Shown one piece after another: positions 1-64,000 of a stretch of 64,000 nt of DNA. Source of the DNA: Marinactinospora thermotolerans DSM 45154. GTDB lineage: Bacteria; Actinomycetota; Actinomycetes; Streptosporangiales; Streptosporangiaceae. The stretch spans positions 62,001 through 126,000 of the forward strand of contig NZ_FUWS01000013.1 in the NCBI RefSeq assembly GCF_900167435.1, given 5' to 3'. Each line of letters opens with the position of its first letter. The stretch's first letter is position 1. The translations under genes were made by a program, and so were the position numbers. The notes below the pieces were generated by a model. That model ran no database searches and was not told where the DNA came from. It saw only the letters and a program-made list of their open reading frames with translations.

Positions 1-26
1 GAAGTAGTCGCGTAACGAGCGTAGCG

Positions 27-596
27 ATGGCAATCGTCCAGCTCACGATCAGTGCGCTGCCCGCCCACGTCCGTACCGCGCGGCTCATGGCGACCGCTGT
101 GGCCCGGCGGGCGGGTATCGCGGAATCCGCCCTCGACGAGGTTCGTCTGGCGGTTGGCGAGGCGTGCTCGCGCGCGGTGGAGGCCCACCGCGCGCACTGC
201 CCCGACCAGCCGATCCAGCTCGAACTGATCGACAGCGCCGGTCCCCTCCCCGCCACGTCCTCCCATCCCGGTGGGGTGGCGCCGGAGTGGGGCAGCGGGA
301 ACGGTGACGGCCCTGGCCGTTTCGAGGTCGTCGTCTCCGACCGGGCACCGGCCAAGGAGACGGCCGACTTTCCGCTCGACTACCACGTCCCCGACGGTGT
401 CAGCGCCTTTCTCGGCGTTCCGACCCCGGCCGGCGGGGTCTCCGGCCTCTCCCCGGACGTGGGGCTGGCGGTCATCATCGGTCTGGCCGACGAGGTGAGC
501 ATCGAGCCTCATGACGACGGCACGGTGGTCCGTATGAGCTGGCCGTTGGAGCACGGCGGCCCCGTCTCTCGGGACTCCGTGCAATCGACCGGCTGA
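27..596 (+). CDS. RsbW-like ATP-binding (anti-sigma type) protein
   Basis: A 189-residue protein with the start of an HATPase_c fold: the N-box helix is at about residues 36-53 and reads GEACSRAVEAH. RsbW-type kinases bind ATP and an anti-sigma antagonist and hold a sigma factor inactive. The Mg-binding Asn of the canonical N-box (EAxxNA) is Arg here, and the linker in the middle is rich in Gly/Pro, so kinase activity is doubtful. In S. coelicolor the gene at this place, next to the crp-nth-marP block, is the BldG partner downstream of bldG; the first 15 bases here (…GCG TAA) could be the end of such an upstream gene, but that is too little to prove. ATG start; no strong Shine-Dalgarno sequence. 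Confidence 0.75.
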   Translation: MAIVQLTISALPAHVRTARLMATAVARRAGIAESALDEVRLAVGEACSRAVEAHRAHCPDQPIQLELIDSAGPLPATSSHPGGVAPEWGSGNGDGPGRFEVVVSDRAPAKETADFPLDYHVPDGVSAFLGVPTPAGGVSGLSPDVGLAVIIGLADEVSIEPHDDGTVVRMSWPLEHGGPVSRDSVQSTG

Positions 597-616
597 CACG
601 GAACGGTATCGGTCTT

Positions 617-650
617 CGGGCGTCTTCCCTCGGGGAGGCGCCCGTTGTCG
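617..650 (+). terminator. Rho-independent-like hairpin
   Basis: Arms 617-628 and 633-644 pair over 12 bp with two G-T wobbles and a 4-base loop, followed by TTGTCG. It lies 20 bases after the stop of the RsbW-like gene and would end its transcript. Confidence 0.5.
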
Positions 651-940
651 TGTGGAAGGGTCCGGGACGCGCCGGGAGCGACCGCCTCCGCGGCGCTCAT
701 CTGTCGACGTACCCGGAGCGGGCCGTCACCGGATGTCACGGCCCTCAGCGGCCGATGGGACGTTCCCGTCTCGGTGTTGTGGACCCCACGAGGGTTGGGG
801 CCATGGCCTCCCGTGCGGGGACACCGGTCGCGGCCAGGCGCCGGCGGACCGCCTCCTCCTAGGATCTTCCCCGATCGGCCTCTCCCGTCGGGCACGGGGA
901 ACGTGGACGGTCCGTGGGCACGCCGCCGGTCACGGGGCGG
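651..940. other. Non-coding gap between convergent genes
   Basis: Open frames here lack a Shine-Dalgarno site and have proline/arginine-rich low-quality translations. I see no RNA gene or repeat. Confidence 0.5.
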
Positions 941-2131
941 TCAGTCACACTGCTGGGTCGACACGGGCTGCTCGGCGGTGCGGCCCCTGTCCGCGTTCTC
1001 GGCGACCTCCTGCGCGGTGAGGACGTATCCGGTCTCTTCCTCGTTGGTGGCCGCGGCGAACACCACGCCGTAGACCGTGCCCTGCGGCGACAGCAGAGGT
1101 CCGCCGGAGTTGCCGGGCCGCACGACGGCACGGATCTGGTAGATGTCGCGGCTGACCTGCTGGGAGTGGTAGAAGTCGGGTCCCTGAGCGGTCTGTTCGG
1201 CCCTGATGCGCGCCGGGACGACGGTGAACCCGCTGTCCCGGGGGAATCCGGCGACGACCGCGTCGTCGCCCTTGTCCGCCTCCTCCTCGAACTCCAGGGC
1301 CGGCAGCTGCAGCCCGGGAACGTCGAGGACGGCGATGTCCTGTTGGGGGTCGTAGAGCACGACCGTGGCCGCGAGCTGCTGGCCGGACCGGGTGACGATG
1401 CGCAGTTCCTGTTCGACGCCGGCGACGACATGCGCGTTGGTCATGATCCGTTCGGGCGCGTAGACGAATCCGGTCCCCTCGACCCGGCGCTGACAGGAGG
1501 GAGCGGTGCCGAGGACCTTGACGACGCTACGGCTGGCCTGGCGCAGCCCTTCGGTGTTGAGGACATCGGGGTCGGGGGCGTCCACCTCGGCGGGTTCGCC
1601 CGTTCCCAACCCGCTGAACACCTGGGGGAAGGCGCTCTGGTCGACGATCCTGCGGAACGTGGAGAACCAGGTGTGGGCGGTGTCGGGCATGAACCGGTCG
1701 ACCGTGTGCAGGACCCGTGAGTTCTGGACCTGCGTGGTGACGAACGGAAGGGCGGAGTTGGCGACCGCGCTGCCGATGAGCCAGGCCACGAACAGGACCG
1801 ACAGCGCGCTGACGACCGCGCCGCCCATCGCGTCGAGTACCCGCGCGGAGTTCCAGGTCACCCGGTTGCGGACGAGGGCCCCGACGTAGGAGGCGAGGAA
1901 CTGCCCGGTGGCCGCGGCGACGAACACCGTGGCGATGGCCAGGAGCGCCTGCTGGCTGGGGTCCTCGACGAGGCGCTGGATCAGCGACGGCGCGCCGAGC
2001 GCGGCGAGCACCCCGCCACCGATGAATCCGGCGAAGCTCAGCACTCCGACGATGAACCCCTGGCGGTATCCCGACAGCGCGAAGACGATGACGAGCACGA
2101 CGAGGATCGCGTCCAGCACGGCGCCCTCCAT
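941..2131 (-). CDS. marP: MarP-family membrane serine protease (CvpA + trypsin-like)
   Basis: 396 residues. Residues 1-165 are a CvpA/colicin V production-like domain with four hydrophobic segments; residues 190-390 are a trypsin-like periplasmic protease. The triad is visible: His in TNAHVVAG, Asp in DIAVLD, Ser in GNSGGPLL. Two cysteines (in APSCQRR and near the C-terminus, STQQCD) may form the disulfide known in M. tuberculosis MarP (Rv3671c), which protects against acid and oxidative stress by processing envelope proteins. It is the third gene of the unit nth-NUDIX-marP, four bases after the NUDIX stop. Confidence 0.92.
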   Translation of the reverse strand: MEGAVLDAILVVLVIVFALSGYRQGFIVGVLSFAGFIGGGVLAALGAPSLIQRLVEDPSQQALLAIATVFVAAATGQFLASYVGALVRNRVTWNSARVLDAMGGAVVSALSVLFVAWLIGSAVANSALPFVTTQVQNSRVLHTVDRFMPDTAHTWFSTFRRIVDQSAFPQVFSGLGTGEPAEVDAPDPDVLNTEGLRQASRSVVKVLGTAPSCQRRVEGTGFVYAPERIMTNAHVVAGVEQELRIVTRSGQQLAATVVLYDPQQDIAVLDVPGLQLPALEFEEEADKGDDAVVAGFPRDSGFTVVPARIRAEQTAQGPDFYHSQQVSRDIYQIRAVVRPGNSGGPLLSPQGTVYGVVFAAATNEEETGYVLTAQEVAENADRGRTAEQPVSTQQCD

Positions 2132-2135
2132 CCCG

Positions 2136-2807
2136 TTACGGTACCCCGCCGCCCGGAGGGACAGGGGGAACAGCGTCGACGGTCTCGGCCGCTCCCCCGA
2201 CAGGCCACGGCCGCTCCCAGCCGCCCAGGACGAGCAGCCGGTTCAGTATCGCCGCTGTGAACCCCCACACCAGCATTCCCCTGACCCGAAACGCCGGTCC
2301 CGTGGAACCGTCGGGGTGACGGGTCAGCAGCCGGTTGGTAGGGTCGGCGAGCTCCGCGACGGGGACGCGGGCGACCGAGGCGACCTCGCCGACGTCGACG
2401 GGCCGGACCTCGCTGGGCTCGCGCCACCAGGCGAGGACCGGGGTGACCCGGAACCCGCTGTGGGCGATGTAGAGCTCGGGCAGAACGCCGAGGACGTCCA
2501 CCCCCGCGGGGTCGAGTCCGGTCTCCTCCTGGGCCTCGCGCAGCGCGCAGGCGACCGGGCCGTCGTCGTCGGGGTCGAGGGAGCCCCCGGGAAAGGCGGG
2601 CTGGCCGGAATGGCGACGCAGCCCTGTGTTGCGCTGGATCAACAGGACGTCGGGGCCGTCCGGGCCGTCGCCGAAGAGGATGAGCACCGCGGAGTGGCGT
2701 CCGCCCTCGCGGGGCGGGCGCATGCCCCGGGGAACGGGCATGCGGGGCGCGGCCTCGGCCAGCGAGCTCAGCCAGGCCGGGACGGTGATCTCGGGCCGGG
2801 CGGTCAC
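2136..2807 (-). CDS. NUDIX hydrolase, CoA-pyrophosphatase-like
   Basis: 223 residues starting at GTG 2807, whose GTGA overlaps the nth stop codon; this coupling decides the start over a longer in-frame ATG at 2879 that lies inside nth. The NUDIX box runs from [10 protein letters not shown] through [11 protein letters not shown] (G x5 E x7 REUxEExGU), preceded by an [17 protein letters not shown] stretch typical of the NudL/CoA diphosphatase group (PROSITE UPF0035 style). Likely cleaves CoA or acyl-CoA, or another nucleoside diphosphate derivative. In M. tuberculosis the same position holds Rv3672c. Confidence 0.85.
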
Positions 2808-3574
2808 GAGAACGGCCCCGGCCGTACGAGCTTGCGGGCGGCGGCCTCGTCCGTGGGCCCCTCGCCGAAGGCCGGGCACCAGTGGGCGAGGGCACAGGCT
2901 CCGCAGGCGGGCCGGCGCGCGTGGCAGATCCGGCGGCCGTGCCAGATCACCCGATGGGACAGCATGGTCCAGTCCTTCGGTGGGAATAGTTCGGCGATCT
3001 CGTGTTCGACCTTGACGGGATCGGTCTCGCGTGTCCAGCCGAATCGGCGGACGAGCCGGCCGAAGTGGGTGTCGACGGTGATGCCGGGGACCCCGAACGC
3101 GTTGCCGAGCACCACGTTGGCGGTCTTGCGCCCGACCCCGGGGAGGGTGACGAGGTCACGCAGCCGTCCGGGGACCTCGCCCCCGTAGCGCGCGCACAGC
3201 TCCTGCCCCAGGCCGATGATGCTGTTGGCCTTGGCCCGGAAGAAGCCGGTGGAGCGGATGATCTCCTCCAGCTCCTCGCGGTCGGCCGCCGCGTAGTCGG
3301 CGGCGGTGCGATAGCGGGCGAACAGGACCGGGGTGACGGCGTTGACGCGCTTGTCGGTGCACTGCGCGGACAGGATGGTGGCGACCAGCAGTTCCAGCGG
3401 GTCGGTGAAATCAAGCTCACAGTGGGCGTCGGGGTACAGGAGGGTCAGCTCCCGGTTGATCCGGCGGGCGCGCCGCACCAGGGCGAGTCTGGTCTCGCCC
3501 GTCGGGGTGTCGCGGTCGCCGGGACCCCCGGCCCTCCGGGGTGTTGCGGAGTTGGTCGAACTGTCACGAGACAC
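2804..3574 (-). CDS. nth: Endonuclease III
   Basis: 256 residues, base-excision repair glycosylase/AP lyase removing oxidised pyrimidines. The helix-hairpin-helix [18 protein letters not shown] carries the catalytic Lys (RKTA) and the catalytic Asp follows in VDTHFGRLV. Four cysteines at the C-terminus (C-x6-C-x2-C-x5-C, within [18 protein letters not shown]) bind the 4Fe-4S cluster. The N-terminal 25 residues are a variable extension, so a start further in is possible. Divergent from crp; first gene of the nth-NUDIX-marP unit. Confidence 0.95.
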
Positions 3575-3827
3575 GCCCCACAGCCTACGGACGTGTACGC
3601 CTCCTGGTCCGATATCGGCCAGAGGTGAGCGAGATTATGTCGGCATTGTCGGGGCAACGGCCGGGTTAGCCGCCATCAGGGCGTTATTGCATCTAAGATC
3701 GTTAGTGCTGACGTCGGCTGTGGCGGAGCCGGTCGTCACCCGCGCAACGAGCCGAGGTAACGACCCGGTTTCACAGCAGGTGCGATATACGTCACACTGT
3801 TGACGGTCAGGCTGCAAGGAGGAAGTG

Positions 3828-4511
3828 GTGGACGAGACCAACGAGGTGCTGAGCAAGGCTCCCTTGTTCGAGGCACTCGACGAGGATGGAGCCGCGGCGC
3901 TGCGCGCCTCGGTCAGCGAAGTGCGGCTCGGCCGGGGCCAGACGCTGTTCTCCGAGGGGGACGAGGGCGATCGCCTCTACGTGATCCTCAGCGGAAAGGT
4001 CAAACTCACCCGGACCGCCGTGGACGGCCGCGAGAACCTGCTGAGCGTGCTCGGGCCGGGCGAGATGTTCGGTGAGCTCTCCCTGTTCGACCCGCGGCCG
4101 CGCACGGCCAGCGCCGTCGCGGTCACCGACACCGTGCTCGCCGGGCTGGGCCATGACGACCTGCGCCCCTTCATCTCCCAGCAGCCCGAAGTGGCCGTGC
4201 ACCTGCTCAAGGCGCTGGCCGCGCGGCTGCGCCGGACCAACGACACCATGTCGGACCTGGTCTTCACCGACGTTCCCGGCCGGGTCGCCAAGGCCCTGCT
4301 CGACCTCGCCGACCGCTTCGGCAAGGAGGGCGACGACGGTCTGCACGTCCACCACGATCTCACCCAGGAGGAGCTGGCCCAGCTCGTCGGCGCCTCCCGC
4401 GAGACCGTCAACAAGGCGCTGGCCGAGTTCGCGCTGCGTGGCTGGCTGCGCATCGAGGCCAAGGCCGTCGTGCTGCTCGACATCGAGCGGATGCGCCGCC
4501 GCGCGCGTTAG
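3828..4511 (+). CDS. crp: Crp/Fnr-family cAMP receptor-type regulator
   Basis: About 227 residues: cyclic-nucleotide-binding beta-roll (residues 10-120, with GEMFGELSLFDPRPRTASA holding the phosphate-binding cassette Gly-Glu-Leu-Ser and Arg) and a C-terminal winged helix whose recognition region is TQEELAQLVGASRETVNKAL. Nearly collinear with Crp of Streptomyces and M. tuberculosis (Rv3676), global regulators of development, metabolism and secondary metabolism. Two tandem GTG codons (3825, 3828) follow AAGGAGG at 3816-3822; the second has the better spacing (5 bases). Upstream there is a TAAGAT -10-like hexamer at 3694-3699 in the 250-base gap shared with nth. Confidence 0.95.
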   Translation: MDETNEVLSKAPLFEALDEDGAAALRASVSEVRLGRGQTLFSEGDEGDRLYVILSGKVKLTRTAVDGRENLLSVLGPGEMFGELSLFDPRPRTASAVAVTDTVLAGLGHDDLRPFISQQPEVAVHLLKALAARLRRTNDTMSDLVFTDVPGRVAKALLDLADRFGKEGDDGLHVHHDLTQEELAQLVGASRETVNKALAEFALRGWLRIEAKAVVLLDIERMRRRAR

Positions 4512-4540
4512 GCCCGCGCCGCCCTGGCCGTACAACGGAC

Positions 4541-4568
4541 GACAAGCCCGGCATGTGCCGGGCTTGTC
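4541..4568. terminator. Bidirectional hairpin terminator
   Basis: A perfect 12-bp stem (4541-4552 with 4557-4568) with a 4-base loop sits between the convergent crp and hydrolase genes. Outer A/T pairs on each arm (GACAAG...CTTGTC) give a short U-containing tail in both directions. Confidence 0.75.
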
Positions 4569-4580
4569 GCGTTTGCGGGG

Positions 4581-5390
4581 TCACTCGGTGGCGAGCTCCA
4601 CGGGGACGTCGCCTCTTTTGGCGAGGTAGCGCAGTTGCGCCCGAACCGAGGCCCGGGCCGCGGGCAGGACGTCGGGGTCGATCCCGGCGTAGACACGTGC
4701 CACGATCTCGTCGCTGGTGGCGGCTCCCGCCTCCACGGCGTCGGTGATCTGCGCCAGGCGTTCCTCGCGATGGCCGATGTAGGAGTCGATCCAGGCCAGG
4801 GGTTCGGTGCAGATGGGCCCGTGCGCCGGCAGCAGCGCGCGGATCCCCTCGGCGGCCACAAGGGAGCGCAGCCGCGTCAGCGAGTCCATGTAGGCGCCCA
4901 GGTCCCCGTCCTCGGCGAGCACGGTCGTGCCGCGGCCCAGGACGGTGTCCCCGGTCAGCACGACGTCGTCGGCCGGCAGGTGGAACGACACCGAGTCGGC
5001 GGTGTGGCCCGGCGTGGCGATCACCCGGAGTTCGAGCCCGTCGACGTCGATCACCTCGCCGTCGGCGAGCCCCTCGGCGCCGATGCGGTGGGCGGGATCG
5101 ACGGAACGCACGGGCGCACCGGTCAGTTCGGAGAAGTAGGGCGCTCCGGCGCTGTGGTCGGAGTGGCGGTGGGTGAGCAGGGTGACCGCCACTTGGGCGC
5201 CCTGTTCCTGGACGGTGCGGGCGACCCGCTCCAGGTGGCGTTCGTCGTGGGGCCCGGGGTCGACGACGACCACGCCGCGGGTGCCGGGTTCGCGCAGCAC
5301 CCACGTGTTGGTGCCGTCGAGCGTCATGGGGCCGGGGTTGGGGCAGAGTACGCAGCTTGCGCGCAGGGTTCCGGAGCCGTCGATCCTCAT
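4581..5390 (-). CDS. Metallo-beta-lactamase-fold hydrolase (LACTB2-like)
   Basis: 269 residues. The zinc motif THRHSDHSAG (HxHxDH) is at about residues 73-82, with later ligands in ATPGHTADS, LTGDTVLG and LLPAHGP. The C-terminal region after residue 205 fits a small winged-helix found in LACTB2-type proteins, some of which are RNases. Matches the position of Rv3677c beside crp in M. tuberculosis. Substrate not deducible. Confidence 0.85.
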   Translation of the reverse strand: MRIDGSGTLRASCVLCPNPGPMTLDGTNTWVLREPGTRGVVVVDPGPHDERHLERVARTVQEQGAQVAVTLLTHRHSDHSAGAPYFSELTGAPVRSVDPAHRIGAEGLADGEVIDVDGLELRVIATPGHTADSVSFHLPADDVVLTGDTVLGRGTTVLAEDGDLGAYMDSLTRLRSLVAAEGIRALLPAHGPICTEPLAWIDSYIGHREERLAQITDAVEAGAATSDEIVARVYAGIDPDVLPAARASVRAQLRYLAKRGDVPVELATE

Positions 5391-5557
5391 CGCACCTCAC
5401 ACTCGTCGCTCAAGGGGAGTATGCCGCCCGCGCAGGACGGGGGCACGCCTGGTGTGCTCCACGTCGTCTCGCGCTCCGACGCGCTCGTTGTTCCTTCCCT
5501 GAAACGGTGTCCCGTCCACGGCCCTGCCCCGCTCCGGCCGTCCGCGACGGGTCCGGG

Positions 5558-6418
5558 TCACTCCGGCTGGTCGTCCCCGTCGGGTAGCAGCACCCTCACC
5601 TCGCCGTCGACCTCGCGGAGCTCGGGCATGATGGGGGAGATGACACGTTCGGCCGCGAGCACCTCCGACACCGTGGCGCACTCGGCGAGCTCCCCGAGCG
5701 TGATCACGGTCGGCGGCAGCATGGCCAGTTCACCACGACGCCACCCCTCGACCGCCGCGCGTGGGCGCACCCAGGCGACACGGTCGGCCTCGCCCCCCAC
5801 GTCACGGGTCTGCTGTCCCTCGGGGAGCAGGGCCGCGAAGAAGCGGGTGTCATAGCGCCGCGGTTCGGCCTCGGGGGTGATCCACTGCGCCCACGGCCGG
5901 AGCAGGTCCGAGCGCAGCACCAGGCGACGCCGGCGCAGAAAGTCGGCGAAGGAGAGCGTTCGATCGATGAGCGCGCGGCGGTCCTCCTCCCAGTCGTCGC
6001 CCCGGGTGTCCGCGACGACCTCGTGGGAGGAGGACCCGGCGAGGAGCACACCCGACTCCTCGAAGGTCTCGCGTACCGCCGCGCACACCAGGGCCCGGGC
6101 GAGGGGCTCGTCGGCGCCCAGCCTGCGGGCCCACTCGCCCGCGGGAGGTCCGGACCAGGCGATCTCGGCGTCGGCGTCGCGCGGATCCACGGAACCGCCG
6201 GGGAACACGTAGGCGCCGGGCGCGAAGGGCATGGAGGAGACCCGGCGCAGGAGGTAGACCTCCAGGTCCGGAGGGTCCCCGCCCTCGCGCACCAGCATCA
6301 CCGTGGCGGCGGGACGGGGCTCGACGGGGCGCGCGCCCCTGGCGGGCGTGCCGCGGCCCTGGGCTCCCAGGGCCGCGGACGGACGTGCTGGGCGCGTCGG
6401 ACGGTGCTGGTCTGCCAT
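5558..6418 (-). CDS. NUDIX hydrolase, NUDT19-like
   Basis: 286 residues. Glycine in PGGSVDPRDAD opens a NUDIX box that is split, as in the NUDT19/RPP group, by an insertion before the catalytic helix AAVRETFEESGVLL (REUxEExGU). A second tract, RRYDTRFFAALLPEGQ, is typical of that group, which includes CoA-diphosphatases. Starts at ATG behind GGGGAGG. The 5391-5557 gap to the hydrolase has no gene. The unit reads toward the hydrolase with DUF4177 and RidA upstream. Confidence 0.8.
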   Translation of the reverse strand: MADQHRPTRPARPSAALGAQGRGTPARGARPVEPRPAATVMLVREGGDPPDLEVYLLRRVSSMPFAPGAYVFPGGSVDPRDADAEIAWSGPPAGEWARRLGADEPLARALVCAAVRETFEESGVLLAGSSSHEVVADTRGDDWEEDRRALIDRTLSFADFLRRRRLVLRSDLLRPWAQWITPEAEPRRYDTRFFAALLPEGQQTRDVGGEADRVAWVRPRAAVEGWRRGELAMLPPTVITLGELAECATVSEVLAAERVISPIMPELREVDGEVRVLLPDGDDQPE

Positions 6419-6452
6419 GGTCGTCCTCCCCGGGGCACGGCGGCCCCCGCCT

Positions 6453-6914
6453 TTAGTCGACCTCGACGGTCATCTCGACCTCGACCGGCGCGTCCAGCGG
6501 CAGGACCGCCACGCCGACCGCGCTACGGGCGTGCGCGCCGAGGTCGCCGAACACCTCGCCGAGCAGCTCGCTGGCGCCGTTGATCACCTGGGGCTGACCG
6601 GTGAAGGCCGGGTCGCTGGCGACGAAGCCGACGACCTTGACCACGCGCCGGATCCGCGACAGCTCCCCGACCTCGGCCTTGACCGCGGCGATGGCGTTGA
6701 GCGCGCACAACGCGGCGAGCCCTTTGGCCTGGTCGGGATCGACCTCGGCACCGACCTTGCCGGTGGCGGCGAGCCGACCGCCCTCGAAGGGCAGCTGTCC
6801 GGAGGTGTGGACGTGGTCGCCGCTGCGCACGGCCGGCACGTAGGCGGCGACGGGACGGGCCACCTCCGGGAGCTCCAGCCCCAGTTCGGCGATGCGCTCC
6901 TCGGGGGTCGCCAC
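6453..6914 (-). CDS. RidA-family (YjgF/UK114-like) protein
   Basis: 153 residues from GTG 6914, which overlaps the TAG stop of the DUF4177 gene (TAGTG), the reason for not using an upstream in-frame start. RidA proteins hydrolyse reactive enamine/imine intermediates; this one belongs to the longer YjgH/YabJ-like actinobacterial group (SGQLPFEGGRL near residue 40, HARSAVGVAVLPLDAPVEVE at the C-terminus). The Arg that binds the substrate carboxylate in canonical RidA (R105 in E. coli, usually in xARxxV) corresponds to ARSAVGV. Same neighbourhood as Rv3678c. Confidence 0.85.
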   Translation of the reverse strand: MATPEERIAELGLELPEVARPVAAYVPAVRSGDHVHTSGQLPFEGGRLAATGKVGAEVDPDQAKGLAALCALNAIAAVKAEVGELSRIRRVVKVVGFVASDPAFTGQPQVINGASELLGEVFGDLGAHARSAVGVAVLPLDAPVEVEMTVEVD

Positions 6915-7087
6915 TACGCCTTTTCCCTCTTCATGTAGGCGACCAGCTGCTGGTTGCGCGGATCGCCGTCGACGGAGGGTCCCGGGATGACCGAGACCAG
7001 CTCCCAGCCGTCCTCTCCCCAGTTGTCCAGGATCTGCTTCGTCGCGTGCGACAACAGCGGCACGGTCGCGTACTCCCACTTCGTCAT
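6914..7087 (-). CDS. DUF4177 family small protein
   Basis: 57 residues beginning MTKWEYATVPLL; the upstream in-frame ATG at 7105 is less likely because homologues start at MTKWEYATVP. Family members are short proteins with a conserved WEY...GxDGWELV core, seen here as WEYATV and GEDGWELVSVIPG. Function unknown. Translationally coupled to RidA. Confidence 0.8.
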   Translation of the reverse strand: MTKWEYATVPLLSHATKQILDNWGEDGWELVSVIPGPSVDGDPRNQQLVAYMKREKA

Positions 7088-7217
7088 GAGCGACACCTTA
7101 CTCATGACGCGCCTCCGATGACCGGTGAGCCCGCCCGCACCGCCGGAATAGGCGCCGTCTCACATCGTCCTGTGGACGAACGGCCCCGGTTCGGAGGGCG
7201 ACCATAGACTTCCTGGG

Positions 7218-8249
7218 GTGAGCGCACGCGAACGTGATTGGGACGGTGTCCGCCTGCACGTCGTCACCGGCAAGGGTGGCACGGGCAAGACCACCCTTGC
7301 CGCCTCGCTCGCCCTGGCCCTGGCGTCCGGGGGGCGCAGGGTGCTGTTGGTCGAGGTCGAGGGCCGGCAGGGCGTCGCGCAGCTGTTCGACTGCCCGCCC
7401 CTGCCCTACGAGGAGCGGCGCGTCGCGGTCGCCCCGCGCGGCGGCGAGGTCCACGCGCTGGCCGTCGACCCCGAGGCGGCCCTGCTGGAGTACCTGGAGA
7501 TGTTCTACGGCCTGCGGCGGGCCGGCGAGGTGCTCACCCGTTTCGGGGTCATCGACTTCGCGACGACCATCGCCCCGGGCGTACGCGACGTCCTTCTCAC
7601 CGGCAAGGCCACCGAGGCGGTCCGCCGCCGGGTCCGGCGCGACCGGGCCCGACGCGACGCGCCGGGTACGGACGCGCCCGCCCCGTTCGTCTACGACGCC
7701 GTGGTGATGGACGCCCCTCCCACGGGGCGCATCGCCCAGTTCCTCAACGTCAACGCCGAGGTGGCGGGCCTGGCCAGGTCCGGCCCCATCCGCAACCACG
7801 CCGACCGGGTCATGGAGGTCATCCGCTCCGCCGAGACGGTCGTGCACTTCGCGACCCTCCTCGAGGAGATGCCCGCCCAGGAGTGCCTCGACGGTATCGC
7901 CGAGGTGGCCGGGGCGGGGCTGAACGTCGGCGGTGTCCTCGTCAACATGGTCCGGCCTCCCCTGTTGGACCCCGACACCCTGGCCAGAGCCGCCCTGGGC
8001 GAGACCGACACCGCCGCGCTCGTCCAGGGGGTGAAGGCCGCCGGACTGGAGCACCCCGAGGAGATCGCGCGCGGGCTGGCCGACGAGCTCGTCGGCCACG
8101 CGCTGCGGGTCCGGCTGGAGTCGGACGTGCGCGACCGGCTGGCCTCCGCCGGCCGTCCCCGTTACGAGCTCCCCCTGCTCACCGACGGTGTGGACCTGGC
8201 CGGGCTGTACCGGCTGGCCGAGACGCTGCGCGACCAGGGTGCCGCGTGA
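7218..8249 (+). CDS. ArsA/Get3-like P-loop ATPase, first of a pair
   Basis: 343 residues. The deviant Walker A GKGGTGKTTLAA lies at residues 18-29, switch/Walker B-like VMDAPPTGRI near residue 170. These SIMIBI ATPases work as dimers; in M. tuberculosis the paired Rv3679/Rv3680 form a heteromeric anion-transporter-like ATPase implicated in glycerol and redox stress tolerance. GTG start. The next gene begins 28 bases after its stop, so the two subunits are probably made together. Confidence 0.88.
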   Translation: MSARERDWDGVRLHVVTGKGGTGKTTLAASLALALASGGRRVLLVEVEGRQGVAQLFDCPPLPYEERRVAVAPRGGEVHALAVDPEAALLEYLEMFYGLRRAGEVLTRFGVIDFATTIAPGVRDVLLTGKATEAVRRRVRRDRARRDAPGTDAPAPFVYDAVVMDAPPTGRIAQFLNVNAEVAGLARSGPIRNHADRVMEVIRSAETVVHFATLLEEMPAQECLDGIAEVAGAGLNVGGVLVNMVRPPLLDPDTLARAALGETDTAALVQGVKAAGLEHPEEIARGLADELVGHALRVRLESDVRDRLASAGRPRYELPLLTDGVDLAGLYRLAETLRDQGAA

Positions 8250-8277
8250 ACGACCGGCTCGGGAGAAGGAGACCAAG

Positions 8278-9435
8278 ATGAACCCAACCGGACCGCCCCG
8301 CCTGGACATCGACGTTCTTCTGGACGATCCCGCCACCCGGATCATCGTGTGCTGCGGTTCGGGCGGCGTGGGCAAGACGACGACGGCCGCCGCGCTGGCC
8401 CTGCGGGCCGCCGAACGCGGGCGGCACGCCGTGGTCATCACGGTCGATCCGGCCCGCCGCCTGGCTCAGGCGCTGGGCCTGTCCGAGCTGGACAACACAC
8501 CGCGGCCGGTGCCGCTGCGCGACCCCGGATCCCGGGAGGACGGTGGGTCGCTGCACGCGATGATGCTGGACATGAAGCGCACGTTCGACGAGGTCGTCGA
8601 GGCCCATGCCGACCCCGGCCGAGCAGAGCAGATCCTCGCCAACCCCTTCTACCAGTCGCTCTCCTCCGGCTTCTCCGGCACCCAGGAGTACATGGCCATG
8701 GAGAAACTGGGCCAGCTCCGCGAATCGGGCGAGTGGGATCTGATCGTCGTGGACACGCCCCCGAGCAGGTCGGCGCTGGATTTCCTCGACGCCCCGAAAC
8801 GGTTGGGCCGTTTCCTCGACGGTCGGCTCATCCGCTTCCTGTCGGCCCCCGCGAAGGGCGGGGGCCGGGCGCTGCGCCTGCTCGGCGCGGGCTTCGGGAT
8901 GGTCACGGGCATCGTCGGCAAGGTGGTGGGCACCCAGCTGCTGACCGACGTGCAACGGTTCGTGTCCGCCTTCGACGCGGTCTTCGGCGGCTTCCAGGAG
9001 CGGGCCGAGCGCACCTACCGCCTGTTGCAGGCCCCCGGCACCGCCTTCGTCGTGGTGGCGATCCCCGAAGGGGACGCGCTCCGCGAGGCGTCCTACTTCG
9101 TGGAGCGGCTCAGGGGCGACCGGATGCCGTTGGCCGGACTGGTCCTGAACCGTGTGCACTCCACCGGGGTGCCCCAGTTGTCGTCCGTCCGTAGTCTGGC
9201 CGCGGCCGAGGCCCTGGACGAGCACGGGGAGCATCCGCTCGCCGCCGCCGCGCTACGGTTGCACGCCGAGAGCGCACGTGTACGCGACGCCGAGTCCCGG
9301 TTGCGCGCCCGTTTCACCTCGGTCCATCCGGAGGTCGCGCTGGCCGAGGTCCCGGCCCAGCCCGAGGACGTGAACGACCTCGACGGGTTGCGCGTGATCG
9401 GGCGTGCGCTGGCCGACGGCGCGGACCGGCCATGA
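8278..9435 (+). CDS. ArsA/Get3-like P-loop ATPase, second of a pair
   Basis: 385 residues, starting at ATG 8278 behind AAGGAG; a longer frame upstream lies within the previous gene. Walker A CGSGGVGKTTTAAALA is at residues 25-40 and the A-loop VITVDPARRLAQALG follows. The switch I-like VVDTPPSRSALDFLDAP is near residue 160. Partner of the preceding ATPase and equivalent in position to Rv3680. A hydrophobic/Gly-rich stretch (residues 200-220) could be the substrate-binding helical lobe. Confidence 0.88.
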   Translation: MNPTGPPRLDIDVLLDDPATRIIVCCGSGGVGKTTTAAALALRAAERGRHAVVITVDPARRLAQALGLSELDNTPRPVPLRDPGSREDGGSLHAMMLDMKRTFDEVVEAHADPGRAEQILANPFYQSLSSGFSGTQEYMAMEKLGQLRESGEWDLIVVDTPPSRSALDFLDAPKRLGRFLDGRLIRFLSAPAKGGGRALRLLGAGFGMVTGIVGKVVGTQLLTDVQRFVSAFDAVFGGFQERAERTYRLLQAPGTAFVVVAIPEGDALREASYFVERLRGDRMPLAGLVLNRVHSTGVPQLSSVRSLAAAEALDEHGEHPLAAAALRLHAESARVRDAESRLRARFTSVHPEVALAEVPAQPEDVNDLDGLRVIGRALADGADRP

Positions 9436-9605
9436 CATCGCGGCCGGGTCGATGGGCGCGTCGCCGCTTCCCGGGAAGCCTCCGAAGCGCTTCGTGATCA
9501 TGGAAAGATATGTGTGGGTTTCCTATTTATGGCGGGGCCGAAAACGGGGGCCTCCCGCTTCTCTTCACCGCTCAGTTCGTTGCGGGCCACACGTAGTCTG
9601 GATGG

Positions 9606-11996
9606 GTGGGACAGGGGACATTGCTGCAGAAAATCAGTCAGCTGGTCGGCGTCGGCGTCGTCGCCGGTGTGCTCGTCGCCGCGCTCGCCTTGCCGGCACT
9701 CGGCGGTGTCGGCATCACCGCTCGCAACGTCGCGACCGGTTTCCTCAACATGCCGGGAGAGCTGGAGACACCGCCTCCCCCACAACGGTCGGTCATCTAC
9801 GACATCGAGGGCGGGGTGATCGCCGAGATCTACGACCAGAACCGTGAACTGGTCGAGCTCGACGACATCGCCCCCGTCATGCAGGACGCGATCATCTCGA
9901 TCGAGGACAGCCGCTTCTACGAGCACGGCGGCATCGACATCGCCGGCACCTTCCGCGCGGCCCTGCGCACGATCAGCGGCAACACCCAGGGTGGATCGTC
10001 GCTGACCCAGCAGTACGTCAAGAACGTGCTGATCGAGAGCGCGACCTCACAGGCCGAACAGGAGGAGGCGCGCGAGACCACCCTCGCCCGTAAGGTCCGC
10101 GAGCTGCGCTACGCGGTCGCCCTGGAACAGCGGATGTCCAAGGAGGAGATCCTCGAGGGCTACCTCAACATCGCCTACTTCGGCGACGGCGCCTACGGGG
10201 CCGAATCCGCCGCGCAGCACTTCTTCAACGTCAGCGCCAAGGACCTGAACCTGGAGCAGGCCGCGACACTGGCCGGCCTGGTCCGCTACCCCTACCTGTA
10301 CAACCCCCGGCTCAACCCCGACGACGCGCTGGACCGGCGCAACGTGGTCCTCGACCGGATGGTCGACACCGGGGTGATCACCCAGGAGCAGGCCGCCGAG
10401 GCCAAGGCCAAGGAACTCGAACTCGACATCACCTCTCCCAGTAACGGCTGCATGCCCAGCGACCAGCCGTTCTTCTGCGACTACATCGTCCAGGAGATCG
10501 AGAAGAACGAACAGTTCGGCGAGACCGAGACCGACCGCGCCCGCTGGCTGCGCACCGCCGGGCTGAAGATCTACACCACGCTCGACCCGGACATGCAGCA
10601 GGCCGCCCAGGAGGCGGTCGACAAGTACGTGCCGCGCAAGAACGAGTCGCGCAAGGTCGCCGCCCAGGTGCTGATCGAGCCGGGCAGCGGCGAGATCCGC
10701 GCCATGGTGCAGAGCCGCAACTACGGTCCGGACGAGGCCAACCTCGGCGAGACCTCGATCAACTTCGCGACCGACGCCAACCGGGGCGGCAGCACGGGCT
10801 TCCAGGCCGGTTCCACCTTCAAGGCGATCACCCTGGCCGCGGCGTTGGAGGAGGGGATGGGCTTCGGCACCTCCTTCAACTCCCCCACCGAGATGACCGT
10901 CACCGGGCAGACCAACTGCGACGGGCAGACCCTCGCCCCATGGCCGGTGCGCAACTCCGGCGAGAGCAACGCCGGAACGCACAACATGGTGTCGGGCACC
11001 AAGGGGTCGGTGAACACCTACTTCGCGCAGCTGCAGAAGCGTGTCGGCCTGTGTGACGTCATCAAGATGGCCGAGAAGCTGGGCGTGCACCGCGCCGACG
11101 GCGAGTCGTTCGACAACCCCCGGACCCAGGGCAACAACTCCTTCACCCTCGGAAGCGAGGAGGTGTCGCCGATGACCGTGGCCAACGCCTACGCCACCTT
11201 CGCCTCCGGCGGCGTCTACTGCGCCCCGCAGGCCATCACCAAGATCGAGGACCGTCAGTCCGGCAAGACGATCGAGATGGACAACGAGTGCGAGCGGCGG
11301 ATCTCCGAGGAGGTCGCCGACGGGGTCAGCTACCTGCTGCAGCAGACGTTCAAGGGGGGCACGACCAGCGGTCTGGAGATCGGTCGTCCCGCCGCGGCCA
11401 AGACCGGCACCACCGACGGGTCGGCGAGCGCGTGGCTGGCCGGATACACCCCGAACCTGGCCAGCGCCGTGTTCGTCGGCGACCCTCGCGGGCCGCAGCA
11501 GTACCCGCTGCGCAACATCACGCTGGGCGGAACCTACTACGGCGTGGTCTACGGCGCGACGATCCCCGGGCCGATCTGGCGCGACACGATGCGCGAGGCG
11601 GTACAGAAGCTCCCCGAGGAGGGCTTCTCCAGCGCTCCGGGACGGTACGGCTCCACCTCGGAGCCCCGTAACGACCCCGAGGACAACGCCCAGGCGACAC
11701 CGACCTCCAACACCGCGGGGGTCCCCGATGTGGTGGGACAGGGGCGCGACGCGGCGGTGAGCGCCCTGGAGGCGGCCGGGTACACGGTCAACGTCTCGCC
11801 CAACCCGATCCGCTCCGGCCAGCCCGAGGGCACCGTGGCGGCCGTCAACCCCAACGCCGGAACGGCGCTGCCGTCGGGGGCGACGGTGAACGTCTTCATC
11901 AGCAACGGTGAAGGGGGCGGCGCCGCCGCGCCCGGCGCCGGGGCCGCCCCCGGCGTGGTCCCGGCGATGTTCGCCCCGGGCCGGAGCGAGGATTAG
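9606..11996 (+). CDS. ponA: Bifunctional class A penicillin-binding protein with PASTA domain
   Basis: 796 residues. One N-terminal membrane anchor (residues 10-35), GT51 transglycosylase (EDSRFYEHGG at about 100 and GGSSLTQQYVKN), then the transpeptidase with the three active-site motifs STFK (GSTFKAI, about residue 400), SVN (SVNTYF) and KTGT (AKTGTTDGS). Residues 705-765 form one PASTA repeat, ending in a Gly/Ala/Pro tail. Corresponds to PonA2 (Rv3682), which links peptidoglycan synthesis to stress survival. Weak ribosome site before GTG 9606. The 170 bases upstream hold no room for the whiB gene found here in mycobacteria. Confidence 0.93.
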   Translation: MGQGTLLQKISQLVGVGVVAGVLVAALALPALGGVGITARNVATGFLNMPGELETPPPPQRSVIYDIEGGVIAEIYDQNRELVELDDIAPVMQDAIISIEDSRFYEHGGIDIAGTFRAALRTISGNTQGGSSLTQQYVKNVLIESATSQAEQEEARETTLARKVRELRYAVALEQRMSKEEILEGYLNIAYFGDGAYGAESAAQHFFNVSAKDLNLEQAATLAGLVRYPYLYNPRLNPDDALDRRNVVLDRMVDTGVITQEQAAEAKAKELELDITSPSNGCMPSDQPFFCDYIVQEIEKNEQFGETETDRARWLRTAGLKIYTTLDPDMQQAAQEAVDKYVPRKNESRKVAAQVLIEPGSGEIRAMVQSRNYGPDEANLGETSINFATDANRGGSTGFQAGSTFKAITLAAALEEGMGFGTSFNSPTEMTVTGQTNCDGQTLAPWPVRNSGESNAGTHNMVSGTKGSVNTYFAQLQKRVGLCDVIKMAEKLGVHRADGESFDNPRTQGNNSFTLGSEEVSPMTVANAYATFASGGVYCAPQAITKIEDRQSGKTIEMDNECERRISEEVADGVSYLLQQTFKGGTTSGLEIGRPAAAKTGTTDGSASAWLAGYTPNLASAVFVGDPRGPQQYPLRNITLGGTYYGVVYGATIPGPIWRDTMREAVQKLPEEGFSSAPGRYGSTSEPRNDPEDNAQATPTSNTAGVPDVVGQGRDAAVSALEAAGYTVNVSPNPIRSGQPEGTVAAVNPNAGTALPSGATVNVFISNGEGGGAAAPGAGAAPGVVPAMFAPGRSED

Positions 11997-12018
11997 CCCT
12001 CGTTCCCCGGCACGGACT

Positions 12019-12049
12019 CCGGCCGGTGCGGGCGCCCCGCACCGGCCGG
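12019..12049. terminator. Bidirectional hairpin terminator
   Basis: A perfect 14-bp GC-rich stem (12019-12032 with 12036-12049) and a 3-base loop sits between the convergent ponA and yqeY genes. It lacks a clear U-tract on the plus side apart from CGCGTTTCT downstream. Confidence 0.65.
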
Positions 12050-12057
12050 CCGCGTTT

Positions 12058-12513
12058 CTAGGCGCCGAGCTGCCTCTTGACCTCGGCGGCCACGCGGCCC
12101 CCCTCGGCCCGGCCGGCGATCTTCGGGTTGACCACCTTCATGACCTTGCCCATACCCTTGACGTCACCGACCCCGGTCTCGGCGATCGCCGCGGCGACGA
12201 CCTCGGCCAGCTCGGCGTCGGTGAGCTGGGCCGGGAGGTACCCGGCGAGAACCTCGCCCTCGGCACGCTCGTCGGCGGCCTTCTCGGGACGTCCTCCCTT
12301 GTCGAAGGCCTCGGCGGCCTCGCGGCGCTTCTTCGCCTCGCGCGTGATGACCTTGACGATCTCGTCGTCGCTGAGCTCGCGGGCGGACTCGCCGGCGACC
12401 TCCTCGTTGGAGACGGCGGTCAAGACCATGCGCAGGGTCCGGGTCCGCACCTCGTCACGTGCCTTCATCGCGGCGGTGAGGTCGGACTTGAGCGTGGCTT
12501 TCAACCCGGACAT
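12058..12513 (-). CDS. YqeY/GatB-domain protein
   Basis: 151 residues from ATG 12513 behind GAGGAG; a frame open far upstream is only antisense to the metallophosphoesterase. MSGLKATLKSDLTAAMKARD begins the YqeY domain, followed by KKRREAAEAFDKGGR and the tail helices (GVGDVKGMGKVMKVVNPKIAGRADG-type sequence) shared with the C-terminus of GatB, the tRNA-dependent amidotransferase subunit. Stand-alone YqeY proteins have no proven catalytic role. Divergent from the metallophosphoesterase. Confidence 0.9.
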   Translation of the reverse strand: MSGLKATLKSDLTAAMKARDEVRTRTLRMVLTAVSNEEVAGESARELSDDEIVKVITREAKKRREAAEAFDKGGRPEKAADERAEGEVLAGYLPAQLTDAELAEVVAAAIAETGVGDVKGMGKVMKVVNPKIAGRAEGGRVAAEVKRQLGA

Positions 12514-12702
12514 GAGGCTCCTCGTGACGTTTTCCCGTTTCTTTCCCGCCGCCGCGGCGCGACAGCGGGCGACGGTGGGATTCTCCCACTGCCCGCTGGA
12601 AGGGGCATGGGCTTTTCCGGCCCGACGCGGCTCGGGTCCCCGGTGGACCGGACGGCAGCAGGGCTCCGGTCCTTTCCGACAGCATCGATGCGGAGGTTGC
12701 AC

Positions 12703-13626
12703 ATGACGGCGAGCAGGGTGGGCAGGGCGCTGCGGGTGGCGGGCCGGACGGCCGCGATCACCGGCGCCATCGGGGTGGCGGGGGTGGCCTACGCCTCGGT
12801 GATCGAACGGAACTGGTTCCGGCTGCGGCGCTATGAGATCCCGCTGCTGGCTCCCGGCAGCCCGCGCCTGCGCGTGCTCCACCTGTCCGACGCCCATCTC
12901 ACGCCGGGGCGCCGGATGCTGATCGACTGGATCCGCGGGCTGGACGCCCACGAGCCGGACCTCGTCGTCAACACCGGCGACTCGCTGGCGCACCCGGACG
13001 CGGTCGGCCCGTTCATCGACGCGCTGGGACCGCTGCTGGAACGGCCGGGGGCGTTCGTGTACGGCTCCAACGACCTGTTCTCGCCGCAGCCGAAGAACCC
13101 GGCCCGCTACCTGTGGCGCAGCAGCAAGGCCGACTACCGCAAGCGCAAGGTCCCGGACCTGCCGTGGCGGGAGCTGGGGGCGGCGATGGGCGCGTCGGGC
13201 TGGCTGGACCTGAACAACCACAAGGGGCATCTGAAGGCCGGTGGCCTGGACGTGGCGTTGGCCGGGATCCACGACTCCCACATCAAGCTGGACCGCTACG
13301 ACGCCGTCGCCGGACCGGCCGATCCGGCGGCCGACGTGCGGCTGGGGGTGATGCACTCGCCGGAGCCGGCGAACCTGGACCGCTTCACCGACGACGGCTA
13401 CCAGCTCCTGCTGGCCGGCCACACCCACGGCGGCCAGCTGTGCCTGCCGTTCTATGGGACGCTGGTCACCAACTGCGGGATCGACCGCCGCCGCGCCTGG
13501 GGACTGAGCCGCAACGGCGCGTCCTGGCTGCACGTGTCGGGCGGTCTGGGAACCTCGCCCTACGCGCCGGTCCGCTTCTGTTGCCGTCCCGAGGCGTCCC
13601 TGCTCGACCTGGTTCCCCGCGCCTGA
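12703..13626 (+). CDS. Membrane-anchored metallophosphoesterase
   Basis: 307 residues from ATG 12703 with CGGAGG 6 bases upstream. An N-terminal hydrophobic anchor (residues 14-30) precedes a calcineurin-like fold: LSDAHL (DxH), [10 protein letters not shown] (GDxxH-like; note the position of Asp), GSND (the usual GNHD is GSND), and [10 protein letters not shown] (GHTHGGQ). YkuE-type enzymes of this kind are secreted or membrane-bound phosphodiesterases; the M. tuberculosis counterpart is Rv3683. The GNHD to GSND change replaces the usual catalytic His, worth checking for effect on activity. Confidence 0.85.
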
Positions 13627-13692
13627 TCCACCCCGCGTCTCCTTCGATGTGCGAGCACCCCGCGCAGTCCGCTAGACTCTTCCTTGTTGCTT

Positions 13693-13766
13693 CGGGGTGT
13701 AGCGCAGCTTGGCAGCGCGCTTCGTTCGGGACGAAGAGGTCGTGGGTTCAAATCCCGCCACCCCGA
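13693..13766 (+). tRNA. tRNA-Pro (anticodon CGG)
   Basis: 74 bases with a complete cloverleaf: acceptor CGGGGTG/CACCCCG, anticodon stem CTTCG/CGAAG around TTCGGGA (anticodon CGG), T-arm GTGGGTTCAAATCCCGC, discriminator A. CCA is not encoded. A TAGACT hexamer at 13673-13678 is a plausible -10 element. Confidence 0.96.
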
Positions 13767-13773
13767 CGGAGGA

Positions 13774-13806
13774 ACGGGTGTCCACTCAGGTGGGCACCCG
13801 TTTTTC
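13774..13806 (+). terminator. Rho-independent terminator of tRNA-Pro
   Basis: 12-bp stem (13774-13785 with 13790-13801, one T-G wobble), TCAG loop, followed by a run of T (TTTTT). It is the clearest intrinsic terminator of the window. Confidence 0.9.
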
Positions 13807-14019
13807 GTTCTCGGCGGTCGGGATCCGGCTTCCCCTGCACGTTCATCGCACATCGCCCCGGCGGAGCCGGCCCTGTCCACACCCGTTCACCGGGGCCACC
13901 GGCGTCCGGGCGCGTGGGCGGACGGCCGCTTTCTCGCCCTGAGGGGCCATGCGGATATTCCCTCGCTCCGGTGTCCCTGGTCGGGTACCGTGGTCGGCGT
14001 GTATACGGGTACCGCTTTC

Positions 14020-14043
14020 ATGAGGCCTCGTCTCCGCGCCTGA
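14020..14043 (+). CDS. Putative leader peptide MRPRLRA
   Basis: A 7-codon frame ATG..TGA about 100 bases before the ABC-F gene; an in-frame GTG at 13999 would give [14 protein letters not shown]. The peptide holds two overlapping Arg-X-Arg tripeptides (RPR and RLR). Macrolide-bound ribosomes are known to stall at +X+ motifs, as in the ErmDL leader (which includes MRLR). Its last two sense codons and stop lie in a hairpin (14034-14051). No clear Shine-Dalgarno precedes either start, so translation is an inference from position and motif. Confidence 0.5.
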
Positions 14044-14051
14044 CGGCGCGG
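14034..14051 (+). promoter_or_regulatory. Candidate attenuator hairpin over leader stop codon
   Basis: CCGCGCC (14034-14040) pairs perfectly with GGCGCGG (14045-14051); the TGAC loop contains the leader stop codon. A T-rich stretch (TCTTCTTCC) follows. A second hairpin (14101-14110 with 14119-14128, two wobbles) stands just before the ABC-F start. A ribosome halted at the Arg codons would cover the left arm of the first hairpin, as in known macrolide- or lincosamide-induced attenuation. Confidence 0.5.
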
Positions 14052-14141
14052 CATCGAGCTCTTCTTCCATCTCTCGTGTGTCCGCCGTCCCGGTCGTCCC
14101 GCCGGGCGGTCTTCTTGTGCTGCCCGGCTCCGCCGCGAAAC

Positions 14142-15869
14142 GTGGAGCACACCTTGGAAGCACGTCCCTCACACGACCGGCTGTCCAGCCGCTCGACACA
14201 CGAACTCCTCTCCGCACTGAACGCGGCCGGGCGGCTCCCGGCCGGCGCGAACGCGCACGTCCGCGCCCGCGGGGTCCGGGTCGTCCTCGGCGGACGTCCG
14301 GTCCTCGCCGACGTCGACGCCACGATCTCCCAACGGTCGCGCGTGGCGCTCGTGGGAGAGAACGGCCGGGGCAAGACGACGCTGCTGCGGGTCCTCGCCG
14401 GCGACCTCGCGCCCGACGACGGCCAGGTGGAGCGCGCGGGCACGGTGGGCGTCGTCCACCAGTCGCTCGCGTCCCGCAACGGTGAGACCGTCGGCACCCT
14501 GGTCGCCGCGTCGGTGCGCCTCTCACACCTGGCCCTGCACGCGCTGGACCGCACCACGGAGGCCCTTGAGACCGGCGACGAGGGCGCGGACGCCCTGTAC
14601 ACGGCGGCGCTCGACGCCGCCATGCGGCTCGACGCCTGGGACGCCGACCGCAGGGTCGACGTCGCCCTGGAGGGACTCGGCGCGTGCACCGACCGGGACC
14701 GGGAACTCGCCACCCTGTCCGTCGGCGAGCGCTACCGCGTGCGCCTGGCGTGCCTGCTCGGCGCCAACCACGACATCCTGCTGTTGGACGAGCCGACCAA
14801 CCACCTCGACGCCGGCGCGCAGGCGTTCCTGGCCTCGCGTCTACGCTCGCATTCCGGCGGCCTGATGATCGTCACCCACGACCGCGCGCTCCTGCGCGAG
14901 GTCGCCGACGACTTCCTCGACCTGGACCCGAGCATGGACGGACGCCCGCGCGTGTTCTCCGGCGGCTATACGGGCTGGCAGGAGGGCCGGCGACGCGAAC
15001 GCGAACGCTGGACCCAGGAGTACGAGACGCAGCGGGCCGAGCACGCCAGACTGGCGCAGGCGGTACAGGAGGCCCGCAACCGGCTGTCCACCGGGTGGCG
15101 ACCGGACAAGGGCACCGGGAAGCACCAGCGGCAGTCGCACGCCCCGGGCGTGGTGCAGAGCCTCAAACGCAGGCAGGAGGCCCTGGAGGCGCATCGGATC
15201 ACGGTCCCCCGGCCACCGCTCTCACTACAGTGGCCGCACCTGCCCACCAAGCCCGGCGCCCCCATCCTGAGGTGCGACGACGTGACCGTCGCGGGACGCC
15301 TGCACACCCCGGTCTCCCTGGAGATCGACGGCGGCGACCGACTGCTGGTCACCGGCCCGAACGGGGCCGGCAAGTCCACCCTGCTCGGGGTCCTGACCGG
15401 TGCCATCGCCCCGACGGGCGGTTCGGTGCGCAGATCCGACGGCACCCGGATCGCTCACCTGTCCCAGGAGGTCCCGGCCTGGGCGGACGACGTCCAGGCG
15501 CACGAGGTCTACCGGACGCACGTCGAACGGCTCGTGTCACAAGGGAAGGTGGCCGAGTCCGACCTCGTCTCGCCGCGCGCCACGGGCCTGTTGGACGCCG
15601 AGGCGCTCCGCACGCCCGTCGGGCGGATGTCGGAGGGGCAGAAGCGCCGCCTGCACCTCGCATTGTGCCTGGCCGAACGGCCTGACCTGGTGATCCTCGA
15701 CGAGCCCTCGAACCACCTGTCGTCGCTGCTCGTCGACGAGCTCACCGACGCCCTGCGGGACACCCCGGCGGCCGTCGTCATCGCCACGCACGACCGCCAG
15801 ATGCTCGCCGACCTCGCGTCCTGGCCGTCCCTGGCCGTCTCCGCGGGAGCCGGGGAGTCCGGCCGGTGA
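14142..15869 (+). CDS. ABC-F protein, antibiotic-resistance (ARE) type
   Basis: 575 residues with two ABC domains and no membrane segment. First: Walker [10 protein letters not shown] (72-80), signature [12 protein letters not shown], Walker [13 protein letters not shown]. Second: GPNGAGKST (about 405), signature [10 protein letters not shown] (about 495), [12 protein letters not shown]. The inter-domain linker (residues 290-370) is long and basic ([10 protein letters not shown]), as in ribosome-protection proteins such as LmrC, TlrC, CarA and OleB, which dislodge macrolides or lincosamides from the exit tunnel. Start is GTG 14142 or TTG 14154; the latter has GGAG with 6-base spacing. Class and drug cannot be read from sequence alone. 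Confidence 0.88.
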
Positions 15870-16554
15870 CCCGGTAGTCCCCGCCCCGCCGCCCTCGTCC
15901 GGTTCCGCCGATCGGGCCCGCGGCGGCGGTGCGGCGGGACGGTCCCACCGCCCTCCCGGGCGTGGTGACCGTCCCCCGTCGTGCCCCGTCCCGGCTCGTG
16001 GGGAGTCCGGGCGGCGGCCGGGGAACCGTCCGAGGAGCGGGGGCGGGGCGGCGGAGCCGTCCCCTCCCCGGGAACAGCGGGCCTGGAGCACGGCGGGTTC
16101 GCCGCCACGGACCCGGTGACGAGCCGCTGTTCCCCATCGGTCCTCCGCGCGGCCTCGGCACACCGGTCCCTCGAAGGGACGGCCCGGGCGTACGGCGCTC
16201 CGCCCCGAACCGGTGAACGCGGCCCCTGCCCGCGGTCACCGTCCTCGGCCGGGCGACGGGCGTTCGCGGGGGAGCGCGGAAGGCGGGTCGTCTCCCGCCG
16301 GGAGGTGAGGTCCTCCGGCACCGGCACGGCGTCGTCCGGCACGGGACGTGGAGGGGGCGTGGCCGTCGCCGGCCCGCCCGGTCACCGGTGAGCCCTCTCG
16401 GTGCCCAGTGGTGCGGCCGTCCGGCGGTCTCCCGCTGGACAGCACGCGACGTTCCGCGCGCCTCACGGGGCCGAAACGTCACAGCCGGGTGCCAGGATGG
16501 GCCGGATCACCGATGGCGCCGTTGGGCGCAGGTAGTCCGAGGAGGACGACTCCC
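15870..16554. other. GC-rich non-coding gap
   Basis: About 685 bases with no convincing gene; open frames on both strands are Arg/Pro-rich, lack ribosome sites and overlap the ABC-F gene. Only the last 20 bases (AGGAGG at 16540-16545) belong to the next gene. No repeat or RNA gene seen. Confidence 0.5.
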
Positions 16555-16947
16555 ATGACCCCGCAGCAGTTCATGGACGCCGCGCTGTGGTTTCCCGAGG
16601 CCGTCGAGACCGAGCCGTTCGGTCCGGGAGCGCTCGTCTACAAGACCGCGGAGCGGATGTTCGCCCTGCTCAGCGACTCCGACGAGGACCGTCCCGCCCG
16701 GGTGACGCTCAAGTGCGAGCCCTCGCTGGCCCTGGAGCTGCGCGCCGAGTTCCCGGCCGTGCTCCCCGGCTACCACCTGGACAAGCGGCACTGGAACACC
16801 GTCGTCCTCGACGGCACGGTTCCCGACGACGAGCTGCTGGAGATGCTCAGGCACTCCTACCTGCAGGTCGTGGCGAAGCTGCGCAGGGCCGACCGGGAAC
16901 GGCTGACCGCGCTCCTGGGCGAGGACACGCCCCCGCTCCCCTCCTGA
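16555..16947 (+). CDS. MmcQ/YjbR-family DNA-binding-fold protein
   Basis: 130 residues from ATG 16555. The family signature is recognisable: opening LPGAVETEPFGPGALVYK-like segment (FPEAVETEPFGP), VTLKCEPSLALELR, and GYHLDKRHWNTVVLDG, where Lys-Arg-His-Trp contacts are conserved. The fold is a MmcQ/YjbR double-wing; some members bind DNA in DNA-damage contexts, but no function is established here. Stands alone, flanked by a long gap. Confidence 0.8.
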   Translation: MTPQQFMDAALWFPEAVETEPFGPGALVYKTAERMFALLSDSDEDRPARVTLKCEPSLALELRAEFPAVLPGYHLDKRHWNTVVLDGTVPDDELLEMLRHSYLQVVAKLRRADRERLTALLGEDTPPLPS

Positions 16948-17017
16948 TCGGGCACCGGGGAGACGGTCCACGCCCTTCGTGGCCCGGCGGGCTCCTCTCC
17001 GCGCCCGTGACCGGGCG

Positions 17018-17041
17018 CCGCCCCCGCGCGGGCGGGGGCGG
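17018..17041. terminator. Hairpin between convergent genes
   Basis: A perfect 10-bp GC stem (17018-17027 with 17032-17041) and 4-base loop lie just after MmcQ and before the stop of the flavin reductase on the other strand. No U-tract. Confidence 0.45.
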
Positions 17042-17047
17042 AGGGGG

Positions 17048-17665
17048 TCAGTTCCCGCCGAGGAGGTCGAGGAACGGCGTCGGCTCGTCGTAGGGGTCGG
17101 GCCGGGACGACCGGCCGGAGCCGACGGCCAGGCCGGCGAGCTCCCCTGCGGCGCGGTCGATCCGGTCGGCGAGCCCGCCGCTCGCGTCGCCCGCGCCGCC
17201 CCAGTCCTCCGACGCCGCGTAGACGGCGGTCGGCACGACGATCGAGCGCAGGTAGGCGAACATGGGACGCATCGCGTGCTCCAGCACGAGGGAGTGCCGG
17301 GCCGATCCGCCGGTGGCCCCGAGCAGGACGGGCATGCCCGACAGCGCGTCCGCCTCGACGACGTCGAAGAACGTCTTGAACAGCCCGCTGTAGGAGGCGT
17401 TGAACACCGGGGTGACCGCGATGAGCCCGTCAGCGGTGACGACCGTGTCCAGCGCGGTCTTGAGCTCTCCGGCGGGAAAGCCGGTGAGCAGGTTGTTGGC
17501 GAGGTCGCGGGCGTGGTCGCGCAGTTCGATCACGTCCACGACCGGATCGGCGCCGCGCTCCCGCAGGGAGCGCTGTGCGGCCTCGGCCAGCCGGTCGGCG
17601 AGCAGCCGCGTGGAGGACGGCACGCTCAGGCCGGCGGAGACGACGGCGATCCTGGTCCGGGTCAT
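17048..17665 (-). CDS. NAD(P)H-dependent FMN reductase (CE1759 family)
   Basis: 205 residues of flavodoxin fold: SAGLSVPSSTRLLADRLA at the N-terminus is the flavin phosphate loop, TPVFNASYSGLFKTFFDVV the NADPH/flavin edge, and LGATGGSARHSLVLEH follows. It overlaps the luciferase-like monooxygenase gene by ATGA, the paired arrangement of CE1758/CE1759-family proteins: this enzyme makes reduced FMN for the monooxygenase. Substrate of the pair is unknown. Confidence 0.88.
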   Translation of the reverse strand: MTRTRIAVVSAGLSVPSSTRLLADRLAEAAQRSLRERGADPVVDVIELRDHARDLANNLLTGFPAGELKTALDTVVTADGLIAVTPVFNASYSGLFKTFFDVVEADALSGMPVLLGATGGSARHSLVLEHAMRPMFAYLRSIVVPTAVYAASEDWGGAGDASGGLADRIDRAAGELAGLAVGSGRSSRPDPYDEPTPFLDLLGGN

Positions 17666-18768
17666 CGTTGCTCCTTCGCGGTGTCGGTGGCGGTGCGGGC
17701 GGCGGCCTCCCGCAGGCTCGCGTGGGTGGGCGCGTCGGGAACGCCGGCGGGGCGCCGCGCGGCGAACTCCTTGCGCAGGACCGGCACGACCTCCTCGCCC
17801 AGGATGTCGAGCTGTTCCAGGACGGTCTTGAGCGGCAGGCCCGCGTGGTCCATGAGGAAGAGCTGGCGCTGGTAGTCGCCGAAGTACTCGCGGAACTTCA
17901 GGGTGCGGTCGATGACCTGCTGGGGGCTGCCCACGGTCAGCGGCGTCTGCTCGGTGAACTCCTCCAGCGACGGCCCGTGGCCGTACACGGGGGCGTTGTC
18001 GAAGTAGGGCCGGAACTCCCGCACCGCGTCCTGGGAGTTCTTGCGCATGAACACCTGTCCGCCCAGGCCGACGATGGCCTCGTCGGCGGTCCCGTGACCG
18101 TAGTGCTCGAAGCGCCTGCGGTACAGGTTGATCAGGCGGATGTAGTGCTCCTTGGGCCAGAAGATGTTGTTGGCGAAGAAGCCGTCACCGTAGTAGGCGG
18201 CCTGTTCGGCGATCTCGGGGCTGCGGATGGAACCGTGCCACACGAACGGCGGGACGCCGTCGAGGGGCCGCGGGGTGGAGGTGAAGCCCTGGAGCGGGGT
18301 GCGGAAGCGCCCCTCCCAGTCGACGACGTCCTCGCGCCACAACCGGTGCAGCAGGTGGTAGTTCTCGACGGCCAGCGGGATGCCCTGGCGGATGTCCTGG
18401 CCGAACCAGGGGTAGACCGGCCCGGTGTTGCCGCGGCCCAGCACCAGGTCCACCCGGCCGTCGGCCAGGTGCTGGAGCATGGCGTAGTCCTCGGCGATCT
18501 TGACCGGGTCGTTGGTGGTGATCAGGGTGGTCGCGGTGGACAGGATGAGCCGCTCGGTGCGCGCGGCGATGTAGCCGAGCATGGTGGTGGGCGAGGAGGG
18601 CACGAACGGAGGGTTGTGGTGCTCGCCGGTGGCGAACACGTCCAGGCCGACCTCCTCGGCCTTCAGCGCGATCGCGACCATCGCCTTGATCCGCTCGGCC
18701 TCGGACGGCGTGCGTCCCGTCGTGGGATCGGTCGTGACGTCGCCGACCGTGAAGATCCCGAACTGCAT
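17662..18768 (-). CDS. LLM-class flavin-dependent monooxygenase (CE1758 family)
   Basis: 368 residues of luciferase-like TIM barrel. MQFGIFTVGDVTTDP is the start, from ATG 18768 with GGAGGG 6 bases upstream; an earlier in-frame ATG at 18807 reads through the operator and is rejected. ATGEHHNPPFVPSSP and LSTATTLITTNDPVKIAEDYAMLQHLADGR are class features. Uses reduced FMN delivered by the adjoining reductase. The palindrome at 18793-18810 overlaps the promoter and should control the pair. Confidence 0.9.
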   Translation of the reverse strand: MQFGIFTVGDVTTDPTTGRTPSEAERIKAMVAIALKAEEVGLDVFATGEHHNPPFVPSSPTTMLGYIAARTERLILSTATTLITTNDPVKIAEDYAMLQHLADGRVDLVLGRGNTGPVYPWFGQDIRQGIPLAVENYHLLHRLWREDVVDWEGRFRTPLQGFTSTPRPLDGVPPFVWHGSIRSPEIAEQAAYYGDGFFANNIFWPKEHYIRLINLYRRRFEHYGHGTADEAIVGLGGQVFMRKNSQDAVREFRPYFDNAPVYGHGPSLEEFTEQTPLTVGSPQQVIDRTLKFREYFGDYQRQLFLMDHAGLPLKTVLEQLDILGEEVVPVLRKEFAARRPAGVPDAPTHASLREAAARTATDTAKEQR

Positions 18769-18792
18769 AGCGCCCTCCGAACCTGCCTGCTT

Positions 18793-18810
18793 TAGTTGCT
18801 TTTTCAACTA
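18793..18810. promoter_or_regulatory. Palindromic operator upstream of LLM pair
   Basis: TAGTTG-CTTTTT-CAACTA: perfect 6-bp arms with a 6-base AT-rich spacer, 25 bases upstream of the LLM start. Size and shape fit a MarR-type winged-helix repressor dimer. No MarR gene lies in this window. Confidence 0.55.
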
Positions 18811-19391
18811 CTTCCCCAGAACATATCTCGCCCCGGTTCCATTCCGCCAGGTCGCTTCGGATGCGCCGCCCGCTCAAAGGGCCTTCTCCAGCCCGGAGCC
18901 GGTGAACGCCCGCGGGCCTCGGCGTCCGCCGCACGTGGTGCCCCCGAGGGATTCCGCTCACCCCGCTTCTGTCGTCAGCGGGCCGACCCCGTCCCCGTGA
19001 GCGGTGCGGGAACGACGGACGGACGTGATCGGCGAGGGGAGGACGCCCCTCGGCACCTCCCCCGGAGACACCGCGCCCCTGGTGCGCCTTCCCCGCGCCG
19101 ACGGCGACGAGCGGGCCGGCCCGGCGCGTCCCTCCCGGGAGAACACGGCGAGGCCGGCCCCTGCCGGCCTCGCCGCCGGGGCACGCCGGCCCGCGAGCAC
19201 GCGGGAAACCGCCCTGCACCCCTGGCGCGGAAGGCCCATAGGGGGCGGGTCCCGCGCCCCGAAGACGGCCGGCGCCCCCCGGACCCGGGCGACCACCGAG
19301 GACGCTCGGCGGGGACGGCCGCGACGGCGCGAACCCGGCCCACGCGGCGGAGCACGGCGGAAGGCGCGTTACGGCCGGCCGGGCCCCGGGC
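18811..19391. other. Non-coding gap
   Basis: No gene found in about 580 bases; antisense and overlapping frames are low-quality. It contains a perfect 12-bp GC hairpin (19147-19158 with 19163-19174, CCCT loop), which may serve the cyclophilin transcript from the minus strand, though it is about 220 bases after that stop. Confidence 0.45.
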
Positions 19392-20051
19392 TCAGTCGCC
19401 GGCGCGGTGGATGGTGACCGACTCCAAGACGACGTCCTCGACCGGCCGGTCGGCCGGATCGGTCTCGACCGCGGAGATCGCGGCCACCACCTCGTTGCTC
19501 TCGTCATCGGCGACCTCGCCGAAGATCGTGTGGGCTCCGTCCAACCACGGCGTCGCCGCCGAGGTGATGAAGAACTGCGATCCGTTGGTGTCGGGACCCG
19601 AGTTGGCCATGGCCAGCTTCCCCGGGGCGTCGAAGGTGAGGTCGGCGACGATCTCGTCCTCGAAGGCGTAACCGGGTCCACCGGTTCCCGTGCCCTCGGG
19701 GTCACCGCCCTGGATCATGAAGTCGGGGATGACGCGGTGGAAGATCGTCCCGTCGTAGAACTCGTCCTTGCCGGTGCGGGGGTTGGCGACCTTGTCGCCC
19801 TCGGCGAGCTGGACGAAGTTGGCGACGGTCTGGGGTGCCTGGTCGGGGAAGAGCACGACCTCGATGTCCCCCTTGCTGGTGGCCAGCGTCGCGCCTTCGA
19901 CGTCGGAGACGTCCACCTCGGCGGCCGGTGACGACGCCGCGTCGTCCTGGGGAGACGACGGAGACGACGGGGCGGAGCCAGCGCAGGCCGCCGTCGCGAG
20001 GAGTGCGCCACCGAGCAGCCCGCCGGCCGCAGTCCTGGCGAAACGGTTCAT
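19392..20051 (-). CDS. Lipoprotein cyclophilin-type peptidyl-prolyl isomerase
   Basis: 219 residues. The start at ATG 20051 has GAGAGG upstream. Residues 1-23 are a lipoprotein signal with lipobox ATAAC, so Cys-23 is the lipidation site, followed by a Ser/Pro/Asp-rich linker. The cyclophilin domain contains [34 protein letters not shown] and a [12 protein letters not shown] segment, with catalytic Arg in FHRVI and Phe in QFFIT. Probably helps fold exported proteins. Confidence 0.92.
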
Positions 20052-20190
20052 CGGGGTACCTCTCAGGGGTTCGTGCGCGTACCCCCTCAGGCTAGGGCCC
20101 GGTGGCGCGCCCCGGGCGCGCGGTCCCTCCCGTCCCCCGGTGTCCGTTCCGTTCAAGACGGCGCGGGCCTTTCGTCCTAACGTCGGTCCC

Positions 20191-20589
20191 ATGAAACCCG
20201 TACTCAACGCGGTCGGCCTCGTCGCGGCCGACATGGGCAAGACGCTGGCCTTCTACCGCCGGCTCGGTCTGGAGATCCCGGCCTCGGCCGACACCGCCCC
20301 CCACGCCGAGGTGGTGCTGCCCGGCGGCCTGCGGTTGATGTGGGACACCGCCGAGACCATCCGCTCCTTCGACCCCGATTGGAGGCCGCCCTCGGGAGGA
20401 CCCGGTGCCGCGCTGGCGTTCGCCTGCGCCGATCCGGAGGAGGTGGACTGCGTCTACGCCGATCTGGTCGGTGCCGGCTATCACGGACACCGGGAACCGT
20501 GGGACGCCGTGTGGGGACAGCGCTACGCGGTGGTCCACGACCCCGATGGCAACGGCGTCGACCTCTACGCCCCGCTGCCCGAGGGATGA
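20191..20589 (+). CDS. VOC (glyoxalase/bleomycin-resistance fold) protein
   Basis: 132 residues with two beta-alpha-beta-beta-beta modules: [27 protein letters not shown] at the start and [21 protein letters not shown] at the end, where metal-ligand Glu is replaced by Asp. VOC proteins range from lyases to drug-binding proteins; the function is open. Its stop overlaps the end of the convergent AraC gene by 25 bases. Confidence 0.85.
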
Positions 20590-21293
20590 GCGGAACCCCC
20601 GGCCCGCCCGCCCACGAGCCGGCCTATCGATCGTCCCGTCAACGCCCTCACCTCACGGGACATGTGGGGTTGGTCGGCGTAGCCCGCTGTCGCCGCCACC
20701 TCGCCGAGGGGCACACCGGCCCTGGCCGCGTCCAGGGCCCGGTTCATCCGCAGGATGCGGGCGAGGGTCTTGGGACCGTAGCCGAACGCCTCCAGGCAAC
20801 GGCGGTGGAGGCTGCGCTGGCCGAGCCCGACGGCCTCGGCCGTGGCGGTGACCGTCCGGCCGAGGGCGAGGTGCCGCGCGACCGCGCGGAGCGAGGGGTC
20901 GACGGGTCCGTTCCGGCGCAACCGTCCGGCCGCGATCCCCTCCAATGCCGCGAGGGGGTCGGCGGCGCCGGCGGTCGCCTCCGTGAGGCGTTCGACCTCC
21001 GCCCGTGGCCACAGGTCGGCCAGGGGGACCCGCAGGTCGCGTAGTTCGCGCGCCGCCACCCCGAAGACCACCGGTCCCATCCCCGGGGGAAAGCGCAGCC
21101 CCACATAGCGGCTTCCCGGCCGTCCCTGGGCGGGGTGGGCGCCGGTGTCCGGTCCGGCCACCAGCAGGCCGCCGTCGTTCCAGATGAGGTCGGTGCACCC
21201 GTCGGGCAGGACCGTCGGTGTGGAGCCGTCGTCGGGTGCCCGGCCCTGCCACGCCACCACCTCGGACAGGCGTGATGCTCTCTCCCGGTACAT
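20565..21293 (-). CDS. AraC-family transcriptional regulator
   Basis: 242 residues from ATG 21293. N-terminal DUF6597-like sensing domain (LPDGCTDLIWNDGGLLVAGPDTGAH) and C-terminal double helix-turn-helix: VTATAEAVGLGQRSLHRRCLEAFGYGPKTLARILRM and GEVAATAGYADQPHMSREVRALTG. These often regulate a nearby VOC gene, and the converging VOC neighbour fits. An upstream open frame continues to 21587 but is not supported. Confidence 0.85.
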   Translation of the reverse strand: MYRERASRLSEVVAWQGRAPDDGSTPTVLPDGCTDLIWNDGGLLVAGPDTGAHPAQGRPGSRYVGLRFPPGMGPVVFGVAARELRDLRVPLADLWPRAEVERLTEATAGAADPLAALEGIAAGRLRRNGPVDPSLRAVARHLALGRTVTATAEAVGLGQRSLHRRCLEAFGYGPKTLARILRMNRALDAARAGVPLGEVAATAGYADQPHMSREVRALTGRSIGRLVGGRAGGSAHPSGSGA

Positions 21294-21417
21294 GTCCCCA
21301 GTCTCGCAGCGGCCTCTCCCGCGGGGCGGCGTCGGGCGCGCGCCCGTCGTTCGGAGGACGCGGGACGGGATCTTGATGTTTGGCGGCGCGGCGACCGTGG
21401 CAGTGAAGTCCGGGATC

Positions 21418-21442
21418 GTTTTCCGCTGGACCTTGAGGGCAC
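21418..21442 (+). promoter_or_regulatory. SigB-like promoter candidate
   Basis: GTTT, 15 bases, then GGGCAC, against the SigB-type consensus GNNT-N14-16-GGGTAC/T of Streptomyces (one base differs in -10). It stands 54 bases upstream of the 26-codon ORF that leads the SpoIIE operon, consistent with feedback control by the sigma factor the operon regulates. Confidence 0.4.
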
Positions 21443-21495
21443 GCTCCTTCTGGAGAGCGACCCGCCGGGGAGAAGGTCGCAGAGGAGTAGGACAT

Positions 21496-21576
21496 ATGGG
21501 GCAAAGCCGCGCGGGCCAATCGCTTCCACAGGCGAAACGTCCCCGATCCCCCCGTAAGCCCCGGACGACGCAGTGA
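21496..21576 (+). CDS. 26-residue coupled ORF before SpoIIE phosphatase
   Basis: A basic 26-residue peptide (MGQSRAGQSLPQAKRPRSPR...) with GAGGAG 8 bases upstream. Its TGA overlaps the GTG of the phosphatase gene (GTGA), so translating it would couple ribosomes into the phosphatase. Sequence content says nothing of a function. Confidence 0.5.
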   Translation: MGQSRAGQSLPQAKRPRSPRKPRTTQ

Positions 21577-23234
21577 CCGGAAAGCACACGGCCTCCTCAG
21601 GACCGCCGGGTCCGACCGCCTGGACCGCTCCCGACGGACACCTCGGATTCGGCGCGGTGCGCGCCCTCCTGGACGAGCTGGGGGACGCGGTCGTCCTCTG
21701 CTCCGCCGACGGTGTCGTCGAACTCGTCACCAACGCCGCCCACGACCTGGTTCCCGGCCTTCGGGCCGGCCAGACCGTCGAACAGCCCCACACCGGTCCC
21801 CTCGGTGACGCCGCGACCGCGGGCTCCGGCTACTTCCACGGCCTCCACCACGGCCGGGAACTGCGCGGACGCCGGCACGAGGTCGACGACGGCCGGATCG
21901 CCTGGTGCCTCTCCGAGATCACCACCCAGCGTCCCCCTCCCGGCCCCTCCCCGGCCGATTTCCTCGCCACCGCGGGCAGTCGGCTCTCGGCCTCGCTCAA
22001 CCTGCGGCGCTGCGCCGTCACGACGGCCGAACTCGCCGCCGGGGCGATCGCCGACATGGCGGTCGTGGTGCTGCCCCCCGAACGGCGCCGGATCCCCTGG
22101 ATCCGCGCTGTCGGCGGCGAGCCCGGTGTCCACGAGGACGTCACCACGACGGCACGCGTGGCCGAGGTTCCCGGACTCGGCGAGGCCCTGGCCGGTTTCC
22201 CCCCGGTGCCCAGCCGCTGGCTCGACCCCGCGCAGGCGCCATCCTGGCTGCTCCCCGAGGGGTTCGGCGAACCGGGGGCGCTCCTGGTCGTCCCCCTCCC
22301 CGGCAACGGCGTGGCCGCCGGCGCGCTCGTACTGGCCCGCCGCGCCGACCGGTCCCCCTTCGACGAGGACGAGGAACTGCTGACGCGGGTGTTCGCCGCG
22401 CGCGCGGGCGCAGCGATCTCCGCGGCGGCGTTGTACCGCGAACAGCTGGAGACCGCCGACGCGCTCCAAAACCACCTGCTCCCCCCACAGGACCCGCGGA
22501 TCGACGGGGTGCGCATCGGCGCCTCCTACTGGCCCGCCCGCGACGCGCTACGGGTCGGTGGTGACTTCTACGACGTCTTCCCCTCCGAGGGCCCCGGTAG
22601 CACCGCCATGGTCGCCCTGGGCGATGTGTGCGGCAAGGGCGCCCACGCCGCCGTGCTCACCGGCAAGGTGCGCCAGAGCCTGCGCACGCTGCGGTTGCTG
22701 GAACGCTCCCCCGAGCGTCTGCTGGCCCTGCTCAACCAGGCGATGCTGCCGCCCGTGCGCGAACGTTTCACCACGATGGTCCTGGCCGACGTCGCCCCGG
22801 CCGAGCACGGGCGCGTCCATATGCGCATCGCCTCGGGCGGACACCCCCCGCCCCTGATCCTGCGCCGCGACGGCCGGGTCGAGGAGGTCGGGCTGCGCGG
22901 AATGATGATCGGCGCGGTGGCCGACATCCGCGTCGACGTCACCGACATCGTGCTCGCCGCGGGTGAGACCTGCCTGCTCTACAGCGACGGCGCGACCGAG
23001 GCGCGGGGCGGCCCGATGGGGCGGGAGTTCTACGGCGAGGAGCGGCTCCGCGCCGCGCTCGCCACCTGCGTCGGCATGCCGGCCCACGCGCTCGTCGAAC
23101 GTCTCGAACAGGTCATCGGCGACTGGCTGCGCGGCAACGAGCACGACGACATCGCGCTGCTCGCGGTGCAGTCCCCCGAACGCGCCCGTCTGAGCCTCGC
23201 GCGCCCCCCGAATGGAGAGGAACGGCACGAATGA
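21573..23234 (+). CDS. PAS/GAF-SpoIIE-type serine phosphatase
   Basis: 553 residues: an N-terminal PAS-like segment (residues 30-130), a GAF-like sensing domain (140-290), then PP2C/SpoIIE (300-535). The latter shows ALQNHLLPPQDP, VGGDFYDVF (metal Asp), ALGDVCGKGAHAAVLTGKVR, SGGHPPPLIL and LLYSDGATEARG plus ENHDDIALL-type end (NEHDDIALL). Such phosphatases dephosphorylate STAS antagonists (as RsbU does) to free a sigma factor. GTG start; downstream overlap of four bases with the next gene. Confidence 0.92.
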   Translation: MTGKHTASSGPPGPTAWTAPDGHLGFGAVRALLDELGDAVVLCSADGVVELVTNAAHDLVPGLRAGQTVEQPHTGPLGDAATAGSGYFHGLHHGRELRGRRHEVDDGRIAWCLSEITTQRPPPGPSPADFLATAGSRLSASLNLRRCAVTTAELAAGAIADMAVVVLPPERRRIPWIRAVGGEPGVHEDVTTTARVAEVPGLGEALAGFPPVPSRWLDPAQAPSWLLPEGFGEPGALLVVPLPGNGVAAGALVLARRADRSPFDEDEELLTRVFAARAGAAISAAALYREQLETADALQNHLLPPQDPRIDGVRIGASYWPARDALRVGGDFYDVFPSEGPGSTAMVALGDVCGKGAHAAVLTGKVRQSLRTLRLLERSPERLLALLNQAMLPPVRERFTTMVLADVAPAEHGRVHMRIASGGHPPPLILRRDGRVEEVGLRGMMIGAVADIRVDVTDIVLAAGETCLLYSDGATEARGGPMGREFYGEERLRAALATCVGMPAHALVERLEQVIGDWLRGNEHDDIALLAVQSPERARLSLARPPNGEERHE

Positions 23235-23710
23235 CCCTGACGGTCGATCCCGGGCTCGGCGCGCCCGGATATCTCGAACCGTTCCTCGGCCACCTGGCGG
23301 AGGGTGACGAGCCGGCGGCCGTCGGCCTGCTGACGGGGGCGGCGACCTCCGTCATCGCGGCCGGGCGGCTGCTGCTGGACGTGGTCGCGCCGGCCCAACG
23401 CCGGGTGGGGGAGCTGTGGGCGAGCGGCCGGTGGGACGTCGCCCGCGAGCACGCGGCGACCGCGATCAGCGAGCGCGCGGTGGCCGCCGTCACGGAACAG
23501 GCCCCACCCCGCCCCCACCGGGGCAGGATCACGGTCGCCTGCGTGGAGGGCGAGTGGCACGCGCTGTCCTCACGCCTGGTCGCCGGCCTGGAGGGCCTAC
23601 GTGACCGGCTCGCCGACTTCCCCCGATCGTCCGCCCTGCTCATGGCGGGGGCGGACGCGGTGGGGGCCGGCGCCGACGATTCCGCCACACCGGCCGGGGA
23701 GGGGGCGTGA
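23231..23710 (+). CDS. Truncated cobalamin-binding-like protein
   Basis: 159 residues. The first 90 match the four-helix cap of B12-binding proteins (AAVGLLTGAATSVIAAGRLLLDVVAPAQRRVGELWASGRWDVAREHAATA). The Rossmann half begins at RITVACVEGEWHAL, where in typical proteins a DxHxxG loop ligates cobalt; here the His survives (EWHAL) but about 30 residues later the expected strands are missing and the chain ends in an Ala/Gly-rich tail, suggesting an internal deletion. ATGA overlap with the phosphatase and TGATG junction with the STAS gene make it part of the operon. Confidence 0.7.
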   Translation: MTLTVDPGLGAPGYLEPFLGHLAEGDEPAAVGLLTGAATSVIAAGRLLLDVVAPAQRRVGELWASGRWDVAREHAATAISERAVAAVTEQAPPRPHRGRITVACVEGEWHALSSRLVAGLEGLRDRLADFPRSSALLMAGADAVGAGADDSATPAGEGA

Positions 23711-24105
23711 TGTCGGCCGGAACGCCTCTGGAGATCCAGGTCGTCCGAGCGGCCGGGAACGTGCGCCTGTGGTGTGTCGGGGACCTCGACCACGAGACGG
23801 TGGACGAGCTGAGGGAGTGTGTCGGCGACCTGCTGGCCGCGGGCGTCCGTTCCCTGTCGATCGACCTGTCGGGCGTCGACCTGTGCGACTCCTCGGGGCT
23901 GTCGGGGCTGTTGCACGCGCACAACAGCACACGGGCGGCCGGCGCCGAACTGCACATCACGGGCGTCTCGGATCGGTTGGGCAGGATCATGTCCATCACT
24001 GGGCTGAATCGGATCCTGTCCTGTTCCCTGGCCGGCGGCGCCCCCGCCGCCTCTCCCGGCTCCGACGTCTCCACGGCCGCGGGCCCCTCGTCACCGTCGC
24101 CCTAG
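23710..24105 (+). CDS. STAS-domain anti-sigma factor antagonist
   Basis: 131 residues from ATG 23710 (TGATG junction with the previous stop; GGAGG upstream). A single STAS domain with the phospho-acceptor motif DLCDSSGLSGLLHA, matching the DSxG phosphorylatable Ser site of RsbV/SpoIIAA. Residues after 115 are a low-complexity Ser/Ala tail. Expected substrate of the upstream SpoIIE-type phosphatase. Confidence 0.88.
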   Translation: MSAGTPLEIQVVRAAGNVRLWCVGDLDHETVDELRECVGDLLAAGVRSLSIDLSGVDLCDSSGLSGLLHAHNSTRAAGAELHITGVSDRLGRIMSITGLNRILSCSLAGGAPAASPGSDVSTAAGPSSPSP

Positions 24106-24162
24106 CGCGTCCTCCCCGGCCGTGCCGTGTGTCCCCATCCCCCGCCCCGTACTGGAGAAGAC

Positions 24163-24582
24163 GTGAACCCCGAGGACAAAGCGCTTCCGGTCCACCGGAT
24201 CGGTACCGCCGTCGTCATCGAGATGCCGGTGGAGGTCGACTACTACGTCAGGGACGCGGCCACCGAGCAGGCGCTCGCTCTGCTGGAGGAGCGCCCCGAA
24301 CGTCTGGTGGTGGACATGTCGGGGTGCACGTTCTGCGACTCCAGCGGTCTGGCCATCCTGTTGCGGGTGCGCGGCCCCGCGGAGGAGGCCGGGGTCCTGC
24401 TGGACGTCGTCGTGCCGCATCCGACCGTTCGGCGCGTCTTCGAACTGGCCGGGGCCGACTTCATTTTCCGATTGCACACCACGTTGCACGAGGCCCTGGC
24501 AAGCGCCCCCGGCGCCCCCTCGTCTCCCGCTCCCACCTGCGGTTCCCACGTCGCGGACACGACTCGGCGCGGCCCCGCGTAG
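24163..24582 (+). CDS. Second STAS-domain protein
   Basis: 139 residues from GTG 24163 with GGAGAAG 2-9 bases upstream; longer open sequence begins at GTG 24127. The site reads FCDSSGLAILLRVR, again with a phosphorylatable Ser. Two antagonists in one operon suggest either two sigma pathways or a phosphorylation cascade. Confidence 0.85.
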   Translation: MNPEDKALPVHRIGTAVVIEMPVEVDYYVRDAATEQALALLEERPERLVVDMSGCTFCDSSGLAILLRVRGPAEEAGVLLDVVVPHPTVRRVFELAGADFIFRLHTTLHEALASAPGAPSSPAPTCGSHVADTTRRGPA

Positions 24583-24697
24583 GCTTCTCCACACTCCTCT
24601 CCACCACGCTTTCAGGGGGCAGGGATGTTTGCTCTCCGCCGACCGGGAACGGATGCTCCTGTCCGGACCGGGTGTCCCTCCCCGCCCACTCCCCGGA

Positions 24698-24724
24698 CCG
24701 GTCCCACCGAAGTGGTGGGACCGG
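24698..24724. repeat. Inverted repeat after STAS operon
   Basis: Perfect 11-bp stem (24698-24708 with 24714-24724), loop GAAGT; no U-tract downstream. Likely a terminator or pause site for the operon. Confidence 0.5.
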
Positions 24725-24759
24725 ACACGACAAGCCCGCGGACCCGGAGGAGCAGACCG

Positions 24760-24996
24760 ATGGGCGAGCGAAGCGACATCGACTGGGCCGAGTTGGACGA
24801 CGGCGAGCTACTGGACGGCGTATTGGACGTGATGGAACGCGAGGAACTCATCCCCGGCGGCCTGGGCCGTGTCCTGGCCGACATCGCCGCCGCGGGCGTC
24901 CCCGAACCTCGGGAGGAGAGCGGCGCGGTGTTGGTACGGCCGGTGACCCGGCTACGCAGCGTCGCCTCCGAGCCGCAGCGACGCCATCGGTTGTGA
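24760..24996 (+). CDS. Small acidic hypothetical protein
   Basis: 78 residues from ATG 24760 with GGAGGAG 7 bases before it. The first half is acidic (DIDWAELDDGELLDGVLDVMEREELIPGG), the end basic (RSVASEPQRRHRL). Not recognised; an in-frame start 135 bases earlier is less likely because it runs through the hairpin. Follows the STAS operon on the same strand. Confidence 0.5.
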   Translation: MGERSDIDWAELDDGELLDGVLDVMEREELIPGGLGRVLADIAAAGVPEPREESGAVLVRPVTRLRSVASEPQRRHRL

Positions 24997-25012
24997 TCTC
25001 CACCACTCCCAT

Positions 25013-25042
25013 TTGACAAGCGCGCCAATCGAAGGGTAACCT
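25013..25042 (+). promoter_or_regulatory. Sigma-70-type promoter of SulP-CA gene
   Basis: TTGACA (25013-25018), 18 bases, TAACCT (25037-25042). A near-consensus housekeeping promoter about 120 bases before the ATG. An AGTGT-N7-ACACT dyad (25070-25086) lies in the leader and could be an operator. Confidence 0.65.
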
Positions 25043-25163
25043 TTCGGCAACTGCGCGTTATCGCCACACAGTGTCACGGGAACACTCCACACTGAAACAC
25101 AGCGGAAGCGCTCGATAACACAGAGTCGCGACTTCCTCCGTTTCCTCATCTATGTGGAGTGTC

Positions 25164-27527
25164 ATGCGAATCGCCGAAGAGACACGCGCCTATCACGTGG
25201 GCGGCCACGCGCCGCCGGGCCTCCGCGAGCGTCTGGGCGGGCACCTCCGCCACGACCTCCCGGCCTCCTTCGTGGTGTTCCTGGTCGCGGTCCCGTTGTC
25301 GCTGGGCATCGCCGTCGCCTCGGACGCGCCCCTTGTGGCCGGCCTCATCGCCGCCGCGGTCGGCGGCATGCTGGCCGCCCTGTTCGGCGGGTCGATGGTG
25401 CAGGTCAGCGGACCGGCCGCGGGACTGACCATCATCGTCGCCGAACTGGTGGCCGCCCACGGCTGGGCCACCACCTGCCTGATCACCGCGCTCGCCGGCG
25501 TCGTCCAGATACTGCTGGGGGCGCTGCGCATCGCGCGGGCGGCACTCGCCGTCTCCCCCGCGGTCGTCCACGGGATGCTGGCGGGCGTCGGCGTCACCAT
25601 CACCCTCGCCCAGATCCACGTCGTCCTGGGCGGCGCCGCCGAGAGCTCCCCCATCGTCAACCTGCGCGAGCTCCCCGGTCAGCTCCTGCACAACCACACG
25701 GCCTCGGTCGCCGTGGGCCTGGTGACCGTAGCCCTGCTCCTGGCCTGGGGCCGGATGCCCCTCCTCCCCTGGCTCCCGCTACGCCGTGTCCCCGGCCCCC
25801 TGGCCGCGATCACGGCCGCCACCGCGGTGAGCCTGGCGTTCGACCTCGACGTCGAGCGGGTGTCGCTGCCCGCGCTGTCGGAGGGCCTGGGACTGGCCCC
25901 GACGCTCCCCGAGGGGAACTACGCCGGTGTCGCCGCGGGCGTCGCGACGATCGCGCTCGTCGCCAGCGTCGAATCACTGCTCTGCGCGGTCGCCGTCGAC
26001 CGCCTGCACGACGGTCGCCGCGCCCGGCTCGACCGCGAACTGGTCGGCCAGGGCGCCGCCAACACGGTTTCGGGCCTGCTCGGCGGCCTCCCCGTGGCGG
26101 GCGTGATCGTCCGCAGCACCACCAACGTGCAGGCGGGCGCCCGCACCCCCGTCTCGGCCTTCCTGCACGGGGCGTGGATCCTCCTGTTCGTCATCACCCT
26201 GTCCTCGATCATCGAGTTCATCCCCATGGCGGCGCTGGCCGGCCTGCTGGTCTTCACCGGCATGAAAATGGTCGACATCGCCCACATCCGGGGGCTGCGC
26301 GCCCACCGTGAACGGCACGTCTACATCGTCACGCTTCTCAGCGTGGTGTTCCTCGGCCTGGTCGAGGGCGTGATCATCGGTCTGGTCCTGGCCTTCGTGG
26401 CCGCGCTGCGCCGGCTGACCCGCACCACCGTGCGCACCCGCTCCGTGGGCCGGCGCCACCACGTCGTCATCGAGGGGTCCCTGACCTTCCTCGCGGTGCC
26501 CCGGGTCTCGGGCGTCCTGTCGAAGATCCCCCCGGGCACCGACGTCGACCTCGACCTGCACGTCGACTTCATGGACAACGCCGCGTTCGACGCCATCCAC
26601 TCCTGGCGGGTCGCGCACGAGCGCGGCGGCGGGCGCGTCGACATCGACGAACTCCACGAGGACTGGTACGAGGGCGGGGTCAGCGGCTCGCTCCCGAACC
26701 GCAAGACACCGGTCCCGCCGATGCGGCACTGGCTGCGGCCGCGCGGCCACGGACGTGCCCCCGAGGCCGGGACGGCCGACTCCTCGACGTCACTGCTGCT
26801 CTCCGGGGCGCGCGACTACCACATGGCCGTCGCACCGCGGCTACGCCCGGTCATGGCCGAGCTGTCGACCGCGCAACGCCCCCACACCCTGCTCATCGCC
26901 TGCGCCGATTCGCGCATCGTGCCCAACCTGTTCACCGCGAGCGGGCCAGGGGACCTGTTCACGATCCGCAACGTCGGAAACATCGTCCCCGCCTACCGCG
27001 CCGGGGAGGCCGAGGCGGGGACCCTGGGCACCCTCGAATACGCGATCGGCGTGCTCGGGGTGCGCTCGATCGCGGTGTGCGGGCACTCGCGCTGCGGCGC
27101 CGCCGAGGCCGTTCTGAAGGACCCCGAAGCGGTGTCTCCCGGCGTGCGGACGTGGCTGGCCCTGGGCGGCTGCCAGGCCGGATCGCAGCCCGTCGCTCCC
27201 GGCGAGACCCACGAGGCCGCCTGGAACCGCGCCAGCCGCGGGAACGTCGTCCGGCAGCTCGACAACCTCATGACCTACCCGTTGGTGCGCGGACGGGTGG
27301 CGGCCGGCGAGCTCGAACTCGTCGGCCTCTACTACGACATCCTCACCGCGCAGGTCCACGTCCTGGACCGGGAGTCGGGGCTGTTCCTGCCCGCCGGCGA
27401 GGGGCCGGTGGGCGTCGGAGCCGAGGGCGGGCCGGCCCGTCCGGCCCCGCCGGCCGGCTCGGACCCGGCCGCCTCCCCGGAGACGGACGCCGGGAGCCAT
27501 CCGCCCGCCGGCGTCGGCGAGCACTGA
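25164..27527 (+). CDS. SulP transporter fused to beta-carbonic anhydrase
   Basis: 787 residues from ATG 25164, where GGAG sits 5-8 bases upstream; ATG 25152 has none. Residues 35-430 are a SulP/SLC26 membrane domain of about 11-12 helices, residues 440-540 a STAS domain (HVDFMDNAAFDAIHSW), and 555-740 a beta-carbonic anhydrase with CADSR (Cys, Asp, Arg) at about 579 and CGHSRCGA (His and Cys zinc ligands) at about 638. The fusion matches M. tuberculosis Rv3273 and suggests coupled bicarbonate or sulfate-type anion transport and CO2 hydration. A Pro/Ala-rich tail ends it. Confidence 0.92.
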   Translation: MRIAEETRAYHVGGHAPPGLRERLGGHLRHDLPASFVVFLVAVPLSLGIAVASDAPLVAGLIAAAVGGMLAALFGGSMVQVSGPAAGLTIIVAELVAAHGWATTCLITALAGVVQILLGALRIARAALAVSPAVVHGMLAGVGVTITLAQIHVVLGGAAESSPIVNLRELPGQLLHNHTASVAVGLVTVALLLAWGRMPLLPWLPLRRVPGPLAAITAATAVSLAFDLDVERVSLPALSEGLGLAPTLPEGNYAGVAAGVATIALVASVESLLCAVAVDRLHDGRRARLDRELVGQGAANTVSGLLGGLPVAGVIVRSTTNVQAGARTPVSAFLHGAWILLFVITLSSIIEFIPMAALAGLLVFTGMKMVDIAHIRGLRAHRERHVYIVTLLSVVFLGLVEGVIIGLVLAFVAALRRLTRTTVRTRSVGRRHHVVIEGSLTFLAVPRVSGVLSKIPPGTDVDLDLHVDFMDNAAFDAIHSWRVAHERGGGRVDIDELHEDWYEGGVSGSLPNRKTPVPPMRHWLRPRGHGRAPEAGTADSSTSLLLSGARDYHMAVAPRLRPVMAELSTAQRPHTLLIACADSRIVPNLFTASGPGDLFTIRNVGNIVPAYRAGEAEAGTLGTLEYAIGVLGVRSIAVCGHSRCGAAEAVLKDPEAVSPGVRTWLALGGCQAGSQPVAPGETHEAAWNRASRGNVVRQLDNLMTYPLVRGRVAAGELELVGLYYDILTAQVHVLDRESGLFLPAGEGPVGVGAEGGPARPAPPAGSDPAASPETDAGSHPPAGVGEH

Positions 27528-27533
27528 CCACGC

Positions 27534-27573
27534 GGGCGGGGGCCCGGGAGGGAGAGGCACCGGGCCCCCGCCC
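27534..27573. terminator. Bidirectional hairpin terminator
   Basis: Perfect 14-bp stem of G/C (27534-27547 with 27560-27573), 12-base loop, between the convergent SulP-CA and AfsR-type genes. Confidence 0.65.
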
Positions 27574-27588
27574 CCGTCGACACCCCCG

Positions 27589-30500
27589 TCAGCCCTCCCT
27601 GCGCTTCAGCTCCCCGGCCGCCTCCTGGGCCTCGGGGACGCCCAGTTCGGCGAAGATCTCGGCGGCCTCGGAGAGCAGGGAACGCGCCTCGTCCGCGGGG
27701 ACCGTGCTCGCGGGGAGCGCGGCCAGCCCGGCCAGTGCCTTGGCCTCGGCGTAACGCTCGTTGCGGTCCCTGGCCAGGTCGAGGGCCTCCTCGTGCGAGG
27801 AACGCGCCTCGATGTACCGCCCGGCGCGAGCGTAGGTGACGGCGAGGTCGTTGAGGACCTCGGCTTCGGCGCTGCGCTGCGCGGTCTTCTCCCCGAGCTC
27901 CAACGCGAGCCGGTGCGCGGCGAGCGCGCCCTCGATGTCCCCGGTCTCCCGCAGCACGCAGCCGAGGTTGTTACGGGTGTAGATCTCCCCGGTGGTGTCC
28001 CCCATGTCGAGGAAGAGCCGCAGCGCCCTCTCCAGCTGCTCCCGCGCTGTCGCGTAGTCACCCCGCCTGGTGTTGACCTCGCCCAGGGTGCGCAGCGCGG
28101 AGGCGTGTGTGGCCATCGATCCGGGCTCCACCTGGATACGCAGGACGGCCTCACAGTGCCGGACGGCCTCTTCGAGATTGCCCATGGCCTGGTGGAGACC
28201 TCCGAGATTGGTCCGTTGCAGCGCCTCGAGCGCCTGATCACCGGTGGCGACGGCATAGGCGATGGTCCGGTCCAGTGCCGCGGCGGATTCCTCGTAACGC
28301 CCCATGCGCTCGTACACGACGGCGAGGTTCGCGAAGACCCGGATCTCACCCGCCTCATCTCCAAGGCGGACGAAGATCTCCCTGGCCTCCTCCAGCAGGG
28401 AGAGCGCCGATTCGAGCCGTCCGGACAGGCAGTGCGCGATGCCGAGACCGACCAGGGTGACGGCGCTTCCCATGTCGTCGTTATCGGCCCTGCTCGCGTC
28501 GAGCGCCTGTTCGTGGGTACTCAGCCACAGCTCGGTCTGCCCGTGCACCGCGTAGAAGCGCCAGAGCGCGTGGGCCAGCTGCCAGGCGTTGCGCCCCTGC
28601 CGGCTCTCCGCGTAGTGGCTCACCATCGATGCCAGGTTCTCGCGGTGCTTGTCGAACCAGTCGACGGCCTCGGACCTGCTGCGCCACTCCTCGCGGTACC
28701 TGGAGTCGGCCGCCTCCCCCACCTCGTAGTCGTGGGCGCGTGGCCCCAGCCATTCGGTGGCGCGCTGAGCGGCACGCAGGTAGTAGGCGCCGAGCCGGCG
28801 CCGGCTCTCCGCGATCTCCTCCTCGTCCAGTTCCTGGAACGCACGGTGCCGGGCGTAGGCGCCGATCAGATCGTGGAAGCGGTAGAGGTCCACCCCCTGC
28901 TCGTCGACGAGGCAGACGCTGACCAGTTCCTGGATGAGGTCATCGGCGTCGGGGGGGTCCCGGTCGATCAGCGCGGCGGCACCGTAGAGGTCCACGCTTC
29001 CGCCGATCATCAGGCCGAGCCGCAGGAAGGTCTCCCGCTGCTCGGCGTTGAGGCTCTGGAAGGACAGTTCGAAGACCGCCTCGACGCTCTGCCCCTCGAT
29101 ACGAAGCTCGTGGAACCGACGGTGCTGCTGCCCCAGCCGCTCCTCGACGTGCCGGAACGTCCACCGGGGCCGGCTGAGCATCCGGCCCGCGACGATGCGC
29201 AGGGCCAGCGGCAGTCCACCGCACAGGGCGACGACCCTGCGGGCGGCGTCCGGCTCCCGGCCGACACGCTCCGCCCCGAGGACGGTGGTGAAGAAGTCCA
29301 CCGACGTCTCGGTGTCGAGCATGCCCAGCGCGACGTAACGGGTACCGCTGAGGCCGGCGAGGTCGTGCCGGCTGGTGACGATCGTCAGCGAGCCCGCCGC
29401 GGCCGACAGCAGCGGGAGGACCTGACGGGAGGTGGCGGCGTTGTCGAGGACCACCAGGACCCGCTTGCCCGCCAGCGAGGCGCGCCACAGGGCGGCTCGT
29501 TCGTCGGTGTCGTCGGGGAGGGCCTCCGGGTCCACGCCGATCGCGCGCAGCAGGCTCGCCAACGCCGTCCGCGCCGTGACCGGCTCCTGATCCACGGTGT
29601 GCCCGTAGAGGTCGACGAAAAGCTGCGCGTCGGGATAACGGTCGGCCAGCCGATGGGCCGCGTGGATGGCCAGGGTCGTCTTGCCCGTGCCGCCGGGTCC
29701 GGTGATGACGCAGACCTCGGCGCGTTCCTCACCGCGGGCGCCGATCTCCAGGATGCGGTCCAGGTCGGCCTCGCGGCCGGTGAAGTCGGGGATGTCGCGT
29801 GGCAGGTCGTTGCGTGCCGGCTGCCCGTCCGAAAGTCCCGGGGAGGCCGTCTCGGCCTTACCGGGAGGAGAGGCGGTCTCCGCCGGCTCCTCCCTCGCGG
29901 CCTCCGCGGCGGGATCGGTGTCGTGGTCGTGGAGCATCCGCTCGTAGAGCTCCATGACGTCACGTCCGGGGTCGACCCCCAGCTCCTCGGCCAGCGCCTT
30001 GCGCACCTCGTGGAACGTGGAGAGCGCGGTCAGCCGCTGGCCGGAGCGGTACAGCGCCGAGATCAGCAGGAAGTGCAGGCGTTCGCGCAGCGGGTCCTTG
30101 CGGACGAGGGGGGTGAGCCGTGCCGCGAGCTCGACGTGGTTCCCCAGGGCGAAGTCGACCTCCGCCCAGGCCGCTACCGCCGCCCACCGCTCCTCCAGGA
30201 GCGGCTGACAGACCGTGTACCACAGCAGCTCCGAGCCCGTCCCCGAGAACGGCTGACCCCGCCAGCAGGCCAGGGCCTCCTCCCACAGGGCGGCGGCCTC
30301 CTCGGTGGCTCCACGTTCCTGCGCCCGAGCGGCCAGGTTCCGGAAGCGGTGGAGGTCGACCTGGTCCGGATCGGTCTGCGCGAGGTAGCCCCCCGCGGTC
30401 GTCTGGATGAGCCCCGGAAAACTACGCCGCAGATGAGAGACTTGAACCTGGATGATCGAGCGGGCGGTGCGGGGCGGATCACCGTCCCACAGCAGGTCGA

Positions 30501-30645
30501 TCAGCCGCTCGACCGTCACCTCCTTACCGAGCTCGACCAGGAGCACACCGAGGACACACCGCTGGCGCGGTCCGCCGACGGGAACCGATTTCCCGTCCTG
30601 CCACGCCGCGATGGGGCCGAGCACGCCGAAATCCACAAACGGCAC
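27589..30645 (-). CDS. AfsR/SARP-type regulator with NB-ARC and TPR domains
   Basis: 1018 residues. OmpR-like winged helix (residues 1-95, GVLGPIAAW... to SHLRRSFP), bacterial transcriptional activator domain (95-245), NB-ARC ATPase with Walker A GPGGTGKTT near residue 315, and TPR repeats from about 640 to the end. AfsR activates small-gene targets such as afsS by binding 11-bp-spaced repeats. No ribosome site precedes GTG 30645 or GTG 30636, but TACAGT lies 7 bases before GTG 30636, as in a leaderless mRNA. Two small-protein genes lie immediately upstream, separated by a terminator. Confidence 0.9.
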   Translation of the reverse strand: MPFVDFGVLGPIAAWQDGKSVPVGGPRQRCVLGVLLVELGKEVTVERLIDLLWDGDPPRTARSIIQVQVSHLRRSFPGLIQTTAGGYLAQTDPDQVDLHRFRNLAARAQERGATEEAAALWEEALACWRGQPFSGTGSELLWYTVCQPLLEERWAAVAAWAEVDFALGNHVELAARLTPLVRKDPLRERLHFLLISALYRSGQRLTALSTFHEVRKALAEELGVDPGRDVMELYERMLHDHDTDPAAEAAREEPAETASPPGKAETASPGLSDGQPARNDLPRDIPDFTGREADLDRILEIGARGEERAEVCVITGPGGTGKTTLAIHAAHRLADRYPDAQLFVDLYGHTVDQEPVTARTALASLLRAIGVDPEALPDDTDERAALWRASLAGKRVLVVLDNAATSRQVLPLLSAAAGSLTIVTSRHDLAGLSGTRYVALGMLDTETSVDFFTTVLGAERVGREPDAARRVVALCGGLPLALRIVAGRMLSRPRWTFRHVEERLGQQHRRFHELRIEGQSVEAVFELSFQSLNAEQRETFLRLGLMIGGSVDLYGAAALIDRDPPDADDLIQELVSVCLVDEQGVDLYRFHDLIGAYARHRAFQELDEEEIAESRRRLGAYYLRAAQRATEWLGPRAHDYEVGEAADSRYREEWRSRSEAVDWFDKHRENLASMVSHYAESRQGRNAWQLAHALWRFYAVHGQTELWLSTHEQALDASRADNDDMGSAVTLVGLGIAHCLSGRLESALSLLEEAREIFVRLGDEAGEIRVFANLAVVYERMGRYEESAAALDRTIAYAVATGDQALEALQRTNLGGLHQAMGNLEEAVRHCEAVLRIQVEPGSMATHASALRTLGEVNTRRGDYATAREQLERALRLFLDMGDTTGEIYTRNNLGCVLRETGDIEGALAAHRLALELGEKTAQRSAEAEVLNDLAVTYARAGRYIEARSSHEEALDLARDRNERYAEAKALAGLAALPASTVPADEARSLLSEAAEIFAELGVPEAQEAAGELKRREG

Positions 30646-30687
30646 TGTAGCAAGGCCATTTGTGCTCTTTTAGCCCTTTATAAGAAA

Positions 30688-30726
30688 CCGCATCCACGCT
30701 CCTCTCCCCGAAAAGCGTGGATGCGG
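30688..30726 (-). terminator. Intrinsic terminator after small-protein genes
   Basis: Perfect 13-bp stem (30688-30700 with 30714-30726), 13-base loop. On the minus strand it is followed by TTTCTTAT, so it ends the small-protein transcript ahead of the regulator, which therefore needs its own promoter. Confidence 0.8.
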
Positions 30727-30747
30727 TGGTCTTATTCCACCCTCGGC

Positions 30748-30954
30748 TCAGCCCTGAGGTTTCTCCGCGGGCTGCGGCACCGGAGCAGGCGACGGGGTGG
30801 CCGTGCCCGGAACCGGATCGGCCTGAGGCTGTGCCACCTCGGGCTCGGGGTCGTCCTTGTATGGGCGGAGCTTCGCTCGTACTCCCAGCCCTCGAACGAT
30901 CCTCTGGAACTCGGCGTCAGCACGCCGGTCGTCAACGACGATTACTCGGCCCAT
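30748..30954 (-). CDS. Small protein, paralogue B of AfsR-linked pair
   Basis: 68 residues from ATG 30954 with GAGGGAG upstream. Core EFQRIVRGLG..AKLRPYKDDPEPE aligns with the next gene; the C-terminus is Pro/Ala-rich (PSPAPVPQPAEKPQG). No signal peptide or membrane segment. It is not recognisable as a known family. Confidence 0.75.
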   Translation of the reverse strand: MGRVIVVDDRRADAEFQRIVRGLGVRAKLRPYKDDPEPEVAQPQADPVPGTATPSPAPVPQPAEKPQG

Positions 30955-31009
30955 GACAACTCCCTCAAATAGGTGAAGGTCTAGCATCCATTCTCAGGTT
31001 CATGAAGGC

Positions 31010-31198
31010 CTAGGGCCACTCGATCCCGTCGTCGTCCCCATCGGCCTCGGACTCCCAAGGCTCCAGCTCCTCCTCATGCGGCTGGGGATCGTCACTGTAG
31101 GGCCTCATCTTGGCCGTGAACGTGTCCCCGAGCCCGGCGACGATCCCCCAAAACTCCCGGTCCACCCATTCCTGGACCGCCGCCGGCATCCGCTGCAT
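31010..31198 (-). CDS. Small protein, paralogue A of AfsR-linked pair
   Basis: 62 residues, start ATG 31198 with AGGGAG upstream. REFWGIVAGLG..AKMRPYSDDPQPH parallels the neighbour, and the tail is strongly acidic (EEELEPWESEADGDDDGIEWP). First gene of the unit; its promoter region has 11-bp-spaced repeats (31319-31347). Size is like the 63-residue AfsS protein, but sequence homology is not evident. Confidence 0.75.
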   Translation of the reverse strand: MQRMPAAVQEWVDREFWGIVAGLGDTFTAKMRPYSDDPQPHEEELEPWESEADGDDDGIEWP

Positions 31199-31308
31199 CG
31201 CTGTTCTCCCTAGCTCGTGAAGAGGTCCTGGCCGTAGAAGACCGCCAGACCGGTGCCCGCGGGCCGTCCTCCCGCGGAAACCGGTCTCGCAGAGTGGTTA
31301 TCACCCTA

Positions 31309-31347
31309 GGAACGGCCGGTTCCGGAGCGCTTTCAGTCTGCTTTCGA
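31309..31347. promoter_or_regulatory. Three 11-bp-spaced heptamers (SARP-type site)
   Basis: On the plus strand GTTCCGG (31319), CTTTCAG (31330) and CTTTCGA (31341) start exactly 11 bases apart. The minus-strand reading is CCGGAAC last, then a TAGGGT -10-like hexamer (31303-31308 region) about 10 bases further on. SARPs bind heptamers at one helical turn upstream of -10. A GGAAC-N5-GTTCC dyad (31309-31323) overlaps. Confidence 0.5.
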
Positions 31348-31439
31348 TCCACATCCCCTCGGCTCCCACCGTTCGAAAGCAGCACGGATCGGGCGAAGGC
31401 GGCCGAACGCCGCCCTCCCTCCCGCCCTACACTTCCCCC

Positions 31440-32057
31440 GTGGCCCACCACGCGCCCGAAGACGGACCGTCACCGGGGGACCTGCTGCCCCGGAGTCCCG
31501 TGCTGCGCGCTGCCGCGGCCGGCGTGTTCGCCCTTACCGTCGCCGCGCTGCTGTTCGCGCTGTGGCTGTCCGGTGGCCTGGAGCGCGCGCGGGAGGACGT
31601 GCCGCTGCCTCCCGGTACCGCCGTGCGCAACGACCTGTTGACGATCACCGTGCACGGGGCGGAGATCGCCTCCGCCGGATCCGGCGGCCTCGGCGGCCCC
31701 TCGGTCACCCTGCGGGCCGAACTCACGTCCCACGCCGACGAACCGGTCTCCACCTCCTTCTTCATCGACATGCTGGAGGTGCGCACGGAACCGTCCGGAT
31801 CGCGCGCCGAGGGCTACGGGAGCATCACGTTGGAACGTGCCCCGGCCGACCTTCTCACCCACGTGCAACCGGAGATGCCCGAGACCGTGCTGGTGGAGCT
31901 GCCGCTGGCGGAAGGGGCCCGCCCCGACGGGGACGGGCGGGTCCGGGTCACCGTGAAGGAGGCCGAGTTCCGGCCCGGGTTCGCCGACGAGTCCTCCTAC
32001 TGGTGGTCCACGGACGAGGTCGCCGGCGAGGTCGCCGTCACCACCGGGCTGGACTGA
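31440..32057 (+). CDS. Single-TM exported protein, first of three
   Basis: 205 residues: a charged N-terminus, a hydrophobic anchor (residues 22-45), then a beta-rich extracytoplasmic domain (NDLLTITVHGAEIA...EFRPGFADESSYWWSTDEV). The overall form recalls DUF4352-type Ig-like domains. Not recognised. GTG start. First of a three-gene run (10 and about 50 base spacing). Confidence 0.65.
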   Translation: MAHHAPEDGPSPGDLLPRSPVLRAAAAGVFALTVAALLFALWLSGGLERAREDVPLPPGTAVRNDLLTITVHGAEIASAGSGGLGGPSVTLRAELTSHADEPVSTSFFIDMLEVRTEPSGSRAEGYGSITLERAPADLLTHVQPEMPETVLVELPLAEGARPDGDGRVRVTVKEAEFRPGFADESSYWWSTDEVAGEVAVTTGLD

Positions 32058-32066
32058 GGGGGATCC

Positions 32067-32672
32067 GTGCGTCGACCGACGACCGTGGCCGTGAGCCTCC
32101 TGCTGCTGGCGCTCGTCGCGGCGGCGCACGAGCTGGTGCCCGCCCCCGAGGACGTGACCGCGCCGATCGCCCACGCCGGCGAGGCGGGCGAGGTCGTCGA
32201 CGCGCGCGGATTCACCATCGAGGTGGGGGAGGTGCGGATCGCCCGCACGGTGGTGGAGGAGGACCTGTTCGGGGAGGGCTCGCGGGAGACCGCGAACGGG
32301 GTCTGGGTCGTCGTCCCGGCCGTCCTCACCTCCACCTCCACCAGTTCGCGCGTGGCCTCTCCCGTCCTGTTGGAGACCGGTGGGGGCTACACCCACTCGG
32401 CCGTCACCCGCCTGTCGAGCACGCTGAACTCCCAGAGCCCCCAGTTGGACCCGGGCATCGCGGTCCGGGGGGCGTTCGTGTTCGAGCTTCCGCCGGAGCG
32501 TCTCACCCGCGCCGTCCTCAGGGTGACCGTGAGCGAGGGGCTGGACACGCGGCTGGCGGCCGAGGCGGTCGTCGACCTCGGCCTGTCCCCCGCCGAACTG
32601 CGGCGGCTGACCGCCGACGCCGCCGAGACCACCGTCCCACCGGTCGAGTACGGCCACCCCGATCCCCGTTGA
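32067..32672 (+). CDS. Single-TM exported protein, second of three
   Basis: 201 residues with an N-terminal hydrophobic signal-anchor (residues 7-20) and a beta-rich domain (RGFTIEVGEVRIARTV ... LDPGIAVRGAFVFELP), similar in plan to DUF4352. GTG start nine bases after the preceding stop. Function unknown. Confidence 0.65.
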   Translation: MRRPTTVAVSLLLLALVAAAHELVPAPEDVTAPIAHAGEAGEVVDARGFTIEVGEVRIARTVVEEDLFGEGSRETANGVWVVVPAVLTSTSTSSRVASPVLLETGGGYTHSAVTRLSSTLNSQSPQLDPGIAVRGAFVFELPPERLTRAVLRVTVSEGLDTRLAAEAVVDLGLSPAELRRLTADAAETTVPPVEYGHPDPR

Positions 32673-32722
32673 CCGCCCTGCCCCGGTTCCGGTCGACGGG
32701 AGGAGAACGGACAGGAGCGAAC

Positions 32723-33394
32723 ATGGACGGATCCCCTCCCGCCCGCCCCACCCCCACCGTCGCGCCCGGATCCGCGGAACCGGGCGGCCCCGCTCCACGC
32801 CGTCCGGCCCGGTGGCGCCGCCACGACGTGCGCCCGGTGGCGGCGCTGCTGGTCCTGCTTCCCCTCGCCGTCGGCCTGCCGTGGTGGCTGGAACGCTCCG
32901 AGCTCCTGGCGGAGGGTGCCATGCCTCCCTCGGCCGCCCCCGCGAACGGCACCGGGGCCGGGGCGACCGCGGAACTCGCCGGAACCGACTGGGAGTTCCG
33001 CGGCTTCGTCACCGGGGCGACCGACGGGTCCCTCACCCCGCTCCCCGCGGGTACGGAGCTGGTCGACGCCGTGGTCGTGGCGACGCCGCGTGACGCGCGG
33101 GCCGGCCGGCTGCTCCAGTCCTCGTGCGAGTTCCGGCTGGTCGACGATCGCGGCCGGTCCTGGGCGCAGACCGCCGCGCAGACGGGCCGGACACTGCCCG
33201 AGGAGGTCGTGGAGACATGGCCGGGCTGCTCCGGTCCCGACGCCGAACCGGTCCCACCGGGGACGGGACAGCCGATGATCGCGACGTTCCTCGTCCCCGA
33301 GGACGCGGTCGGCTCCCTGCGCCTCCAAGTGCGCGCGGACACGTCGGAGGATCCCGAGCGTCCCCGGCCCGCGGCGGTGGAGTTCCGGGATTGA
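32723..33394 (+). CDS. Single-TM exported protein, third of three
   Basis: 223 residues from ATG 32723 behind AGGAG; TTG 32669 overlapping the previous stop is an alternative. A cytoplasmic Pro-rich N-terminus precedes one TM segment (residues 38-55) and an extracytoplasmic domain with two cysteines (SSCEF, GCSGP) that may form a disulfide. Unknown function; convergent with a polytopic membrane protein that begins 4 bases downstream. Confidence 0.6.
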   Translation: MDGSPPARPTPTVAPGSAEPGGPAPRRPARWRRHDVRPVAALLVLLPLAVGLPWWLERSELLAEGAMPPSAAPANGTGAGATAELAGTDWEFRGFVTGATDGSLTPLPAGTELVDAVVVATPRDARAGRLLQSSCEFRLVDDRGRSWAQTAAQTGRTLPEEVVETWPGCSGPDAEPVPPGTGQPMIATFLVPEDAVGSLRLQVRADTSEDPERPRPAAVEFRD

Positions 33395-33397
33395 GCC

Positions 33398-34684
33398 TCA
33401 GCCCGCGGGAGCGGGCCGAACACGCCGGCCGACGCTGTGACCGGCCAGGGCCCGCAACGCCAGCTCGAAGGCCGCGGCGAGCAGGCACACGCGCAGCACC
33501 TCGTGCAACGCTCCCGTGGCGAAGGCGAGGGGTTCGAGCCACTGCCACCACCAGCCGAGGAAGTCGTGCGGGCCGACGACGAGATGGACGCCGCGCCGCA
33601 GCCATCCCTCGGCGGCCTCCAGCAGGACGTGGCACAGGCACAGCGTCAGGAAGAAGACCGGTCCGACCCGCAGCACGAACCGGATCGCGTTGAGGAACGG
33701 CGCGTACTTCTCGCGCAGGTCCCGGGCGGTGATCCCGGCGACACCGCGCAGCGGCCGGGGCAGGCGTCGCGTCGCCGCGCGCACCCTGGCCGCGCGGGCG
33801 TCGCCACGCAGCACCGCCTCGGCCCGGTCGATCTCCGCGCCGAAGATCACGGCGACGATCGCCAGCCACATCAGGGGCTCCAGCACGGCGTCCTTGAGCT
33901 GCTCCCACCCCCCGGAGACCAGGGCGAACAGCGCCGCGCAGGCCGCGCCGAGCGGAAGCCCGGTGAGGTCCCCGGCCAGGGCCACCAGGTCGGCGGCGGC
34001 GTCATGGAGTTCGGCCACCACGGCGCGGGAGGCCACCCACTGCCTCGCCTGGTCGGTCAGCCGTACCACCGAGAACACCGCGAAGAACATCCAGTTCGCC
34101 TCGAACAGCGCGGTGAGCACCCCCAGCCCGGGAGCACCGCCGCGGTGGTAGAGCCGTTCCACCACCACGCGGCCGGCCAGGCAGACGAGCGCGGCGACGA
34201 GGGGCGGTCCCAGCGCGTCGATCTGGAGCTGGTCGGTGTAGGCCTGGATGCCGCTGTGGTTGATCAGCTCCACCGCGTATCGACGGTACTCCTCGGCGAA
34301 CATGCCCCAGGCGCTGTAGAGGAGGAGGAAGGGGAGGACCGCGGTCGCGATCGCGTCGACGACCCTGCGCTCGCGTTCGGCGAGGGTGGCGGAGCGCACG
34401 CCGCGGGCGCGCCGGGCCAGGAGTTCCGCCTGGAGCGTGGGCAGGCCGGGGACGAGCAGGTGGAGCATGACGATCGTGGCCGTCAACGTCGTCAGGACGG
34501 CGACGCTCAACCCCGCGAGGGCGGCCACGGGATCGACCCGTTCGAGGAGGACCATGCCCCGCAGGACCGCCCAGTGCAGGAACACCCCGACGGTGTGGAC
34601 GCACAGCAACGGCGCCCAGTACCGCCTCGCCAGGGCGAGAGCGTAGAGCGGGAGCCGCGCGGCGGAGACCGCCTGACCGTTCAT
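33398..34684 (-). CDS. Polytopic membrane protein of unknown function
   Basis: 428 residues, about eight hydrophobic segments, with an amphipathic stretch (LAERERRVVDAIA) near residue 105 and a soluble loop (residues 280-320, DRAEAVLRGDARAARVRAATRRLPR). It is convergent with the three exported proteins. No known motif was identified, and nothing in the sequence identifies a transported substrate. Confidence 0.7.
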   Translation of the reverse strand: MNGQAVSAARLPLYALALARRYWAPLLCVHTVGVFLHWAVLRGMVLLERVDPVAALAGLSVAVLTTLTATIVMLHLLVPGLPTLQAELLARRARGVRSATLAERERRVVDAIATAVLPFLLLYSAWGMFAEEYRRYAVELINHSGIQAYTDQLQIDALGPPLVAALVCLAGRVVVERLYHRGGAPGLGVLTALFEANWMFFAVFSVVRLTDQARQWVASRAVVAELHDAAADLVALAGDLTGLPLGAACAALFALVSGGWEQLKDAVLEPLMWLAIVAVIFGAEIDRAEAVLRGDARAARVRAATRRLPRPLRGVAGITARDLREKYAPFLNAIRFVLRVGPVFFLTLCLCHVLLEAAEGWLRRGVHLVVGPHDFLGWWWQWLEPLAFATGALHEVLRVCLLAAAFELALRALAGHSVGRRVRPAPAG

Positions 34685-34872
34685 CGGTCCGAGATCCTAA
34701 CCCCGGCCGGTCTTCCGTGGGCGGCCGGCCGGCGGGTGCCGGTGGAATAGGCGGGGCCGTGGTCACCGCTTCATCCACGAGAGGACGAGGGCCCTGGTCC
34801 CGTTCCCGTCCAGCGGGCAAGCTGGCGGAGACGGGTCTGTCCGGTCCCGTAGGAGAGGAGAGAGGACGTCGG

Positions 34873-35823
34873 ATGCGCGCGAGCGGTGAGGAGGACGCCC
34901 CTGTCTGGCGTCCCCATGATGTCCCCGGAGACGTCCCCCAGGGCGACGGTGACGGCTGGGTGACCCTTCCCGACGGTTCCCGGCGCTGGGGCCGGTACGG
35001 GGCCGCGGGGCTGCTGTTGTACGCGGCCGACGCGGCCGGCCGGGGCCAGGTCCTCCTCCAGCACCGCGCCTGGTGGAGCCACCAGGGCGACACATGGGGC
35101 ATGCCCGGTGGCGCGTTGAACAGCGGCGAGTCCTCCGTCCAAGGGGCGGTGCGGGAGTTCGGGGAGGAGGTCGAGGGTGATCTCGGCCGGGTCTGCCTGG
35201 ACGGCGTCCACCGGCAGGACCACGTCGTGTGGCACTACGACACGGTGCTGGGGCGCCTGCCGGAGCCGGGTGAGTTCTCCCCGGGCAACTCCGAGAGCGC
35301 CGCGATCCGCTGGGTGCCGGTCGAGGAGGTCGCCTCACTGCCGTTGCTGCCCGCCTTCGGCGTGATCTGGCCGCAGGTGCGCCGGGCGTTGACCCGGCGT
35401 CCGCTGCTCATCGTGCCCGCGACCGAGCTGGTCCGGCTCCTGCCCGATGGACGCGCGGGCGACCCGCGCTCCCCGGTGGAGCGGTTGCGCGACGGGCTCG
35501 CCACCCTGGCGGCGGCGGGGCTGAGCGGCGCGGACCTGCCGCCGGAGCTGGACCTGGTCCCCCTGCACCGCTGGTTCCCCACGATCGCGCTGGTCACCGG
35601 GGAAGGCGGCCCGCGGCTCGCGCCGGCCCCCGGGGTCGAGGTGGTGGCCGACGTCGCCACGCTCGCGGAGCGTCACGCCCGTTCCGGTTGGACGCCGGTG
35701 CCCGTCACCTCCGACCGCGGGTTCGCCGAACGGTGCGCGGGCGCCGCCGTGGCGCCGCCGTCGTGGCTGCTGGGCCTGCTGGGCGGGCCCGAAACCGATC
35801 CTCGCGCCGGTGGGGCCGGCTGA
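34873..35823 (+). CDS. NUDIX hydrolase with C-terminal extension
   Basis: 316 residues from ATG 34873 with GGAGAGGAGAGAGG upstream. The NUDIX box is clear: GGALNSGESSVQGAVREFGEEV (G-x5-E-x7-REUxEE-x-U; written here only in parts GGALNSGES and AVREFGEEV). Substrate unclear. The C-terminal 150 residues (from PLLIVPATELVRLLPDGRA) form a separate region not recognised as a known domain. An in-frame start at 34717 is unsupported. Confidence 0.8.
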   Translation: MRASGEEDAPVWRPHDVPGDVPQGDGDGWVTLPDGSRRWGRYGAAGLLLYAADAAGRGQVLLQHRAWWSHQGDTWGMPGGALNSGESSVQGAVREFGEEVEGDLGRVCLDGVHRQDHVVWHYDTVLGRLPEPGEFSPGNSESAAIRWVPVEEVASLPLLPAFGVIWPQVRRALTRRPLLIVPATELVRLLPDGRAGDPRSPVERLRDGLATLAAAGLSGADLPPELDLVPLHRWFPTIALVTGEGGPRLAPAPGVEVVADVATLAERHARSGWTPVPVTSDRGFAERCAGAAVAPPSWLLGLLGGPETDPRAGGAG

Positions 35824-35829
35824 CCGGCG

Positions 35830-35861
35830 GCGGGGTGCGAGACCGCCGTCTCGCACCCCGC
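35830..35861. terminator. Bidirectional hairpin terminator
   Basis: Perfect 14-bp stem (35830-35843 with 35848-35861), CGCC loop, between convergent NUDIX and PhzF genes. Confidence 0.7.
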
Positions 35862-35888
35862 CCCGCGGACACCCGCTGGGGCGTGGCG

Positions 35889-36695
35889 TCAGACGCGCAG
35901 CTCGCCCTCGCTGACGGTGACCGCGCCGCCTCCGATGTGGACCCGGTCCGGCGCGCCGGCCGGGAGCTCGATGCTGAGCAGTCCGCCGCGCGCCGAGCAT
36001 TGGAAGGCGTCGAAGGAGGTCCGCCCGATCCGTTCGGCCCAGTAGGGGGCGAGCACGGTGTGGGCGCTCCCGGTCACCGGGTCCTCCGGAACGCCGACCC
36101 GAGGGGCGAAGAAACGCGACACGAACGCGTAGGGGCGGTCCGGGTCGGCGAGCGCGGTGACCGTGACGCCGCGGCAGGGCATCGCGCGTAGCGCGGTGAG
36201 ATCCGGCGTCAGCCCACGGACGGTCTGCTCGTCGGCGACCTCGACGACGATGTCGTCGGTGCGTCCCGACGAGACCCGTAGGGGGCGCACGCCGAGCGCG
36301 TCGGCCAGTCCCTCGGGTTCGGCGACGGCCTCGGCGGGGTTGACGGGGAAGTCCATCCACAGCCTGCCGTCGCGGTGGGTGACGGTCAGCGTCCCGCTGT
36401 GGCGGGTGGCGAAGCGGATCGGGCCGCTGACCCCGTCCTCCAGGAGCGCGTGCGCCGACGCCAGTGTGGCGTGTCCGCACAGCGCCACCTCGGTGCGGGG
36501 GGTGAACCAGCGCAGCTCGTAGTCGGCGCCGTCACCATCGAGGGGGCGCAGGAAGGCGGTTTCGGACAGGTTGAACTCGGCGGCGACGCGCTGCGCCCAG
36601 GAGTCCTCGTAGGGCTCGTCGAGGACGAGGACGGCGGCGGGGTTGCCGCCGAAAGGCTGATCGGTGAAGGCGTCGACGACACGGAATCGGGGCAT
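35889..36695 (-). CDS. PhzF-family isomerase-like protein
   Basis: 268 residues. Two duplicated halves of the diaminopimelate epimerase fold; VDAFTDQPFGGNPAAVLVLDEP carries the Asn-Pro and FNLSETAFL the catalytic Glu; CGHATLASAHAL marks the second half, where epimerases carry a second Cys. Family members isomerise or act on unknown substrates besides phenazine precursors; no phenazine genes lie nearby. Confidence 0.88.
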   Translation of the reverse strand: MPRFRVVDAFTDQPFGGNPAAVLVLDEPYEDSWAQRVAAEFNLSETAFLRPLDGDGADYELRWFTPRTEVALCGHATLASAHALLEDGVSGPIRFATRHSGTLTVTHRDGRLWMDFPVNPAEAVAEPEGLADALGVRPLRVSSGRTDDIVVEVADEQTVRGLTPDLTALRAMPCRGVTVTALADPDRPYAFVSRFFAPRVGVPEDPVTGSAHTVLAPYWAERIGRTSFDAFQCSARGGLLSIELPAGAPDRVHIGGGAVTVSEGELRV

Positions 36696-36800
36696 GTGGC
36701 CAGGCTACCGAGGCCGCAGAGGAGGGACCGGACGCGGCGGGCACTCCCGGGGGCGCCGGTTCGTTGTCGTAACGGGTCCCGGCCGAGGGCCGGTGACCGA

Positions 36801-36826
36801 GTATCCCGTCCCCGGATCGGGGGTAT
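36801..36826 (+). promoter_or_regulatory. SigB-type promoter
   Basis: GTAT, 16 bases, GGGTAT: full match to GNNT-N14-16-GGGTAC/T. About 108 bases upstream of the small membrane protein. A perfect 7-bp inverted repeat ATCAGGG-N5-CCCTGAT (36827-36844) overlaps the predicted start point. Confidence 0.6.
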
Positions 36827-36933
36827 ATCAGGGGCGTGCCCTGATGTGCCCCGTCCCTCGCCGGGGCATGCTGCTGGTGTCGGGGCGGCACTTCCCTACC
36901 GCGCCGCCACCGTTGACGACGTGAGGAGCGGAC

Positions 36934-37371
36934 ATGACGCTGGAGCGCGGTAACGCCTTCACCCCCGTCGCATCAGCGACGATGATCTGGCCCTGGGGCA
37001 CGGCGACGGCCGCCGGGGCGGTCACGGGCGTGGCCCATTTCCTACTGAACCTGAGCTCCTTCCCGGTCGCCGGCTCGCTGACCACCGCGATCTTCTTCTT
37101 CTCGCTGGTGGGAGGCGGCGTCGCGCTCCTGGGCAAGAAGGGCGACCGTCGGGCGCGACGCTACGCCGGTCAGTACCCCTGGCGGTTCGCCATGGCGCCG
37201 GCCGCGCTGGGCGGCGCGGGGACCGCGGTCGTCTCGTTCATCGCCGCGGCGCTGGGTGGCGCGCTGGTCAGCGGCCTGTTCGGCGCGATCGTCGCCGGAG
37301 TCGGCACGGCCGCCGTAATCTGGGTGATCCTCGGCCTGATCGGTATGGTCGCGGGGAACAGGGCGGCCTGA
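36934..37371 (+). CDS. Small four-TM membrane protein
   Basis: 145 residues with a short polar N-terminus and about four hydrophobic segments (residues 23-43, 48-68, 90-110, 115-138). KKGDRRARRYAGQYP forms a cytoplasmic loop. Unrecognised. The SigB-like promoter upstream suggests a stress-induced envelope role. Confidence 0.7.
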   Translation: MTLERGNAFTPVASATMIWPWGTATAAGAVTGVAHFLLNLSSFPVAGSLTTAIFFFSLVGGGVALLGKKGDRRARRYAGQYPWRFAMAPAALGGAGTAVVSFIAAALGGALVSGLFGAIVAGVGTAAVIWVILGLIGMVAGNRAA

Positions 37372-37508
37372 GCGCCGCACCGGCCGCCCGGCCGGTTTCC
37401 AGGCGAGACGTTGGGACGACCACCGCTTTATGTCGACTGAGAAGGACCAGCAGGACACCACAGGACCGTGGGCCGCGGCCGTCCGGGTCCCCACCCGTTG
37501 GGGGCCGC

Positions 37509-38351
37509 ATGCCCACTGAGCCGAACTCCGAGGCCCGCCGCAAGATGGTCGAGCGGGTCCGCGGCCTTCTCCGCATGGCCGAGGATCCCTCGGTCACCGA
37601 CGCCGAGAGCCAGGCGTTCACCGCCAAGGCCGCCGAGTTGATGACCCGGCACGCGATCGCCGAGGCCGAGGCACGCGTCCAGCGCGGCGAGGCCGCCGAG
37701 TCGGTGTCGCGGCTGGACTTTCCGGTGTCGGGTGTGGGCGGGCACGGCAAGGCCCGGGTCAAGGCGCTGGCCGCCATCGCGTCGGCCTACGGCTGCCAAT
37801 CCGCCGTACGGGGCAACACCTCGGCGAACACCGAACGGACGCTGATCATCGTCGGCACGGTCACCGCGCTGGACTCGCTGCGCGTGCTGTTGCCGTCGAT
37901 CAGCATGCAGATGGAGGTGTCCGCTCGGCATTCGGCCCGGGAGCACGTCGCGGGGCTCCGGGCGCTGCGCAACTACGACCGTTCGGCCCTGGCCACCGAA
38001 CGCAACCGCTTCTACCGGTCGTTCGTGCGCGCCTATGGCGCGGCGGTGGCCGAGCGCATCCGGGAGTTCCGCGCGCGCCTGCAGGAGAACCCCACCGTGT
38101 CGGAGGAGGGCGACGGCGTCACCGGCGGGACGACCGCCTCGCGGGGGGCCGAACTGGTACTGCGCGCCGATGTCGACCGGGTGCACGAGGAGTTCGAGCG
38201 CCGTTTCCCGCGGCTGCGGCCGACCCGGCCGGAACGGACCCACCACCGGGCCGGGCACCGCGCGGGTTACCTGCGCGGACGCAACGCGCAGTTGGGCATG
38301 GAGACCGCGGTCGGTGGCGGCCGGGTGGCCTCGCTGAGCGAGGGCGACTGA
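37509..38351 (+). CDS. DUF2786-family protein
   Basis: 280 residues: the N-terminal region (VERVRGLLRMAEDPSVTDAESQAFTAKAAELMTRHAIAEAEA) is the DUF2786 helix pair typical of actinobacteria and phages, followed by RERNRFYRSFVRAYGAAVAERI-like sequence. Function unknown. ATG start close after a GC-rich leader. Confidence 0.8.
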   Translation: MPTEPNSEARRKMVERVRGLLRMAEDPSVTDAESQAFTAKAAELMTRHAIAEAEARVQRGEAAESVSRLDFPVSGVGGHGKARVKALAAIASAYGCQSAVRGNTSANTERTLIIVGTVTALDSLRVLLPSISMQMEVSARHSAREHVAGLRALRNYDRSALATERNRFYRSFVRAYGAAVAERIREFRARLQENPTVSEEGDGVTGGTTASRGAELVLRADVDRVHEEFERRFPRLRPTRPERTHHRAGHRAGYLRGRNAQLGMETAVGGGRVASLSEGD

Positions 38352-38457
38352 GACGGCGCGCAGGCGTCTTCGGCACGATTTTCGACTTTCCACGCGGGAG
38401 AAACGTCCTGTCCGTTATCCGAAGAGCCGCGAAAATTCTCCCTGACGGACCCATCCA

Positions 38458-38553
38458 TTGTCCACGAGTTGTGCACAACTGCGGATAACAGCTGTGGATA
38501 ACCCTGTGGAAGGCAGTGGATAACCCACAGCAACTCAATTTTCCTGTGGATAA
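38458..38553. promoter_or_regulatory. Cluster of DnaA boxes
   Basis: Within about 100 bases: TTGTCCACG (38458), TTGTGCACA in a 14-bp palindrome (38467-38480), TGCGGATAA (38480), TGTGGATAA (38493), TGTGGAAGG (38505), AGTGGATAA (38515), TGTGGATAA (38545). Two are exact TTATCCACA on the minus strand and most others have one mismatch to TTGTCCACA or TTATCCACA. AT-rich sequence (CAATTTTCC, ACATTTTCC) is interspersed. The surrounding 38352-38712 has no gene. Confidence 0.7.
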
Positions 38554-38712
38554 ACATTTTCCAGTGGCCGGATTCGGCCAAATTCTCCCCGAATCCATCT
38601 CCGGGGACTCGCTGACCGTTTCTCCGCCTCACCTCCCCGCCCGACCTGACGTGACATGGATCACCGAACGGGGAAGGAGAGAGGTAGCGTTCGACGGCCC
38701 CGGGAGGCGAGG

Positions 38713-39138
38713 ATGTCCACGGCCACGATGCTCGCGTCGCTGCGTCACTACAAGACAGCGCTGTTGACCACCTACCGCCGCGATGGAATGACCGCGGTCG
38801 ACACCCCGGTCAGCATCGTCGTGGACGGGGACCGTGTCCTGTTCCGCACCTGGGAGGACTCGGGCAAGGCCAAGCGGCTGCGCTACCACCCGATCGTGGA
38901 CATCAGGCCCTGCACCTTCCGTGGCGAGCCGGCCGGTCCGGCAGCGCGCGGCAGGGTCTGCCCCTTGGAAGGCGCCGAGGCCCGACGGGCGGCCTTCCTG
39001 CTGGGGCGCAGCCACCCCGTTCTGCAACGTTGGGCGCTGCCGTTGTCCTATCGGCTGCTCCGCCATCGGACGTTGTACTACGCGGTGACGCTCATGGACG
39101 GCGAGGAGATCCGCAGCAACGAGGGGTGCCCCGACTGA
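38713..39138 (+). CDS. PPOX-class F420-type oxidoreductase
   Basis: 141 residues from ATG 38713. TTYRRDGMTAVDTPVSIVVDGDRVLFRTWEDSGKAKRLRYHP is the split-barrel flavin fold with the Lys-Ala-Lys-Arg F420-binding region. Such proteins use F420 or FMN for low-molecular-weight redox reactions. Placed directly after the DnaA-box cluster. Confidence 0.85.
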   Translation: MSTATMLASLRHYKTALLTTYRRDGMTAVDTPVSIVVDGDRVLFRTWEDSGKAKRLRYHPIVDIRPCTFRGEPAGPAARGRVCPLEGAEARRAAFLLGRSHPVLQRWALPLSYRLLRHRTLYYAVTLMDGEEIRSNEGCPD

Positions 39139-39174
39139 GGGGCGTGCCCGAACGGAGGACGTCCGCGGGCCGGA

Positions 39175-40329
39175 TCAGGTGATGCGCAGCGGCATCACGA
39201 GATAGCGGAAGCCCGGCCGTCCCGTCACCTCGTCCGGCGTGTCGGAGATGACGGCCGGCCGGGTGGGAGTGGTGAAGCCGAGGTGGACATCGTCGGACTC
39301 GATCGCTCCGAGTCCGTCGAGGAAGTAGTGGGGTCCGAACGCCACGCGCATGTCATCGCCCATGTAGCTCGCCTCGATGACCTCGCGCGCCTGGGCGTCG
39401 TCACCGGAACCGGCTTCGAGTACGACCCGCCCCTGGGAGAAGGAGAGCATCAGGGGCGTACTGCGGTCGGCGACGAGCGCCACGCGCTTGACCGCTTCGG
39501 TGAGCGCCTCGGCGTTGACCTGGGCCCGGGCCGCGAAGTCCTTGGGAAATCGGGACTCATAGGTGACGAACTCGCTGTCGATCAACCGGGTGGTGGTGCG
39601 CCGTCCGGCGTTGTCGAACCCGATCATGCTCTCGCCGTGTCCGGCCGGCCGCTCGGCGGTGCCGACCGTGGACAGGGCGATGCCGACGTCCTGCCCGGCC
39701 ACAAGGGAACGCGCGGTGTCGGTCAGGGTGCGCGCGGGGACGAGGGCCGAGGTCGTCAGCCCGGACTGGTGGGGGCGCCAACCGATCTCGCGGACCGCGA
39801 AACGGTAGCGGTCGGTGGCGGCCAGGGTCAGCGAATCGCCGGAGAAGGCCAGGTGGATGCCGGTGAGCATGGGCAGGGTGTCGTCGCGGCTGGCGGCGGG
39901 GGCCACCTGGCGTACGGCGGAGGCGAACACGCCGCCACCGACCGAACCCACGGGGTCGGGCATCGCGGGGAGGGCCGGATAGTCCTCGATGGGCAGTGTG
40001 AGCAGCGTGAAGCTGGCGCCGCCGCAGGTGAGGAGGACCCGTGGCCCCTCGGAGACGAGTTCGACCGGGTGGTCGGGAAGGTTGCGGGCGATCTCGGCGA
40101 GCAGCCGGCCCGAGACCAGGACGTCACCGGGCTCCTCGACCTCGACGTCCACCGCGGCCCGGGCCGACACCTCGTAGTCGAAACCGGACAGCCGGACCTG
40201 ACCCGTCGCTTTGTCCGAAACGTCCAGGCGCATGCCGGCGAGGACCGGCACGGCGGGACGCGCGGGCAGGGCCCGGGCCGTCCACGCGACGGCGTCGGCG
40301 AACGCATCGCGATCAACTCGGAACTTCAC
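39175..40329 (-). CDS. DNA polymerase III beta clamp paralogue
   Basis: 384 residues from GTG 40329, GGGAGG 5 bases upstream. Sliding clamp with three similar domains; FTLLTLPIEDYPALPAMP, SRDDTLPMLTGIHLAF and ATDRYRFAVRE are typical. The main dnaN is normally beside dnaA and recF; neither is here and the sequence diverges from typical housekeeping clamps, so this is likely a second copy, as in S. coelicolor. CCGTCCACA, a DnaA-like 9-mer, lies in its promoter (40402-40410). Confidence 0.85.
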   Translation of the reverse strand: MKFRVDRDAFADAVAWTARALPARPAVPVLAGMRLDVSDKATGQVRLSGFDYEVSARAAVDVEVEEPGDVLVSGRLLAEIARNLPDHPVELVSEGPRVLLTCGGASFTLLTLPIEDYPALPAMPDPVGSVGGGVFASAVRQVAPAASRDDTLPMLTGIHLAFSGDSLTLAATDRYRFAVREIGWRPHQSGLTTSALVPARTLTDTARSLVAGQDVGIALSTVGTAERPAGHGESMIGFDNAGRRTTTRLIDSEFVTYESRFPKDFAARAQVNAEALTEAVKRVALVADRSTPLMLSFSQGRVVLEAGSGDDAQAREVIEASYMGDDMRVAFGPHYFLDGLGAIESDDVHLGFTTPTRPAVISDTPDEVTGRPGFRYLVMPLRIT

Positions 40330-40494
40330 GCGGCCTCCCGATGGTCTTCCCGGCCTCCCGGGCAAGGTCACCGTACCCACAGGCGGTGACAATCGTCGGG
40401 TCCGTCCACAGCTTTCCCTCAAGCACCGATCGAAACCCCGGCGCGCGGGGAGGCATTGCCGCGCTCGCGCCCCGAAACCTCGGAGCGCGCCTCG

Positions 40495-40947
40495 TCACCG
40501 CTGGGGACGCAGCGTCCAGACGACCGTCATGGCGCCGGTCCCCGTGCCGTCCTCGGCCCGTAGTCCGACCTCGACGGGGAATTCCGGCCGCCTCCCCTCG
40601 TCGAATTCGGCGACCACCTCGTCCCGGGGGCGTACGAGCCGGGCCTCGGCGGTCACCGGCCCCATCGCGAGCCTGTGGTAGTGGATCTCGGCCCGGACGG
40701 CGAGCGGCACGGCCCGGTCGAGCAGTCCGTGGAACGCGCCGAGCACGATCGCCCCCGACGCCGACTCCGCGAGCGTGAACATCGCCCCGGCGTGCGGCCC
40801 GCCGAGGTGGTTGTGATGGGCGGGGTCGTCGGGCAGGCGCATGACGGCCCGGTCCTCGTCCAGTTCCACGAACTCCAGGCCGAGGGTGCGCACGAACGGG
40901 ACCGTGGCGAGCAGCCCGGCCTTCACCATGTCGGGGTTCATCGTCAT
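40495..40947 (-). CDS. Hotdog-fold thioesterase (DUF4442-like)
   Basis: 150 residues. MRLPDDPAHHNHLGGPHAGAMFTLAESASG is the hotdog helix region; HAGAMFT with Asp/Glu upstream is typical of acyl-CoA thioesterases. Start at ATG 40947 or 40941. A perfect 16-bp palindrome lies 9 bases upstream, so transcription is probably ligand-controlled. Confidence 0.82.
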   Translation of the reverse strand: MTMNPDMVKAGLLATVPFVRTLGLEFVELDEDRAVMRLPDDPAHHNHLGGPHAGAMFTLAESASGAIVLGAFHGLLDRAVPLAVRAEIHYHRLAMGPVTAEARLVRPRDEVVAEFDEGRRPEFPVEVGLRAEDGTGTGAMTVVWTLRPQR

Positions 40948-40956
40948 GGGCCAGAT

Positions 40957-40972
40957 GTTACTCGCGAGTAAC
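40957..40972. promoter_or_regulatory. Perfect 16-bp palindrome upstream of thioesterase
   Basis: GTTACTCGCGAGTAAC. Symmetry and size suit a TetR-family dimer, and this core type is common for lipid-metabolism TetR regulators. No TetR gene is in the window. Confidence 0.6.
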
Positions 40973-41088
40973 CAAAATGGCGACCCCTGCCCCTTTCCCT
41001 CCTTCTCCCGGTTCCGAGCGGTTGGATCCCGTATGGCTGGGCAGTCGCCGAAGAAGCGGAACCTAACCGGACGAAGGGGGAAACCGCC

Positions 41089-41508
41089 ATGGCCGGATCC
41101 ACCGCCGGCCGGCCGTCCGACGCCGCCGAGCCGTCGACTGCCGAGCTGGTCAAACAGGCGACAGAACAGATGTCGCGCCTCGTCCGCGACGAACTCCGGT
41201 TGGCGCAACTGGAGATGAAGGAGAAGGGCCGGCACATCGGCCTGGGCGCCGGCATGTTCGGTGCCGGAGGCATCGTGGCGCTGTTCGCCACCGGCACGCT
41301 GATCGCCGCGATCGTCCTCGCCCTCGCGCTGGTCCTCCCCGCGTGGGCCGCCGCCCTGATCGTGGCGGTGGTGCTGTTCGCCGTCGCCGGGGTGCTCGCG
41401 CTCCTGGGCCGCCGTCAGGTGTCCGACGCCGCGCCGTTGAAGCCCGAGGAGACGACGCACAGCGTCCAGGCCGACGTCAGCGCGATCAAGGGGAGGGTCC
41501 ACCGATGA
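41089..41508 (+). CDS. Actinobacterial holin-like membrane protein (Phage_holin_3_6)
   Basis: 139 residues, coupled first gene of four. SQLVRDELRLAQLEMKEKGRHIGLGAGMF-type amphipathic segment precedes two adjoining membrane hairpins (residues 65-110). Not necessarily a holin; the family is general in actinobacterial envelope clusters. Overlaps the next gene by ATGA. Confidence 0.85.
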   Translation: MAGSTAGRPSDAAEPSTAELVKQATEQMSRLVRDELRLAQLEMKEKGRHIGLGAGMFGAGGIVALFATGTLIAAIVLALALVLPAWAAALIVAVVLFAVAGVLALLGRRQVSDAAPLKPEETTHSVQADVSAIKGRVHR

Positions 41509-41783
41509 GCCATACCCGAGACGACACCCCCGACGAGACCACGCTGGTCCGCGAGGAGATCAGCCGCACCCGGGAGGAACTGGGCGAGACCGTCGAGGCG
41601 CTCGCCGCCAAGGCCGATGTGAAGAGCCGGGCCAAGGAGAGCGCCTCCCGGGTGGCCCACACGGTGCGTTCGGGCGGCGGGGCCGGTGGGGACGAGGTCC
41701 GGCGCGTCGCCGTGGCGCTGGCGACCGGGGTCCTGGCCGCCGCCATCGTCGCCCTGTGCACCAGGGGGAGGAACGCGCGATGA
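41505..41783 (+). CDS. DUF3618-family protein
   Basis: 92 residues: REEISRTREELGETVEALAAKADVKSRAKE, the typical two-heptad helix, then a TM segment (residues 67-85). ATG 41505 overlaps the preceding stop. Functions with neighbours in envelope clusters. Confidence 0.85.
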   Translation: MSHTRDDTPDETTLVREEISRTREELGETVEALAAKADVKSRAKESASRVAHTVRSGGGAGGDEVRRVAVALATGVLAAAIVALCTRGRNAR

Positions 41784-42040
41784 GGTTCTTGTACAAGCCC
41801 TTCGGCCTGGCCGCGGGCGCCTTCAGCGGTCTGCTCGCCGGCGTGGTGTTCAAGCAGGTGTGGAAGCTCCTCAAGGGCCAAGACGACGCGCCGGAGGCCA
41901 CCAAGGAGGACAGCACCTGGACCGAGGTCCTGCTGGCCGCGGCCCTCCAGGGAGCCATCTTCGCCCTGGTGAAGGCCGCCGTCGACCGCGCCGGCGCGAC
42001 CGGCGTGCGCCGGGTGACCGGAAAGTGGCCCGGCAAGTGA
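41780..42040 (+). CDS. DUF4235-family membrane protein
   Basis: 86 residues from ATG 41780 (ATGA overlap). YKPFGLAAGAFSGLLAGVVFKQVWKLLKG gives the first helix; a second follows at residues 55-70. Family always sits in this cluster; role unknown. Confidence 0.82.
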   Translation: MRFLYKPFGLAAGAFSGLLAGVVFKQVWKLLKGQDDAPEATKEDSTWTEVLLAAALQGAIFALVKAAVDRAGATGVRRVTGKWPGK

Positions 42041-43068
42041 GCCACCGGAGAGAGGAGCGCGGCAACGCCCGCCCCGACGACCACCGTCCCCAGGCCGGCG
42101 GACCGGACGGTCCCACCGACCTGCCCGCGCCGTCGTGGTGGGCGTCGCTGCGCCGCACCATCACCGAGTTCCGCGGGGACAACCTGCTCGACCTGGCGGC
42201 GGGACTGACCTACTACGCGGTTCTGGCCGTCTTCCCCGCGCTGCTCGTCCTCATCTCGCTGCTGGGCATGGCCGGGCAGGACTCGACCGCGGTGATCACC
42301 GAGAACGTGTCGCGTTTCGCCCCGGAGGAGACCGCCCAGATCCTCACCTCGGCGATCGAGAACCTGCAACGCAGCCAGGCGACGGCGAGCCTGTTCGGCC
42401 TGGTCAGCCTCTTGCTGGCGTTGTGGTCGGCGTCGGGGTACGTGGCGGCGTTCATGCGCGCCTCGAACATCGTCTACGACATCCCCGAAGGGCGGCCGAT
42501 CTGGAAGACGCTGCCCATCCGGGTCGGGGTCACGCTGACGCTCGTGGTGCTGCTGACGGCGAGCGTCGTCATGGTCGTGATCACCGGCGGGCTCGCCGAC
42601 CGGGTGGGCCGGCTGCTCGGCATCGGCTCGGTCGCGGTGACCGTGTGGGACATCGCGAAGTGGCCCGTGCTGCTGCTGATCGTGACGTTCATGATCGGGT
42701 TGTTGTACTGGGCCTCGCCCAACGCCAAGCGCGGATTCCGCTGGGTCAGCCCCGGAAGCGTGCTCGCGATCCTCATCTGGCTGGTCGCCTCGGCCGGGTT
42801 CGCCTTCTACGTGGCCAACTTCGGCTCCTACAACAAGACCTACGGCAGCCTCGCCGCCGTCGTGATCTTCCTGATCTGGCTGTGGATCTCCAACATCGCG
42901 ATCCTGCTGGGCGAGGAGTTCAACGCCGAGATCGAGCGAGGCCGGGCGATCGCGGCCGGTCACCCCTCGCCCGAGGAACCCTACGTCGAACTACGCGACG
43001 AACCGAAGGAGAAGAAACCCGGGAAGGCGAGTAGGCGTTTCCCTTGGCTGCACGCGAAGAAGAAGTGA
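42037..43068 (+). CDS. YihY/Rbn-family membrane protein
   Basis: 343 residues from GTG 42037 (GTGA overlap). Six helices from DNLLDLAAGLTYYAVLAVFP to IFLIWLWISNIAILLGEEFNAEIERGRA. The name 'ribonuclease BN' is historical and not supported. Long polar N-terminus and basic C-terminal tail. Confidence 0.88.
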   Translation: MSHRREERGNARPDDHRPQAGGPDGPTDLPAPSWWASLRRTITEFRGDNLLDLAAGLTYYAVLAVFPALLVLISLLGMAGQDSTAVITENVSRFAPEETAQILTSAIENLQRSQATASLFGLVSLLLALWSASGYVAAFMRASNIVYDIPEGRPIWKTLPIRVGVTLTLVVLLTASVVMVVITGGLADRVGRLLGIGSVAVTVWDIAKWPVLLLIVTFMIGLLYWASPNAKRGFRWVSPGSVLAILIWLVASAGFAFYVANFGSYNKTYGSLAAVVIFLIWLWISNIAILLGEEFNAEIERGRAIAAGHPSPEEPYVELRDEPKEKKPGKASRRFPWLHAKKK

Positions 43069-43796
43069 CCCCTCCCCCCGTCGCTCCCCCGCTTCCCGGC
43101 CCGGTCCTGCTCACCCAGGGCTGGCATGACGTCGCCTTCCTGCACTGGGCGCTGCCCCCGGAGGCGGTGGAACACCTCCTTCCCACGGGGACCCGGCCCG
43201 ACGTGCTGAACGGCGTGACCTACGCCGGGATCGTGGCGTTCGGCGTGACGGGGACCCGGCTGCTGGGCACCGTGCCGGTCGGCTCGTTCACCGAGGTCAA
43301 CGTACGGCTGTACTCGGTGGACGACGACGGCCGGCGCGGCGTGGTGTTCCTGTCGATGGACGCCGACTCCGCGCACAACGTCGCGGCGGCGAGACTGCTC
43401 GCGGGACTTCCCTACGCCTGGTCCGACGCCTCCGTCCGCCGCGCCGCCGACGGCACGGTCGGATACGCCTGCCGCCGGCGCCGGCCGCGGGACCGCGTGT
43501 CGGGCGGGGTGTGGGTCCGGCCGGGGGCGCGGAAGAGCGAGCAGACGGATCCCGACGTGTTCGTGACCGCCCGTTGGGGACTGCACACGCGCCATCTGGG
43601 CGCCACGCACTGGGTCCGCATCGCCCACCGCCCCTGGGAGCTGCACCACGCCACGCTGGTGGCCGCCCACGGTTGCTCCGCCCTGCTCACCGCGGCGGGT
43701 CTGCCGGACCCGCGGGAGCCGCCCTCCTCCGTGCTGTGGGCCCCCGGGGCCGTGGCCTCGGTCGCCTATGGCGGGCGGGTCCGAACGGCCGGTTGA
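43065..43796 (+). CDS. DUF2071/YqjF-family protein
   Basis: 243 residues from GTG 43065, whose GTGA overlaps the YihY stop; TTG 43044 is an unneeded longer start. LTQGWHDVAFLHWALPPEAVEHLLP starts the domain, ATHWVRIAHRPWELHHATL is conserved. Acetoacetate-decarboxylase-like fold, role unknown. Confidence 0.82.
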   Translation: MTPPPVAPPLPGPVLLTQGWHDVAFLHWALPPEAVEHLLPTGTRPDVLNGVTYAGIVAFGVTGTRLLGTVPVGSFTEVNVRLYSVDDDGRRGVVFLSMDADSAHNVAAARLLAGLPYAWSDASVRRAADGTVGYACRRRRPRDRVSGGVWVRPGARKSEQTDPDVFVTARWGLHTRHLGATHWVRIAHRPWELHHATLVAAHGCSALLTAAGLPDPREPPSSVLWAPGAVASVAYGGRVRTAG

Positions 43797-43868
43797 GGCC
43801 GGTCGGACCGCGCACCGGGATGACACACGCATATGCCGCCGTGCTTGCCCGCCACCTCCCGTACGGGA

Positions 43869-43890
43869 ATCGTGGTGGCGCGCCCACGAT
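43869..43890. promoter_or_regulatory. Inverted repeat before small secreted protein
   Basis: ATCGTGG-N8-CCACGAT, perfect 7-bp arms, 40 bases before the ATG of the secreted protein. Operator or leader hairpin. Confidence 0.4.
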
Positions 43891-43929
43891 CCCCGGGAGC
43901 AGTCTCTTCCCCGAGAGAGGGAAACAACC

Positions 43930-44178
43930 ATGACCATGAGGATTCTTCGCCGCGCGGCGACCCTGCTGGCCGCCCTGCTGCTCACCCTCGCCATCCCCAC
44001 CGTGGCCCTGGCCGACGCCTTCTTCCAGCAAGGGGGACTGTGGGCCGGGCCGAAGGGCGCCTACTCCACCAAGGTGCGGGCGGTCTCGGGGCCCAACGGC
44101 CTCTTCTTCGTCGAGACCCGCTTCTACGCGGGCCCCGAGGGCGTGTGGCGGGAGACCGTCACCTCCACGGCCGACTAG
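43930..44178 (+). CDS. Small secreted protein with internal repeat
   Basis: 82 residues with a Sec signal peptide (residues 6-28, cleavage after ALA at VALADAFF). The mature part has two similar segments, LWAGPKGAYSTKV and FYAGPEGVWRETV, suggesting an internal duplication. Not recognised. ATG 43930 with GAGAGGG upstream. Confidence 0.75.
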   Translation: MTMRILRRAATLLAALLLTLAIPTVALADAFFQQGGLWAGPKGAYSTKVRAVSGPNGLFFVETRFYAGPEGVWRETVTSTAD

Positions 44179-44184
44179 CCCCGG

Positions 44185-45156
44185 CTAGAGCCACCGGCTC
44201 TTACGGAACACGGTGAACAGCGTGGCGCAGATCGCCAGCATCACCATGATCACGAGGGGATAGCCCCACTTGAAGCGGAGCTCCGGCATGACGTCGAAGT
44301 TCATCCCGTAGATCCCGGCGATCAGGGTCGGCACCGCGATGATCGCGGCCCACGCCGTGATCCGGCGCATGTCGTCGTTCTGCTGCACGCTCACCCGGGC
44401 CAGATGCGCCGAGAGCACCTGGGGGAGCAGCTCGTTGAGGCCGTCGATCCACACCGCCGCCTGGCGGGCCCGGTCGGCGACGTCACGCAGGAACGGGATC
44501 GCGTCCGCCGCCATCTGGGTGCCGTCCGAGGTGAGCGCGCGCATGACCAGCACCATGGGGCCGATCGCGGCGTGCGCCTCCACCACCTCGCGTTTGAGGT
44601 GGTAGACGTCCTCGGCGATCGAGGAGTCGCGGGTCGCCGAGAACACCCGGTCCTCCAGTTCGTTGGCCACGGCCCGCATCCGGGTGGCCACCCGGATGTG
44701 GGTGTCGACCACCGCGCCCAGGACCGCCTGGGCGACGGCGGCCGGCCCCAGCAGCAGTGTCAGGGGGTCGGCCTCCAGCCGGCGCCGCACCCCCGAGAGC
44801 GGGTTGGCCTGGCCGTGGCGGACGGTGATGACGAAGTTGGGCCCGACGAAGACCATGATCTCGCCGACTTCGACGTCGACGCGCTCCTCATCGAGGGCGA
44901 GGGTCTTGCACACCACGAACGTCACGTCACCGTAACGTTCGACCTTGGGTGTCTGGTGGGCTTCGACGGCGTCGTCCACGGCCAGGGGGTGCAGCCCGAG
45001 TTCGGCCGAGACGAGGTCGAACTCGGCGCGGGTCGGTTCGTGCAGTCCGATCCAGCAGAACGCCTCGTTGTCGTCGGACAGGGCCAGGTCGAGGGCGTCG
45101 CTGATGTCCCCGTCGACGTCGGTTCGGGTACCGGCGCGATAGATCGCGCAATCCAT
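44185..45156 (-). CDS. corA: CorA-family divalent cation transporter
   Basis: About 323 residues. Two C-terminal helices, the first ending in GIYGMNFDVMPEL (the GMN selectivity motif). A long N-terminal soluble domain (WIGLHEPTRAEF) is standard. Starts at ATG 45156 (MDCAIYRAG), or the GTG two codons before. Exports or imports Mg/Co/Ni. Confidence 0.92.
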   Translation of the reverse strand: MDCAIYRAGTRTDVDGDISDALDLALSDDNEAFCWIGLHEPTRAEFDLVSAELGLHPLAVDDAVEAHQTPKVERYGDVTFVVCKTLALDEERVDVEVGEIMVFVGPNFVITVRHGQANPLSGVRRRLEADPLTLLLGPAAVAQAVLGAVVDTHIRVATRMRAVANELEDRVFSATRDSSIAEDVYHLKREVVEAHAAIGPMVLVMRALTSDGTQMAADAIPFLRDVADRARQAAVWIDGLNELLPQVLSAHLARVSVQQNDDMRRITAWAAIIAVPTLIAGIYGMNFDVMPELRFKWGYPLVIMVMLAICATLFTVFRKSRWL

Positions 45157-45209
45157 GATCACGCCGGAAAAATACTGCGCCGGTGGACCTTTTCGTGCCG
45201 GAACGCGAA

Positions 45210-45878
45210 TTACCTTCCCGCCGAGGAGACCCGGTGCCCTCCCAGGGCCCGCCGCCCCCCGAGCGCGTCGGCGAGCAACGGCACCGGCAGGGGACGTTCC
45301 CTCAACCGCTGGACGAGGCGGGCGAGCAAGGGGGCCAGGAGGAGAACCAGCAACGGGGCGAGGAGCACACCGAGGAGAAAGCCCACCATGACGTCGTGGG
45401 GATAGTGGACGCCGACGAACACCCGGGAGAACCCCATGAGGACGGCCAACGGCAGTGCCACGGCCGCCAATCGGCGCCAGGCCACGATCACCGCCGCGGC
45501 GGCGGCCGCCGTGATCGCGGCGTGGTTGCTGGGGAAGGACCAGTCGCCCGCCGGCGGACACTGCGCGATGGTCATGACATCGGTGAGCACGTGACAGGGG
45601 CGCTGCTGGTGCAGCACGCTCTTGACGGTCTCGCTCACCAGGTAGACGGCGACCGTGGCGCAGGGGGCGAGCAGGGCGAGCGCCATGTCACGGGCGCCGC
45701 GGGCCCGAGCCCGCCACCAGGCCGCGAGGAAAAGCGCCGCGAACAGCGCCAGGCCGGCCTCGGTACCGATCTCGGCGGTGAGGCGCAACCATGGTGGACT
45801 CTGCTCCGCCAGCGCGGCGACGGCGAGATACCAGTCGGTACTCAGACCGACGAGGTCCGCGACAAACGATTCGGGCAT
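45210..45878 (-). CDS. PAP2-family membrane phosphatase
   Basis: 222 residues from ATG 45878 with AAGGAGA upstream. Phosphatase motifs: KSVLHQQRP (KxxxxxxRP), FPSNHAAI (PSNH) and SRVFVGVHYPHD (SR...H...D). Probably dephosphorylates lipid phosphates such as undecaprenyl pyrophosphate. Several membrane helices. Confidence 0.9.
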   Translation of the reverse strand: MPESFVADLVGLSTDWYLAVAALAEQSPPWLRLTAEIGTEAGLALFAALFLAAWWRARARGARDMALALLAPCATVAVYLVSETVKSVLHQQRPCHVLTDVMTIAQCPPAGDWSFPSNHAAITAAAAAAVIVAWRRLAAVALPLAVLMGFSRVFVGVHYPHDVMVGFLLGVLLAPLLVLLLAPLLARLVQRLRERPLPVPLLADALGGRRALGGHRVSSAGR

Positions 45879-46046
45879 TGCGTTCTCCTTTTGACGAACG
45901 ATCAATGCAGAACCGTAGGAAAACCAACCGTTTCGAACATCGCCGGATCGTCATCGACCGGACCGACGGGCGGGGGAATCCCTCTCGGGAAAACTCCCTC
46001 TTTCGACGGTGGTGGGGCGTCTGGCGGGGTTTGTAACGTCGAGGGG

Positions 46047-47627
46047 GTGAGAGGATCGTTCGTCACGTCATGGCGCCCGGGATGCCGGTCGTGGACGCCC
46101 GCTCTCCGCGCCGACCTGCTGCTGTGGTGGCCGGTGCTGGCGTCGCCCGTCGTCCTGCTCGCCGTGGCCGGAGCGGCCGGGTGGCCGGCGCAGGCCGGTG
46201 TGGTCGTCGCGGTCACCGGGGCCGCCGCGCTGCTGGCCCGTTCCCACCCGTTGGTGCCGCCCGCCCTCGTCGCCGCGACGTCGTGGATCGACGTGATGCT
46301 GTGGCCGCTGGCGATCCTGGCCTTCCTCGCGGGCCTGCGCTCCCCACGAGGGCGTCCGGCATCGACGGGACTGGCGGTCTCGGGGGCCGCGGGGGTCGCG
46401 GTCGCGCTGCTCATCACGGACTCGCCCGGCGAAACGCTGCTGCGCTGCCTCGCCCTGGTGGGCCTGCTCGTCCTGCCGTGGACCGTGGGCCGGTTCTGGC
46501 GGGCCTACCGGGAGCTCGTCCACTCCGGTTGGGAGCGCGCCGAGTCCCTCGAACGGGAACGGCGTGTCATCGCCGATCGGGAGCGGCTGCGCGAGCGGGC
46601 CCGCATCGCCGAGGACATGCACGACTCCCTCGGCCACGAACTCGGACTCATCGCGATGCGGGCCGGGGTCTTGGAGGTGGCTCCGGGGCTCGGCGAGGAG
46701 GACTACCGGGCCGCCGCGGCGGAACTACGCGCCGGGGCGACCCGGGCCACCGAACGGCTCCAGGAGATCATCGGGATCCTGCACGAGGGCACCGGGTCCG
46801 ACCCGGGACCACTGCACCGCAACGTCGACGACCTGGTCGACCGGGCACGCTCCTCGGGGATGGCGATCGACCTGGAGCGCGAGGGGGCGGAAGGGGAGGT
46901 CCCCGAGGCCGTGGACCGGGCGATGTACCGGGTGGTGCAGGAGTCGTTGACGAACGCGGCCAAGCACGCCCCCGGGGCGAAGGTCCGCGTCCGGCTGCGC
47001 CACCTTCCCGATGAGACCGTCATCAGCGTCGTCAACGGGCCGCCGCCCGGCGGTCCTCCCCCGTCGCCGCCGTCGGGCAACCGAGGGCTGGCCGGCGTGG
47101 CCGAGCGGGTGCGGCTGGCCGGGGGAACACTGCGCTCCGGCCCCCGGGACGGGGGCTTCGAGGTCGTCGCGCACCTGCCCCACGTTCCCGGGGTCCCGCC
47201 CGTCGCCGCGGCGACCGCGGAGCCGGAGACGGAGTCGGCGCTGCGGCGCGCCCGCGTGCACCGCCGCCTGCGCCGCGATCTCGTGACGATGACGGTGCTG
47301 CCGGCGGCCCTGTCCCTCACGCTGGTGGGGACGTTCGCCGGATACGCGGCGGTCGCCACCGCGAGTTCGGTCCTGCCCCCCGAGGACTACGCGCGGTTGC
47401 GCATCGGTCAGCCGGCCGCCTCCGTCGAGGAGGTGCTGCCGCGGATGCAGATGCTGGATCCGCCCTCGGAGCGGGGTCCGGCCATCCCCGAGGGGGCTCG
47501 TTGCGAGTACTACCGCTCCCACGGCACGCTCCTCGGTGACGCGGGCGCGGTGGCCCACCGGCTGTGCTTCGCCGACGGGGTCCTCGTGGCCAAGGCCGTC
47601 ATCCCCTATGGCGGCGCGGTTCGATGA
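46047..47627 (+). CDS. NarL-type sensor histidine kinase with extra C-terminal exported domain
   Basis: 526 residues from GTG 46047 (GAGGGGG upstream). About four N-terminal membrane segments (to residue 155), then HisKA_3 with DMHDSLGHELGLI (His at about 192) and a HATPase_c with NAAKHAP and GNRGLAGVAERV. Unusually, residues 400-526 add a TM segment (TMTVLPAALSLTLVGTFAGY) and an extracytoplasmic domain (YARLRIGQPAASVEEVLP...) somewhat like the SmpA/BamE pattern. The partner regulator follows directly. Confidence 0.88.
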   Translation: MRGSFVTSWRPGCRSWTPALRADLLLWWPVLASPVVLLAVAGAAGWPAQAGVVVAVTGAAALLARSHPLVPPALVAATSWIDVMLWPLAILAFLAGLRSPRGRPASTGLAVSGAAGVAVALLITDSPGETLLRCLALVGLLVLPWTVGRFWRAYRELVHSGWERAESLERERRVIADRERLRERARIAEDMHDSLGHELGLIAMRAGVLEVAPGLGEEDYRAAAAELRAGATRATERLQEIIGILHEGTGSDPGPLHRNVDDLVDRARSSGMAIDLEREGAEGEVPEAVDRAMYRVVQESLTNAAKHAPGAKVRVRLRHLPDETVISVVNGPPPGGPPPSPPSGNRGLAGVAERVRLAGGTLRSGPRDGGFEVVAHLPHVPGVPPVAAATAEPETESALRRARVHRRLRRDLVTMTVLPAALSLTLVGTFAGYAAVATASSVLPPEDYARLRIGQPAASVEEVLPRMQMLDPPSERGPAIPEGARCEYYRSHGTLLGDAGAVAHRLCFADGVLVAKAVIPYGGAVR

Positions 47628-47648
47628 GGGACGGAAGAGGAATGAGGG

Positions 47649-48317
47649 GTGCCCGCGGTGGTCCGGGTGGTACTGGCCGACGACGAGGCGATGTTCCGGG
47701 CGGGGATACGGGCGATCCTGTCGGCCGATCCCGAGGTGGAGGTGGTCGCCGAGGCCGTGAACGGCCGCGAACTGGTCGAGGCCGCGCGTTCCCACCGGCC
47801 CGACGTGGCCTTGGTGGACATCCAGATGCCCCGGCTGGACGGTCTCGCCGCCGTCCCGCAGGTGCGCGCGCACTCGCCCGGAACCGCGGTGGTCATGCTG
47901 ACCACGTTCGGCAGGGACGAGTACATCGCCCGGGCGCTCCAGGAGGGCGCGAGCGGGTTCCTGTTGAAGGCGGGGGACCCTCGCGAGCTCATCGCCGCGG
48001 TGCGCGCCACCGCCGAGGGGGGCGCCTATCTCTCGCCCGTGGTGGCGCGGCGGGTCATCACCGAGTTCCGCGGCCGGGGCCCGGCTCGCGGGGCCGCGCT
48101 GGATCGCGTCGGGGGGCTCAGTCCGCGCGAGCGAGAGACGCTGGCCCTGCTGGGCACCGGGATGTCCAACGCCGAGATCGCCCGGCGCCTGTTCGTCTCC
48201 GAGGAGACGGTGAAGTCGCACGTGAAGGCGGTGCTGGCCGGGTTGGGGGTGCGCAACCGGGTGCAGGCGGCGATCATCGCGCACGAGGCCGGGCTCGTGG
48301 GCGACGTCCCCGACTGA
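47649..48317 (+). CDS. NarL/LuxR-family response regulator
   Basis: 222 residues from GTG 47649. Receiver with DDE (residues 10-12), phospho-acceptor Asp in VALVDIQMPRLDG, Thr in LTTFG and Lys in LLKAGD; GerE helix-turn-helix LSPRERETLALLGTGMSNAEIARRLFVSEETVKSHVKAVL. Paired with the kinase 21 bases upstream. Confidence 0.94.
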   Translation: MPAVVRVVLADDEAMFRAGIRAILSADPEVEVVAEAVNGRELVEAARSHRPDVALVDIQMPRLDGLAAVPQVRAHSPGTAVVMLTTFGRDEYIARALQEGASGFLLKAGDPRELIAAVRATAEGGAYLSPVVARRVITEFRGRGPARGAALDRVGGLSPRERETLALLGTGMSNAEIARRLFVSEETVKSHVKAVLAGLGVRNRVQAAIIAHEAGLVGDVPD

Positions 48318-48368
48318 ATAAACCCGTTGTCCTTCGCCGCGCGATCCGACACACTCTCCGAACAAGAC

Positions 48369-48383
48369 GAGACGACTCGTCTC
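48369..48383. promoter_or_regulatory. 15-bp inverted repeat, candidate operator
   Basis: GAGACGA-C-TCGTCTC: 7-bp arms, 1-base centre, between the response regulator and a small basic ORF. Could be a TetR-type operator. Confidence 0.4.
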
Positions 48384-48399
48384 ATAGAGGGGAGAATCG

Positions 48400-48579
48400 A
48401 TGACCAGAGGACGCAAGGACATGTCGAGCATCGGCGGCCGGCACGACGCGGTCCCCCGATCGGCCATGCGCGGCACCCCGGGCACCACGAGAACCGGACG
48501 GGCCGGCGACCCCGGGGCCTCGCGCCGGGAGATCCTGCGCCGGCTGCGGGAGGACCGCGCCCGAGGCGACCGCTCGTGA
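48400..48579 (+). CDS. Small basic hypothetical protein
   Basis: 59 residues from ATG 48400 with GAGGGGAG before it. Contains a charged C-terminal helix (SRREILRRLREDRARGD). Not recognised; short but well placed with a ribosome site and preceding dyad. Confidence 0.55.
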   Translation: MTRGRKDMSSIGGRHDAVPRSAMRGTPGTTRTGRAGDPGASRREILRRLREDRARGDRS

Positions 48580-48587
48580 ACGAAGGA

Positions 48588-48623
48588 GGCCCGGCCCGCC
48601 CACACCTTGGGACGGACCGGGCC
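48588..48623. terminator. Hairpin between convergent genes
   Basis: 7-bp GC stem (48588-48594 with 48617-48623) extended by a mismatch and three more pairs. Between the small ORF and citrate synthase. Confidence 0.4.
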
Positions 48624-48645
48624 GACGATGCCCCGGCGGAAAAGG

Positions 48646-49935
<1,290 letters not shown>

Positions 49936-50381
49936 GCCGAATGCGACCTTTCCGGAAGGGAAGAGGCTAGGCCGGGCGACCCGCCACCCCGTTGATCTCG
50001 ATCCCACTTCCCGCGGCCCCTCCGGGACAACCGACACCGCCCCGAAGGTCCATCATCGTCACCTGAACTTCCCGAAAGAATTCTGGATAAGATAATTACG
50101 CCGCTAAGTGATATTTACATCAGGTAAAACGATAAGCGTAGCGGCATCCTATAACCGCAGGAGAAGTGGATCAAGTGGCACATGCCACATCACCGGAAAG
50201 ATGTGGCGCATTTAGACAGAGCATAAAGTTCTACGGGTTTTACCCGCAGGGCCGGGAGTTCGTCGGAAAACACAATGGTGTACCATGCCCGCGCCCCGGC
50301 CCCGGTGCCCCACGGAGCGGTGGAGCCGCCACGCCCCCCGAAGAGGCACCCACGGCCCGCCCGCCCCGGAGGGAACCGTCC
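49936..50381. other. AT-rich intergenic island
   Basis: About 445 bases between citrate synthase and the LacI gene, conspicuously AT-rich between about 50080 and 50290. Contains GCCGCTA (50100-50106) paired with TAGCGGC (50139-50145), a TGAT-N6-ATCA dyad (50109-50122), and the overlapping hairpins at 50175-50207. A frame beginning GTG 50166 (MDQVAHATSPER...) has AGGAG too close and continues antisense into lacI, so I do not call it. No defined RNA family recognised. Confidence 0.5.
50175..50207. promoter_or_regulatory. Two mutually exclusive hairpins
   Basis: Segment GCCAC at 50184-50188 can pair either with GTGGC upstream (GTGGCA-CA-TGCCAC, 50175-50188) or, within GCCACATC, with GATGTGGC downstream (50200-50207, loop ACCGGAAA). 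Three-arm alternate pairing is the layout of an attenuator or riboswitch, but no known class fits. Confidence 0.45.
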
Positions 50382-51428
50382 TCACCCTCGCTGCTCAGTG
50401 CCCCCCGCAGGCCCCTCACGGCGCGACCGCGGCACGGCCGTCGACTGGCGGACGACCAGGCGGGTGTCGAGATGGACGTGGTCACGGACCGGTCCCGCCG
50501 CCCGCACCGCCCGCACCGCCAGCTCCGCCGCCCGCTCCCCCATCTCGGTGACCGGCTGGGCGACGGTGGTCAGATCCAGTAGCGCGGCGACATCGTTGTC
50601 GTCGAAGCCCATCACCGACACGTCGCCGGGCACGTCGATCCCCGACCTGCGCGCCACCTGCAGCACCCCCATCGCGACGTCATCGGACTCGGCGAACACC
50701 GCGGTCGGCGGCTCCGCCATCGACAGCAACCGCGCCATGGCCAGCGCCCCGCCCTGGTGGCCCGGCGGCTCGGTGACGACGACCGCCTCGGCTCCCGCCT
50801 CGGCCATGGCCGCCTCGTACCCCCGCAGCCGGTCCCGGGAACTCCACGAGAATCCGGTCTGGTCACGGGAGCACACATAGGCGACACGCCGGTGGCCGAG
50901 GTTGAGCAGGTGCCGCGTGGCCCCGGCGGCGGCCGCGGTGTCGTCGGTGAAGACACAGGCCCGGCCGGGGACCCGACGGCCGCAGAACACGACGGGCAGG
51001 CCGATCTCGTCCAGCCGCGCGACAGCGGTGTCGCCGAGGTCGAGCGCGACCGCGATGACCGCGTCGACGTTGCTGCGCAGCGGCAGTGAGCGGACGTAGG
51101 CGTCCAGCTCGTCGACGTCGCCCACCTGGTAGACGAGCATGTCCTGGCCGCTCGCGCGCAACCGGGTGCTCACCCCCGCCAACGCGACACCGAAGAACCA
51201 GGGCTGAAGGAACGGGACGAGGACCGCGATCCGCCCGGTGACGCCGGTGACCAGGCTGGAGGCTCCGCGCGAGACGACGTAGCCGAGTTCGGCGGCCGCC
51301 CGCTCGACCTCGGCCCGTACCGCGGGGGCCACCCCGGAGGCCCCGCGCAGGGCCCGGGATACCGTCGACAGCGAGACCCCCGCACGCGCCGCGACATCAC
51401 TCATGCGCGGGTGCTCGGGAAGCGGCAT
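50382..51428 (-). CDS. LacI-family transcriptional regulator
   Basis: 348 residues from ATG 51428. Helix-turn-helix MSDVAARAGVSLSTVSRALRG with ELGYVVSRGASSL hinge, then periplasmic-binding-protein-like ligand domain. The ligand is likely a carbohydrate by family, but no target genes adjoin. Start chosen because the operator palindrome (51446-51463) lies immediately upstream; earlier in-frame ATGs at 51446 and 51455 lie inside it. Confidence 0.9.
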   Translation of the reverse strand: MPLPEHPRMSDVAARAGVSLSTVSRALRGASGVAPAVRAEVERAAAELGYVVSRGASSLVTGVTGRIAVLVPFLQPWFFGVALAGVSTRLRASGQDMLVYQVGDVDELDAYVRSLPLRSNVDAVIAVALDLGDTAVARLDEIGLPVVFCGRRVPGRACVFTDDTAAAAGATRHLLNLGHRRVAYVCSRDQTGFSWSSRDRLRGYEAAMAEAGAEAVVVTEPPGHQGGALAMARLLSMAEPPTAVFAESDDVAMGVLQVARRSGIDVPGDVSVMGFDDNDVAALLDLTTVAQPVTEMGERAAELAVRAVRAAGPVRDHVHLDTRLVVRQSTAVPRSRREGPAGGTEQRG

Positions 51429-51445
51429 GTCCACGATGGTAGGCA

Positions 51446-51463
51446 TGCCGCTCATGAGCGGCA
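51446..51463. promoter_or_regulatory. 18-bp perfect palindrome, LacI autoregulatory operator candidate
   Basis: TGCCGCTCATGAGCGGCA is fully symmetric and placed 18 bases upstream of the lacI start. LacI proteins bind such palindromes as dimers. The centre is AT, not the more common CG. Confidence 0.6.
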
Positions 51464-51728
51464 ACGCCACCACCACCGGTCCGGAGCGACCGCGCGCCCT
51501 CGTCCCCGTCCCGCGGACGATGACCGCGGGCGCGCTGCCACCACGTCCGCCGGACGGGTGAACGGCGACGGCGGCACCGCGTCCCCCTTTCCGGTAACCG
51601 GAGAAACACAGAACGCGATTTCCACCCCCGAAGCGCAACTGAAATCAGGTATTGAATCCACACCCCTTTCCTCACTCATCCCCATTCAACTCTTCTCTTC
51701 GGAAAAATGCCGGTGATACGATCAATGA

Positions 51729-52394
51729 ATGGATCACACGGTTGGTCTGACCCTGGCCGAGGAACTCGCCCTCATCGCCCTGGGAGATCACGACGGAAAA
51801 CCGATCCTCAACGAGACGGTTTTCCAAATCGGCCTGGCGGGTGCGATGCTGGCGGAGATGGCGATCCTGGGAAGAATCGACCTCTCCGGCGACCGCGTCA
51901 CCGTCACCGACACCACCCCTACCGGTGACCCCCAGATCGACGCCCTACTGGACAGGATCGCCCAGGAGGCGAAACCGAGAAAGGTCCAGTGGTGGGTGGA
52001 GAAAATCAAGTCGAGCGCTCTCCAGAAAGGGACACTGGAACGTCTCGCCGCCCGGGGCGTGGTGAGCGAGAGCGAGCACCGTGTTCTGGGGATCCTCCCC
52101 ATCCGGCGCTATCCCCAGGCCGACCCCGACCCCGAGACGCAGATCCGCTCGCGGATCCGCGCCGTCCTGGGGGGCGGCGCGGCCGACCAGCGCACGGCGG
52201 CGCTGATCGCCCTGATCGACGCCTGCGGAATGACGCGACGGCAGTTCCCCGAGGCGAGCAAGGGGCGGATCAAGCGGATCATCGAATCCGACCAGGCGGG
52301 CCGGTCCGTGAAAAAGGTGATCCAGTCGATCCATCTGGCCACCGCGGCGTCCATCGCGGTCATCGGCGCCGCGGGGGCCGCGAGCGCGGGGTGA
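51729..52394 (+). CDS. GOLPH3/VPS74 (GPP34)-family protein
   Basis: 221 residues. LTLAEELALIALGDHDGKP and QIGLAGAMLAEMAILGRI mark the GPP34 fold, with KPRKVQWWVEKI in the middle; in eukaryotes members bind PI4P at Golgi membranes. Bacterial homologues are common in actinobacteria but functionally undefined. ATG start lacks a ribosome site and follows GATACGAT, so a leaderless mRNA is possible. Confidence 0.85.
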   Translation: MDHTVGLTLAEELALIALGDHDGKPILNETVFQIGLAGAMLAEMAILGRIDLSGDRVTVTDTTPTGDPQIDALLDRIAQEAKPRKVQWWVEKIKSSALQKGTLERLAARGVVSESEHRVLGILPIRRYPQADPDPETQIRSRIRAVLGGGAADQRTAALIALIDACGMTRRQFPEASKGRIKRIIESDQAGRSVKKVIQSIHLATAASIAVIGAAGAASAG

Positions 52395-52920
52395 ACCACA
52401 CCCCGCGCCGATGACGCGCGGTGCCCGGTACGACCGGACTCCTCCTCACCTCCGTGGAGACGGCACGGCGCCTCACGCTCCCACGCCTGCGGCCCGACAG
52501 TCTCGACACACCAGCACCCGGGCAGGCCCCGTGCCCCGCCCGAGAGAGGACACGCGCCCAGGGCGCCAAGGAACAACTTGCGGCATCTGAAAGACGCAAC
52601 GCTTTACACGTGTCATATTCTCGTCATTTTTACGCCATATGACTGTTTCCGGAACGCGTCTCTCCCGGCAGCGTGACCACTCTTTGCGGCGTCTCGTTCC
52701 GCGCTCGGCGTCCGCTTCGGCTCTCACGGCCCCGCGTCAACGAGGAAAAGAGGCGGGAACCGGATTCCCCACGGAACAGGCCCGATCATCGAGACCGGCT
52801 CGTGGCCGCGGAGCACGTACCGCCCCGGACCGTCCCGGGCAGACAACGGCGCGGCCCGGGACGGCCACCGTCCTCTCCTCGTGGCACACGACCGCCACGG
52901 TCTCGCCCCTCTACGAGAAC
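52395..52920. other. Intergenic region
   Basis: No well-supported gene; open frames are low quality. An AT-richer segment near 52597-52642 (ending with ATATGACTG) contains an 8-bp palindrome ACACGTGT. Confidence 0.4.
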
Positions 52921-52967
52921 GGACCCGCTCGGGCGCGCGCGACCTGGCCACGCGCCCGAGCGGGTCC
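52921..52967 (-). terminator. Terminator of tRNA-Ser
   Basis: Perfect 17-bp GC-rich stem (52921-52937 with 52951-52967), 13-base loop, 6 bases beyond the tRNA 3' end on the minus strand. Confidence 0.75.
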
Positions 52968-52973
52968 TCTCGG

Positions 52974-53061
52974 CGGAGGGTGTGGGATTTGAACCCACGA
53001 GGCCCCGTAAGGACCTAACGGTTTTCAAGACCGTCGCACTCGGCCACTATGCGAACCCTCC
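52974..53061 (-). tRNA. tRNA-Ser (anticodon TGA)
   Basis: 88 bases, class II with long variable arm. Acceptor GGAGGGT/ACCCTCC, anticodon loop CTTGAAA (TGA), T-arm GTGGGTTCAAATCCCAC, discriminator G. CCA not encoded. Confidence 0.95.
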
Positions 53062-53097
53062 AGTCCCCGTCTCCGGGGTGCCGGAAACGATGCTAGC

Positions 53098-55041
53098 TCA
53101 CCTCGGCCACGCGAACGCCTCCCCCACGGTGGCCGCGAGTTCGAGGAAGGCCTCACGGGTGGCTGGATGCATCCGCTCCAGCACGACCTCGGCCCCCTCC
53201 TCCAGGTGCGCGTCCCACGGCACCCGGACCACCGTGCGCACCCGGTTGGCGAAGTGCCCTTCCAACCGGTCCAGGTCCACCGTGCTGCGCCCGTGCGGGC
53301 GCACCATCGCCAGCACCACCACCGCGCCGCGCACCAGGTAGCCGTACTCGTGCGCCTCCAACCAGTCCAGCGTGGCGCTGGCGCTGCGCGCCCCGTCCAC
53401 CGACGGCGTGGTGACGACGATGATCTGGTCGGCCAGCCCCAGCACCCCGCGCATCGCCGAGTGCAACAGCCCTGTCCCACAGTCGGTCAGGCACACGGTG
53501 TAGAAGTGCTCCAGCAGCCGCGACACCTCGCGGTAGTCGGTCTCGCTGAACGCCTCCGACACCGCTGGATCCTGGTCGGAGGCCAGGATCTCCAACCGGC
53601 TGGGCGACTGCGAGGTGAACGCCCGGATATCGGCGTAGCGCTGGATCTGCTCCTTCTCGTTGAGGAGGTCGCGGATGGTCGCCGCGGTCTCCAGGTGCAC
53701 CTTGTCCGACAGCGTGCCCCGGTCGGGGTTGGCGTCCACCGCCAGAACCCGGTCGCCGCGCAGCGACGCCAGCGTCGATCCCAGCGCGACCGTGGTCGTG
53801 GTCTTGCCCACCCCGCCCTTCAGCGAGAGCACCGCCAGTCGGTGGTGCCCGCCGGCCACGTGCGTACGCGCCCGTGCCACCAGTTCGCGGCGGCGCAACT
53901 CCGCCGCCGACTCGCCCGGATGCACCAGCCCGAACGTCACCGCGTGTACTGCCTTGCGCCATCCACCCGCCGGAGGGCTGCGTCGCTCACGCACCAACGG
54001 TCCCAGCCCTCCATCGGGCACCGGCTGCGGCCCAGTCGCCACCGGCGGGACCTGCGCCCCCTCTGGCTGGGCGGGGAGGGCCGAACGGGCCCCGGGGTCC
54101 GGGGTCGACCGCTGCCACGCCGGCGCGGAGGCTCCGTCCCCTACTCCGGTGGGAGGGGACGCCCCCTCCGCGTCCGGTGGGGTGGGTGCCGTCCGGTGGG
54201 GCGGCGAAGGAGGCGTGAAGGGCTCGCGTGGTCCGGACGGGGCCCCCTGAGGCCGGGGCGACGCCGAGGGCGCCTCCGGAGCGGGCCCGCGACGCGAGGG
54301 CGGGAACGGCTCACCGTGGGGAGGGGCATGCGGCCCCGGCGTGTCCCCCTCCCACGGCCGTGGCATCGGGGTGTCCGGCTGCGGTGCGGGCGGAGCGGCG
54401 GGAGCGGGTGTGTCCGTGGCGGGGGAGGAAAGGTCCGCGTCCACCGGGGGCAACGGCTCGGGCTCGGGGAGGTCGTCCTCCGGCTCGGGAACGGGCGTCC
54501 GTGGTTCCCCGGCCACCGGAGGCGGGGTGGCAGTCCGTTCCGGGACAGCCGGCGGAACCGAAGGCGGGGTCGCAGTCCGCTCCGAAACAGCCGGCGGAAC
54601 CGAAGGCGGCGGGGGAACCACGGGCGGTCGCGGACCGGTGGGAGAGGCCGGCGGTTCGGCCTCCCGCGTGCCCTGTTGCGGTGGCCGTCCCGGCTCCCCC
54701 GCCCGGGACGGCGTACGCCAACGCGGCCCGGAGTCGTCGGATCGGCCGGGGCTGCGTTCCTCCCGTGGTGGCATGGCGGGCTGCCCCGGGAAGGGAGTGT
54801 GGCCGGAGGGCGGTAGCGGAACCGAGTAGGGCGACGCCGGCATCCCCCCACTCGTGGAGGGCCGGGCGTAGGGCGGCGGAGGCGGGATCGGTCCCACCTC
54901 GAAGTCGTCACCGAACCACTGGTCGGCGGGAGAGGGCGCCAGGTCCCCGGCCTCGTCGCCCGGCACCGCGTCGCGCTCGCGCTCATCGCCCGCTTCTCGC
55001 CCATCGGCGCGCTTGGGACCGTCGTGCTCTGTGTGTGCCAC
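53098..55041 (-). CDS. MinD/ParA-like ATPase with Pro-rich N-terminal tail
   Basis: 647 residues from GTG 55041 (GAGGAGAA upstream). Residues 1-360 are low-complexity Pro/Ser/Gly; the C-terminal ATPase has deviant Walker A SLKGGVGKTTTTVALG and VDANPDRGTLSDK. Resembles the EspI-type MinD proteins attached to type VII (ESX) secretion, but no ESX genes lie here. Nearest relation uncertain. Confidence 0.82.
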   Translation of the reverse strand: MAHTEHDGPKRADGREAGDERERDAVPGDEAGDLAPSPADQWFGDDFEVGPIPPPPPYARPSTSGGMPASPYSVPLPPSGHTPFPGQPAMPPREERSPGRSDDSGPRWRTPSRAGEPGRPPQQGTREAEPPASPTGPRPPVVPPPPSVPPAVSERTATPPSVPPAVPERTATPPPVAGEPRTPVPEPEDDLPEPEPLPPVDADLSSPATDTPAPAAPPAPQPDTPMPRPWEGDTPGPHAPPHGEPFPPSRRGPAPEAPSASPRPQGAPSGPREPFTPPSPPHRTAPTPPDAEGASPPTGVGDGASAPAWQRSTPDPGARSALPAQPEGAQVPPVATGPQPVPDGGLGPLVRERRSPPAGGWRKAVHAVTFGLVHPGESAAELRRRELVARARTHVAGGHHRLAVLSLKGGVGKTTTTVALGSTLASLRGDRVLAVDANPDRGTLSDKVHLETAATIRDLLNEKEQIQRYADIRAFTSQSPSRLEILASDQDPAVSEAFSETDYREVSRLLEHFYTVCLTDCGTGLLHSAMRGVLGLADQIIVVTTPSVDGARSASATLDWLEAHEYGYLVRGAVVVLAMVRPHGRSTVDLDRLEGHFANRVRTVVRVPWDAHLEEGAEVVLERMHPATREAFLELAATVGEAFAWPR

Positions 55042-55263
55042 CGCGGTTCTCCTCATAGCGGGACATGCGGAACAAGGTGTGGGCACCGTCGAAACGGGCG
55101 GTGTGCCGCCGGACGCCCCGATCAGGTCATCCAGAGTCGCGACTTCTCCCCTCCCGCGTCAACTGCGTCAAAACTACCGAGGAGGAAACACCCGCGGAGA
55201 GGTGGAGGCCGACCAGTGGAAAAGAATCCGGACCGGGAAAACGCCTGGGGGTAGCGTTCACGT

Positions 55264-56247
55264 ATGCGAGCGATTGTCATCAGTGAACCCGGCGGTCCCG
55301 ACGTCCTCACCTGGTCCGAGGTCCCCGACCCTGTCGCGGGCCCCGGCGAGGCTCTGGTCGAGGTGACGGCTACCGCTGTGAACAGGGCCGATGTCAGCCA
55401 GCGGCAGGGTAGCTACCCGCCGCCGCCCGGTGCGCCGGAGTACCCGGGCCTGGAGTGCTCGGGGCGGATCGTGGAACTCGGTCCCCAGACCGAGGAGGCC
55501 GGGTGGAAGGTCGGTGACGAGGTCTGCGCGTTGCTCAGCGGTGGCGGGTACGCCGAACAGGTGGCGGTCCCCGTCGGCCAGTTGCTGCCGATCCCCTCGG
55601 GGGTCGGGCTCGTCGAGGCGGCGGCGCTTCCCGAGGTGGCCTGCACCGTGTGGTCGAACGTCTTCATGCGGGGCGGGCTGCGCTCGGGTGAGTCTCTCCT
55701 GGTCCATGGGGGCGGCAGCGGTATCGGGACGTTCGCGATCCAGCTCGCCCACGCTCGGGGGGCCCGTGTCCTCACCACGGCCGGCAGCAGGGAGAAGTTG
55801 GACCGCTGCCGCGAACTCGGCGCCGACGTGGGCATCGACTACCACCGTGAGGACTTCGCCTCGCGGGTGAGGGAGGAGACGGGCGGGGCCGGCGTCGACG
55901 TGATCCTCGACATCATGGGCGGCTCCTACCTCGACGCGAACCTCCGCTCGCTGGCCGTGGGTGGACGACTGACCATCATCGGCCTCATGGGCGGGCGCAA
56001 GGCCGAAATCGATCTCGGCCGGATGCTGGTCAAGCGGCTGTCCGTGCACGCCACGACCCTGCGCTCGCGTCCCACCGCGGAGAAGGCGGAGATCGTCGCC
56101 CAGGTCGCCGAGCACGTGTGGCCCCTGGTCGAGGCGGGTTCCCTCCGGCCTATCGTGGATCGTGAGCTTCCCCTGTCGCAGGCGGCCGAGGCACATCGCA
56201 TCATGGAATCGAGTGCGCACGTCGGCAAGATCGTGCTCACGAACTGA
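55264..56247 (+). CDS. NAD(P)H:quinone oxidoreductase, PIG3-like
   Basis: 327 residues of MDR zinc-free enoyl reductase/quinone oxidoreductase. Opening MRAIVISEPGGPDVL, NRADVSQRQGSYPPPPG, and cofactor loop VHGGGSGIGTFAIQLA. M. tuberculosis has a similar protein (Rv3777) near Bpa. Confidence 0.9.
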   Translation: MRAIVISEPGGPDVLTWSEVPDPVAGPGEALVEVTATAVNRADVSQRQGSYPPPPGAPEYPGLECSGRIVELGPQTEEAGWKVGDEVCALLSGGGYAEQVAVPVGQLLPIPSGVGLVEAAALPEVACTVWSNVFMRGGLRSGESLLVHGGGSGIGTFAIQLAHARGARVLTTAGSREKLDRCRELGADVGIDYHREDFASRVREETGGAGVDVILDIMGGSYLDANLRSLAVGGRLTIIGLMGGRKAEIDLGRMLVKRLSVHATTLRSRPTAEKAEIVAQVAEHVWPLVEAGSLRPIVDRELPLSQAAEAHRIMESSAHVGKIVLTN

Positions 56248-56303
56248 CGAAGGCTTCGCCGCCCGTTGTCCCACACGTGAACAGGTCGCAAGGTGAGAGT
56301 TTG

Positions 56304-56879
56304 ATGAGCAACGGATTCAACGAAGAGCAACCGCACGTCCTGATCGTGGGCCCTGACGGCGCCCCCGTCGCGTCCGGCGAGGCTTCAGACCGAGAGGCCT
56401 CCGAGAAGTCCGACCACGAGTCGGAGGAGCGTCCGGTCACCGAAATGGTCGAGCAGCCGGCGAAGGTGATGCGCATCGGCAGCATGATCCGCCAGCTCCT
56501 CGAGGAGGTGAAGGCCGCGCCCCTGGACGAGGCCAGCCGGGCGCGGCTGAAGGAGATCCACGCCAGCTCCATCAAGGAGCTGGAGGACGGTCTGGCTCCG
56601 GAGCTGGTGAACGAGCTGGAACGACTGTCGCTGCCCTTCACCGAGGGCGAGACCCCCAGCGACGCCGAGCTGCGGATCGCCCAGGCCCAGCTCGTGGGCT
56701 GGCTGGAAGGGCTGTTCCACGGCATCCAGACGACGCTGTTCGCCCAGCAGATGGCCGCCCGCGCGCAGCTGGAGAACATGCGCAAGGCCCTGCCCTCGGG
56801 CCTGTCGCACAACGTCCAGGGTCAGGAGGTGCCTGGCGGGCACGGGCACCCCGGCCACGGTTCGGGCCCCTACCTGTAG
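56304..56879 (+). CDS. bpa: Bacterial proteasome activator (Bpa/PafE)
   Basis: 191 residues from ATG 56304 with AAGGTGAG before it; GTG 56277 is a longer alternative. DUF2587: a helical core (RIGSMIRQLLEEVKAAPLDEASRARLKEIH) and a C-terminal Gly/His-rich linker ending in GPYL. In M. tuberculosis the C-terminal GQYL motif docks in 20S core pockets to open the gate; the Pro in place of Gln is notable. Proteasome genes are not in this window. Confidence 0.9.
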   Translation: MSNGFNEEQPHVLIVGPDGAPVASGEASDREASEKSDHESEERPVTEMVEQPAKVMRIGSMIRQLLEEVKAAPLDEASRARLKEIHASSIKELEDGLAPELVNELERLSLPFTEGETPSDAELRIAQAQLVGWLEGLFHGIQTTLFAQQMAARAQLENMRKALPSGLSHNVQGQEVPGGHGHPGHGSGPYL

Positions 56880-56892
56880 GGGCCCCAGCACT

Positions 56893-56923
56893 GAGGGGCG
56901 GGCGCCACGGGCGCCCGCCCCTC
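56893..56923. terminator. Bidirectional hairpin terminator
   Basis: Perfect 14-bp stem (56893-56906 with 56910-56923) and ACG loop between convergent bpa and serS. Confidence 0.7.
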
Positions 56924-56927
56924 GGCG

Positions 56928-58196
56928 TCACTTCTTGTTGATCGGTTCCAAGACGTCGCGTCCGACGAAGGGACGCAACGCCTCGGGGACGACCACGGAA
57001 CCGTCGGCGCGCTGGTGGTTCTCCAGGATGGCGACGATCCACCGGGTCGTGGCGAGCGTGCCGTTGAGGGTCGCGGCGAACCGCGGTTTGCCGTCCTCGT
57101 CGCGGTAGCGGATGTTGAGCCGCCGCGCCTGGAAGTCCGTGCAGTTGGAGGTGGAGGTCAGCTCCCGGTAGCGGCCCTGGGTGGGCACCCACGCCTCGCA
57201 GTCGTACTTGCGGGCGGCGCTCGTCCCCAGGTCCCCGGCCGCGATGTCGACGACGCGGTAGGGCAGTTCGAGGCGGTCGAGCATCTCGCGTTCCCAGGCG
57301 AGCAGCCGCAGGTGCTCCTCGTGGGCGCGGTCGGGATGGGTGTAGACGAACATCTCGACCTTGTTGAACTGGTGTACCCGGATGATGCCGCGGGTGTCCT
57401 TGCCGTAGGAGCCCGCCTCGCGGCGGAAGCACGACGACCAGCCGGCGTAACGGGCCGGGAGCGCGTTGGCGTCGAGGATCTCGCCCGCGTGGTAGCCGGC
57501 GAGGGGGACCTCGGAGGTGCCGACGAGGTAGAGGTCGTCGGCGGGCAGCTGGTAGACCTCGGCCGCGTGGGCGCCGAGGAACCCCGTTCCCTCCATCGTG
57601 TCGGGCTTCACCAGCACCGGCGGGATCATCGGGGTGAAGCCGTTGGCCACCGCCTGCTGCATCGCCATGTTGAGCAGGCCCAGCTCCAGCATGGCGCCGA
57701 CACCGGTGAGGAAGTAGAAGCGCGCGCCGGAGACCTTCGCGCCCCGCTCGGTGTCGATCGCGCCGAGCATCTCCCCCAGTTCGAGGTGGTCGCGCGGGGT
57801 GAAGTCGAACTCGCGCGGGGTGCCGACCTCCTCGACCACCACGAAGTCGTCGACGCCGCCCTCGGGCGCCCCCTCCTCGACAAGGTTGGGCACCCCCGAC
57901 AGGGTCTGGTCGAGTTCCGCGGCGATCCGCTCGGCCTCGGCCTCGGCCGCCTTGACGTCGGCGGCGAGCGTCTTGGCCTTCGCCAGGATCTGCTCGCGCT
58001 CCTCGGGGGAGGCCTTGGACACCGACTTGCCCACGCTCTTCTGTTCGGCCCGCAGGGACTCGAAACGCGCCAACGCGGAGCGGCGGCCGGAGTCGAGCTC
58101 CAAGAGCCGGTCGACGATCGATTCGTCTTCGCCGCGGGCTCGCTGTGAGGCGCGGAGTCGGTCAGGGTCATCCCGGAGAGCACGCAGGTCGATCAC
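56928..58196 (-). CDS. serS: Seryl-tRNA synthetase
   Basis: 422 residues: N-terminal tRNA-binding coiled coil (residues 20-105) and class II core with motif 2 ([24 protein letters not shown]) and motif 3 ([26 protein letters not shown]). Begins at GTG 58196. Confidence 0.96.
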
Positions 58197-58289
58197 GTGA
58201 GCAGGTTACCGGTGATATGGACCGGTGACACGCGGATTACCCCGCCGGGCGTCCGCCGGGCCGGCGAAAGCGGCCACCCCAGGCGGATG

Positions 58290-59237
58290 TCAGCGGATCC
58301 GGCCGGAACGGACACGTTCCAGCCACTCGGCCGCCGCGTGGAAGTCGGCGTTGGAGTTGCTCCTGGAAGGCATGAACGGGGTGTAGTCGTTACCTGCGGC
58401 GGAACGCGGATAGCTGCCGAGGAAGCGGATGTCGGTGCAGATACGCCGTAGCCCCATGAGGGCCTCGCCGACCCTGGCCTCGGCGACGTGCCCGTCGGCG
58501 TCCAGGAAGAAGCAGTAGCGTCCCAGGCCGTCACCGGTGGGCCGGGACTCCAGCCGGGTCAGGTTCACCCCGCGCACCGCGAACTGGTCGAGCAGCTCGG
58601 CCAGGGCGCCCGGATGGTCGTCGGTGAGGAAGGCGACGAGCGAGGTGCGGTCGGTCCCGGTCGGTTCGGGCAGCGGGCCGGGACGCGCGATGCGGACGAA
58701 GCGGGTGGCCGCCTCGGAGCGGTCGCCGATGTCCTGGGCGATCGGGCTGAGCCCGTAGCGCTCGCCGGCGATGCGCGCGGAGATGGCGGCGTCGTAGGGC
58801 GCCCCCGGCTCGGCGACCGCCCGCGCGGCCGCGGCGGTGGAGGAGACCGTGGTGGCCTCGGCGTGCGGTAGGTGCCGGGACAGCCAGCCCCGGCACTGCG
58901 CGAGCGCGTGGGAGTGGGTGGCGACGCGCTTGATGTCGGCGAGGGTGGCCCCCCCGCGGGCGAAGAGGAAGAACTCGACCGGGACCTCGACCTCGGCGGT
59001 GATGATCAGGGGCTCGCCGTTGATCAGCTCGGCCAGGGTCGCGGTGACGCCGCCCTCGACCGAGTTCTCCAGCGGGACCACCCCGGCCGTGGCCTCGCCA
59101 CGGCGTACCGCCGCGAACACCGCGTCGACGCCGTCCGAAGGGACCGTGTCCTCGGGGGCGACTCCGGGTTCGAGGGCCCGTAGCGCCGCCTCGGTGAAGG
59201 TGCCCTCGGGCCCCAGGTAGGCGTAGCGGTTCGGCAT
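58290..59237 (-). CDS. pheA: Prephenate dehydratase
   Basis: 315 residues from ATG 59237. Catalytic domain with YLGPEGTFTEAAL and AATRFVRI (the TR catalytic pair), C-terminal ACT domain with GALAELLDQFAVRGVNLTRLESRP (ESRP) for Phe feedback. Longer in-frame start at 59279 unsupported. Phenylalanine synthesis. Confidence 0.95.
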   Translation of the reverse strand: MPNRYAYLGPEGTFTEAALRALEPGVAPEDTVPSDGVDAVFAAVRRGEATAGVVPLENSVEGGVTATLAELINGEPLIITAEVEVPVEFFLFARGGATLADIKRVATHSHALAQCRGWLSRHLPHAEATTVSSTAAAARAVAEPGAPYDAAISARIAGERYGLSPIAQDIGDRSEAATRFVRIARPGPLPEPTGTDRTSLVAFLTDDHPGALAELLDQFAVRGVNLTRLESRPTGDGLGRYCFFLDADGHVAEARVGEALMGLRRICTDIRFLGSYPRSAAGNDYTPFMPSRSNSNADFHAAAEWLERVRSGRIR

Positions 59238-59311
59238 ACGAAGCAGGTTATACCCAAGGTCGGGGCGGTCGCCGGACATCGCGCGGACAGGTCGGCGGCC
59301 GGATCCCGGGC

Positions 59312-59947
59312 TCAGCGGCGGCCGGCCTCATGGCGGGTCTCCTCGAGCTCCCGGCACCGTGGGGCAGGCTCGTCGGAGGCTTCAGCCTGGCGTGGGGAGG
59401 CCGGCCGGCGTCCCTTCCCTCGCGTCTCTGCGCCGGGTCGATCGTTCGCCGAGGCTCCCCCCGCCTCGTCGTCCACGCGGCGGGGGGCCTCCGTGGGGGC
59501 GCTGACGGGGACGACGGCGGGGGGCGGGGCCGCGTCGTCGGAGGCGGAGTAGCCGGGGCCTCCGCCGAGGCGGGCGGCGCGGACCGCGCGGTACTCCTCG
59601 GGGGAGAACGCCTCGACCGCCTTGCCCCCCTCGACGGTCTTGGCATAGGTACGGGTCTCGGTACGGCCATTGATCGAGGTGAGGACGACCCCGTCTCCCG
59701 CGGCGTTGAGCATGGCCAGCGAGAAGGAGCGGGCGCCGGACATCTCTTCCAGGGCGTCATAGCGCACGATCGCGACATCGCGGATGGCCCGCGTGTCGAC
59801 CTCCCCCGCGTCGGCGACCAGCCGCCGTACCACGGTTCGGCATTCGTCGACGGTCGCCCGGGCCCGGCGGAGGGCCAGAGCGCCCAGCAGGGCGCCACCC
59901 AACCCGAGAAGGAGACCGGTCATCGCCAGGATCATGGTAGATAGCAC
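59312..59947 (-). CDS. DUF4446-family membrane protein
   Basis: 211 residues: N-terminal TM helix (residues 5-25), conserved DVAIVRYDALEEMSGARSFSLAMLNAAGDGVVLTSIN and TRTYAKTVEGGKAVEAFSPEE, then a low-complexity tail. Same neighbourhood as in other actinobacteria next to pheA; role unknown. Confidence 0.82.
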   Translation of the reverse strand: MLSTMILAMTGLLLGLGGALLGALALRRARATVDECRTVVRRLVADAGEVDTRAIRDVAIVRYDALEEMSGARSFSLAMLNAAGDGVVLTSINGRTETRTYAKTVEGGKAVEAFSPEEYRAVRAARLGGGPGYSASDDAAPPPAVVPVSAPTEAPRRVDDEAGGASANDRPGAETRGKGRRPASPRQAEASDEPAPRCRELEETRHEAGRR

Positions 59948-59990
59948 GATCCGAGCGTAATCATTACCGACCGTTTATGCTCGCATACTC

Positions 59991-60833
59991 CTAGTGTTTC
60001 TTCCGGCCCGCCTGGCCGACGCCGCGCGCGAGACGCCTCGTGACGCCGCGCACACGCTCGCCCGCGTTGCGCAGGCCGCGCGACAGGGTCGGCCGGAGCT
60101 CGCGCGCGGCGAGCGCGCGACCGACGTCCGCGAACTGCCGGGCGCGATGGAGCTGGGCCCGCAGGTCGGTGCCGGTGGCCCGGTGTTCCAACGGCACCTC
60201 GACCTCCAGGACCTGAAAGCCCTGGCGGAGCAGGTCGATCGTCAGGCCGGTCTCGACCCCGAACCCGGGGGCGAGGGGGCGGGCCGCCTCGAAGGCCGCC
60301 CTGGTCAGACAGCGCTGGCCGTTGAGCGGCTGCTCGGGTTCCCAGCCGGTGGCCCGGCGAATGCCCTCGCGCGCCAGGCGCACCACGAACCCGTGCCCGC
60401 CCAGGCGCATGCGCGTCGCCGGGAACAGCGCGATCGTCATGTCGGCGGCACCGGAGAGGACGGGTTCGATGAGGGGCGCGGCCCCACTCGCGGTGTCGGC
60501 GAGGTCGGCGTCGAGGAAGAGCAGGTGACGGGGAGACGCGACAAGGCCGTTCGAGGTCTGCTGCTCCTCGATGAGGCGGACGCCTTCGGCGCCGCTCTCC
60601 ATCGCCGCCCCCTTGCCCCGGTTACGGCCGTGCCGGACGACCCTGGCACCGGCGTCGGCGGCGACGGTCGCGGTGCCGTCGGTGGATCCGTCGTCGACGA
60701 CGAGGACGAGATCGACGCCGGGCAGCGCCCGCGCCGCCCGGACCGTGGACGCGATGCGTTCGGCCTCGTCCTTGGCGGGGATCACGGCCGCGACGCGCGC
60801 TCGCGCGTCGCGGCCGGGGGCCTGGGAAGCCAT
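59991..60833 (-). CDS. Family 2 glycosyltransferase
   Basis: 280 residues. AAVIPAKDEAERIASTV and LVVDDGSTDGT form the nucleotide site; LLFLDADLAD carries the DxD metal motif. Soluble. Likely transfers a sugar in envelope or secondary glycan synthesis. No acceptor defined. Confidence 0.88.
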   Translation of the reverse strand: MASQAPGRDARARVAAVIPAKDEAERIASTVRAARALPGVDLVLVVDDGSTDGTATVAADAGARVVRHGRNRGKGAAMESGAEGVRLIEEQQTSNGLVASPRHLLFLDADLADTASGAAPLIEPVLSGAADMTIALFPATRMRLGGHGFVVRLAREGIRRATGWEPEQPLNGQRCLTRAAFEAARPLAPGFGVETGLTIDLLRQGFQVLEVEVPLEHRATGTDLRAQLHRARQFADVGRALAARELRPTLSRGLRNAGERVRGVTRRLARGVGQAGRKKH

Positions 60834-60850
60834 CGGGTGTCCTTCGGACC

Positions 60851-61207
60851 TCAGGAGGTGACGCCGCTACCTGCTGCGACGGGGAGGGTGTCGGCCGACG
60901 TATGCACCGTGAAGACGGCGTCGAGCCCGGTGATCTGCAGGATCTTGGTGACAGCGGGCCGTGGGGCGACGAGGACGAGGTCGCCGCCCTTTTCCCGGGC
61001 CCGTTTCATCGCCGACAGCAGCACGTTGATCCCGGTGGAATCGCAGAAGTCCACTCCGGACAGGTCGGCGATCAGCCGGGACGCCCCGCCGTCGAGCGCG
61101 CCGATGAGTTCGTCGTGCAGACGCGGTGCCGTATAGAGGTCGATCTCACCACGAATGGCAACCATGGCGTGATCCGCATGAGATTGACTTGAGATCTTCA
61201 ACTCCAC
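60851..61207 (-). CDS. STAS-domain anti-sigma antagonist
   Basis: 118 residues. GVDFCDSTGINVLLSAMKR is the phosphorylatable Ser site. GTG 61207 starts after TACAGT plus 7 bases, again like a leaderless promoter (compare the AfsR-type gene); no ribosome site. A start up to 22 codons upstream is possible. Confidence 0.8.
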   Translation of the reverse strand: MELKISSQSHADHAMVAIRGEIDLYTAPRLHDELIGALDGGASRLIADLSGVDFCDSTGINVLLSAMKRAREKGGDLVLVAPRPAVTKILQITGLDAVFTVHTSADTLPVAAGSGVTS

Positions 61208-61309
61208 AGTCGAGACTGTAGCGGTCACGCGGAGTCGTGGCCACCTCGTCGGCCGTGTTTCGTGGGACCTCACGCATTCGGGTGATTAGCCGGCCTCTCG
61301 CGGGGAAGG

Positions 61310-61837
61310 TTAAGCTCTCATCCCCTGTGACGTGGCCAGCTCCCCGCTCCGGTCCGAGCCGCGCGAACACGTCTCCACCGGCGTACCGGCGTGCCCGCCC
61401 ACGTTCCCCTCGTCGGCCGGGATGTCGATGACGGCCCACACCGTGGTGGTGCTGTCGTCGACTTCGGTCCCCCACTTGGCGGCGAGGTGCTGCACGATCC
61501 CCAGCCCCCGGCCGCCGAGCGCCGACAGGGACGGCCGCGCGATCCTCGGCAGCGTCTCGGCCCCGCCGTCGCTGACCGAGATCTCGATCCACCCGTTGGC
61601 CGCGGGCTCCTCGGGGACGAGCACGATGTTCCAGCACACCCGGACGGTTCCGGTGGGAAACGGCGGAGGTAGGGGCGCGGCGTGCCGCAGCGCGTTGCTG
61701 AGCAGCTCGCTGACGATCAGCGCCGCGTCGTCGATCTTGGCTTCGCCGATCCCCAATGCGTGGAGATCCGAGCAGAGGTGTTGACGTGCGCTGGTGACAC
61801 TCGACGGCGCATGTGGCAGCAGTACGGCCCTCGACAC
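61310..61837 (-). CDS. RsbW-like ATP-binding protein
   Basis: 175 residues. N-box ALIVSELLSNALRHAAP has the Asn (unlike the first-window protein), G1 box VSDGGAETLP and G2 GGRGLGIVQHLA. C-terminal tail is disordered. Partner candidate for the STAS protein 100 bases further on. Confidence 0.88.
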   Translation of the reverse strand: MSRAVLLPHAPSSVTSARQHLCSDLHALGIGEAKIDDAALIVSELLSNALRHAAPLPPPFPTGTVRVCWNIVLVPEEPAANGWIEISVSDGGAETLPRIARPSLSALGGRGLGIVQHLAAKWGTEVDDSTTTVWAVIDIPADEGNVGGHAGTPVETCSRGSDRSGELATSQGMRA

Positions 61838-62056
61838 GTCCTTCTCCTGTTCCTCGGCGCGCTGTCCCCGTACGGCCGGCTGTCCCGGCCCGGCTCCGGA
61901 GGAACGTTGTGGCGGTGGCGCGCCCTGACGTCGGTGGTGCGTTGTCTCTTTCCGGCCGCTTGGCGACCCTGATCTCGTCCTCGAACCCCGCCAGGGCCGA
62001 AATGCCCCGTTCGCTCCCCCCGGAAACCCATCACGTCCGGCCGATCGGAGAGCAGG

Positions 62057-63985
62057 TCATCGCAGTTGGGACTCCTCGGCCTCTCCGGAGGGCGGGACGA
62101 CCGGCGGGATCGCGATGTCGGGAGAGGGGTTCCGGACACACTGTAATGTGAATCTCATTCGCGTTCCACGCGGTTCCCGTCGATGCGCGGTGACCTCACC
62201 GCTCTGCGCCCGTGCCAGCCGGCGCACGATGTACAACCCCAGCCCGATCCCGCCGAACCTGCGGCGATCCCCCGCCTCGCCCTGGACGAAGCGCTCGAAG
62301 ATCCGCTCCTCGTCACCGGGGGCGACGCCGATTCCCTCGTCCTCGACCGTGATGACGACACGGTCGCCCTCGACCGCGGCCCGCAACGTCACCGGACCGC
62401 CCTCGGGCGAGTACTTGAACGCGTTCTCCAGCAGCTGACCGATGATGACGTCGGTGGCCACCGGGTCGCCGAGCACCTCCGGCAGCGACTCGGGCAGCTC
62501 CAGGAGAAGCCGGTGCCGTCCCGAGAAGGGATGCAGCGCGGACATCGACCCGCGTAACAGGCGGGCGACGTCGAAGGGGACGTTGTCCACGTCGAGCTCG
62601 CCGGTCCCCGCGTGCGAGCCGAGCAGCACGTTCTCGACCAGGTGGGCCAGCATCGTCGACCGCTCGGCGATCGTGGCGACCGCCGACCTGCGCGCGGCGT
62701 CGTCCATCTTCTCCCAGCGCTGCACCAGCGTGTTCGCGAAACCCTGGACGACCGTGATGGGGGTGCGCAGCTCATGCCCGGTCGTGGCGAGGAAGAGGTC
62801 CTTCTCCTCCTCCAACGCCTTGGCCTGGGTGATGTCACGGAAGTCGACGACCCGCTCGCCCGTCTCGGGGATGTCGGCGATGAGGATCTCCAGCCAGCGC
62901 CCATTGTCCAGGCGGTGCTTGATCGGCTCGCCCTGGCCCGCGGGGAACGGGAAGGGCGGCATCCGCCCCACCACCTCGGCGGAGGACAGCCCGGTGAGCT
63001 CGGCGGCGGAACGGTTCCACTTGCGGACCCTGCCCGCCTGGTCCAGCACCGCGATGCCGTCCGCGCTGGCGTCCACCACGGCGTGCTCGTGGGCCCGCCT
63101 GCGGACCATCTCCTGGTAGGCCATGGCGTTTCCCAACGCCACCCCGGCGTGGGCGGCGAGGAGCTCCAGCAGTTCGAGCTCGATGTGACCGACCTTGCCC
63201 TTGCTGTAGAGGGCGTACAACGCCCCATAGGGACGGCCCTGCACGTTGGACACCCCCAGGGCGATCGTGTGCAGTCCTTCGAGGTCGGCCCAGATGAGGT
63301 CGCCCAGGGAACGTGTGTCGTCGGTGGCCAGCAGGACGGTCTTGCCGCTGCGCAGCAGCTCACCGAACAGGCTGGACTCCAACGAGGCGGTGTAGCCGCG
63401 CAGGTGGTCGGACAGCTGGGTGAGGCTGACCAGGCGCAGCCGGTCCTCCTCGATCAGCACGAACCCCCCGGCGTCGGCGCCGGTCAGCTCGGTGAGACTG
63501 TGGGCGATGCGGTCGAGGACGGCCGGGAGGTCGAGATCGGCGTTGATGTCGGCGACCACGTCGGTGAGGCGGCGTACCAGCCGAGCACGCTCGGCCATGT
63601 GACTGCGGACCGCCCCGGCGTCCTCGGAGGCGTGGAACACGTTGACCCATCCGGCCGCCCGGCCCTGGCCGTCGTAGAGGCAGCTGGTGTCGGCGCGGAC
63701 ATCGATGACCCGGCCGTCCCGGCACGACCGACGGGTCAGGATGGACACGGGCCCGCCCGCGCGCACCCGCTCCAGCACCGCGTGGTGCTCGGCCACGAGC
63801 TCCTCGGGAACGAACGGCGCCGGCCCGCCGATGAGCTCGTCCGCCCGCCAGCCGAACATGCGTTCCGCCGCGGGGTTCCACACGACGACCCGCAGTTCGG
63901 TGTCGACGGCGACGATCGCGTCGGCCGCCGACGTCAAGACGGCGTCCGCGCTGAGGGAACCAGGCTCGAACGTCACGTTCGTCAT
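62057..63985 (-). CDS. PAS-GAF-PAS histidine kinase
   Basis: 642 residues, soluble. PAS (1-130), GAF (145-300), second PAS (320-415), HisKA with ATTGHELRTPI (His near 428), HATPase_c with NAFKYSPEG, DEGIGV and GGIGLGLYIV. No regulator lies beside it. May feed signals to the neighbouring STAS/HATPase pair. Confidence 0.92.
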   Translation of the reverse strand: MTNVTFEPGSLSADAVLTSAADAIVAVDTELRVVVWNPAAERMFGWRADELIGGPAPFVPEELVAEHHAVLERVRAGGPVSILTRRSCRDGRVIDVRADTSCLYDGQGRAAGWVNVFHASEDAGAVRSHMAERARLVRRLTDVVADINADLDLPAVLDRIAHSLTELTGADAGGFVLIEEDRLRLVSLTQLSDHLRGYTASLESSLFGELLRSGKTVLLATDDTRSLGDLIWADLEGLHTIALGVSNVQGRPYGALYALYSKGKVGHIELELLELLAAHAGVALGNAMAYQEMVRRRAHEHAVVDASADGIAVLDQAGRVRKWNRSAAELTGLSSAEVVGRMPPFPFPAGQGEPIKHRLDNGRWLEILIADIPETGERVVDFRDITQAKALEEEKDLFLATTGHELRTPITVVQGFANTLVQRWEKMDDAARRSAVATIAERSTMLAHLVENVLLGSHAGTGELDVDNVPFDVARLLRGSMSALHPFSGRHRLLLELPESLPEVLGDPVATDVIIGQLLENAFKYSPEGGPVTLRAAVEGDRVVITVEDEGIGVAPGDEERIFERFVQGEAGDRRRFGGIGLGLYIVRRLARAQSGEVTAHRREPRGTRMRFTLQCVRNPSPDIAIPPVVPPSGEAEESQLR

Positions 63986-64000
63986 AGTGCCATTCGCCCA

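Follow-up and report, generated by a model that had tools for sequence, protein, structure and literature searches.

A conserved, probable gltA promoter region with a putative Crp-type site in the AT-rich island upstream of the citrate synthase gene of Marinactinospora thermotolerans

The window analysed here (the whole stretch of 64,000 nucleotides from Marinactinospora thermotolerans DSM 45154) has a GC content of 71.5%, against 50.2% for the region 50080-50300. This AT-rich island lies between two genes, both located on the minus strand and reading leftwards. The downstream one is gltA (48646-49935, ATG at 49935), coding for a citrate synthase of 429 aa that scores above cut-off with the NCBIfam models NF004126 and TIGR01798 and whose start codon is in register with those of its relatives in the alignment. 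Upstream of gltA is a gene for a LacI-family regulator (50382-51638; Pfam PF00356 and PF13377). The two genes are neighbors here only, a local rearrangement, since in none of the 14 relatives with matches to both do they adjoin, being found on other contigs or far apart. Only 69 of the 63779 sliding windows of 221 nt are at or below the GC content of the island, and the minimum of the whole window (46.6%) starts at 50066, bearing out the AT-rich island upstream of citrate synthase that the original prediction had described. The third most AT-rich stretch of the window (51602-51822) is located just upstream of the gene (51729-52394) for a GPP34 (Golgi phosphoprotein 3-like) domain protein (PF05719). 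Two small plus-strand ORFs of the island (50166-50582 and 49934-50095) belonged to no Pfam family and are regarded as chance. Direct searches for homologues of the island gave zero plasmid matches and, among 200 genomes of the family, besides the window itself, short matches in its GC-rich edge only; the conserved footprint described below emerged only after anchoring on gltA.

Read on the gltA strand (minus), the island contains the 14-mer GTGGCATGTGCCAC (50175-50188), a -35-like hexamer TTGATC (50169-50174), 17 nt, a -10 element TAGGAT (50146-50151; TATGAT or similar in the relatives) and then about 210 nt to the ATG of gltA. From the position of the -10, transcription is predicted to start at the A at 50139, 7 nt after it, which would give gltA a leader of about 204 nt. 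The 14-mer is a candidate Crp-type operator; it fits exactly the strong consensus GTG(N)6GNCAC and also GTG(N)8CAC, and its centre would be placed at about -42.5 relative to the predicted start. It is the same sequence that had been noted earlier, on the other strand, as a GTGGCA/TGCCAC hairpin. A generic scan for sigma-70 promoters and terminators gave no site in the island; its sigma-70 threshold was 9 of 12 positions, and TTGATC-N17-TAGGAT falls below it. At the -35 position the window has 4 of 6 matches to TTGACA, versus 1-3 of 6 in the relatives, so its promoter may work without Crp, while the poor -35 of the relatives points to an ancestral promoter dependent on an activator. The AT-richness of the island would follow from the need of a promoter for readily melted DNA.

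We scanned for this arrangement (GTG-N8-CAC, 22-26 nt, TANNNT) within the 350 nt before gltA. The loci were the best 30 (the window's own included) among 200 family genomes, 85 of which had a match, together with 20 stretches from lower in the same list and 28 of 80 named loci. The window has the arrangement, as do 30 of the 32 relatives with a closely related gltA (L105-L133 and L142-L144), and dinucleotide shuffles of the same stretches yield it in 0-1% of cases. None of the more distant loci, 40 in all, showed it. These comprise L008-L034 and 13 of the stretches L145-L161; the other four of these 17 gave no gltA match and were left out. L007 (Allosalinactinospora lopnorensis) duplicates the contig of L117, and the two were treated as one locus. 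Before the citrate synthase genes of the 16 Streptomyces loci scanned, the arrangement was absent. The two close gltA relatives without it are L116 (G053) and L121 (G007), where the promoter has been replaced or moved. These two, together with the empty distant set, make the arrangement a trait of the clade and not a general one. A 60-nt bin of 50% GC or less, 60-240 nt before gltA, is found in 29 of the 30 family loci L104-L133 (the exception is L116) and in none of the 16 Streptomyces loci.

The spacer between operator and -10 measures 24 nt in 29 of the 30 relatives, 25 in the sister locus L105 and 23 in the window. Since alignment of the whole upstream regions by MAFFT misaligned the window and L105, a pattern-anchored alignment was taken instead. 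Eight loci, each from a different genus and each with a 24-nt spacer, gave a majority fraction of 0.85 for the 14-mer and 0.92 for the -10. The upstream flank reached 0.54-0.57, and unrelated sequences would be expected to give 0.45. The conserved block begins two bases before the GTG and fades some 20-40 nt past the -10, the upstream flank being near background. A promoter occupied by a protein would show such a pattern. Throughout the genome, GTGN6GNCAC followed by spacer and TANNNT is not enriched (8 matches versus 11 for the reversed control; the seven other matches were judged from their downstream frames alone), and the support for the site thus comes only from its position and its conservation. 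Over-representation of the motif with promoter spacing we consider a supporting, not a defining, property of a Crp/GlxR operator.

Such an operator also calls for a cognate regulator encoded in the genome, and the window itself contains a candidate, a Crp/GlxR-type gene (crp, 3825-4511, plus strand) adjoining nth (endonuclease III; TIGR01083). Its product matched 3d0s, which we take to be the CRP-type chain of M. tuberculosis, with 275 bits in phmmer, besides similar structures, and the recognition stretch gasretvnkala is identical in both proteins. The score with the NCBIfam CRP model NF008732 is under the curated cut-off (112 vs 266 bits), which probably reflects the distance of the actinobacterial branch.

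The original prediction had centred on alternative pairings, and these do exist in the DNA. The segment GCCAC (50184-50188) is common to the dyad GTGGCA/TGCCAC (50175-50180 and 50183-50188, read on the plus strand) and to the pairing of GCCACATC (50184-50191) with GATGTGGC (50200-50207, both given on the plus strand), while the 7-bp pair GCCGCTA/TAGCGGC and the dyad TGAT-N6-ATCA (50109-50122, plus strand) were found where they had been placed. Among 1000 dinucleotide shuffles of the island, an 8-bp stem with a loop of 3-10 appeared in 18, as many 7-bp pairs with a loop of 3-40 as observed (three) in 28, a 6-bp dyad with a gap of 0-4 in 196 and as many 4-bp dyads with a gap of 6 as observed (three) in 42. 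With each type in 2-20% of shuffles, the dyads are noteworthy, not extreme; in sum they are moderately unusual, each type having been picked after the fact. Folding of the island gave z scores of -2.13 (plus strand) and -1.69 (minus strand), reaching -3.58 for the minus strand of 50165-50260 (0 of 200 shuffles as stable). For the predicted leader (49933-50140), folding was no more favourable than in shuffles (z +1.00).

A cis-acting RNA switch or a small RNA, in which GCCAC would pair either way and control gltA or act in trans, could account for the mutually exclusive pairings and for the stability of 50165-50260 and of the plus strand of the island. We consider it highly improbable, since the GCCACATC/GATGTGGC helix is complete in the window only, with 2-6 of its 8 pairs kept in relatives, and the predicted leader shows no particular structure. 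The shared segment is located upstream of the conserved -10 and of the predicted gltA start, and would therefore be absent from the gltA mRNA. The covariation check proposed with the switch revealed no compensatory change, and the Rfam scan proposed alongside it gave no match; it was run at the gathering threshold for the window and with E values up to 5 for 49850-50450. A riboswitch or other known RNA was rejected, the island having only two sub-threshold chance matches in Rfam. A different origin of the structure is that the minus-strand hairpin GCCACATC-N8-GATGTGGC (50184-50207), which overlaps the operator, and a further one, CTGCGGGT-AAA-ACCCGTAG (50232-50250, minus strand), a possible lacI terminator some 130 nt past the stop codon of that gene, make up the 3' end of the lacI mRNA, the gltA operator merely overlapping one of them. 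Both hairpins are on the lacI strand, 130-200 nt past the stop and within the segment with z -3.58, and a junction-specific structure fits a lacI gene that adjoins gltA only here. Against this, there is no U run, the terminator scan found none and lacI homologues elsewhere carry only unrelated stems after their stops. We regard this 3' end as possible, if somewhat doubtful, and it is compatible with a Crp-type promoter on the same DNA.

The conserved 14-mer could also be the operator of another regulator binding GTG-N8-CAC, such as the NADH sensor Rex or an FNR-like protein. Rex operators (TTGTGAA-N4-TTCACAA) likewise read GTG-N8-CAC, but the typical GTGAA/TTCAC arms are found in none of the sites listed, these ending in GTCAC, ATCAC or GCCAC. 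The FNR-type sequence TTGAT-N4-ATCAA is missing, and the TGAT-N6-ATCA dyad has the wrong gap (6) and no counterpart in L105. A regulator of this kind is thus unlikely. From the Crp/Fnr-like site originally suggested for gltA, the Crp-like part is supported, although at the GTGGCA/TGCCAC palindrome, and TGAT-N6-ATCA falls.

Close to the predicted start there may be a second control element. The arm TAGCGGC (plus strand, 50139-50145) spans the predicted -6 to +1 and is found at the same place in L105; it pairs with GCCGCTA (plus strand, 50100-50106). The L105 version has lost the outermost pair and differs by 3 nt in distance. One arm comes before the predicted start; should that start be correct, a stem in RNA is improbable, and paired protein sites fit better. 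Among 341 genomes of the family, the inverted repeat CCGCTA/TAGCGG with a -10 in front (TAGGATNCCGCTAC...TAGCGG) appears in two (those of the window and L105), once each. Within 0-45 nt past the gltA -10, L106-L133 and L142-L144 instead show a conserved block that includes a direct repeat of 11 bp, TTNAY-N6-TTNAY. Of 31 sites scanned that have the arrangement, 26 carry this repeat, and the five that lack it include the window and L105. The OmpR-type regulators GlnR, PhoP and MtrA have sites resembling such a repeat, and the block looks like a site of this type. A tentative and rather unlikely extension is that the window and its sister (L105, genome G023) kept the Crp site and exchanged the second gltA control element, from the direct repeat to CCGCTA/TAGCGG at the predicted start. 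If true, the regulation of entry into the TCA cycle would have been rewired here, bringing in an unnamed regulator.

Taken together, these observations suggest, with a probability of roughly 0.74, that the island is a conserved gltA promoter region with a putative Crp-type site. The figure takes into account that the pattern is not enriched genome-wide, that the trait belongs to a single clade and that binding, start site and sign of the effect are predictions. A Crp/GlxR-type dimer (the product of 3825-4511) would bind GTGGCATGTGCCAC at 50188-50175, centred some 42.5 bp upstream of the predicted start, beside RNA polymerase and close to the class II position, and binding would tune the transcription of citrate synthase to cAMP. 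Activation of gltA is more likely, the relatives having retained the Crp-type site despite a poor -35; repression is possible. What appeared as an RNA oddity becomes in this way a testable promoter map, with putative cAMP-Crp control of citrate synthase in this clade. The conserved promoter block, replaced in two lineages, provides a small case of change in how a gene of central metabolism is controlled.

Class II CRP sites of E. coli centre close to -41.5, beside RNA polymerase, compared to predicted centres of -42.5 in the window and -43.5 in the relatives with a 24-nt spacer. The 14-mer of the window is an exact fit to GTG(N)6GNCAC, given as the strong consensus of S. coelicolor Crp (Gao et al. 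2012, cited in PMC10033298), and in this respect resembles the Crp regulon of that species, unlike the 16 Streptomyces citrate synthase loci that we scanned, which have no such arrangement. In vitro binding of target DNA by Streptomyces Crp is reported as something that could not be demonstrated (PMC10033298). In M. tuberculosis, activation reportedly accompanies sites bound upstream of the start, and repression those bound close to it (PMC4117774). A search of the literature gave nothing on Crp and citrate synthase for Nocardiopsis, and nothing on gltA of this clade among the matches listed. Among the systems closest in kind is C. glutamicum gltA, where a Crp-family regulator, GlxR, with a motif reported as GTG(N)8CAC (PMC10033298), is described as repressing the gene (PMC4448153) and sites for GlxR and RamA are named (PMC7026483). 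That gene differs from the one conserved arrangement seen here in its reported two promoters, RamA/RamB and GlxR as a repressor. For the citrate synthase genes of S. erythraea, also an actinobacterium, Liao et al. (2014) name GlnR, DasR and CRP as regulators in their title, which makes them a reported case of CRP control; GlnR is also dealt with in PMC10704036. Since Crp-family control of citrate synthase has already been reported in related bacteria, the kind of regulation proposed here is known, and this instance of it is, as far as we have searched, new.
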